A DNA stretch of 32,826 nucleotides, taken from NCBI GenBank assembly GCA_025356095.1, contig JANXUR010000116.1:1-32826 (forward strand), written 5' to 3'. The number at the start of each line of letters is the position of its first letter. Within the stretch, counting starts at the first letter, position 1. The position numbers were made by a program, and so were the translations under genes. The notes under the pieces were generated by a model. It saw only the letters and a program-made list of their open reading frames with translations, ran no database searches and was not told the origin of the DNA. Shown here piece by piece: positions 1-32,826 of this stretch. The DNA comes from Acidobacteriaceae bacterium (lineage in GTDB: Bacteria > Acidobacteriota > Terriglobia > Terriglobales > Acidobacteriaceae).

Positions 1-155
1 CAGAAAATATCCTTTCCATTCCAAGTGTGGTGCGGCACGTCCGCCAAATGCGCCGGATCTAACTCGAGGTGGGTGTTGGTTTCGGCGGACGCCTTCGCGA
101 GCTCCGCCTGAGCTTCGAATTCCGCCCGCCAAGCCGCGTCGGACGATGACGCCAC
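1..155 (-). CDS. Partial hypothetical protein running off the left edge
   Basis: I do not recognise this protein. The minus strand is open from the window edge back to a stop at 198-200, and the translation has protein-like composition: an Ala/Glu-rich amphipathic stretch followed by a His/Pro-containing segment ending in HHTWNGKDIF at the edge. No ATG lies between the stop and the open stretch. The first plausible start is a GTG at 153-155, without a clear ribosome binding site, so this may be either a genuine gene 5' end or the remnant of a longer one whose beginning is lost. It is divergent from the truncated gene at 379. Confidence 0.35.
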   Translation of the reverse strand, partial: MASSSDAAWRAEFEAQAELAKASAETNTHLELDPAHLADVPHHTWNGKDIF

Positions 156-327
156 TAAATCCGAGAGTACTTTCTTTAGGAGCGCTTCCCAGTAATGTTA
201 TCAGGGCTGTCAAGTGGCTCTGAAGGGCCGCGCCTTGGAGGATAGCGCGAACCGTACCGCTCGAAGCTGCCGCCGTTCCCGATTTTGGAAGTACCTACGG
301 GCAGCCGGACTATTTGCCCTTCTGCCC

Positions 328-356
328 TTGACAGACGGCGTGGGGTATAACATACT
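328..356 (+). promoter_or_regulatory. Sigma-70-type promoter for the truncated beta-helix paralogue
   Basis: A perfect -35 TTGACA at 328-333 is followed after 17 bp by a -10-like CATACT at 351-356, and the ATG at 379 follows after a GTGAGGTGGG ribosome binding region. The intact paralogue at 2101 also has TTGACA, GTGAGGT and ATG in the same order, so the two upstream regions look related. Confidence 0.5.
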
Positions 357-378
357 CGCCGTGTGTGAGGTGGGATTA

Positions 379-754
379 ATGAAACAGGCGGCCTTGACCC
401 TAACTTTTGTGCTCGTCCTTGTCATGGATTGCGGTGCTCAGAGAACGCTCGACTGCAGCACGGTGAGGGCAGCAGCGGACGGAACAACGGATGTTCTCTC
501 GCGCATTGTCAACTGCGTAAATCTAGTTTCCGCCGCTTCGCCGACGGGTGGGGTGGCGGATGCCCGTAACATGGGAAACTTTTTTTCGACAATCACGCCA
601 CCCGCTCCAAGCACACCCTACACCCTCGGTGCGAACAACGTCACCCTGCTCCTCGGGACGTACCCGGTTGCCTTTAGCGGATCGTACACCGGCGGCCCCT
701 GGCAACAAGTCCGCCGCCGCCGTGAAGGAACTGGTGGGTGTGATCGGGGTATAG
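379..754 (+). pseudogene. Truncated paralogue of the beta-helix surface protein (N-terminal remnant)
   Basis: From the ATG at 379 the reading frame encodes a signal peptide and about 100 residues that align throughout with the N-terminus of the 768-residue protein at 2101. Shared blocks are LDCSTV, DVLSRI, CVNLVS, VADARNM or IADARNM, and YTLGANNVTLLLG. Similarity ends near position 680, about where the intact protein enters its beta-helix. In the original frame the rest is Arg-rich junk that reads through a terminator to 912. In another frame the sequence reads as a plausible protein tail (NKSAAAVKELVGVIGV) ending at the stop 752-754, 25 bp before the terminator. I infer a deletion that joined the 5' part of one gene to the 3' end of another. 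The promoter is intact, so a short secreted fragment could still be made. Confidence 0.7.
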
Positions 755-778
755 TGACTCGACGCACCAGCAATAAAG

Positions 779-816
779 AAGGCCGCGAGCCAATGCCAGC
801 GGCCTTTACCTTTCTT
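779..816. terminator. Bidirectional rho-independent terminator
   Basis: An 8-bp perfect stem (AAGGCCGC at 779-786 pairing with GCGGCCTT at 799-806) encloses a 12-nt loop. It is followed by TTTACCTTTCTT on the plus strand and by a CTTTATT tract on the minus strand. It lies between the convergent ends of the truncated gene (stop at 754) and the GloVer-repeat gene (stop at 831), so it probably serves both. Confidence 0.6.
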
Positions 817-830
817 ACCTGCAGGGAAAA

Positions 831-1961
831 CTACGGCGTGATCTTCCAGATGACGCCACAGCCGTTTCCGCCGCATTGGCTCGTATCGCCTCCCGTCCCT
901 GAAGCGCCATAGAGGCTTCCAGTACTGTCGCTGGTCAGAGCTGTGTAGTACCGCCCAAACGAGGCGTTGTTCACGTCGAGCAGGTCATTTACCGTCCACT
1001 GTTTGCTGGTGGCAGAGGAGTAGGCCTGAAAAACCTCGCCAAGATTGGAATACAGGATGCCGTAGTACTTTCCCTTCGCGTAGAGGAGCGAGTGCTCTGG
1101 CCTGTACGTCTCCGTGGCCGGATCGAACGATCGAAGAACCGTCGTGTTCCAGGTGCCTGAAGTATCTTGGTAGGTCTTGAAGATCGTGCCACCGTTGAAC
1201 CCGCCGCCACTCGAGCTTATTCCATAAAACGTTCCACCTGGGTTCCGCAGCATCGTTCCGGTCACGTCCACGGGGCTGGTGGGAGTCGAGTCGATGAGCG
1301 CGAGCGCTGTCAAATCCCAGCCGCTGAACTGATTCTGGCTAAGCTGGTACAGGTGTGTTGAGCTCGCAATGTAGGCGGTGCTAGGGTTCGCAAAGAACGG
1401 GAGAGAATTGGTGCCTACCTGCAGGCCCGCAATGTCCTGATACTGCCATGAGCTATCTCCGACCGGTGAGAGCTGAAACAAAGTGTAGTTTGTGGCCCCG
1501 AAGAGAGAACCGCTGTTGAAAACCAAGCCATTGATGGCGTTCGGGGAGAAGTTCCAAATCACTTGGAAAGTCCAGGGGTCCGCCAGGTTTGCGGGGCGGA
1601 TAAGCTCCCACGCCGTTCCTCCCCCGTACGTTCCTCCAATCAGGGCAATACCGTAGAGGTTGCCGGAGGGATCCATGGCAATCGCCCCGTAGGGAGACTT
1701 GCCATCGGAAGTGCCGTTGAACTCGTACAAGTCCACGAAAGCGTAGCTACCGTCTTTCTTGGGGTAGAGCCTGTAGATGTTGCCGGAGCCTTGCACGCCG
1801 CCCTCGGTCGTCCCGTAGAGGTTTCCCTTGTACAGGATCGGTGCAGATCCGGGCCCCTGCCCCTCAGTCGCTTGCAGGGTGTGAATAATCGTCGCGGTTG
1901 CGGCAGAGCCCATGATCGGGGTCAACAGCAACAGAAATGCCAAAACTAGAGATGCGCGCAT
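831..1961 (-). CDS. Secreted GloVer-type tandem-repeat protein
   Basis: A 376-residue exported protein. The chosen ATG gives a compact signal peptide (MRASLVLAFLLLL...GSAATA) and has GGAGG five bases upstream. A run of three in-frame ATGs at 2006-2012, with AGGAG upstream, is an alternative that would add 15 to 17 residues before the hydrophobic segment. The mature protein has about six repeats of the form G-x-LYG...GG-x-x-GGG-x-(I/A)-(Y/F/W)-(K/R/E)-L, for example GNLYGTTEGG, GNLYGIALIGG, GTFYGISSSGGG and GSLYGASGTGGD. These match the TIGR03803 'GloVer' extracellular repeat, common in Acidobacteria and Verrucomicrobia and thought to form a beta-propeller-like surface protein. No catalytic motif is visible. 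The gene lies in opposite orientation between two beta-helix paralogues, suggesting a surface-protein cluster. Confidence 0.8.
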   Translation of the reverse strand: MRASLVLAFLLLLTPIMGSAATATIIHTLQATEGQGPGSAPILYKGNLYGTTEGGVQGSGNIYRLYPKKDGSYAFVDLYEFNGTSDGKSPYGAIAMDPSGNLYGIALIGGTYGGGTAWELIRPANLADPWTFQVIWNFSPNAINGLVFNSGSLFGATNYTLFQLSPVGDSSWQYQDIAGLQVGTNSLPFFANPSTAYIASSTHLYQLSQNQFSGWDLTALALIDSTPTSPVDVTGTMLRNPGGTFYGISSSGGGFNGGTIFKTYQDTSGTWNTTVLRSFDPATETYRPEHSLLYAKGKYYGILYSNLGEVFQAYSSATSKQWTVNDLLDVNNASFGRYYTALTSDSTGSLYGASGTGGDTSQCGGNGCGVIWKITP

Positions 1962-2054
1962 AAAGGCCTCCAGAGGGGCGGGGCATCGCCCTGCTCGCCC
2001 AGACATCATCATGCTCCTCTTGAAACGCGAAAAGCAACCGGCGCTAAAGTGCTA

Positions 2055-2083
2055 TTGACAGCCATGTACTTCCGAATTATCGT
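2055..2083 (+). promoter_or_regulatory. Probable promoter of the beta-helix protein gene
   Basis: A perfect TTGACA lies at 2055-2060. The -10 is poorer: TATCGT at 2078-2083 with a 17-bp spacer, or AATTAT at 2075-2080 with a 14-bp spacer. GTGAGGT precedes the ATG at 2101, as it does in the truncated copy. Confidence 0.4.
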
Positions 2084-2100
2084 CCCTGTGAGGTATTGCG

Positions 2101-4407
2101 ATGCGCTTTGCAAAGTCCGCCGTGTTGCTTTTGCTCCTTGCAGTAACCCCTGCCGTGGCTCAACGCGTCCTCGATTGCAGCACGGTGGGAAGCAACGGTT
2201 CCCCGAACGATGTGCTTTCACGAATTAAGGAGTGCGTCAACCTAGTTTCTTCGATGGCCGCTTCGAGCGGCATGGCAGGGATAGCGGACGCGCGAAATAT
2301 GGCAGCGTATGGCTCGATCGTCTCGCCCACGGCGAACGCGACGTACACGCTCGGTGCGAACAACGTAACACTGCTGCTCGGCGACTACACGATTGTGTTT
2401 CAGGGCACCAGCTACTCGATCACGCCGCTCACAATAGCCAACGGCACAAATCCGGTGAGCAACTTTTCCATTATTGGTATGGGGAGCGGCGGGCGCTCCG
2501 AAAATGCTGCGACCAGCTTTGATTTTTCCAGCATTGCGATTTCCGGAGCCGGCAATATTCCGCTGATGGACGTCAAATGCACAAGCGGCTGCACATTTAA
2601 GGATTTTCAAATCAAAGGGACGCTGACGTCAACCACCAGCATTGTCACTGGGGTAGCGGGGTATGGCGGAATTCAAACTGACAAAGATGTTGCCGCTACC
2701 GACGTAGTGTTAGACGGAATGAGCATTGTCAATGCCGCTGGCAGCGGCATCGTGCTTGGGAGCGGCACGCAGCCTTGCACTGATTGTGAGGTGAAGAACT
2801 CATATGTGCATCAGGCATGGAGATCGGGCATTGAAGCGTTTTATGGCACGAACTTTAGAGCGACCAACAATGTAATTCTTGATACAGCTGTTTCTGTGAT
2901 CAAATTGGGCACAGGCTCAGGCGGTGGATACGGCTTTGGAATTCATACCCTACCTCCAACTAGCTCGACCACACCATCACAATACGTTCTGATATCCGAC
3001 AACTATGTTGGCACGTCAGCAACTTCAATTAAAGGTACAGCTACAACAGGTGTGTGCGCTGCATCGGGCAGCGCTCTCTACGGTTGCAATCAGGGAATCC
3101 AGACGGACGGTTCTTCACACTGTACGATCAGAAACAATTGGCTTGTGAATGTTGAAAAAGAAGCGATCGCGGTGACCTGCACCGACAGCCTCGTGACTGG
3201 AAATCACGTATACGACCAGGTCTGGGCCAACGGGTCTGGACCGGGGTGCGTTTCAATCTTTGGCTCTTCTGGCGGCGGCACGGCTCCGGCATTTACATCG
3301 CAGTTCGCCGTGCAAAACAATTTCTGCTATGTGAACACGACTGCGGGCGGAGGCAACAACTCTGGCTACGTCGTCCAGATTCATAACGGCAACTCGGGTA
3401 ACGGAAATGGTTTCATTAGTATGTCAAACGGTGTCGTGGCGGGGAACATCGGGTGGGGCAATCTGACCTCGGGGCTCAAGCTCACGCTTTTGGACACAGT
3501 GGGCACCAATGGTTATACGGACTCGAACATAGATGTCCACGACAACCAATGGGTGTCATCTTATGGGATGTTCGCTCCGCTCCAGTACGTGACTTCAGGC
3601 GCAGTGCTCACTGGCAACTTTATTTGGTCGCGGAACCTAATGGACGCAAGCGGGAACATGACGATCCCCAACCAGAGTGGTTTCAACTTCTTTCAAGATG
3701 CGATCTCGCAGCGGGAAAGCAGCACGAATCAGCCAGCTGGTGTGATTGGGATCGATTTCATGTTCGCCGACCCGACCGACCATTGGCTAATGACACAGGG
3801 GGGAGCCTCAGTCTTCAAGGTGCAAGGGTCGGCAAAGGGCACGTTCCTCACCACCGGCAACATCCCCGCATTCGACTCAAACAAATTGCTTGTCGACTCG
3901 GGGGTACCCAGCGCCAATGTTGTTCAGAACACTTCTGGAACCTCGAACACGCTTCCAAAGTTCGGCACGCCACCGGCTGTTGTGAACTCCTCGGTGACCG
4001 ACGATGGCACGAATGTCGGCCTGACGGAGCAAGTCAAGTTGAAGCGCATCAGTGTCGCAAATGGTACCGCTCAAACCATGGGCAACATCGTACTCAGTGG
4101 GAGTGGCGGCGGATGGGGGACTGGCAACTCGGTGTCCGGTGTCGTGGGAACGGATCAGGCCCTCTCGTTCGTCGCAAACAGCGGAACCAGCGTCGGGTCC
4201 GCTCCATATACGATCACGGTCACCTTCAAGGATGGCGCTTGGGACAATCCTCCAATTTGCGTCGACAAGAATGAGGCAGTATCAGCCGGCGCGTCACTGC
4301 TAACGGTCAAGAACACCACCACAGCCACCACGCTCACGATGACCGTAACGACCGCTCTTACAGCGTCGGCGAACTATACTTTCAACGTCCTGTGTTTCGG
4401 TCGCTGA
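2101..4407 (+). CDS. Secreted right-handed beta-helix protein with tail-fibre-like C-terminus
   Basis: A 768-residue exported protein with a classic signal peptide (MRFAKSAVLLLLLAVTPAVA, cleaved before Gln). Residues about 20-110 form the conserved N-terminal block shared with the truncated paralogue at 379. Residues about 130-510 carry parallel beta-helix repeats rich in short G-x-V-x-x-N-x-(V/I) turns (ATNNVILDT, ISDNYVG, IRNNWLVNV, VTGNHVYD, VQNNFCYV), as in pectate-lyase-like or phage tailspike folds. Residues about 540-768 resemble phage tail-fibre C-termini: a Ser/Thr/Asn-rich linker, then a terminal domain with PPICVDKN and ending FNVLCFGR. No catalytic residues can be assigned. Likely roles are surface adhesion or polysaccharide binding or cleavage. 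Codon use looks more AT-tolerant than in neighbouring housekeeping genes, which fits an accessory or transferred gene. Its stop is 6 bp from that of the convergent cyclophilin gene. Confidence 0.75.
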   Translation: MRFAKSAVLLLLLAVTPAVAQRVLDCSTVGSNGSPNDVLSRIKECVNLVSSMAASSGMAGIADARNMAAYGSIVSPTANATYTLGANNVTLLLGDYTIVFQGTSYSITPLTIANGTNPVSNFSIIGMGSGGRSENAATSFDFSSIAISGAGNIPLMDVKCTSGCTFKDFQIKGTLTSTTSIVTGVAGYGGIQTDKDVAATDVVLDGMSIVNAAGSGIVLGSGTQPCTDCEVKNSYVHQAWRSGIEAFYGTNFRATNNVILDTAVSVIKLGTGSGGGYGFGIHTLPPTSSTTPSQYVLISDNYVGTSATSIKGTATTGVCAASGSALYGCNQGIQTDGSSHCTIRNNWLVNVEKEAIAVTCTDSLVTGNHVYDQVWANGSGPGCVSIFGSSGGGTAPAFTSQFAVQNNFCYVNTTAGGGNNSGYVVQIHNGNSGNGNGFISMSNGVVAGNIGWGNLTSGLKLTLLDTVGTNGYTDSNIDVHDNQWVSSYGMFAPLQYVTSGAVLTGNFIWSRNLMDASGNMTIPNQSGFNFFQDAISQRESSTNQPAGVIGIDFMFADPTDHWLMTQGGASVFKVQGSAKGTFLTTGNIPAFDSNKLLVDSGVPSANVVQNTSGTSNTLPKFGTPPAVVNSSVTDDGTNVGLTEQVKLKRISVANGTAQTMGNIVLSGSGGGWGTGNSVSGVVGTDQALSFVANSGTSVGSAPYTITVTFKDGAWDNPPICVDKNEAVSAGASLLTVKNTTTATTLTMTVTTALTASANYTFNVLCFGR

Positions 4408-4413
4408 GCGCCG

Positions 4414-4941
4414 TTACACCCTCTCCACCACCACCGACTCCAGCACTACATCCTTGCGCGGACGGTCCTGTGGGCCGCGAGCTACTTTGGAGATATTCTC
4501 CGCCACCTCGTAGCCTTCCACCACTTCGCCAAAGATGGTGTGCTTGCCGGTGAGCCACTGCGTGGCCGCCGTGGTAATGAAGAACTGCGACCCGTTGGTG
4601 TTCGGGCCGGAGTTAGCCATGGCCAGCTTGCCCGGCTTGTCAAAACCGTGTGGTGATCCCTTGGTCTCGTCCTCAAACTTATAGCCCGGGCCGCCGTTGC
4701 CCATGCCAAGCGGGTCGCCGCCTTGAATCATGAAGTCGGGAATCACGCGATGGAAGACGGTACCGTCATACAGCTTGTCAGTTGTCTTGTTGTTAGTGGA
4801 AGGATGCGTCCACTCGCGCGCGCCAGCGGCAAGCTCCGCAAAGTTGGCCACAGTTTTGGGCGCTTCAGCAGGGAACAGGCGGCACACGATCGTGCCCTCG
4901 GAGGTGGTGAAGGTAGCGTAGGTACCAGCAGGACGGCTCAT
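4414..4941 (-). CDS. ppiB: Cytosolic cyclophilin-type peptidyl-prolyl cis-trans isomerase
   Basis: A 175-residue single-domain cyclophilin of normal family length that isomerises Xaa-Pro bonds during protein folding. The hallmark motifs are [15 protein letters not shown] (containing the catalytic Arg, Phe, Met and Gln), [20 protein letters not shown], and W-L-x-G-K-HTIFGEV, which retains the Trp that binds cyclosporin in sensitive members. There is no signal peptide, so it should act in the cytoplasm. AAAGGA lies about ten bases before the ATG. The upstream gap to the LolA-like gene contains an AT-rich stretch with a T7 run, but no convincing promoter hexamer pair was found. A second, exported cyclophilin lies at 6121. 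Confidence 0.93.
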   Translation of the reverse strand: MSRPAGTYATFTTSEGTIVCRLFPAEAPKTVANFAELAAGAREWTHPSTNNKTTDKLYDGTVFHRVIPDFMIQGGDPLGMGNGGPGYKFEDETKGSPHGFDKPGKLAMANSGPNTNGSQFFITTAATQWLTGKHTIFGEVVEGYEVAENISKVARGPQDRPRKDVVLESVVVERV

Positions 4942-5029
4942 ATTGGTTAAATCCTTTCATGCCACATGGAATCAATAAAAAAAGTACGCATTCCCATTCA
5001 AGTGGATTCGAACAGGAAGGTCAAGCGGC

Positions 5030-5992
5030 CTATTGTTTTGGGGCAGACGCTTCTGGAGTTGGCACCACTTCGCCCACTACGGTCATCTTGCTCTCGGCGC
5101 GAAAGCGCTTGTAGTCGGAATACTGCACGTCTACCGACTCACGTACACCCTTGAACAGTGCAATCCGCGCGTCAATGGTGGCAGCGATATGCATCGGCAG
5201 CCACACTTCGTTATTCACCTTGGTCTGCTCCAGCGTAAACTTAGTACCTTTATGGATGCGCGCTACGAACAAGCCAAAAGCCAGAGTATCTATCGCCTCG
5301 GCCTCCAGCTTCACCAGTTGCGGTTCGCTGGTGGCAATCCATCCCTTCATGCGAAACTTATTCAGGTACTTGGCACTATCTTCGTGGCCTACAAAGTCAG
5401 GCCGAGGCTCGGCCTCAATTACGTAAGTCTCTATGCCGCCAAGAGTTTGGTAGCCGATGTGGCGGAAGCGATAAGCATTCCCAATTTCACGGACAAACTT
5501 GCGTCCGTTTTCGCGATCCTTCTCTAGTGTTTCCTCACGCTTCTCGCGGTCGTGGTCACTCTCGTTCTTATGCTTGTCAATGATCTTTTGGATCTTCTCT
5601 TCTTCCTTGGCGGCGTCGTGCGCCGAGAGCGGCTTGCCATCTTTAGAAACCAGTCGCTCCACCTGCTCACCGGCGACAACCAATACTTCGCTAGTCTTGG
5701 TTTCGGTGGAGGTCGCATTGCCGCTGCCATCTAATTTGTGCTGCACTTCAGTCTGCGTGTAAGTGTAGAAACCCTGCTTCCCGTTGTTGGCGATGTCCGC
5801 CTCGGCTGCTTTGGCAATGAGCGCTTGTATCTCGGCGTCGGTGAGTAACCTAGGTTGAGCGGCTTTCGGGGCAGGAGTCTGTGAGGCTATCGCAGACGGT
5901 TCCTGCGCGCAGGCTATCGGCATCAACCCGACTGCCAACGTAAGAGCGCAGGCCGTACTCTGCAAAACTCCACAGCGCTTACCGTAGAACAT
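5030..5992 (-). CDS. Secreted LolA-like protein with a charged coiled-coil insert, function unknown
   Basis: A 320-residue exported protein. The ATG at 5992 has GGAGAAG just upstream and gives a signal peptide ending near GLMPIACAQ; the longer open frame to 6073 has no supporting site. After a Pro/Ala linker comes LLTDAEIQALIAKA and a YTYTQTEV strand. A very charged helical segment follows at about residues 120-170 (KEEEKIQKIIDKHKN... DREKREETLEKDREN) and looks like coiled coil. The C-terminal half alternates beta-strands typical of outer-membrane lipoprotein-sorting (LolA/LolB-fold) relatives: ETYVIEAEPRP, GWIATSEPQLVKLEAEA and LPMHIAATIDARI. The fold assignment is inference from pattern. 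Being flanked by two prolyl isomerases suggests a link to envelope protein folding or trafficking, but no partner is proven. Confidence 0.6.
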   Translation of the reverse strand: MFYGKRCGVLQSTACALTLAVGLMPIACAQEPSAIASQTPAPKAAQPRLLTDAEIQALIAKAAEADIANNGKQGFYTYTQTEVQHKLDGSGNATSTETKTSEVLVVAGEQVERLVSKDGKPLSAHDAAKEEEKIQKIIDKHKNESDHDREKREETLEKDRENGRKFVREIGNAYRFRHIGYQTLGGIETYVIEAEPRPDFVGHEDSAKYLNKFRMKGWIATSEPQLVKLEAEAIDTLAFGLFVARIHKGTKFTLEQTKVNNEVWLPMHIAATIDARIALFKGVRESVDVQYSDYKRFRAESKMTVVGEVVPTPEASAPKQ

Positions 5993-6074
5993 ACTTCTCC
6001 TAAGTTCTAACATCATAAGATGCAATACGAAGTCAGACGCACCCGGGTTCCCGCAAGATACTCGATAAAACAAA

Positions 6075-6097
6075 TGGGGCGGATGAGGGCCGCCCCA
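6075..6097 (-). terminator. Rho-independent terminator downstream of the exported cyclophilin
   Basis: An 8-bp GC-rich stem (TGGGGCGG pairing with CCGCCCCA) with a 7-nt loop is followed on the minus strand by TTTGTTTTAT. It lies 24 bp past the stop codon at 6121, so it should separate the exported cyclophilin from the LolA-like gene. Confidence 0.75.
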
Positions 6098-6120
6098 CTC
6101 TCATCTGGAGCATCTTTCAA

Positions 6121-6873
6121 TTACTTTGTCGCGGGTTTAGCCGCAGGCTTCGCTGCGGCCTTGGTTGCCGGTTTCGCAACTGGCTTAGCCGCCGCTGCTC
6201 CCGGAATGCCGCTAATCGTCACGTGCTTCAGTACGACTGGGGTAAACGGCCGATCATTCTGCGGGTCGCGATACACCTGCGCAATCTTCTTCACCAACTC
6301 TACTGACGCATCGTCGCATTGCCCAAAGATGGTGTGCCTATTATTCAGGTGCGGCGTGGGCACTTCCGTGATAAAGAACTGCGACCCATTGGTGCTGGGG
6401 CCAGAGTTTGCCATTGCCAACTTTCCCGGCTTATCGAATTGCAGCGATGGGTCGAATTCATCCTTGAATGTGTATCCTGGGTCACCTTCGCCGGTACCCA
6501 TTGGGTCGCCGCCTTGAATCATAAAGTTCGGAATCACCCGATGAAAGATGGTGCCATCATAAAGGGGCTTGCCCGTAACCTTCTTGTGGGTTTTCGGATC
6601 AGTCCATGCTTTTGTTCCCCGGGCTAAGCCGACAAAGTTCGCCACGGTTTCGGGTGCTTGCTTGGGATACAAATCACATGTAAGAGTACCCATGGATGTA
6701 AGTAACGTCGCCTTGGGCGTGACCGGTGCAGTTGGCGTGCCAGCCGTGCTCGACTTATGAGCCGCAGAAGGCTTGTGTATGGCGGTACCGGCGGCCGCTT
6801 TGGTCGTGCTGGTTTGGGCGCTTGCCGCTGCAACCACTGTCAGCAAGATTGCTGTAACGAATACTCTATTCAT
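6121..6873 (-). CDS. Exported cyclophilin-type prolyl isomerase with Ala/Lys/Pro tail
   Basis: A 250-residue protein with a signal peptide ([20 protein letters not shown]), a Ser/Thr/Ala/Lys linker to about residue 50, and a complete cyclophilin domain at about 52-220. Motifs are [35 protein letters not shown] and [10 protein letters not shown]. The Trp seen in the cytosolic copy is replaced in the [10 protein letters not shown] segment, as in many bacterial periplasmic forms. The last 30 or so residues are an imperfect A-K-P repeat ([21 protein letters not shown]), strongly basic like histone-H1-type or cell-wall-binding tails. It should assist folding of exported proteins. GGAGAAG lies upstream of the ATG, and a terminator follows the stop. 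Confidence 0.9.
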
Positions 6874-6962
6874 GAATCTTCTCCTCAGAATGCCACGCTT
6901 CTACTAGCGGTATTTCAAACATCAAACCCGATGGATATTGGGGAGGACGGCTCCCGCAAAAC

Positions 6963-7000
6963 ACAACGGGCGAACCCAGGCAACGCAGTCCGCCCGTTGT
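6963..7000 (-). terminator. Terminator of the sdhCAB operon
   Basis: A perfect 10-bp inverted repeat (ACAACGGGCG at 6963-6972 and CGCCCGTTGT at 6991-7000) has an 18-nt loop and is followed on the minus strand by GTTTTGCGGG. It begins 17 bp after the sdhB stop. The T tract is short, so termination may be partial. Confidence 0.65.
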
Positions 7001-7017
7001 AGACCTGCTTTGCAAGC

Positions 7018-7776
7018 CTACTTACGAAACAAGTCGCCTACCGCTTGTACCATTACGTCTCGACTTACTTCGCTGATGGCCTTGGTTAACTGAATTTCCT
7101 TGGGGCAGACTTCCACGCAGTTTTGCGCATACCCACACTCGTGGATGCCGCCATCGCCCATCAGCGCGTCCAGTCGCTCGCGCTTGAGCGATTCGCCAGT
7201 CGGATGCGAGTTGAATAGCTTGACCTGCGCAATGGTGGCCGCACCTACAAAATTCGTATCATCGTTAAACTGAGGGCAGGCTTCCATGCACGAACAGCAG
7301 GAGATGCATCGCGAAATTGGGTATAACTCCTCCTGCAGCGTCATGCTCTGGCGGGGACCTTCGCCTAAGTCATAGGTACCATCCAGTGGCACCCACGCTT
7401 TTACCCGCTTCAAGTTCTCAAACAGCACACTGCGGTCTACGCGCAAATCGCGTACAACAGGGAACTTTTTCAATGGCTCAACGGTAATGGGCTGGTCGAG
7501 CTTGTCAATCAACGCAGAACAAGCCATGCGCACCTTACCGTTAATCACCATGGCACAGGATCCGCAGACTTCCTCCAGACAGTTCGCGTCGTAGGTGATC
7601 GCACTGGTCTCGTGGCCGTCTTTGGTCTGCCCGGTAGCGGCGATCTCCATTAGACTCGAGATCACGTTCATCCCCGCCCGCCAAGGAAGTTCATACTCTT
7701 CCCAATGCGGGTTCCCCGCCGGGGCGTCCTGTCGCTTAATCTTGATCTGCACTGTTTTTGCTGTAGCCGTCGCCAT
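7018..7776 (-). CDS. sdhB: Succinate dehydrogenase iron-sulfur subunit
   Basis: A 252-residue electron-transfer subunit of succinate:quinone oxidoreductase (complex II). It carries electrons from SdhA flavin through three Fe-S clusters to the membrane quinone site. The N-terminal ferredoxin-like domain has CLEEVCGSC followed by a fourth Cys in VRMAC, for the [2Fe-2S] cluster. The C-terminal domain has CISCCSCMEACP and CGYAQNCVEVCP, supplying ligands for the [4Fe-4S] and [3Fe-4S] clusters. The ATG at 7776 was chosen because the upstream extension to 7818 lies in the hairpin-containing spacer and is not conserved-looking. It is last in the sdhC-sdhA-sdhB operon, separated from sdhA by about 104 bp with REP-like hairpins, and followed by a terminator. 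Confidence 0.95.
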   Translation of the reverse strand: MATATAKTVQIKIKRQDAPAGNPHWEEYELPWRAGMNVISSLMEIAATGQTKDGHETSAITYDANCLEEVCGSCAMVINGKVRMACSALIDKLDQPITVEPLKKFPVVRDLRVDRSVLFENLKRVKAWVPLDGTYDLGEGPRQSMTLQEELYPISRCISCCSCMEACPQFNDDTNFVGAATIAQVKLFNSHPTGESLKRERLDALMGDGGIHECGYAQNCVEVCPKEIQLTKAISEVSRDVMVQAVGDLFRK

Positions 7777-7801
7777 AACCTTTGTGCCCTCTGTTACCGC
7801 A

Positions 7802-7854
7802 GGGGCGAAAGCCCCCAAAACATTTGCCCGCTCAACACGGCGCTGAAAGCGCCG
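7802..7854. repeat. REP-like double hairpin between sdhA and sdhB
   Basis: Two compact palindromes lie 22 bp apart: GGGGC-GAAA-GCCCC at 7802-7815 and CGGCGCT-GAA-AGCGCCG at 7838-7854. The second is flanked by GCCCTAC, giving GTAGGGCGGCGCTTTCAGCGCCG on the minus strand. This form resembles dispersed REP-type intergenic repeats of high-GC bacteria. In the sdh transcript they would fold 3' of sdhA and could affect mRNA processing or the ratio of sdhA to sdhB. Confidence 0.5.
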
Positions 7855-7880
7855 CCCTACAGTTCGTTGGGGATGGCGTC

Positions 7881-9665
7881 CTATGTCGCCGCGTCGTACT
7901 TACGTTCGCGCGGCGGAACCAGTGAGGTGTCTACCGCTTCCCACTCAAATTTTGGCGCATTGGTTGCCGCATCGTAGCTGGCCTTGGTTGTCTTCAAAAA
8001 GTCTGCATCGTTGCGGGTAGGGAAGTCCGGCTTATAGTGCGACCCGCGAGACTCATCGCGCTGGCGCGCGCCCTGCACGATCACTCGCGATAGATGCAGC
8101 ATGTTTTCCAACTGCCGGGTAAATGCGAAACTGGAGTTCGCCCAGTTTGACTTATCACTCAAGTTAATGTTCTTGTAGCGCTCGATCATATCCCCCAGGA
8201 TGCCGTCAGTCTCATCCAGCGCCTTGTTGTAGCGGATGACAGTTGCATTCTTAGTCATCAACTCACCGAGTTCGCGCCATAGGCGGAACGGGTTCTCGGT
8301 GCCGTTGGAACTCATCAGTTTGGCGTTGATGCCTTCCTGCCGCCGCCGCTCCATTTCCTGAGAGCGTTCGGCATTTGAATCACCCTGCAAGCCCTTGGCA
8401 TACTTCACTGCGTTCGGCCCGGCGATAAAACCGCCAAAGATGCAGCTTACGAGGGAATTTGCCCCCAAGCGGTTAGCGCCGTGGTACTGGTACTCACACT
8501 CGCCCGCCGCAAAAATGCCGGGCACGGTGGTTTGTTGGTCGAAGTCGACCCACATGCCGCCCATTGTGTAGTGCATCCCAGGAAAAATCTTCATGGGTGT
8601 GGTTCGCGGGTCGTCGCCGACAAATTTCTCGTAAATTTCAAGAATGCCTTCCAGCTTTTTATCCAGTATCTTCGGGTCAATGTGGGTTAAGTCGAGATAG
8701 ACCATGGGCTGGCCATCAATCCCCAGCCCATGCTCGTAAACCACTTTGAAGATTGCCCGGGTGGCAACATCGCGGGGTACTAAGTTGCCATACTTTGGGT
8801 ACCACTCTTCCAAAAAGTACCAGCGCTCGTTGACTGGAATGGATTTAGGGTCGCGCGCGTCGCCAGCTTTCTTTGGCACCCATACGCGGCCACCTTCGCC
8901 GCGCGCCGATTCTGACATCAGTCGCAACTTATCTTCACCAGGAATCGAAGTAGGATGCACTTGAATGAATTCGCCATTGGCGTACTTCACACCCTGCAGA
9001 TAAAGTGACCCTTGCGACGAGCCCGTACAAACCACCGAGTTAGTGGACTTACCGAAGATGGCGCCAATGCCGCCGGTGCACATAATTACCGCATCTGCCA
9101 CAAAGGTGCGAACTTCCATGGTGCGCAGGTCCATCGCGCAAATACCGCGGCAAACATTTTTTTCGTCGAGTACGGCGGAGAGAAATTCCCAGCCCTCGTA
9201 TTTCTTCACCCGATTCTCTGACTCAAATCGGCGCACCTGTTCATCCAGCGCGTAGAGTAACTGCTGGCCAGTGGTTGCCCCAGCAAACGCGGTGCGATGG
9301 AACAGGGTTCCGCCAAAGCGTCGAAAGTCGAGCAAGCCTTCAGAGGTGCGGTTAAAGGGCACACCCATGCGGTCGAGCAGGTCAATAATTCCCGGCGCTG
9401 CGTCGCACATCGCCTTCACGGGCGGCTGATTCGCCAGAAAGTCGCCGCCATACACGGTGTCGTCAAGATGCTTGGCGGTAGAGTCGCCTTCACCCTTCAG
9501 ATTTTTGGCCGCATTAATACCGCCCTGCGCGCACACCGAGTGCGACCGCTTTACCGGAACAATTGAAAACAGGTCAACATCCGCGCCCGCTTCGGCAGTC
9601 TTAATCGTCGCCGCCAGCCCGGCCAACCCACCACCTACAATAATGATCTTTGGTTTCGCCGCCAT
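7881..9665 (-). CDS. sdhA: Succinate dehydrogenase flavoprotein subunit
   Basis: A 594-residue catalytic subunit that oxidises succinate to fumarate on covalently bound FAD. Visible motifs are the FAD-binding GGGLAGLAA (residues 11-19), RSHSVCAQGG (40-49) with the flavin-linking His, HPTSIPG, RGEGGRVW, PRDVATRAI with the active-site Arg region, HYTMGG, and GANRLGANSL near the flavin. Length and motif spacing match Bacillus-type (type B) enzymes, consistent with the neighbouring single-anchor cytochrome b558. The ATG at 9665 is preferred because AGGGGAG lies just upstream. An in-frame ATG five codons earlier (9680) lacks a good site. Spacing to sdhC is 72 bp. Confidence 0.96.
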   Translation of the reverse strand: MAAKPKIIIVGGGLAGLAATIKTAEAGADVDLFSIVPVKRSHSVCAQGGINAAKNLKGEGDSTAKHLDDTVYGGDFLANQPPVKAMCDAAPGIIDLLDRMGVPFNRTSEGLLDFRRFGGTLFHRTAFAGATTGQQLLYALDEQVRRFESENRVKKYEGWEFLSAVLDEKNVCRGICAMDLRTMEVRTFVADAVIMCTGGIGAIFGKSTNSVVCTGSSQGSLYLQGVKYANGEFIQVHPTSIPGEDKLRLMSESARGEGGRVWVPKKAGDARDPKSIPVNERWYFLEEWYPKYGNLVPRDVATRAIFKVVYEHGLGIDGQPMVYLDLTHIDPKILDKKLEGILEIYEKFVGDDPRTTPMKIFPGMHYTMGGMWVDFDQQTTVPGIFAAGECEYQYHGANRLGANSLVSCIFGGFIAGPNAVKYAKGLQGDSNAERSQEMERRRQEGINAKLMSSNGTENPFRLWRELGELMTKNATVIRYNKALDETDGILGDMIERYKNINLSDKSNWANSSFAFTRQLENMLHLSRVIVQGARQRDESRGSHYKPDFPTRNDADFLKTTKASYDAATNAPKFEWEAVDTSLVPPRERKYDAAT

Positions 9666-9737
9666 GAACTCCCCTACCATTCCGTTCTTGCAGTTGCTCT
9701 TTTAACTCGAAACTCGAAGCCGTCTTACTGCAACCGC

Positions 9738-10448
9738 CTACCGCAACTGGGTTTCCACCTGAGAAGCGGGCGATTGCACCGGAGCCGACCGGAACGCCGC
9801 GAGGGTCGCAAGGCCGCCGCCGATCAACGCAATTGCCAGCAGCAGGCAAATGTAGCCCAGCCACTTTTGCGCGCGCTGACCGGTGGTGATGCCCCATTTG
9901 GCGCAGAACAGCCATACTCCGTAGGCAAAGTGCCAGCTCGCCGCCACAATGCCGGCCACGTAAAATGCCAAGATCCAGGGGTTTAGCAGCTCGGCCTGCA
10001 CCTTGCCAAAAGCGGCCTCAGGATGCGTCCCCAGATGTATGCCGCTAAACCGTTGCGTATAAACGTGATAGCCCATATACAGGAAGGCCACAATGCCCGT
10101 CCAGCGCTGCGATGTGTAGAGCCAGTTGCCCGTCCAAGGGTACTCGGTAACGTTATTTTTGCCACGCAACCAGATATAGATGCCGTAGAGTCCGTGGTAG
10201 GTGATGGGCAGGTAGATGCCGAAAAACTCCAGCACCGGCACCAACGGCAGGCTGTTCAAAAAGCGAACCTGCTCCGCGTAGGCCGCCGGACCCTGAATCG
10301 CTGCCGCATTGGAAAGAAAATGCTCCAGCAAAAAGGCGCCGATGGGGATGATCCCGCTCAGCGAATGCAGCCGCCGCCACAAGAAGGAGTTGCCCTCCCC
10401 GGCGCGCAGGGGCTGGACGCCCGAAATTGTGCTTTCTGATGCTGCCAC
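9738..10448 (-). CDS. sdhC: Succinate dehydrogenase cytochrome b558 membrane anchor
   Basis: A 236-residue integral membrane subunit that anchors SdhAB, binds b hemes and passes electrons to quinone. About five hydrophobic helices are visible. Candidate heme-ligating His residues occur in RRLHSLSG, LLEHFL, ITYHGLYG, GYHVYTQRF and SWHFAYG, the pattern of the Bacillus-type diheme anchor, and no sdhD is present. I chose the GTG start at 10448 because GGAG lies seven bases upstream (ACAGGAGCAACTGCGTG). A TTG 15 codons earlier (10493) has no ribosome binding site. It is first in the operon, and a good promoter lies about 65 bp upstream. Confidence 0.93.
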   Translation of the reverse strand: MAASESTISGVQPLRAGEGNSFLWRRLHSLSGIIPIGAFLLEHFLSNAAAIQGPAAYAEQVRFLNSLPLVPVLEFFGIYLPITYHGLYGIYIWLRGKNNVTEYPWTGNWLYTSQRWTGIVAFLYMGYHVYTQRFSGIHLGTHPEAAFGKVQAELLNPWILAFYVAGIVAASWHFAYGVWLFCAKWGITTGQRAQKWLGYICLLLAIALIGGGLATLAAFRSAPVQSPASQVETQLR

Positions 10449-10513
10449 GCAGTTGCTCCTGTGCCCAATGCCGTCGTCCCAAGTGATTCGCAAAATCGGC
10501 GGGCAAACATTTG

Positions 10514-10543
10514 ATTATCAAGCGGCGACGGAAGCCGAGTCAA
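10514..10543 (-). promoter_or_regulatory. Promoter of the sdhCAB operon
   Basis: On the minus strand TTGACT (10538-10543) is followed after 18 bp by GATAAT (10514-10519); each matches five of six consensus bases. Transcription would begin near 10507, leaving a leader of about 59 nt before the GTG of sdhC. Confidence 0.65.
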
Positions 10544-10647
10544 GGCGAACCTGAGGAAAGCGACCGGAGGAGCACTCGGGCAGCATACTGTCAACATTTC
10601 GACATCAAAACATGCTGTTGCAAGTCACCTGCTCTGGGGGCATGCCC

Positions 10648-12534
10648 TCACCACCACAACCCCAGCACCTGATTCACCACCAGCGCCGCCACATAGGCTA
10701 ACCCTGACATATATGCAAACTGAATTGCGGGCCACTTCCAACTGTTGGTTTCGCGTCTTACTACGGCCAGAGTGCTGGTGCACTGCATGGCGAAGGCGAA
10801 AAAGACTAACAGGGCCATCGCTCCGGGCAGGGATAAATCCTGCCGTAGGGCGGCTTGCAGCGGCAAACTGTGGGTGTTCGGGTCTGTGCCGTAGATCGTG
10901 CCCAGCGTGCCCACCATCACTTCCCGCGCCACCACTGACGTGAGCAGGCCGATGCCAACCTTCCAGTTGAACCCCAGAGGCTTAATCGCTGGCTCAATAA
11001 AGTGGCCTAGGCTGGCGATGATGCTTTGCTCAAGCGGCGGCGTTTTGCCGTTGTGTAACGGCAAACTGGTAAGCACCCAGATTACCAGCGATACCGCGAG
11101 GATGACCGTGCCTACCTGCTTAAGAAATACCGTGCCGCGATCGAGCAGCCGCAGTGCCAGCGATTGCAGCGTGGGTAAGCGATACTCAGGTAGTTCAAGC
11201 ACAAACGGAATGTTCGTCGCCTTGAGGGCCGAGGAACTAAGTAACTTCGCCGTCGCGAAGGCGGCGAGAAACCCTAGCACGTAGAGTGACAACATAACCG
11301 CAGCCCGCGCCCCCAGCAGCGGCCCCAGCACCGGCACGTTAGGGATGAAAGCCGCAATCATCAAGGTGTAAACAGGCAAACGCGCGCTGCACGTCATAAA
11401 CGGCGCAATCAATATGGTCGCCAGGCGCTCGCGCTTGTTCTCTATTGTGCGCGTGGCCATGATGGCCGGGACAGCGCAGGCATATGCTGAGAGCAGCGGA
11501 ATAAAAGCCTTGCCATTTAGTCCGACGCCCCGCAGAGTGCGGTCACTAATCAGCGCAGCCCGAGCTAGATACCCCGAGTCTTCAAGAATTCCAATGAACA
11601 AGAAGAGCAGGAGAATCTGCGGCAGAAACACCAGAACTGAGCTAAGACCTTTCCACAGTCCATCAATCAGCAGGGAACTGAAGATACCAGCAGGAATGAT
11701 AGTGGCAGCCCAGGTGGCACCGTCGTTGAGTAAGTTCTGGAATGCGTCACTCAGCGGCTTGCCGATTCCGAAGACGGTTTGGAAAACTCCTGCAACCACC
11801 ACCAGAAAAATAATTGGCCCCCAGATTTTGTGCAGCAGAATGTCGTCAAGGTGGCGGCTCCACACCGAAGGCAGCGCCGGCTGATAGGCTGACCGGGTAC
11901 GCACCTGCGCCGCCCACTGGCGCGATTGTGGCGGGTGGTTGAGCAGCACACGCAAGGTAGGCGGCGCCTGATTCGCATCTCCGCGAAGAAACCGGTCAAT
12001 GGCGTCCATCCCCATACCGGCAGTAGCACTAATCAGCGCGACTGGCGCCCCCAGTTCCACCGCGAGCTTCAGCGGGTCAAGCTTGCCCCCGCGCTTGATG
12101 AACAAGTCCGACATATTAAGCAATACCATGGTCGGTAAGCCAACGGCGATTACGCTGGCGGCGAGCGATAGCTGGCGCGACAGGTTGGTAACGTCTAACA
12201 CCAGCAGCACGGCGTCGGGGCGGGGCAGGCCCGGCATTTTGCCATTCAATACGTCGAGCGAAACTCGCTCATCTTCTGAAAATGCCTCTAAGCCATACAC
12301 CCCTGGCAGGTCCACCAGCGTGATGGGATGGTCGAATCCGGTCAACTGGCCGGTATGCTGTTCCACGGTGACGCCGGGATAGTTGCCGACCTTTTGCCGC
12401 AGCTTGGTGAGCCGATTAAACAATGTGGACTTGCCGGAGTTTGGCGGGCCGATCAACGCGACCGTGCGTACCTGTCCGGGGACCGGGGGCGCGGCAGGTA
12501 CAGCGAAGGGCGGCGATTCATGGCAGGTAGGCAT
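10648..12534 (-). CDS. feoB: Ferrous iron transporter FeoB
   Basis: A 628-residue inner-membrane Fe(II) importer with an N-terminal G domain. G motifs are G1 GPPNSGKST (about 29-37), G3 DLPGVYGL, G4 NMSD and G5 SATAG. The G1 loop differs from the usual GNPNxGKT by Pro in place of the first Asn. A linker domain follows, then two Gate-type membrane segments with typical FeoB motifs (ILEDSGYLARAA, GLNGKAFIPLL, AYACAVPAIMATR, SVVAREVMVGTLGTIYG). The protein is somewhat shorter than the E. coli protein, and no FeoC is seen. The ATG at 12534 starts 8 bp after the feoA stop; the longer open frame to 12672 only shadows feoA. The ribosome binding site is weak, so translation is probably coupled to feoA. 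Confidence 0.95.
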   Translation of the reverse strand: MPTCHESPPFAVPAAPPVPGQVRTVALIGPPNSGKSTLFNRLTKLRQKVGNYPGVTVEQHTGQLTGFDHPITLVDLPGVYGLEAFSEDERVSLDVLNGKMPGLPRPDAVLLVLDVTNLSRQLSLAASVIAVGLPTMVLLNMSDLFIKRGGKLDPLKLAVELGAPVALISATAGMGMDAIDRFLRGDANQAPPTLRVLLNHPPQSRQWAAQVRTRSAYQPALPSVWSRHLDDILLHKIWGPIIFLVVVAGVFQTVFGIGKPLSDAFQNLLNDGATWAATIIPAGIFSSLLIDGLWKGLSSVLVFLPQILLLFLFIGILEDSGYLARAALISDRTLRGVGLNGKAFIPLLSAYACAVPAIMATRTIENKRERLATILIAPFMTCSARLPVYTLMIAAFIPNVPVLGPLLGARAAVMLSLYVLGFLAAFATAKLLSSSALKATNIPFVLELPEYRLPTLQSLALRLLDRGTVFLKQVGTVILAVSLVIWVLTSLPLHNGKTPPLEQSIIASLGHFIEPAIKPLGFNWKVGIGLLTSVVAREVMVGTLGTIYGTDPNTHSLPLQAALRQDLSLPGAMALLVFFAFAMQCTSTLAVVRRETNSWKWPAIQFAYMSGLAYVAALVVNQVLGLWW

Positions 12535-12542
12535 CGGGTAGG

Positions 12543-12845
12543 CTATTCGCCGGTCGCGTCGTGTGCGGGGCCGGCAGTTTGGCCCAGCAGCTCCGCACCG
12601 GGCAGTATAAGGATGTGCTGTGCAGTTTCGGCGCGCAAGGCCACGTCGGTGCCGTCCACTGAAAACAGCCACGGATCGCCGAGGGGTGCGCGACGCGAAA
12701 ACCGAACCTCGGCCCCCTCAGTAAAGCCAAAGCGCAGCAGCATTTGCTGCACCTGAGCGGGCAGGTCAAGCCGCTGAACAATCCCGGCCATGCCGGGCTT
12801 CAAGTCGGTTAGCGCGACGCAATCGTGATGGGGAAGAAGGCTCAT
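12543..12845 (-). CDS. feoA: Ferrous iron transport accessory protein FeoA
   Basis: A 100-residue SH3-like protein, slightly longer than the usual 75-85, that assists FeoB-mediated Fe(II) uptake in the cytoplasm. Family features are LTDLKPGMAGIVQRLD near the start, LLRFGFTEGAEVRFSRRAPLGDPW, and a C-terminal VALRAETAQHILI strand. It is first in the feoAB operon. No strong Shine-Dalgarno precedes the ATG. The promoter and a dyad lie close upstream, so control is likely at transcription. Confidence 0.92.
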   Translation of the reverse strand: MSLLPHHDCVALTDLKPGMAGIVQRLDLPAQVQQMLLRFGFTEGAEVRFSRRAPLGDPWLFSVDGTDVALRAETAQHILILPGAELLGQTAGPAHDATGE

Positions 12846-12859
12846 AGGGGCAAAGCTAG

Positions 12860-12876
12860 TTGCAACTCGTTTGCAA
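12860..12876. promoter_or_regulatory. Candidate metal-regulator operator upstream of feoA
   Basis: TTGCAA-N5-TTGCAA forms a 17-bp dyad, 15 bp before the feoA ATG and immediately downstream of the predicted -10. Fur-family sites in several bacteria contain TGCAA...TTGCA half sites, and feoAB is a standard iron-regulated operon, so a repressor operator is plausible. Assignment to Fur is inference. Confidence 0.4.
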
Positions 12877-12891
12877 ATTGACTCTCAGTTA

Positions 12892-12921
12892 AGGATAAGG
12901 CCTGCCCAATCGCTGCGTCAA
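12892..12921 (-). promoter_or_regulatory. Promoter of feoAB
   Basis: On the minus strand TTGACG (12916-12921) and TATCCT (12892-12897) are separated by 18 bp. Transcription would start near 12885, placing the TTGCAA dyad at about +10 to +25. Confidence 0.45.
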
Positions 12922-12984
12922 TTGCAGCAGTGTACCGAACCGTATGAGTTTCGTCACATTTGCTATGCGCGATTTCGTGCTCAT

Positions 12985-13674
12985 TTATAGACGCTTGAGC
13001 ATGGCTTTGGCTTCGGCCAGTTGCGGAAAGAGCTTTTCCTCGGCGCGGAAGGCCGCAGGGTGGATGCAGCGACGGCTGCCGCGCAGCTTTACCGGATGCC
13101 GTAGATGCAGCATCTCGTGGTAAACGAGGTACTCCAGCGCCAGCTTAGGCACGCGGAGGTCGTCAAAGATGCGGCTTACGACGATGGCATGGTGAGCGGG
13201 ATCGTAATGGCCGAGCAGGCGGCGGGCGCGCTCGCGGCTCCAACTCATGCGCGGGCGGGCCATCAGGCCGTGGAAAAAGCGGGTATTCAGCTCTTCAAAA
13301 ATGGCTTCCAGATCGTAAACATGACCCTGCGGGCTGACCATGGGTTTGCGTCCACGCAACTGGCGCACCCGCTCGGACTGTTGTGCCATGGCCTGCGAAC
13401 TGGCCCAGCGGCGGTAGCGGGCGGCGTGCGCTGGCTCAATCGGCTTGCGGTAGAGCTTGGCAATGAGGATGTGGGCAATGGCCTCTATGGCAGTTTCGGG
13501 CGCACCTTCCAACAAGTCGCTCAGGCGGACGTAGACAACATCCTGCCGGATGCGAATCGTGTGGTTGAGGTTAGCGTAGGGATAGAACCGGATAGAGAAC
13601 ACCGGCATCGGCGCGCGCGGACGGAGCTCGCGGTAGGTGCGGTGAAAGATGGGGAGGAGGGTTTCGAGTAGCAC
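12985..13674 (-). CDS. SprT-like zinc metallopeptidase domain protein
   Basis: A 229-residue predicted cytoplasmic protein. The C-terminal half has the SprT-like layout: LEAIFEELNTRFFHGLM, then RMSWSRERARRLLGHYDPAHHAIVVSRIF, then the zinc motif YHEMLH (HExxH with the first His at residue 186), and a later His in RRCIHPAAF that could be the third ligand. The N-terminal about 95 residues are a strand-rich segment (FSIRFYPYANLNHTIRIR) followed by a helical region. They are not part of the SprT core and may form a family-specific extension. The start is a GTG without a strong ribosome binding site; ATG at 13608 (MPVFSIRF) is an alternative. SprT-like proteases in eukaryotes (Spartan) act on DNA-protein crosslinks; the bacterial role is not established. 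Confidence 0.75.
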   Translation of the reverse strand: MLLETLLPIFHRTYRELRPRAPMPVFSIRFYPYANLNHTIRIRQDVVYVRLSDLLEGAPETAIEAIAHILIAKLYRKPIEPAHAARYRRWASSQAMAQQSERVRQLRGRKPMVSPQGHVYDLEAIFEELNTRFFHGLMARPRMSWSRERARRLLGHYDPAHHAIVVSRIFDDLRVPKLALEYLVYHEMLHLRHPVKLRGSRRCIHPAAFRAEEKLFPQLAEAKAMLKRL

Positions 13675-14046
13675 TGGGAGTAGGTTAGCACGGGGGCGCA
13701 GGTAGAGAGCGGCTCCAGTGAATGTAGCGGGCTATCTAGCTACCAAACGCCTGCTCCAGCTTCGCACTGACAGCCATCACAGGCTTCTAGTTCTTGAGCA
13801 ACGGAAGGCAAGCACAGATTTCTGACTAGTGGCCCAGCTTTTGCGTTTCATTTTTTTCCGACCAATACCGTAGTGCTCCATCTTTCGCGGTTTTCGAAAG
13901 GTTCGATCCAGGCTGCGGCGACGACATATGTTTCGTCACTCGCGGTTCCGCCCCTTCGGAGATTCGAATCGCTGCTGTCGCTTTCCCATCGCTTTCCTAT
14001 CGTTTACGAAGTCTGTCGCATCTGCTCCGCGGCCGCGTCCTTGTGA
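13675..14046. other. Intergenic stretch of about 370 bp without a supported gene
   Basis: No RNA gene or conserved protein was recognised. Three things are visible. One is a 33-codon minus-strand frame (13826-13927, MSSPQPGSNLSKTAKDGALR...) with no ribosome binding site. Another is a 10-bp palindrome GATTCGAATC near 13963. The third is an imperfect tandem TCGCTTTCCCA/TCGCTTTCCTA near 13980-14001. It probably contains the 5' region of the SprT-like gene and the 3' flank of the 14047 gene. Confidence 0.4.
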
Positions 14047-14928
14047 TTACTGGAGCGGATAGGAACTGCTGCTCACGGGTTTGGTCTCTCCGTTGGCGAT
14101 TTTGATGAACTCAGCCCGCAGGACCGGGTAGGCGGGTTGGCCGTCGAGGAACTTGAAGGTAAAGTGAGTTTGGGTGCGCTGGCCCGCAGCGTTTGGAAGG
14201 TTGGTGCGGTAGCCATCGAGAGTAAACATTCGACCACCTGCGGCAGACTCTTTCGGATGATGCTTGGCCCAGCTTGACTGCTCCAAGTCGTTACTCTCCA
14301 AGGTAATGTGAAGCAGAGATTCGCCCTTCGAATTGAACATCTCCGCGAACCCGTAGACATTGTATGTGCTATAGGGCGTAAACGACGAGCTAATGACCAG
14401 CGAGTTTTCATTCAGCTTGATGCGCTCGACAACATATTCGCGCATGCCCTTGCGCACCAGGCCGCGGTGCTGAAGGTCGAGCAAGTGAAGCATGCCTGCA
14501 TCGCGGCAGGGGTCGTCCCCTGTTTCAGCGCAAACACGGGTCAGCATGGCCGCCGCCTGCCAATCGTCCGGAGCAGCTTGAGCAATGGGTGTGACGGTGG
14601 CTTTCGCAAAGGCAATATCGCCTATGTTCAGAGCGCACTCGGTGGCATATTTGGCAAGAAAGGTGTCCAAGGGCCGAGCCTGCAACAAGGATTTGAAGAT
14701 CGCGAATGCATCCGCGTACCGATGTTCCAGATAGGCCTTGGTGCCTGCTCCAAATTGCTGCTTCTGCTCGGCAGTAAGGCTGGCAAGAAGGTCGTCTTGC
14801 GATTCGATGGCTGGTGCCGCAGGGGCGACTGCTTGCGCGGAGGAGGTGGCCAGCGTCGCGACCATGAGAACTGCGTATGCCAGACTAGCAACGAGGAAGA
14901 ACGAGCGACGGCGGCCAAGTCCTGACAT
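14047..14928 (-). CDS. Secreted TPR-like protein of unknown function
   Basis: A 293-residue protein with a signal peptide (RRRSFFLVASLAYAVLMVATLATSSAQA). Residues about 45-150 are helical with a TPR-like stretch (FGAGTKAYLEHRYADAFAIF, then SLLQARPLDTFLAKYATECAL). The C-terminal half is beta-rich with no recognised motif (YVVERIKLNENSLVISSS, YNVYGFAEMFN, LLHITLESNDLEQ). The ATG at 14928 was chosen over the GTG at 14943 because GGTGA lies four bases upstream. It is a single gene divergent from the EXORDIUM-like gene. I cannot assign a function; an envelope-associated scaffold is possible. Confidence 0.6.
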   Translation of the reverse strand: MSGLGRRRSFFLVASLAYAVLMVATLATSSAQAVAPAAPAIESQDDLLASLTAEQKQQFGAGTKAYLEHRYADAFAIFKSLLQARPLDTFLAKYATECALNIGDIAFAKATVTPIAQAAPDDWQAAAMLTRVCAETGDDPCRDAGMLHLLDLQHRGLVRKGMREYVVERIKLNENSLVISSSFTPYSTYNVYGFAEMFNSKGESLLHITLESNDLEQSSWAKHHPKESAAGGRMFTLDGYRTNLPNAAGQRTQTHFTFKFLDGQPAYPVLRAEFIKIANGETKPVSSSSYPLQ

Positions 14929-15241
14929 TTTGTCACCATTCACAATAGGGATACTGAAGTTGCCAACGATTCTATACCCTCATGCTTTTGGATGCCGCTC
15001 ACATTTTGCCTGATGAAGCCCGCAGGGCATCCACGACGGCGACTGGCGCAGAGGAAACACCAAAATTAGGTAGTCTCCGCTACATTTGTTCCTGCGGCAA
15101 CCTTCGGACACGCCAAAGCCCTCGGCGCAGGCATATGATATGGCCTCAGCGCGGCAAGCGGAGAGTTTTGGAAACGTTTGTCGTTCTTAAGATGGAAGGC
15201 CACTTTACTCTTGTAAGGTCTTGCATTAAGGAGTGACAACC
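14929..15241. other. Divergent intergenic region between the TPR-like and EXORDIUM-like genes
   Basis: This 313-bp region should hold both promoters. On the minus strand a TATAGAAT element lies near 14974-14981, upstream of the 14928 gene, without a clear -35. On the plus strand, TTGTCG and TTAAGA elements occur in 15178-15195, again without a good partner, and a strong AAGGAG (15228-15233) precedes the ATG at 15242. No structured RNA was recognised. Confidence 0.35.
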
Positions 15242-16117
15242 ATGATGACCCAAGCGCAACGCAAAAGTGCCGTCCGCCGCATTGGCGGGCGGAAGGGTGT
15301 GATTCAGATTGTGCCACCTCGGCACTCAGTTCGGCAGACTTATCTGCACAAAAGCGACGCCAGCGACAAGGAGCTACTGACACGCCCGTTCGCTTCCCCT
15401 ACGGGGCCGGGCGGAGCGGCGGGCTTCCACAACGTAGCAGGCAGCCAATTGGCCGTGCCCGAGGTTACTAACATCTATATGGGGCCTTTCTGGGGCGACC
15501 AGAACTTTGTGGAAGGCTTCAGCAAGGCGGTGGTAGAGGCCGGATATCTAGATCCGCTGAAGCAACTGGGATATGGCACGGGACCCGGTAAGTACATGGG
15601 CAACATAAATGGCCCGGCGCTAAAGAAGGGATCGAAGTTCACTGACGCGCAAGCGCAGCAGACTATAACCTCGCTTCTGACTGCGGGCACGCTTAAGGCG
15701 ACCGTGAATAGCTTGTTTGTCCTGATTCTGCCGGATGGCGTGACCTCAGTGGCGGGCAAAGACCAATCTTGTAAGTCGTACTGTGGCTATCACGATGCGG
15801 TCACGTGGAATGGCATGGAAGTAGCCTACGCCGTATTGCCGTCAGCGTTGTGTAAGGGCTGCGGCGGCGAGATCGGCGACTTTACCGCGGTGTACGCGCA
15901 CGAACTAGCGGAGGCTGCGACCGATAAGGTTCCGGGGCAAGGCTGGGTCGCCGACGACGGCGAAGAGAACGGCGACCTAGAGGCATGGGTGCTGTTTGGC
16001 TGGGGCCCGGCCAGCGACCCCAAGCGCTATACGGTGCAGGGCTACTACACCAACGAACGCGGCAACACCGTGGGCGCATGGCGTGACGGTGCGGCGGCAA
16101 AAAAGAAGAAGCGGTAG
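15242..16117 (+). CDS. Bacterial EXORDIUM/phosphate-induced protein 1 (PHI-1)-like protein
   Basis: A 291-residue protein. The order of motifs matches the plant EXORDIUM/PHI-1 family: VTNIYMGPFWGD, a variable middle, LFVLILPDGVTSV, CKSYCGYHDAV, YAVLPSALCKGCGG, YAHELAEAATD (His at about residue 220) and a downstream acidic NGDLEAW. HELAE has the HExxx form of a metalloprotease-like zinc helix, and the four Cys (CxxxC and CxxC) are in conserved places. No signal peptide is evident; the N-terminus is basic (AQRKSAVRRIGGRKG) and the C-terminus ends AAAKKKKR. The ATG at 15242 has AAGGAG eight bases upstream; an in-frame GTG at 15233 overlaps that site and is rejected. Plant members respond to brassinosteroid and phosphate; the bacterial role is unknown. 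It is monocistronic. Confidence 0.7.
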   Translation: MMTQAQRKSAVRRIGGRKGVIQIVPPRHSVRQTYLHKSDASDKELLTRPFASPTGPGGAAGFHNVAGSQLAVPEVTNIYMGPFWGDQNFVEGFSKAVVEAGYLDPLKQLGYGTGPGKYMGNINGPALKKGSKFTDAQAQQTITSLLTAGTLKATVNSLFVLILPDGVTSVAGKDQSCKSYCGYHDAVTWNGMEVAYAVLPSALCKGCGGEIGDFTAVYAHELAEAATDKVPGQGWVADDGEENGDLEAWVLFGWGPASDPKRYTVQGYYTNERGNTVGAWRDGAAAKKKKR

Positions 16118-16192
16118 GGTTTGCGTCCTCTCGAATTCACCTGCTCTGGCCCGCATTCGTAGGGGCAGGGTAGGCCTTTGTCTGCTCTGCCC

Positions 16193-16780
16193 TTACTTAC
16201 GTTTCTTGCGGTCTTTCGCAAGCTGCTCCTGCTCTTGCAGTAGCTTGCGGTGGTCAGTCAGTCCAGTACTGACGGCCTCAGTAGCGTTGGTAAGAATAAA
16301 AGCGTACTCGCGCGCTTCGGCGATCGTGTCAGGGCTAGCCTTGGGGTCTGCAACCACCTCACGCATATGCCGAAGGCGTGCTGCGAACTCTTCGTCGGCA
16401 CCAATAATCAGTCGGAGTGGCTTGCGCAAGTCTTCTTTACGGTCAAGATACTGGGTGATGTTATCTTCTAACTCGTCATACAACAGCGTAAAGTCATCTA
16501 GATGATCATGGATCTCCATGCCACGTCCTGCCGCGTCTACAGCCTTGAGTGGTTGGTCGAGCGCTGCCAGACGGAGTTTAGTGAATTCCAGCAGTAGCTT
16601 GAACCGTTGTTCGGGCTGTTGTGCGCTTTCGCGAAGCTGATCGGTCTCTTCTTCGGTAAGTGGGTCGTGGCGGCGGACTTGCGCTTCCGCAGCGGGGAGC
16701 AGCACCAGAAACATAGCGGCTAGAAGCCCGACAATGACAAGCCGTGCGGTGTCCGCTGGGTTGCGCAACCGGCAATTCAC
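16193..16780 (-). CDS. Small exported helical protein, third gene of the TPR operon
   Basis: A 195-residue protein with an N-terminal hydrophobic export segment (ARLVIVGLLAAMFLVLLPAAEA). The remainder is predominantly charged and helical: LTEEETDQLRESAQ, FKLLLEFTKLRLAAL, FTLLYDELEDNITQYLDRKEDLRKPLRL, ending in a basic LAKDRKKRK. I do not recognise the family. Its GTG start overlaps the stop of the 16777 gene by four bases (GTGA), so the two are translationally coupled. It converges with the EXORDIUM-like gene, with a weak GGGCAG...CTGCCC hairpin between the two ends. Confidence 0.7.
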   Translation of the reverse strand: MNCRLRNPADTARLVIVGLLAAMFLVLLPAAEAQVRRHDPLTEEETDQLRESAQQPEQRFKLLLEFTKLRLAALDQPLKAVDAAGRGMEIHDHLDDFTLLYDELEDNITQYLDRKEDLRKPLRLIIGADEEFAARLRHMREVVADPKASPDTIAEAREYAFILTNATEAVSTGLTDHRKLLQEQEQLAKDRKKRK

Positions 16781-17250
16781 TTCTTATCCTTGGCAAACAT
16801 AGAAGCGAGTAACTCCGTCCGCACCTTTTCCAGCCGATTGATGCCCTGAGCCATCACCTGGGCATCGTCATAACTAACAATATGCTGCGTTTCTTTCATG
16901 CGGCTTATCATTTTGCGGATGGCAATCTCGGTCTCTTTCTGCCGGTGATGCGACTGTACCGACGCCGCACCCGCCTTGATCGCGTCGTTGACGCTTTCTT
17001 CCAAGTAGGCCATACCTTCGCCGCCATTGCCGTTATTCAGCAAGGTGTCGGCCAGTTCGTTTTCGCGCCGCGCCAAGTCCGTGAAAAGCGTGGCTTGGTC
17101 TTCCGGCTTGGCAGCGTCGGCGCGTTTGCGCAGATCTTCCAGATCAGCAGGGCCGCCAGCGTGTACCAGTGTGGCCGCTCCAGCGATCAGGAGCAAAAGA
17201 CATAAGCGGAGAATCAGATTTGCCAAAGCGCGACGATGCATAAGCCTCAT
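16777..17250 (-). CDS. Small exported helical protein, second gene of the TPR operon
   Basis: A 157-residue protein with a signal peptide (ALANLILRLCLLLLIAGAATLVHA) followed by an all-helical region: DLEDLRKRADAAKPEDQATLF, ARRENELADTLLNNG, MAYLEESVNDAIKAGAAS, EIAIRKMISRMKETQHIV. The spacing of these helices could form one or two degenerate TPR-like hairpins. Family unknown. The ATG at 17250 overlaps the upstream TPR gene stop as ATGA, and its own stop overlaps the next gene's GTG, so all three genes form a coupled cistron set. ATG at 17241 is a less likely start. Confidence 0.7.
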   Translation of the reverse strand: MRLMHRRALANLILRLCLLLLIAGAATLVHAGGPADLEDLRKRADAAKPEDQATLFTDLARRENELADTLLNNGNGGEGMAYLEESVNDAIKAGAASVQSHHRQKETEIAIRKMISRMKETQHIVSYDDAQVMAQGINRLEKVRTELLASMFAKDKK

Positions 17251-18761
17251 TTTTTCGGTTCCAGTGTGATGATGCGGTGCCGTGCAGCCCACTCCTGATC
17301 AGGATACTGCCCTTGGGCAGTTTGAAGGAAGTGGCGATAGGCTTCAACTGCCTCTTTTCGTAGGTGCAAGTGGTCGAGGCAAGTGGCGCGCAGAAAATAT
17401 CCGATGGGCAGGTCAGGCAAGTACCTGGCGCGCTCGTCCATAGCCTTCAGCGCGAGCTCATACTGCATATTCTCGGCTGCGGCAGAGGCCAGGTCTCCCC
17501 ACACCGGGCCCGACTTCGGGTCGAGCTGCGCCGCTGCCAGCAATTCGGCTTGCGCATCGGCAAACCGCTTTTGCTTCAGCACGACAATGCCCAGCAGGTG
17601 GTGCAACTCAGGGTCGCGCGGTGTCGCTTGCAATTGCTGGCGATAAAGCGCTTCAGCCTCGCTCAGCTTGCCCGCTGCGATGTAGAGCGAGCCGAGTTCC
17701 AGCACCGATGCCGCATCCGCGCCTCCGAGGTAGATGCCAGTTTCATATTCGGTGGCGGCTTCGTCTTTGCGCGCCAGAATGGCTCTCGCTGCGGGGTCCG
17801 TAGCAGCAGCCTTGGAAGCAGGCGAGCCGAACGCAATGGGCGGCGCGGGCGGAGCAGCAGACGTCGCTTCTGCCGTGGACGCCAGCACGCGCGCAAGCTG
17901 AATATGCGCGGCTGCCTGGTCAGGATGTGTCGCGATGAACTGCCGTAACACTGCTTCGGCCTGTGGCAGCCGCTGGCTGCGCATATACAAGTTGGCCAGG
18001 CCGATCAGGGCGTCTGCTGAAGCGGCTGCGTCTGGGGCGGATTTCAATGCTGCCCGGTATCGCTGCTCGGCCCCAAGCGCATCCTTCTGCCTTTCCGCAA
18101 GGGCCGCGCCAAGCAATTGGCTACCCACCTGCTTGGGGTCGGCTTCCGTGGCGTGGTCGTAGGAGGCGAGCGCTGCCGCAGGGTCGTGCGACTCTTGCAC
18201 GCGGCCAAGTGCGATCCACGCGCGGGCCAGATTCTGCTCGGGCTTGGACTCTGGCTTGAGCTGGGTGGCCGCGGAGAGAAACTTCTCAGCGTCATTGCGA
18301 GCGTCGGCGGAAGACGTGGCATCATTCTTGCTGGCCAGCGCGAGCCCCAGATGCAGTTGCGCCTCAAACACATTCGGCTTGAGCGCAACCGCTTTGCGAT
18401 AGGCGGCAATAGCGTCGTCGGTGCGGCCAGAGGCGTCGTGAAGGTATCCTAGGTCGTACCAGGCCCGAAAGTTGGTCGCATCCAGTGTGACGGCCTGCTT
18501 CAGCAGCGGCTCGGCGGTAGCGTAGTCAGGCTTGCCAGCGGCGTCCAGTTTCTCTAGCGCGGCTTCGGCCTTCTCGGTGGCTTGGTCAGATGGAGAAGCC
18601 TCGTCGGCAACCTTACGGTGGCGGATGGTAGTGTGCTCACCCAGCGCAGGCTTAGGCGCTTGCGCGAACGCGGGGGCAACTGCCAGAGCAGCAGCGAAAC
18701 CTAGCGCGAATATGGCGGTGAGCAGTCGCATGGTTAAAAAGCGTCGAGCTACAAACTTCAT
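17247..18761 (-). CDS. Exported tetratricopeptide-repeat protein, first gene of the operon
   Basis: A 504-residue protein with a signal peptide (RLLTAIFALGFAAALAVAPAFA) and about ten TPR units. Clear ones are AWYDLGYLHDASGRTDDAIAAY, GLANLYMRSQRLPQAEAVL, ELGSLYIAAGKLSEAEALY and HLLGIVVLKQKRFADAQAEL. A low-complexity Ala/Pro linker interrupts the array in the middle (STAEATSAAPPAPPIAFG). TPR arrays mediate protein-protein contacts, so this is probably the scaffold for the two small exported proteins encoded downstream. ATG at 18761 is used; ATG at 18731 (MRLLTAIF) is an equally simple alternative. Phased 11-bp repeats lie upstream. Confidence 0.8.
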   Translation of the reverse strand: MKFVARRFLTMRLLTAIFALGFAAALAVAPAFAQAPKPALGEHTTIRHRKVADEASPSDQATEKAEAALEKLDAAGKPDYATAEPLLKQAVTLDATNFRAWYDLGYLHDASGRTDDAIAAYRKAVALKPNVFEAQLHLGLALASKNDATSSADARNDAEKFLSAATQLKPESKPEQNLARAWIALGRVQESHDPAAALASYDHATEADPKQVGSQLLGAALAERQKDALGAEQRYRAALKSAPDAAASADALIGLANLYMRSQRLPQAEAVLRQFIATHPDQAAAHIQLARVLASTAEATSAAPPAPPIAFGSPASKAAATDPAARAILARKDEAATEYETGIYLGGADAASVLELGSLYIAAGKLSEAEALYRQQLQATPRDPELHHLLGIVVLKQKRFADAQAELLAAAQLDPKSGPVWGDLASAAAENMQYELALKAMDERARYLPDLPIGYFLRATCLDHLHLRKEAVEAYRHFLQTAQGQYPDQEWAARHRIITLEPKK

Positions 18762-18837
18762 TCTAAGGGAAGATGCGGGTGAGCGAAGGTAGGGTTGGCT
18801 GAAGAAGTGGCCCGGGAGGCACCGGCCTGCGTATGGC

Positions 18838-18897
18838 TTTACACGGTGCGTCAGGGGCAGGCCTTGCATCCTCAGCTCATCCTTAGCGCATCCTTAG
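18838..18897 (-). promoter_or_regulatory. Three phased 11-bp direct repeats and -10 element upstream of the TPR operon
   Basis: Reading the minus strand, CTAAGGATGCG, CTAAGGATGAG and CTGAGGATGCA occur back to back (18897 down to 18865). A -10-like TGTAAA (18838-18843) follows about 21 bp after the last repeat, with no recognisable -35. Head-to-tail sites with one-helical-turn spacing are the usual arrangement for OmpR/PhoB-family response regulators that activate weak promoters. The array starts 8 bp after the uvrA stop. Confidence 0.5.
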
Positions 18898-18904
18898 TTT
18901 TCGC

Positions 18905-21883
18905 TTAGGAATGCGCGAGCAGCGGGCCGAGAAATCGGCCAGTGTGCGAGTCGGGGTTCGCGGCGACATCCTCTGGCGTGCCTGCGACCACAATCTTGCC
19001 GCCCCGGTCGCCGCCTTCCGGACCCAAATCAATCACCCAGTCAGCGGTTTTAATCACTTCCAAATTGTGCTCGACAATTAAGATAGACCCGCCCGCTTCA
19101 ATCAGTCTGCGAAACGCGGCCAGCAGTTTGCTGATGTCGTCATAATGCAGGCCAGTGGTAGGCTCGTCCAATATATAGAGCGTGTGGCGTCGCGCTTTCG
19201 TCACTGTGCCGTCAGCGGCCGTGATAGCTTTGGCACGCGGCTGTAAGTGCGCGGCCAGTTTTAGGCGCTGCGCCTCGCCACCGCTCAGCGTAGTAGCCGA
19301 CTGGCCGAGACGGAGATAGCCGAGCCCAACATCTTCCAGCGGCTTCAACTTGTCCATAATCTTCGGGATGCCCGCAAAAAATTGCAGTCCTTCTTTCACG
19401 GTAAGTTGCAGCACCTCATAAATACTGTGCTGCTTATACTTGACTTCTAGCACTTGCGGCTTGAAGCGCGTGCCTTTGCACTCTTCGCAGATCAGTTCGA
19501 CGTCGGCGAGAAACTGCATCTCCACGGTGACGGTGCCATCGCCCTGGCAGGTTTCGCAGCGCCCGCCCGGGATATTAAAAGAGAAGTGACCGGGGCCAAA
19601 GCCGCGCTTGTGGGCATCTGCCTGACTGGCGAACAACTCGCGAATCGCATCGAACGCCTTGATGTATGTAACTGGATTAGAACGCGGTGTGCGGCCAATG
19701 GGAGACTGATCCACCATGACAACATCATCCAGATGCTGTACTCCGGTGATAGTCTTCCAACTGCTTCCTTCGCTCGCCGGCGACTCACCAAGTTCGGCAT
19801 TTAACGCTCTGAAGATGACCTCATGCACCAAACTTGACTTCCCGGATCCAGATACCCCAGTGACTGCGACTAACATACCAAGAGGCAGAGTAACGTCAAT
19901 GCCCTTGACGTTATGGGACCGTGCGCCGCTAACCACGATGCGTTGCTTGCCGGGCTGACGGCGTGCGGTGGGCACTTGAATCCGCAAGTCACCGGAAAGA
20001 TAGCGGCCAGTTAGTGATGCGGGCTGCTTTAGTATCTCAGCATAAGTTCCTTGGGCGATGACTTTGCCGCCATGCTCCCCAGCACCCGGGCCAAGGTCAA
20101 GAATGCGGTCGGCCGAACGCATGATGTCCGGATCGTGTTCGACGACAACAATCGTATTGCCTAAGTCGCGCAGACCTTCCAGAATGCCAATTAGGCGGTG
20201 AGTGTCGCGGGTGTGCAAGCCAATGGAAGGTTCATCCAGTACATAGAGTGTGCCAACCAGACGCGAGCCGAGCGAAGTAGCTAACTGAATGCGCTGGGCT
20301 TCGCCACCACTCAAAGTGGACGCCATGCGGTCGAGCGTCAGGTACTCCAGCCCAACTTCTTGCAGAAAACCTAAGCGTTCGCGGATCTCCTGTAAGAGCC
20401 GCTCCGCCATTGCAGCTTCTTGCGGGCGCAACTCTAAGTGAGCAAAAAAGCGTGCCGAGTTCTCGACGGTCATAGCGCAGACTTGGCAGATATCGGCTCC
20501 GCCCACCTTCACTTGCCGGGCCTCTGGCTTAAGTCGCGTCCCGTTGCACATGGAGCAGGTGGCGTACCCGCGATATCGGCTGAGGAATACGCGGATGTGC
20601 ATCTTGTACTTCTTGCGTTCCAAGTAGTGGAAGAAACCGCGGACGCCGAGGAAACGGCCCTTGCCGTTCAGCACTAAGTTCCAATGGCTTTCTTCGAGCT
20701 CTGCCCAAGGCACGTCCAGCGGAATATCTTCGGTCTTGCAGAATTTCTTAAGGTCGCTCTGAATTGGACGGTACTTCGGTTTTGTCCACGGCTCGATGGC
20801 ACCTTGGTCAATGCTGAGTCCGGGATTAGGGATGACTAAGTTAAGGTCTAAGTCAATGGTGTTGCCGAAGCCATGGCACCGCGGGCAAGCGCCGTACGGG
20901 TTGTTAAAAGAAAATAGGCGCGGCTCCGGCTCGTCGTACGCGATAAGGCACTGCTTGCACTCGAAGCGCTGCGAGTAGCGGAGCTGCTGCGGAGCTGCTT
21001 CTTTGCCGCCTTCGGCAGAGCGGGGCGCAGTCTCAAAGATCACTTCGCCAGATTCGCGGTAGCCGGCTTCAACCGCATCCACCAGGCGGGCGCGTATGTC
21101 GGACGCAACGGCCAAGCGGTCAATCAGCACATACACTGGCTCGGCAAAGTTCAGGTCGAGCAAAGACTCAGGCGACGAAAATTCAAAGATGCTACCCGCC
21201 TGATACAGCCGATTAAAGCCGCGCTTGCGTAGCTCAAACAGGCGCTCTTTCGTAGCCTCCGGAAGCGATTGCACGAGTAGAGGAGTGTTGTCTTCCGCTT
21301 TGGCAGTCTTCTTCGCCTTAGCAGACTTAGCCGCAAGCTTCTTCCTGGGTGGGTCGTCCTCTCCCTCTACGCGGTTTTCCTCGAGCGCGTTCGCAGGCTG
21401 GGTTGCGGTTGCGTGAATCGGAAACAGCACATTAAACCGTGTGCCCTCAGGGTGGGCAAGAATCGCTTCGGCAACGTGATCCACTGTATCCTTGCGAAGC
21501 TCGTTGCCACAGTTGCGGCAGTAGGTGCGGCCCACGCGCGCAAACAGCAGGCGCATGTAGTCGTGAATCTCAGTGGCGGTGGCAACGGTGGAGCGCGGAT
21601 TCCGTGTGGAGTTCTTCTGCTTAATGGCGACTGCGGGCGCGATGCCTTCGATCGAATCGGCGTCGGGCTTTTCAATGCGCTCTAAAAATTGGCGAGCATA
21701 GGCGCTGAGCGACTCCACGTAGCGGCGCTGGCCCTCAGCGTAAATCGTGTCGAAAGCGAGCGAGGATTTGCCCGATCCGCTGACGCCAGTGACCACGGTC
21801 AAGGCATTGTGCGGAATTTCGACGTCAATATTCTTCAAGTTGTGGACGCGGGCACCGCGCACCACGATGCTGTCATTGGCCAT
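18905..21883 (-). CDS. uvrA: Excinuclease ABC subunit A
   Basis: A 992-residue DNA-damage sensor ATPase of nucleotide excision repair, which loads UvrB onto lesions. Two ABC ATPase halves are visible, each with a Walker [10 protein letters not shown] and signature LSGGEAQR, plus DEPSIGLH and DEPTTGLH Walker B regions. Zinc modules include CRNCGN, CKQC with CPRCHGFG, and CETCQGDG with CEECKGTRF. An unusual Lys/Ala-rich insert (about residues 175-200, with [22 protein letters not shown]) lies in the UvrB-binding region after the first zinc module. ATG at 21883 is preferred; a TTG ten codons upstream (21913) has no ribosome binding site. It has its own promoter and a leader hairpin. Confidence 0.96.
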
Positions 21884-21930
21884 GCTGACTGCCGATTCCT
21901 TTGCCTCTGCCAAACCACTGGAAGTTTCGT

Positions 21931-21979
21931 CCGGCGCAAGGGTGATGCGCCGGGGTTTGGGGTGAAACTCCTAATTATA
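21931..21979 (-). promoter_or_regulatory. uvrA -10 element and leader hairpin
   Basis: A perfect TATAAT lies on the minus strand at 21974-21979, without a good -35. The predicted leader then contains an 8-bp perfect hairpin (CCGGCGCA pairing with TGCGCCGG, 21931-21953, 7-nt loop) about 48 nt before the ATG. Whether the hairpin regulates uvrA is not known; no LexA box was recognised. Confidence 0.45.
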
Positions 21980-22148
21980 TGGGGTTGCGCGGAGAAGCGC
22001 TTGGGGGCGGCGTCCCGAACGCTAGCGGTGCGGAATCAGATTCGGGCCGCTGCACTCCGTGATTGGCACACTCTGTTTGGTACTGTGTGTTTGGCTCTGT
22101 GAGACGCGCGCGCAGGAAGCTGTTGGGGATTTCGAGGATGCTCCCAGC

Positions 22149-22475
22149 TTACGCCACTTTGTTTGTCCCGCGCATCTTGGTGGCGGCGTTGTCGCGGCGT
22201 TTGGCGAAGCGCCAAGCCAGGGTGGCCCCGCCCAGCATCAAGCAGACGGGCGGGAGGACCATCACCAAAATGGCGCGGTTTAGTGCGCGCTGACTTTCTT
22301 TGGAGAGGGCGTCGGCGTTGGCTTTGCACATGGAGCAGCCTTGGGCCAGAGCGGGGGAACTGACCGCCAATACAATCAAGAGGGTTAGTGTGGGCAACCT
22401 CGCTATCCCATGTCCCAAAAAGCGCGAGACATAGGACACTAAGCTAAATACGAGGTCTGATTTGTGGCCGCTCAC
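22149..22475 (-). CDS. Small exported CxxC membrane protein at the end of the cox cluster
   Basis: A 108-residue protein. The GTG start at 22475 overlaps the last base of the coxD stop (TAGTG) and has GGGGGT upstream. It contains an N-terminal hydrophobic export segment (LPTLTLLIVLAVSSPALAQ), then GCSMCKANADALSKE with a CxxC pair right after the likely cleavage point. A second membrane helix follows (AILVMVLPPVCLMLGGATLAW) and a basic cytosolic tail. The pattern resembles small heme- or metal-handling accessory proteins, but no family is recognised. It may assist oxidase assembly; the CxxC could bind copper or be redox-active. Confidence 0.65.
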   Translation of the reverse strand: MSGHKSDLVFSLVSYVSRFLGHGIARLPTLTLLIVLAVSSPALAQGCSMCKANADALSKESQRALNRAILVMVLPPVCLMLGGATLAWRFAKRRDNAATKMRGTNKVA

Positions 22476-22786
22476 TACTGCACCCCCAAGCGTACGATGC
22501 GGAAGGCGTCTGGCAGGATTAGGGTTAGCATCGTAAACCAAGCGGCTAGGATTCCCAAGATGAGCCAGCGCAGGGCGCGGCGCTCAAACTTAAGGTGCAT
22601 AAACCACGCCATAATCAGCACAGCTTTCAGCACCGAAAGCCCCAACAGCAGCGCGACCATCTGCGTCGGCGTCAGCACCTGATAAGCGAGCCAGACTTCG
22701 ATCGCAGTGGACGCGAGCAGAGCCACCCATACTACGAGGTATTGGGTAAGCCCTTGCGAATTGTCAGCGGCGCGCATTGTGGTCAT
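22475..22786 (-). CDS. coxD: Cytochrome c oxidase subunit IV
   Basis: A 103-residue small membrane subunit with three hydrophobic helices (LVVWVALLASTAIEVWLAY, MVALLLGLSVLKAVLIMAWFM and LRWLILGILAAWFTMLTLIL). The AWFMHLKFE motif is characteristic of the prokaryotic COX IV family of heme-copper oxidases. It probably stabilises subunits I and III. AAGGGA precedes the ATG, and the start is 13 bp after the OFA transporter stop, suggesting cotranscription with it. It is separated from the rest of the oxidase genes by that transporter and by coxC-1. Confidence 0.85.
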   Translation of the reverse strand: MTTMRAADNSQGLTQYLVVWVALLASTAIEVWLAYQVLTPTQMVALLLGLSVLKAVLIMAWFMHLKFERRALRWLILGILAAWFTMLTLILPDAFRIVRLGVQ

Positions 22787-22799
22787 GGCCGTCCCTTAC

Positions 22800-24095
22800 C
22801 TATTTTGCCACGTCCGGTGGCTGCAGAGCTTCTTTGAGCGGGCGTACCAGCAGAGTCAGCACAAAGCCCACTGCGAGAAATGCGGCCAGCACCTGCAACG
22901 GCTGGTCGTAGATATGGATGCGGCTTGCCCCGGATGCTAGGGCGGATTTGGCGCGGCTGGAAAGCTCCGTGATAATCACAGGGCCAACGACCGCTGCGGC
23001 GCTCCACGCCGTTAGCAGCGCGCCGTGGATGGCACCCACGTTGCCGGTGCCGAATAAGTCGGCGAGGAAGGCCGGTATGGTGGCGAAGCCGCCTCCGTAC
23101 ATGGTGAAGATGGTGAATAGGCTCACTTCAAATAGCAGCCACTGGCCGTTGGACGCCATGCCGGGAATCAGCAGGAAGAGCACCAGTTGTACAGCAAAAA
23201 AGATGGTGTAAGTGTTGCGGCGGCCAATGTAATCCGAGGCAGAGGCCCATAGAAAGCGGCCCCCGGCGTTGAAGACGCTAATGATGGAGACGATGCCGGC
23301 AGCGGCAACGGGCGTTTTCAGGAACATATCTTGCATCATCGGCGAAGCTTGGGCAAGGATGCCGATACCGGCTGTGACGTTGATGAAGAGGATGCCCCAA
23401 AGCAGCCAGAATTGTGGGCGGCGGATGGCCTCGTTACGCGTCATGTAATGGCCAAGCGACTTGCGGGTATGTTCCGCTGGCTTCCAGCCAGCGGGCAGCC
23501 AACCCTCAGGCGGACGCCGCAGGATGGCGGCTCCAAGCAGCATGATGATCAGATAGATCACGCCAAGAATGAGGACCGTTTTCGCCACGCCAACATTCGC
23601 GATAAGGTACTGGTTAATGGGTGCGCCGAGTGCCGCGCCTCCGCCAAAGCCCATAATTGCCATACCCGTCGCCATGCCACGGCGGTCAGGGAACCACTTG
23701 ACCAGAGTGCTGACGGGCGAAATGTAGCCGAGCCCGCAGCCAATACCAGCCACTAAGCCCATGCCAATAAACACCAGCACCGATTGCCCAATGAGCAGGC
23801 CGGTGCCACCGATAAGCAGTCCGCTGCCAAAAAAGATCGCTGCGGCAGTGGCGGCGACGCGGGGCCCCTTGCGCTCCACCCACGGCCCGCCAAAGGCAGC
23901 ACTCAGGCCCAGCAGTACGAGCGCCGTGGTGAACGTGATGTAGGGTGGTCGGAACCACGTCGGGTCATTCGGAAAGAGTGCGAGGATGGGACGGTTGAAG
24001 GTACTCCACGCATACACCGAACCGATGCAAATATGAACCAGCACGGCGCCGATGGGAATGAGCCAGCGGTTAATCAGGCGGTGGTCGTTTGTCAT
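22800..24095 (-). CDS. OFA-family (oxalate/formate antiporter-type) MFS transporter
   Basis: A 431-residue inner-membrane protein with about 12 transmembrane helices. Family markers are the N-terminal SVYAWSTFNRPI, GGPWVERKGPR between helices 2 and 3, GCGLGYISPVSTLVKWFPDRRGMATG, and the second-half repeat with VFNAGGRFLWASASDYIGRR. These are typical of OFA transporters related to OxlT and YhjX. The substrate is probably a small carboxylate, but it cannot be read from the sequence. GAGGACT precedes the ATG. It is located between cytochrome oxidase subunits III and IV, an unusual but possibly cotranscribed position. Confidence 0.88.
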   Translation of the reverse strand: MTNDHRLINRWLIPIGAVLVHICIGSVYAWSTFNRPILALFPNDPTWFRPPYITFTTALVLLGLSAAFGGPWVERKGPRVAATAAAIFFGSGLLIGGTGLLIGQSVLVFIGMGLVAGIGCGLGYISPVSTLVKWFPDRRGMATGMAIMGFGGGAALGAPINQYLIANVGVAKTVLILGVIYLIIMLLGAAILRRPPEGWLPAGWKPAEHTRKSLGHYMTRNEAIRRPQFWLLWGILFINVTAGIGILAQASPMMQDMFLKTPVAAAGIVSIISVFNAGGRFLWASASDYIGRRNTYTIFFAVQLVLFLLIPGMASNGQWLLFEVSLFTIFTMYGGGFATIPAFLADLFGTGNVGAIHGALLTAWSAAAVVGPVIITELSSRAKSALASGASRIHIYDQPLQVLAAFLAVGFVLTLLVRPLKEALQPPDVAK

Positions 24096-24180
24096 AGTCC
24101 TCGAAATTAGCCGTGGGCCGTTCGACTGCGGTTGGACTCACTGCAGATGCGTTGCACACATCTCAGTTCAAAGTTGCGTT

Positions 24181-24804
24181 CTACCGAACTTTGGCAGACA
24201 GCAAATACACCAGCGGAAAGATAAACATCCACACCAGATCCACAAAGTGCCAATACAGCCCCGCCACTTCCACGGCATTGGCCGAATACTTGCGACGTGC
24301 GGCGACGATGCCTAGTACGAGCACTCCGATGGTCACGTGCAGCATGTGCATTCCGGTGAGGGTGAAAAACGTACCACCAAATTGGGCTGCACCAAACGGG
24401 TTGGCGCTCGGCGTAACACCTGCAGCAATCAGTCCCTGCCACTCGCGCAGATGCAGAACGATAAATGTGACTCCGAAGAACATGGTAGCGGCCAGCCAAA
24501 TGCGGCGGCGTCCGAGTTGGCCGGTCTCTGCCGCCCGCACCCCCAGCACCATGGTCAAGGAGCTGCTTAGCAGTACCGCAGTCATAACGGTGGCGTTGAC
24601 GATGGAGTGCGCGTCAAACGGCGTGGGCCACGATGCGCCCGCTGAGATCCGGCTGTACGTGTAGGTAAACAGCAGCGTGCCGAAGGTCAGGGAATCTGAC
24701 AACAAGAAAAGCCACAGACCCAGCTTCTTGGAGTGGGTGCCAAGGAACGGGCGCTCGTAGGCCTCCGCGTGCGCATCGTGTGCCGGAATGGCGTGGGTGG
24801 CCAT
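24181..24804 (-). CDS. coxC: Cytochrome c oxidase subunit III (first copy)
   Basis: A 207-residue membrane subunit with five hydrophobic helices. Motifs are KLGLWLFLLSDSLTFGTLL, FFGVTFIVLHLREWQGL, FFTLTGMHMLHVTIGVLVL and LYWHFVDLVWMFIFPLVYLL, diagnostic of heme-copper oxidase subunit III, including the conserved Glu near the oxygen route (REWQ). A TACAAT element lies directly upstream (24814-24819 on the minus strand), which would give a nearly leaderless transcript. Another subunit III gene (26077) lies across a plus-strand island. The two copies are only distantly similar. Confidence 0.92.
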   Translation of the reverse strand: MATHAIPAHDAHAEAYERPFLGTHSKKLGLWLFLLSDSLTFGTLLFTYTYSRISAGASWPTPFDAHSIVNATVMTAVLLSSSLTMVLGVRAAETGQLGRRRIWLAATMFFGVTFIVLHLREWQGLIAAGVTPSANPFGAAQFGGTFFTLTGMHMLHVTIGVLVLGIVAARRKYSANAVEVAGLYWHFVDLVWMFIFPLVYLLSAKVR

Positions 24805-24869
24805 GAAAGAAAGATTGTACGACAGAACGGCTTGCCGTCATCCGTACCCTCGCCATAACATCTGGGCGT

Positions 24870-25055
24870 ATGGCCGTGCAGGTGGTCTTCGTCATTCTTG
24901 GCGTCCTCACGTACACGTGCGTCCTGATTTGGATGCTGCTGAGGGCGGCTCGTGCTTTCCAGCGTGCGGAGAAAGTTCTCAGGTATCGGCGGCGAGGCTT
25001 TGTGTGGGCTGCAGGGTGTCGGGTGCAGGGCCATACGGCTTTTCGGTTCTGTTGA
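24870..25055 (+). CDS. Possible small membrane protein
   Basis: A 61-residue frame with one strong membrane helix (VVFVILGVLTYTCVLIWMLL) followed by a basic amphipathic region (RAARAFQRAEKVLRYRRRG). A TTGCCG/CATAAC pair (16-bp spacer) lies just upstream of the ATG, but no ribosome binding site does. The last 20 residues look non-coding. It may be a genuine small protein with a worn 3' end, or a chance frame. It is the first element of the plus-strand island inside the cox locus. Confidence 0.35.
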   Translation: MAVQVVFVILGVLTYTCVLIWMLLRAARAFQRAEKVLRYRRRGFVWAAGCRVQGHTAFRFC

Positions 25056-25194
25056 CTTCTCTGCAAGTGGTGCTCGGTGACGCCCCCTCAACTCACTACT
25101 GGGTCGTCCGGTAGCGTTGCTTCTCATCTGGTGGTGCCTGTCAGTCGCGAAAAAGACCAAGGTCGAGGGGGATTAATAGAGGGGGGATCAGTAG

Positions 25195-25809
25195 ATGGCG
25201 GAGCGATACGTAGCGCTGTTGCGCGGAGTGAACGTCGTCGGCAAAAACAAAGTGCCGATGAAACAACTAGCCTCGCTCTTTGAGGCGGCGGGCTGCACCC
25301 GGGTGCAAACCTACATCGCCACCGGCAACGTAGTGTTTCGTGCGTCAAAGAAGCTGGCGAGAGCGGTGCCCACGACCGTGCCGGCAGCGATGGAAGCGCA
25401 GTTCGGCTTTGGGGTTGCGATCCTGTTGCGCAGCGCAAGCCACATGCGCACGCTGGTGGAAGGGAATCCGTTTGTCGCGGAAGGCCGCGACAAGGCCCTG
25501 CTGCATGTGATGTTTTTGGCGGACGCGCCGGGAGCGGTGTTGATAGCAAGTCTGGACGCGAACCGCTCGCCGGGAGATGAGTTCCGCGTGCTGGGCCAGG
25601 AAGCCTACCTGCATCTGCCACGCGGCGTAGCGGAAAGCAAACTCAACAATGCCTTCTTCGACTCTAAGCTGAGGACGGTGAGCACAGGCCGAAATTGGCG
25701 CACCGTGAACCCTGCTGGCAATGGCGGAGGAGTAGCCAATTGGATGACGATTTGCGCACCTGCGGGGTGGTCGGGTAAAGTTTCCTCTGCAACCAGAGGA
25801 TCACCGTGA
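25195..25809 (+). CDS. DUF1697 family protein with C-terminal frameshift
   Basis: Residues 1-172 match the DUF1697 family well: YVALLRGVNVVGKNKVPMK at the N-terminus, LFEAAGCTRVQTYIATGNVV, FGFGVAILLRSA, EGNPF, LHVMFLAD, LPRGVAESKLNNAFFDSKL and STGRNWRTVN. After the last Asn (codon 25708-25710) the family tail continues in another frame as LLAMAEE and stops at 25733-25735. The observed frame instead runs on to 25809 with unrelated residues (PAGNGGGVANWM...). This implies one extra base or two missing bases near 25711, either a true mutation or a sequence error. GGGGGGA precedes the ATG. Function is unknown for the family. Confidence 0.8.
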   Translation: MAERYVALLRGVNVVGKNKVPMKQLASLFEAAGCTRVQTYIATGNVVFRASKKLARAVPTTVPAAMEAQFGFGVAILLRSASHMRTLVEGNPFVAEGRDKALLHVMFLADAPGAVLIASLDANRSPGDEFRVLGQEAYLHLPRGVAESKLNNAFFDSKLRTVSTGRNWRTVNPAGNGGGVANWMTICAPAGWSGKVSSATRGSP

Positions 25810-26084
25810 CCTGTTCCATTTTCCTTAAAATATCGTCTTTGCTGACGCTGCTAGCTTTGCTGGTGGGGTGCGGTGGAGGCTCAAGCTACGGTGGCGGTCC
25901 CACCGGCGCGGTGGTTCCCGGCGTTCCTGTGAGTGTGAGTGCAACGGCGGGCGATGGCCAGGTCACGCTCAGCTGGGCGGCTACGACTTATGCGACCTCC
26001 TACCCTGTGAAGCGCTCCGCGACCAGCGGCAGCGCGGGCGAAACCATTGCAAGCCCTGGAAGTGAAATAGCTGCACTTACTTAA
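25806..26084 (+). CDS. Truncated lipoprotein with partial fibronectin type III domain
   Basis: The 92-residue frame starts at a GTG with AGAGGA upstream. It has a lipoprotein signal with lipobox LVGC (lipid-modified Cys at residue 22), a Gly/Ser-rich linker, and the first half of an FN3 domain (PGVPVSVSATAGDGQVTLSWAA, then YPVKRSATSGSAGETIAS). It ends abruptly at 26084, where FN3 domains usually continue for another 20-30 residues. The end overlaps the stop of the convergent coxC-2 gene, so the 3' part appears to have been lost in a rearrangement next to the oxidase locus. It may be non-functional. Confidence 0.6.
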   Translation: MTCSIFLKISSLLTLLALLVGCGGGSSYGGGPTGAVVPGVPVSVSATAGDGQVTLSWAATTYATSYPVKRSATSGSAGETIASPGSEIAALT

Positions 26085-26796
26085 GGAAGTAGAGTAACCC
26101 GAAGATATAAAGCCAGAGAACACCCATGAAGTGCCAGTACCACGCCGAAATATCCACTGCGATGCGGCGGCTGGAGACCGGCTGGCACAGCCATGCTGCG
26201 CGTAGCGCAAACAGCAGGGTAATCACGCCACCTAGCAAGTGCACCGCGTGCGCACCAGTCAGGATGTAAACAAATTGGCTGCTAGGGCCGCTGGCCAGAT
26301 AGAACCCGCTTGCGGCCAGAGCTTGCCACGCCAGATACTGCCCGATAAGAAAAGCAATACCTAAAATAGTTGTAGCAGACAGCCAAGGAAATTTGGACGC
26401 GTCGTCAGCTTTGATGCCCGGTATGCTGGCCAGCGGTGCAAGTAGCGACTCACGCATCACTTGGCGACGCGCAAACTCCATGCTGATGCTGCTCAATATC
26501 AGCATAACGGTATTAAGACCAAGCAGAAACATGGGCAAGTGCACCGGTACCCAATCATTAATATAAGCGGAAGAGTGCGGATCCCACTGGCCAGTGTTTT
26601 GCCGGATAATGTAGGCGCTGGTCAAAGCCACGAAAAGCATCACAATGGGCGCCAGACCTACTACTAAACCCACTCGGCAACGGCGGAGGCGGTCGCGGTA
26701 ATCTGGCACGTTCGGGCCGTCGTCGGAGTCATCTCCGCCATTGCCGCCAAGGTCCGGAGGAAGGCCGATGTTGTCGTGAATGCTGTACGAATGCAT
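26077..26796 (-). CDS. Cytochrome c oxidase subunit III (second copy)
   Basis: A 239-residue membrane subunit, longer than the first copy, with a Gly/Asp-rich N-terminus (DLGGNGGDDSDDGP). Helices include VGLVVGLAPIVMLFVALTSAYIIR, FLLGLNTVMLILSSISMEFARR, FLIGQYLAWQALAASGFYL, YILTGAHAVHLLGGVITLLFAL and AWYWHFMGVLWLYIFGLLYFL. The HAVHL and YWHFMGVLW motifs are characteristic of subunit III. It lies 2 bp after the coxA stop, so it is the last gene of the coxB-coxA-coxC2 operon. Two subunit III-like genes in one locus have been noted for some acidobacterial oxidase clusters. The downstream stop overlaps the truncated lipoprotein. Confidence 0.9.
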   Translation of the reverse strand: MHSYSIHDNIGLPPDLGGNGGDDSDDGPNVPDYRDRLRRCRVGLVVGLAPIVMLFVALTSAYIIRQNTGQWDPHSSAYINDWVPVHLPMFLLGLNTVMLILSSISMEFARRQVMRESLLAPLASIPGIKADDASKFPWLSATTILGIAFLIGQYLAWQALAASGFYLASGPSSQFVYILTGAHAVHLLGGVITLLFALRAAWLCQPVSSRRIAVDISAWYWHFMGVLWLYIFGLLYFLK

Positions 26797-26798
26797 AA

Positions 26799-28541
26799 TC
26801 AGTTCGATGCTGCGCTTGTGCTGGCGGGTTCAGTTTGCATCACAAAATCTCTCGCCGCACCGGGAACACTGAATTCATAGGGCCCATGATGGACCACGGG
26901 AACCACTCCTCCGAAGTTATCATGCGGCGGCGGGTTGAGTGTTGTCCACTCCAGAGTAGTACACTCCCATGGGTTAGGGTTCGTTTCTTTCTTGCCGCGC
27001 CACAAACTCCACAATAAGTTGACCAGAAAGATAAACTGCGCGGCAATCGTGACCACCGCCGCAGCCGTGACGAACTGTTGCACTCCCATCAGCGGCTTTA
27101 GGTACTCAAGCTCGGTGAGCTGTGAGTAACGCCGTGGCTCGCCAGCCATGCCCAGCCAGTGCATCGGCATAAAGATGCAGTAAGCACCGATAAACGTCAG
27201 CCAAAAATGGATGCGCGCCAAGGTGACATTCATCTGCCGGCCAAACATCTTAGGAAACCAGAAGTGGGTGGCGGCGAACATGCCAAAAATAGTTGCAACC
27301 CCCATGATGATGTGAAAATGGCCGACGACAAAGGCGGTGTCGTGTAAGTGTGTGTCGGTGGCGGGTTGTGCCAAGATAGGGCCAGTAACCCCGCCACTTA
27401 CAAAGAACGAGATAAACCCAATCGCATAAAGCATCGGTGGCTCCAGCCGAAGCTTGCCACCCCACATGGTTCCGAGCCAGTTAAAGGTTTTTATGGCTGA
27501 GGGCACACCAATTACCATCGTCAGCAGACTAAAAACGAACGCTGAGTAGGGACTCATGCCGCTCATAAACATGTGGTGACCCCATACAATGAAACCGAGA
27601 AAGCCAATGGCGAGCATGGCTGAAACCATGGCTTTATATCCGAAGATCGGCTTGCGCGAAAAAGTGGAAATAATCTGTGACGCAATGCCCATGATAGGCA
27701 GAATTGCGATGTAGACCTCAGGGTGTCCGAAGAACCAGAATAAGTGCTGCCACAAGATGGGCGACCCGCCGCTGTGGGTCGAAGGCTCTCCGCTGATCAC
27801 CAAACCGCCCGGCACAAAAAAGCTGGTGCCGAGCCGCCGGTCGCAGAGCAGCAGAATGCCAGCGGCGAGTAACACGCCAAAAGCCAGCAGCGCGATGACC
27901 GCGGTAGTAAACCATCCCCAAACCGTAAGCGGAAGCCGCATCATCGTCATACCCCGGGCTCGCATATCCAGCACAGTGGTGATGAAGTTGATCGCACCCA
28001 TCAGCGAACCAGCGCAGAAGAGGGCAATACTCAGAATCCACAGGTCCATGCCAAGGCCGTTGCCGGGAGCGGCCCCAAGGATGGCACTAAGTGGAGGATA
28101 CGCCGTCCAGCCAACGCCGGGAGCACCGCCAGTAACAAAGAAGGCGGCGAGTAGCACAACAAAAGCCACGAATGTAGTCCAAAAAGACGCCATGTTCAGT
28201 CGCGGAAAAGCCATGTCTGGCGCGCCAATTTGCAGCGGCAGCACATAGTTGCCGAAGCCGGATTGCGGGGCCGTCGTCAGTACAAAAAATACCATGATCG
28301 TGCCGTGCATGGTCATCAACGCAAGATAGGTTTCGGGCTTAATCAGGCCCAGCCACGGCAGCACTGCCGCCGGATAGACTAAATGGATGCGCATTAGTAG
28401 CGAAAGCGCCATGCCCACAAACACCGCGACAATGGCAAGCGCAATGTATTGCAATCCAATCACCTTGTGGTCGGTAGAGAAGACGTAACGGCGCAGGAAG
28501 CTGGTAGGCGCGCCGTGCGTGAACGAAGGCGAGACGCTCAT
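26799..28541 (-). CDS. coxA: Cytochrome c oxidase subunit I (aa3-type)
   Basis: A 580-residue catalytic subunit that reduces O2 at the heme a3/CuB site and pumps protons. Motifs are MTMHG (low-spin heme His at about residue 79), WQHLFWFFGHPEVY (CuB His, D-channel Glu and cross-linked Tyr, the A1-type signature), VWGHHMF (two CuB His) and HDTAFVVGHFHIIMG (heme ligands). About 12 transmembrane helices are visible. ATG at 28541 overlaps the coxB stop (TAATG) and has GGAGG eight bases upstream; the 10-codon upstream extension lies inside coxB and is rejected. It is translationally coupled to coxB. Confidence 0.97.
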   Translation of the reverse strand: MSVSPSFTHGAPTSFLRRYVFSTDHKVIGLQYIALAIVAVFVGMALSLLMRIHLVYPAAVLPWLGLIKPETYLALMTMHGTIMVFFVLTTAPQSGFGNYVLPLQIGAPDMAFPRLNMASFWTTFVAFVVLLAAFFVTGGAPGVGWTAYPPLSAILGAAPGNGLGMDLWILSIALFCAGSLMGAINFITTVLDMRARGMTMMRLPLTVWGWFTTAVIALLAFGVLLAAGILLLCDRRLGTSFFVPGGLVISGEPSTHSGGSPILWQHLFWFFGHPEVYIAILPIMGIASQIISTFSRKPIFGYKAMVSAMLAIGFLGFIVWGHHMFMSGMSPYSAFVFSLLTMVIGVPSAIKTFNWLGTMWGGKLRLEPPMLYAIGFISFFVSGGVTGPILAQPATDTHLHDTAFVVGHFHIIMGVATIFGMFAATHFWFPKMFGRQMNVTLARIHFWLTFIGAYCIFMPMHWLGMAGEPRRYSQLTELEYLKPLMGVQQFVTAAAVVTIAAQFIFLVNLLWSLWRGKKETNPNPWECTTLEWTTLNPPPHDNFGGVVPVVHHGPYEFSVPGAARDFVMQTEPASTSAASN

Positions 28542-29365
28542 TACTTTGCCGCCTCCTTGGCTGCCAGCCACTCATCAAACTCCGCTTGACTTACTACATG
28601 CAACTTAGCGTGCATCTTATAATGTCCTAGCCCGCAGAGTTCTGCGCAGGCTATCTCATAAGTGCCAATCACGGTCGGATGCAATCTCGCACGGATGCGT
28701 AAACCCGGTACCGCATCCTGCTTAAATCGCATGTTCGGCACAAAGAAACTATGGATTACGTCCTGCGCGCGCAGATTCAGATCCACATCGCGATCTACTG
28801 GCAGGTACATTTCGCCCGTGACTACATCATCTTTCGATGCAGGGTCGGAGGTATCGAGTCCCAGCGCAGATTCGCCGCCGAGCGACGCGTCAATCTGCTT
28901 AGGGTCGGTGGCGCCGAACTTGGCATCGGGCCCGGGATAGCGAAAGAACCAAGCGAACTGCACGCCCGTGGCTTCCACTGGAATGGCCGCCGCATGGGCT
29001 GCGTCAAGCTCGCCATTTGCGGGCAAATCAAACCGCTCACTCGCCCAAATAGGGTGCCCGGCAGCCTGCATCCCAATGAATAGGACGGCGGTTAGCAGGG
29101 TCCACGCGATCTCAAGCCCGTTGTGTCCGTGCGAATGCTGTGCGGGCCCGCTGCGGCGTCGCGCGAAGTGCCATACAACCAAGCCCAGCGCCACTTGTGC
29201 GGCCACAAAGATGATGCCCATCAACAAATAGCTGCGAAAGAACTGCGCATCCACCGCATGGGCAGAAGAGGACGCGGCAGCGGGCAGCCACCATCCATTC
29301 GCCGTAAACCAGTAAACACTCAGCCCGGCTAACAACAGCAAGGCGAGCAGCAATGCCAGACCCAT
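28541..29365 (-). CDS. coxB: Cytochrome c oxidase subunit II
   Basis: A 274-residue membrane-anchored copper protein that accepts electrons from cytochrome c through CuA. It has an N-terminal hydrophobic segment (LALLLALLLLAGLSVYWF), two further helices (YLLMGIIFVAAQVALGLVVWHF and LEIAWTLLTAVLFIGM), and a periplasmic cupredoxin domain. CuA ligands are the His in VIHSFF (residue 205) and CAELCGLGHYKM (240-251), with both Cys, the His and the Met. There is no fused cytochrome c domain, so this is aa3-type, not caa3-type. GGAG lies before the ATG. It starts the core cox operon, 49 bp after the sortilin/BNR gene. Confidence 0.96.
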   Translation of the reverse strand: MGLALLLALLLLAGLSVYWFTANGWWLPAAASSSAHAVDAQFFRSYLLMGIIFVAAQVALGLVVWHFARRRSGPAQHSHGHNGLEIAWTLLTAVLFIGMQAAGHPIWASERFDLPANGELDAAHAAAIPVEATGVQFAWFFRYPGPDAKFGATDPKQIDASLGGESALGLDTSDPASKDDVVTGEMYLPVDRDVDLNLRAQDVIHSFFVPNMRFKQDAVPGLRIRARLHPTVIGTYEIACAELCGLGHYKMHAKLHVVSQAEFDEWLAAKEAAK

Positions 29366-29414
29366 CGCAACTCCGCGTGATTCCTAGGACTGATTAGTTT
29401 AGCGCAAAAGCCAC

Positions 29415-32400
29415 CTACTCCACCTTCCACTCCGGCACGCGGCCCGGGGTCCACGGCGCGCCTGCGGCTTCCATGTCGCGTTCCAAGGCGGGCAAGTCAG
29501 TCAGCATAACCTGCCGCAGCTTGGCGAGTTGTTCGGCCAAGTCTTGGGACGCGATGGCGTACTGTTGCTGCTGTGTACCGGTCGGCTTGCCGATAGCAAA
29601 GCGGCTGGCTTCGATGACGAAACCCACGCGATCGTTGAGCGAAGGGGGCGTGTTTTCGCTTCGTGCGCGGAGCACGTTGTCGCCGTCGAGTTCTCGGGTG
29701 ATGGCACTCATGCGAGTAATCAACTCATCCGCGCGAGCGCTCAACGCAGCGTAAGCTCCCGGAACTTCCTTTAGCGCTCGCTTGACAGCCTTGAGCCGGG
29801 ATTGCACGTCATGCGCCGAAGCTGTGGTGCCGGCAGTTACGCGCCATAGCTTGACGATTTGTTGTTGAAAGTTATGCAGTGCCATCCGGTCTGCCTCGGG
29901 GATTTCATCTGCGTTGTCGGTCACTATGTTAAAGTTCACTGAACCAGCTACTTCCGTTACACGGCCACTTACTCGTTGAAAGAGTTTGGCAGAGTAACGT
30001 CCCGGCATCGCCAAAGGCGTGTTGGGGCCGTCTCCTTCACCCTCACCGTCGCCATGCTGCTCATCGCTAGTATCGGGGAGTGCATAGCGTAGATTCCACG
30101 CGGTGCGATGCAAGCCTTTGTCACTGGAGGCATCCAACTGGCGCACCGCTTTACCCGACTCGTCGTAGATTACAAAGAATGATGCAGGCGGCTCTTCCTC
30201 TGCTTCTGCACGTAGTTCATCGTTGGTTGGATAGTGGCCCGCTTCCTTCTTTTTGTCCGCTTCCTTCTCTGCATCCTTACGATGGTCTTTGAGTGACTTT
30301 AGCTTGTCTTTGCGGTAGTAAGTAAACACTGCTCCAAAGGGCGGATTGCTCGCGGTGAAAAAGCTATCACCTTGGTAACTCTTGCCGTTGCCACCCTGTG
30401 GGCGGCGTGGAATGTAGAGCAGCGCATCTTTAACGGCAAACAGCTGCGAAGGCTTGTCTAGCGCGCCGTTGCCGTCTGTGGCTCCTGCGGAGGCAATAGC
30501 ACGCAGCGAACTAATGTCATCCAAAACATAGAATCCCCGGCCAAAAGTCGCGATCACTAAGTCATGTTCGCGGGGATGGATGGCGATATCGCGCACGGAG
30601 ATAGTAGGTAGGCCGCCCTTCAGTTGAATCCACTTCTTGCCCCCTTCAAAGCTCGCGAACACGCCAAACTCGGTGCCAACGAACAGTAATTCAGGGGTCA
30701 CCGGATCTTCGGCGAACGCCCAAACTGGACCGTTTTCAGGTAGGTCGCCAGTAATTGCCGTCCAACTCTTGCCGTAATCGGTGCTTTTCAAAACGTAGGG
30801 CTTAAAATCGGCGTTCTTGTGGTTGCCAAAAGTGGCATACACCGTACCTTCCGCGTGGTTAGAGGCCACAATGCGCGACACAAAGGTCTTATCTGGCACG
30901 GTCGGGAAGGTATCATACTTTGTCCAGTGCGCGCCGTTGTCGCTGGTCGTCTGAATCAGTCCATCGTCGGTACCAATGTAGAGCAACCCCTCCTTCCGCG
31001 GCGATTCGCTCATTGCAATGATGTTTCCATAGAGCGACGTGGACTGATTTTTGGCAACCGCATCTGCGCCCCATACTTTGCCCATCACGGGTAGTTGGTT
31101 GCGATCAATTTGCCGGGTAAGGTCGCCGGAGATTGCTTGCCATGAGTCGCCGCGATCATCGCTGCGAAAGACCTTGTTAGCGGCCAGATAAATCCTTGTG
31201 TGGGAGTGCGGGCTGATAACTATGGGAGTATCCCAATTCCAGCGCCACCCCGTTTCGCCACGTCCGGGCTGGGGCTGAATGAATAGTTCGCTGCCAGTGC
31301 GGCGGTCATAGCGCACAATGCCAGCATGCTGCGATTCGCCATACACCGTATTCGGATCCACCGGATCCACTGCCTGATGAAAGCCGTCGCCACCCGTAAT
31401 GACGAACCAGTCGCTATTCACAATACCTGCGGCCGATTTCGTCCGCGAGGGGCCACCCCAGCTAAAGTAATCCTGTGTGCCTCCGTACACGTTGTAGAAC
31501 GGCGCAGCGTTGTCTAGTGCCACATCGTAAAACTGAAGCGTGGGCAGGTTCTGCTTATAGCTCCAGGTGTCGGCCCGATCCCAGCTTTCATAAACTCCAC
31601 CATCGCAGCCGATTAAGTAATGCCGACTATCAGTTGGGTCAATCCAAATGGTATGGTTGTCGCCGTGACGGTTCTTTTCGTTCAAGCCGTGCAGCGTCTT
31701 GCCGCCGTCATCGGAGACACGCATCACCACGGAACCTACATAAATACGGTCTACATTCTTGGGGTCTGGAATCACCTGACCGTAATACATGGCACCATTG
31801 TCAAAGCTGTTTCGCTTCTCCCATGTGGCACCTTTGTCGGTTGAGCGAAAAATGCCGCCCTTGCCTTCTGCGGCTTCTACTGTGGCGTACACTACGTTAG
31901 TGTCCACCGGCGAAACCGCTAGGCCAATGCGGCCCATATCTACACCGGGAAGCCCGGACTTGAGTTTGTTCCAAGTAACTCCCGCATCGGTAGACTTATA
32001 AATTGCCGACTCGGGCCCGCCATCAATCAGGGTCCACATGTGGCGACGACGCTGATAACTACTAGCGTAGAGTATGTCGGGGTTAGCGGGGTCTAGGGCA
32101 ACGTCATCCACGCCGGTATTCTCACTGATAGTAAGTACGGCCTTCCACGTTTTGCCGCCGTCCTCTGACTTATAAAGACCACGGTCGCCGCCAGCACTCC
32201 AAAGCGGACCTTCAGCCGCCACATACACTACATTGGAATGGCGCGGGTCAATCACAATGCGGCCGATGTGTTCAGACTTTTTCAGTCCCATGTTAGTCCA
32301 GCTTTTGCCGCCATCATCGGAACGATAAACGCCGTCGCCATAGCCCACGCTGCGTTGGCTGTTGGCCTCGCCCGTGCCCACCCAAACCACGCTGGGGTCG

Positions 32401-32826
32401 TTGGGGTCCAGCGTCACCCACCCAATCGAGTACGATCCCTCGTTCTCAAATACCGGGCTCCACGTGGTGCCATCATTCACCGTTTTCCACACTCCGCCAG
32501 AGGCCACGCCCACGTAGAACTCGCTGCGAGCTTTTGGATTTACCGCGAAGGCAATCACTCGACCAGAAGCCACCGCAGGCCCGATGTTGCGAAACTCGAG
32601 GCCAGCAAGGGTGTCCGCACTTAGGGCTGGTTTCAGCTTGTCATCATCTTTTTTTGCGGCATCACTTTTAGCGGCATCGCTCGCGACGACTTTGGGTGCG
32701 TCTTTGGTCTTGGCGTCATCCTTGGGTAGAGTGGCAGCTTTGTTGCCACGGTTACGGGCGGGCTTGCCAGGGGTTGGCGCGGCCGTGGGTTCCGGCTTGG
32801 CGCTTGCGGGCTCAGGCGTTTGCGCA
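29415..32826 (-). CDS. Secreted sortilin/BNR (Asp-box) repeat protein, start beyond the right edge
   Basis: At least 1136 residues are encoded and the frame is still open at the window edge. The start, and probably a signal peptide ending just before the edge-proximal QTPEP, are outside. A basic, Pro/Ala/Lys/Asp-rich linker (KDDAKTKDAPKV, AAKSDAAKKDDDK) leads to a beta-propeller region. About ten Asp-box repeats follow the pattern S-x-D-x-G-x-x-W (SDDGGKSWTN, SEDGGKTWKA, STDAGVTWNK, SDDRGDSWQA, STDYGKSWTA). The C-terminal third has a helical region (YRKDKLKSLKDHRKDAEKEAD) and a domain ending VPEWKVE. Such VPS10/sortilin-like proteins are numerous in Acidobacteria; substrates are unknown. It may be cotranscribed with coxB. 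Confidence 0.85.
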   Translation of the reverse strand, partial: AQTPEPASAKPEPTAAPTPGKPARNRGNKAATLPKDDAKTKDAPKVVASDAAKSDAAKKDDDKLKPALSADTLAGLEFRNIGPAVASGRVIAFAVNPKARSEFYVGVASGGVWKTVNDGTTWSPVFENEGSYSIGWVTLDPNDPSVVWVGTGEANSQRSVGYGDGVYRSDDGGKSWTNMGLKKSEHIGRIVIDPRHSNVVYVAAEGPLWSAGGDRGLYKSEDGGKTWKAVLTISENTGVDDVALDPANPDILYASSYQRRRHMWTLIDGGPESAIYKSTDAGVTWNKLKSGLPGVDMGRIGLAVSPVDTNVVYATVEAAEGKGGIFRSTDKGATWEKRNSFDNGAMYYGQVIPDPKNVDRIYVGSVVMRVSDDGGKTLHGLNEKNRHGDNHTIWIDPTDSRHYLIGCDGGVYESWDRADTWSYKQNLPTLQFYDVALDNAAPFYNVYGGTQDYFSWGGPSRTKSAAGIVNSDWFVITGGDGFHQAVDPVDPNTVYGESQHAGIVRYDRRTGSELFIQPQPGRGETGWRWNWDTPIVISPHSHTRIYLAANKVFRSDDRGDSWQAISGDLTRQIDRNQLPVMGKVWGADAVAKNQSTSLYGNIIAMSESPRKEGLLYIGTDDGLIQTTSDNGAHWTKYDTFPTVPDKTFVSRIVASNHAEGTVYATFGNHKNADFKPYVLKSTDYGKSWTAITGDLPENGPVWAFAEDPVTPELLFVGTEFGVFASFEGGKKWIQLKGGLPTISVRDIAIHPREHDLVIATFGRGFYVLDDISSLRAIASAGATDGNGALDKPSQLFAVKDALLYIPRRPQGGNGKSYQGDSFFTASNPPFGAVFTYYRKDKLKSLKDHRKDAEKEADKKKEAGHYPTNDELRAEAEEEPPASFFVIYDESGKAVRQLDASSDKGLHRTAWNLRYALPDTSDEQHGDGEGEGDGPNTPLAMPGRYSAKLFQRVSGRVTEVAGSVNFNIVTDNADEIPEADRMALHNFQQQIVKLWRVTAGTTASAHDVQSRLKAVKRALKEVPGAYAALSARADELITRMSAITRELDGDNVLRARSENTPPSLNDRVGFVIEASRFAIGKPTGTQQQQYAIASQDLAEQLAKLRQVMLTDLPALERDMEAAGAPWTPGRVPEWKVE

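Follow-up and report, generated by a model that had tools for sequence, protein, structure and literature searches.

A Candidate Cell-Envelope Module of Acidobacteriota Made Up of Two Homologous Helical Proteins and a TPR Protein Family

Organization of the Locus

The window, that is, the whole 32,826-nucleotide stretch of Acidobacteriaceae DNA analyzed, carries on its minus strand three genes that we named, in their order from uvrA, T, S1, and S2. T (17247..18761) encodes a putatively exported TPR protein of 504 aa, recognized from its translation, its Pfam TPR matches, and a family-specific C-terminal region (about residues 410–504) defined by a signature profile. S1 (16777..17250) encodes a 157-aa and S2 (16193..16780) a 195-aa protein, both predicted to be exported and all-helical on the basis of their translations and AlphaFold2 models, together with homology to S2 for the former and relatives for the latter. 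The overlaps proposed in the first-pass annotation can be read directly in the sequence: the T stop and S1 start codons share ATGA (17250–17247), and the S1 stop and S2 start codons share GTGA (16780–16777). T runs from ATG 18761 to its stop at 17247; its ORF is open as far as 18869, and an internal methionine at codon 11 is as good a start. S1 runs from ATG 17250 to 16777, the longest ORF beginning at GTG 17292, and S2 from GTG 16780 to 16193. S2 is present in a single copy in this genome.

The module is preceded by uvrA (18905..21913, minus strand; NCBIfam TIGR00630 above cut-off), its usual upstream neighbor in the class of the window only. The usual downstream neighbor is a SprT-like gene (12985..13674, minus strand), identified by its conserved downstream position and a Pfam SprT-like match (E 3e-5, 24.2 bits) slightly below the 25.6 cut-off. 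In the window, this gene is displaced by about 2.5 kb from S2. The intervening region (14047–16117) contains two genes for which BLAST found no match in the 40 other relative loci: an ORF of 294 aa on the plus strand (15233–16117) and one of 298 aa on the minus strand with a weak TPR match (14047–14943). A scan for promoters and terminators counted one promoter-like site versus 1.8 in shuffled sequences and 11 terminator-like sites versus 6.4 (SD 2.5). A hairpin is located at the end of S2 (16159–16196), but its thymine run is on the plus strand.

T, S1, and S2 Proteins Carry Putative Export Signals

The export signals noticed at first sight in the three products recur across their families. 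A hydrophobic N-terminus, defined by a simple rule and not by SignalP (an N-terminal stretch of 13 residues whose hydropathy averages 1.8 or more, applied to longest ORFs), was found in 82% of 119 T, 90% of 137 S1, and 90% of 145 S2 proteins. The same rule retained 1% of 72 UvrA and 3% of 66 SprT controls. Such N-termini are also common in the fused proteins described below and rare in ArgS and GcvT. These features suggest that T, S1, and S2 are exported. As lipobox-like motifs are rare (2/119 T, 3/141 S1, and 4/145 S2), soluble or N-terminally anchored periplasmic proteins seem likelier than lipoproteins. We also considered a basic C-terminal tail as a feature of the module. Of the T proteins, 46% have at least five K or R residues among the last 15, as have 39% of the S2 proteins, compared with 5% of other genes, but this is not common to all three, S1 reaching 8%.

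The Window S1 and S2 Reach No Family Cut-Off in the Libraries Searched

As previously proposed, only the TPR array is recognized: among the three window proteins, T alone passes a Pfam cut-off (TPR_19, 76.5 bits vs. 25; TPR_16, 71.3 vs. 32.7), and in NCBIfam all three stay below cut-off. The window S1 and S2 match no Pfam, NCBIfam, PADLOC, or PHROGs family above cut-off. At E up to 0.01, neither they nor one fusion had a match in PADLOC and PHROGs, nor did T in PADLOC, the one of these two libraries in which it was searched. We extended the Pfam search to other members at E up to 0.1. No family was found in more than five of 36 S1 members among the 25 of 38 families listed, nor in more than three of 35 S2 members among 25 of 47. 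The best of these listed matches was GrpE, for one S2 (E 1e-4). In NCBIfam, four families were matched, each by at most two of the 60 S1 members scanned; the NCBIfam scan of S2 covered the window protein. DUF6657 (PF20362) weakly matches residues 60–152 of S2, scoring 15.7 bits where the cut-off is 27; at E up to 0.1, a single one of the 35 S2 members had this match. For the distant relatives that we tried, whether S1, S2, or fused, all matches were sub-threshold. We therefore rejected the assignment of S1 or S2 to a known family, the window proteins reaching no cut-off and the matches of other members being scattered.

AlphaFold2 predicts both proteins as all-helical with high confidence (pLDDT 93.5 for S1 and 92.2 for S2), and the two models show a similar order of helices past the N-terminal segment. 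Profile searches against the PDB retrieved mostly designed helical proteins and no convincing relative: the best S1 match had an E value of 4e-6 (8fbo), no single stretch passing, and the best S2 match 0.007. The Foldseek and VIA-align lists contain only generic helical bundles and repeats. The best Foldseek E values were 0.016 for S1, against designed helical repeats, and 0.23 for S2, and the best VIA-align Z scores (12.9 for S1 and 12.0 for S2) are in the noise range for helical proteins. In a viral structure library, S2 had no match under E 0.001, the best being 0.011. For these modeled structures, the PDB fold matches thus appear to be at noise level for helical bundles, and they rule out no fold family.

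Their small size, export-like N-termini, and all-helical models could make S1 and S2 periplasmic chaperones of the Spy/CpxP type, i.e., small helical stress proteins. The S2 domain moreover opens with a D-P-L-T-x-x-E stretch, which we take to resemble the LTxxQ motif of Spy/CpxP. However, the window S1 and S2 have no such match in Pfam or NCBIfam, even at E up to 1, a range in which HMMER filters drop most weak matches, and this family is also absent from the Pfam listings of the 36 S1 members (25 of 38 families) and of the 35 S2 members (25 of 47). With regard to the hairpin-cradle fold of Spy/CpxP, the fold searches listed generic helical bundles and repeats, at noise level. We consider this assignment improbable.

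The module diverges rapidly. Among 43 five-gene loci, mean pairwise identity was 67% for UvrA, 61% for SprT, 37% for T, and, measured over their domains, 31% for S2 and 28% for S1. This fast evolution may explain the missing annotation. Of 61 genomes, that of the window included, single-sequence queries detected S2 in 52 and S1 in 32; with profiles, an S1 ORF was found adjoining S2 in 38 of 41 fetched loci, the window among them. A short-pattern scan of 84,980 species, which has a short reach, confirmed 89 S2 relatives; the 80 kept all have Acidobacteriota-type titles, mostly Terriglobia. An earlier scan with the window S1 confirmed none of 51 candidates.

S1 and S2 Are Homologous and Sometimes Fused

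Profile–profile comparison by hhalign related S1 to S2 with a probability of 97.8% (E 1.3e-12) using a broad S1 alignment and of 80% (E 1.4e-5) using narrow alignments. As a control, comparing S1 and S2 with the T C-terminus gave 0.8% and 2.4%; we accordingly rejected an origin of S1 and S2 as TPR offshoots, as far as this region of T is concerned. Similarly, the S1 profile matched 102 of 145 S2 ORFs at E <1e-3 (best 2e-10) and none of 135 TPR ORFs. In the examination of the joint losses described below, the narrow S1 profile gave an E value of 0.001 to one T ORF (L321), for which the broad profile gave nothing. In a FastTree phylogeny of 193 of the 318 extracted domains, based on a low-identity alignment, one change separates an S1-like side, grouping S1 and the N-terminal halves of fused proteins, from an S2-like side, grouping S2 and the C-terminal halves. 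These comparisons show S1 and S2 to be homologs; the best explanation is that a single helical domain was duplicated long ago.

The fusion of S1 and S2 in one ORF was observed in 19 genomes from six families, after removal of a twentieth candidate (L086) due to start-site over-extension. T was not found in 16 of these genomes; in the three others, all from one family (f19; L141, L170, and L176), T is followed by the fused gene. One fusion, of 544 aa, contains additional sequence (L120:6304-7938). Another protein, of 482 aa (L194:4120-5568), combines FecR and Ig-like domains with a weak match to S1 (E 5e-6) and is probably not a true S1.

T Proteins of Different Loci Look Like One Family

The T signature profile was built from the last 95 residues of 74 T proteins encoded next to uvrA or sprT; the window T is one of these training sequences and matches the profile by construction. 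All 45 held-out T proteins scored at least 19.3 bits and the 16 other TPR ORFs at most 12.5, the best ORF outside the test set reaching 16.0 bits. Since a profile trained in the uvrA/sprT context recovers the held-out T, the TPR genes found beside S1 and S2 in different settings look like members of one family rather than any TPR gene. Throughout the phylum, signature scores show a gap between 73 and 47 bits, which we used to define the presence of T.

The Module Occurs in Several Genomic Settings

We compiled a census of 181 loci from 171 genomes, window included, selected for S1 or S2 matches; five of the loci held neither gene. S1 and S2 are neighbors in 126 loci. In 119 loci, each from a different genome, the end of a T gene is located upstream of S1, S2, or both, at a distance of no more than 300 bases. 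The usual order in the relative loci fetched is uvrA-T-S1-S2-sprT. Settings vary with lineage. In the class of the window, 79 loci are linked to uvrA or sprT. In family f30, 15 loci are linked to gcvT. Finally, 30 loci are linked to argS, a single one of which has a T (L092), two others being cut by the contig end. As the module occurs in at least three settings, uvrA, sprT, gcvT, and argS are bystanders. A module tied to uvrA or sprT was thus rejected, gcvT and argS taking their place elsewhere.

The frequency of the uvrA-T-S1-S2-sprT order in the class of the window could be taken as a sign that S1 and S2 serve DNA repair or proteolysis together with UvrA and the SprT-like protein. The location of the module beside gcvT or argS in other lineages largely contradicts this proposal, as does the export predicted for T, S1, and S2 and not for UvrA and SprT, and we hold it to be very improbable.

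Two rearrangements were noticed in addition. Three loci from the family of the window (L139, L234, and L235, in genomes G374, G434, and G204) contain a second S1 copy outside the module. In family f92, a separated S2 lies near phosphatidylserine synthase and decarboxylase genes (L182:4808-7063; in L175 by sequence resemblance only).

S1 and S2 Are Coinherited, T Is a Frequent Partner

In a sample of 396 Acidobacteriota genomes, raw counts were 116 genomes for S2, 96 (narrow profile) or 136 (broad profile) for S1, and 93 for T. In the final tally, S1 and S2 are together in 127 genomes and either one alone in none. T is present in 90 of these 127 and in three genomes without S1 and S2; it was not found in 37. 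The tally leaves out nine genomes whose S1 matches had E values between 4e-5 and 7e-4, as well as four (G070, G097, G255, and G265) whose S2 matches were weak. It includes 15 genomes in which it took a broader profile, run on the loci fetched for S1, to see S2. As these 15 S2 were sought beside S1, co-occurrence was favored; without them, 112 genomes have both genes and 15 only S1. As the whole-genome searches scored the best 8–13 candidates per genome, single absences may be misses. Furthermore, these genomes are related and the counts are not independent events; Fisher tests on co-occurrence ignore this relatedness and are not probabilities of interaction. Coevolution added no further support: mirror-tree partial correlations within the trio (0.17–0.44) are no higher than with the SprT control (0.22–0.43).

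The loss of S1 and S2 is joint. In three genomes from three genera of the family of the window, 99–100% complete, T directly precedes sprT, with no S1 or S2 found between them or genome-wide. The order is uvrA-T-sprT in G012, uvrA is adjacent on the other strand in G390, and the contig ends at T in G319. These three genomes seem to have lost both genes, which indicates that the pair is dispensable there. Conversely, four genomes (G041, G043, G037, and G053) have a uvrA-S1-S2-sprT locus without T, as has G044, where uvrA is cut by the end of the stretch. In these five, the T profile applied to all first-look candidates gave nothing above 32 bits; six T-carrying control genomes, three of them outside the profile, gave 81–116 bits.

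In 11 genomes of the sample, S1 and S2 are on different contigs and both are kept (G189, G289, G321, G329, G345, G368, G376, G384, G399, G429, and G440). We left out two similar cases in which S1 or S2 is near a contig end (G131 and G360). All 11 genomes have a T, which adjoins S1 in six of them and S2 in the other five. In three further genomes (G016, G032, and G034), S2 has moved away and S1 is still with uvrA-T.

These data qualify the tight coupling from which a fixed stoichiometry had been proposed. According to longest-ORF starts, S1 and S2 overlap or are at most 60 bases apart in 117 of 125 neighboring pairs, and the exact 4-base overlap is found in just 38. As these overlaps vary and 37 of the 127 genomes lack T, a strict trio of fixed stoichiometry is too strong a claim; nor is the trio obligate, three genomes keeping T without S1 and S2. 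What holds in other genomes is the strict S1–S2 pair with T as a frequent partner, and the small genes do not occur independently of T in most genomes. As 4-base gene overlaps are common in bacteria and the exact overlaps vary here, the arrangement might also be ascribed to chance in compact genomes, the trio being meaningless. The several settings, the fusions, the joint loss, and the coretention of separated genes contradict this, leaving it a negligible probability.

Discussion

At the level of sequence, the comparison of loci and genomes establishes the several settings, the homology and fusion of S1 and S2, their joint loss, their coretention when unlinked, and the existence of one T family. 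The first impression of a conserved unit combining a TPR protein with two helical proteins, all probably exported and none found described, is upheld. S1 and S2 almost certainly constitute a functional unit, and a conserved cell-envelope module is the best explanation for T, S1, and S2.

The place of T in this unit is less firm. S1 and S2 alone might be the working unit, for instance as the two domains of a periplasmic chaperone or binding protein that some genomes make as one polypeptide. T would then be a distinct exported TPR protein with nothing but the transcript in common with them. The strict association of S1 with S2 and the optional presence of T are in line with this proposal, as are the persistence of T without them in three genomes and its absence from 16 of the 19 genomes with fusions and from 29 of the 30 argS-linked loci (two of these being cut by the contig end). 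However, T accompanies the small genes through different settings, and its position beside S1 or S2 in each of the 11 genomes where these are separated is not predicted by a merely shared transcript. We consider a unit reduced to S1 and S2 rather unlikely. The best reading is that S1 and S2 would form an exported pair that usually has a TPR protein of its own, T, as a scaffold.

In the mechanism that we propose, S1 and S2, once exported, would most likely form a pseudo-symmetric heterodimer, which would be a single polypeptide in some lineages. T would be a dedicated exported TPR solenoid whose conserved C-terminal end probably holds this pair. It might present the pair to an envelope client and would act not as an enzyme but as a scaffold or adaptor. 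Fusion and co-occurrence suggest physical contact among the three proteins, and the TPR fold suggests the scaffold role of T. Taken as a whole, this mechanism of a scaffold plus a heterodimer has, in our estimation, an even chance of being correct. We give the same middling weight to the broader proposal that Acidobacteriota possess an ancient, widespread, and undescribed envelope complex, composed of a duplicated helical domain (S1–S2) and a TPR scaffold dedicated to it. The parts of this complex would remain associated despite neighbor change, separation, and fusion, an exported VWA-domain protein being perhaps a fourth part in some lineages.

Acidobacteriota count among the most abundant bacteria in soil, and, to our knowledge, little of their envelope biology has been resolved experimentally. 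The module offers a concrete target, with two new protein families and a recognizable partner family, and its natural fusions, losses, and separations make the interaction and function of T, S1, and S2 directly testable. We found no description of it in the open-access literature; the parts available of PMC9693552 and PMC8528874 contain nothing on it.

Comparison with Known Systems

T resembles exported TPR scaffold proteins such as PilW/Tgl, GltE, PrsT, MamA, and LapB, whose NCBIfam models share TPR arrays with it and give sub-threshold matches. These scores are far below the cut-offs (e.g., 88 of 312 bits for PrsT, 71 of 200 for MamA, and 53 of 154 for PilW), and T differs from these proteins by its own C-terminal signature and its S1 and S2 partners.

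The Bat-type VWA-TPR systems (BatA/BatB/BatC) also include an exported TPR protein, and in 12 of the 181 loci S1 or S2 is closely followed, on the same strand, by a VWA-like gene. In the other 169 loci, window included, the profile found no VWA-like ORF, and T scores only 15.7 of 175 bits against BatC. We know of no Bat counterpart of S1 and S2. The 12 loci (L112, L125, L175, L198, L086, L087, L089, L091, L093, L094, L239, and L240) contain thirteen VWA-like ORFs starting at most 1.7 kb downstream, four of which were confirmed as TIGR03436. This downstream zone represents 7% of the strand-specific sequence. The VWA profile (E <1e-4) was built from four seeds chosen among ORFs noticed near S1 and S2, and the family has 9–41 copies per genome in the ten genomes checked; because of this abundance and this choice of seeds, the VWA link is a lead only.

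Finally, S1 and S2 share with Spy/CpxP a small size, export-like N-termini, and a helical structure, and differ from them by the lack of a profile match and by being a coinherited, sometimes fused pair. TPR scaffolds acting with partners are a known kind of system, in which the S1, S2, and T families appear to be new to the libraries searched.
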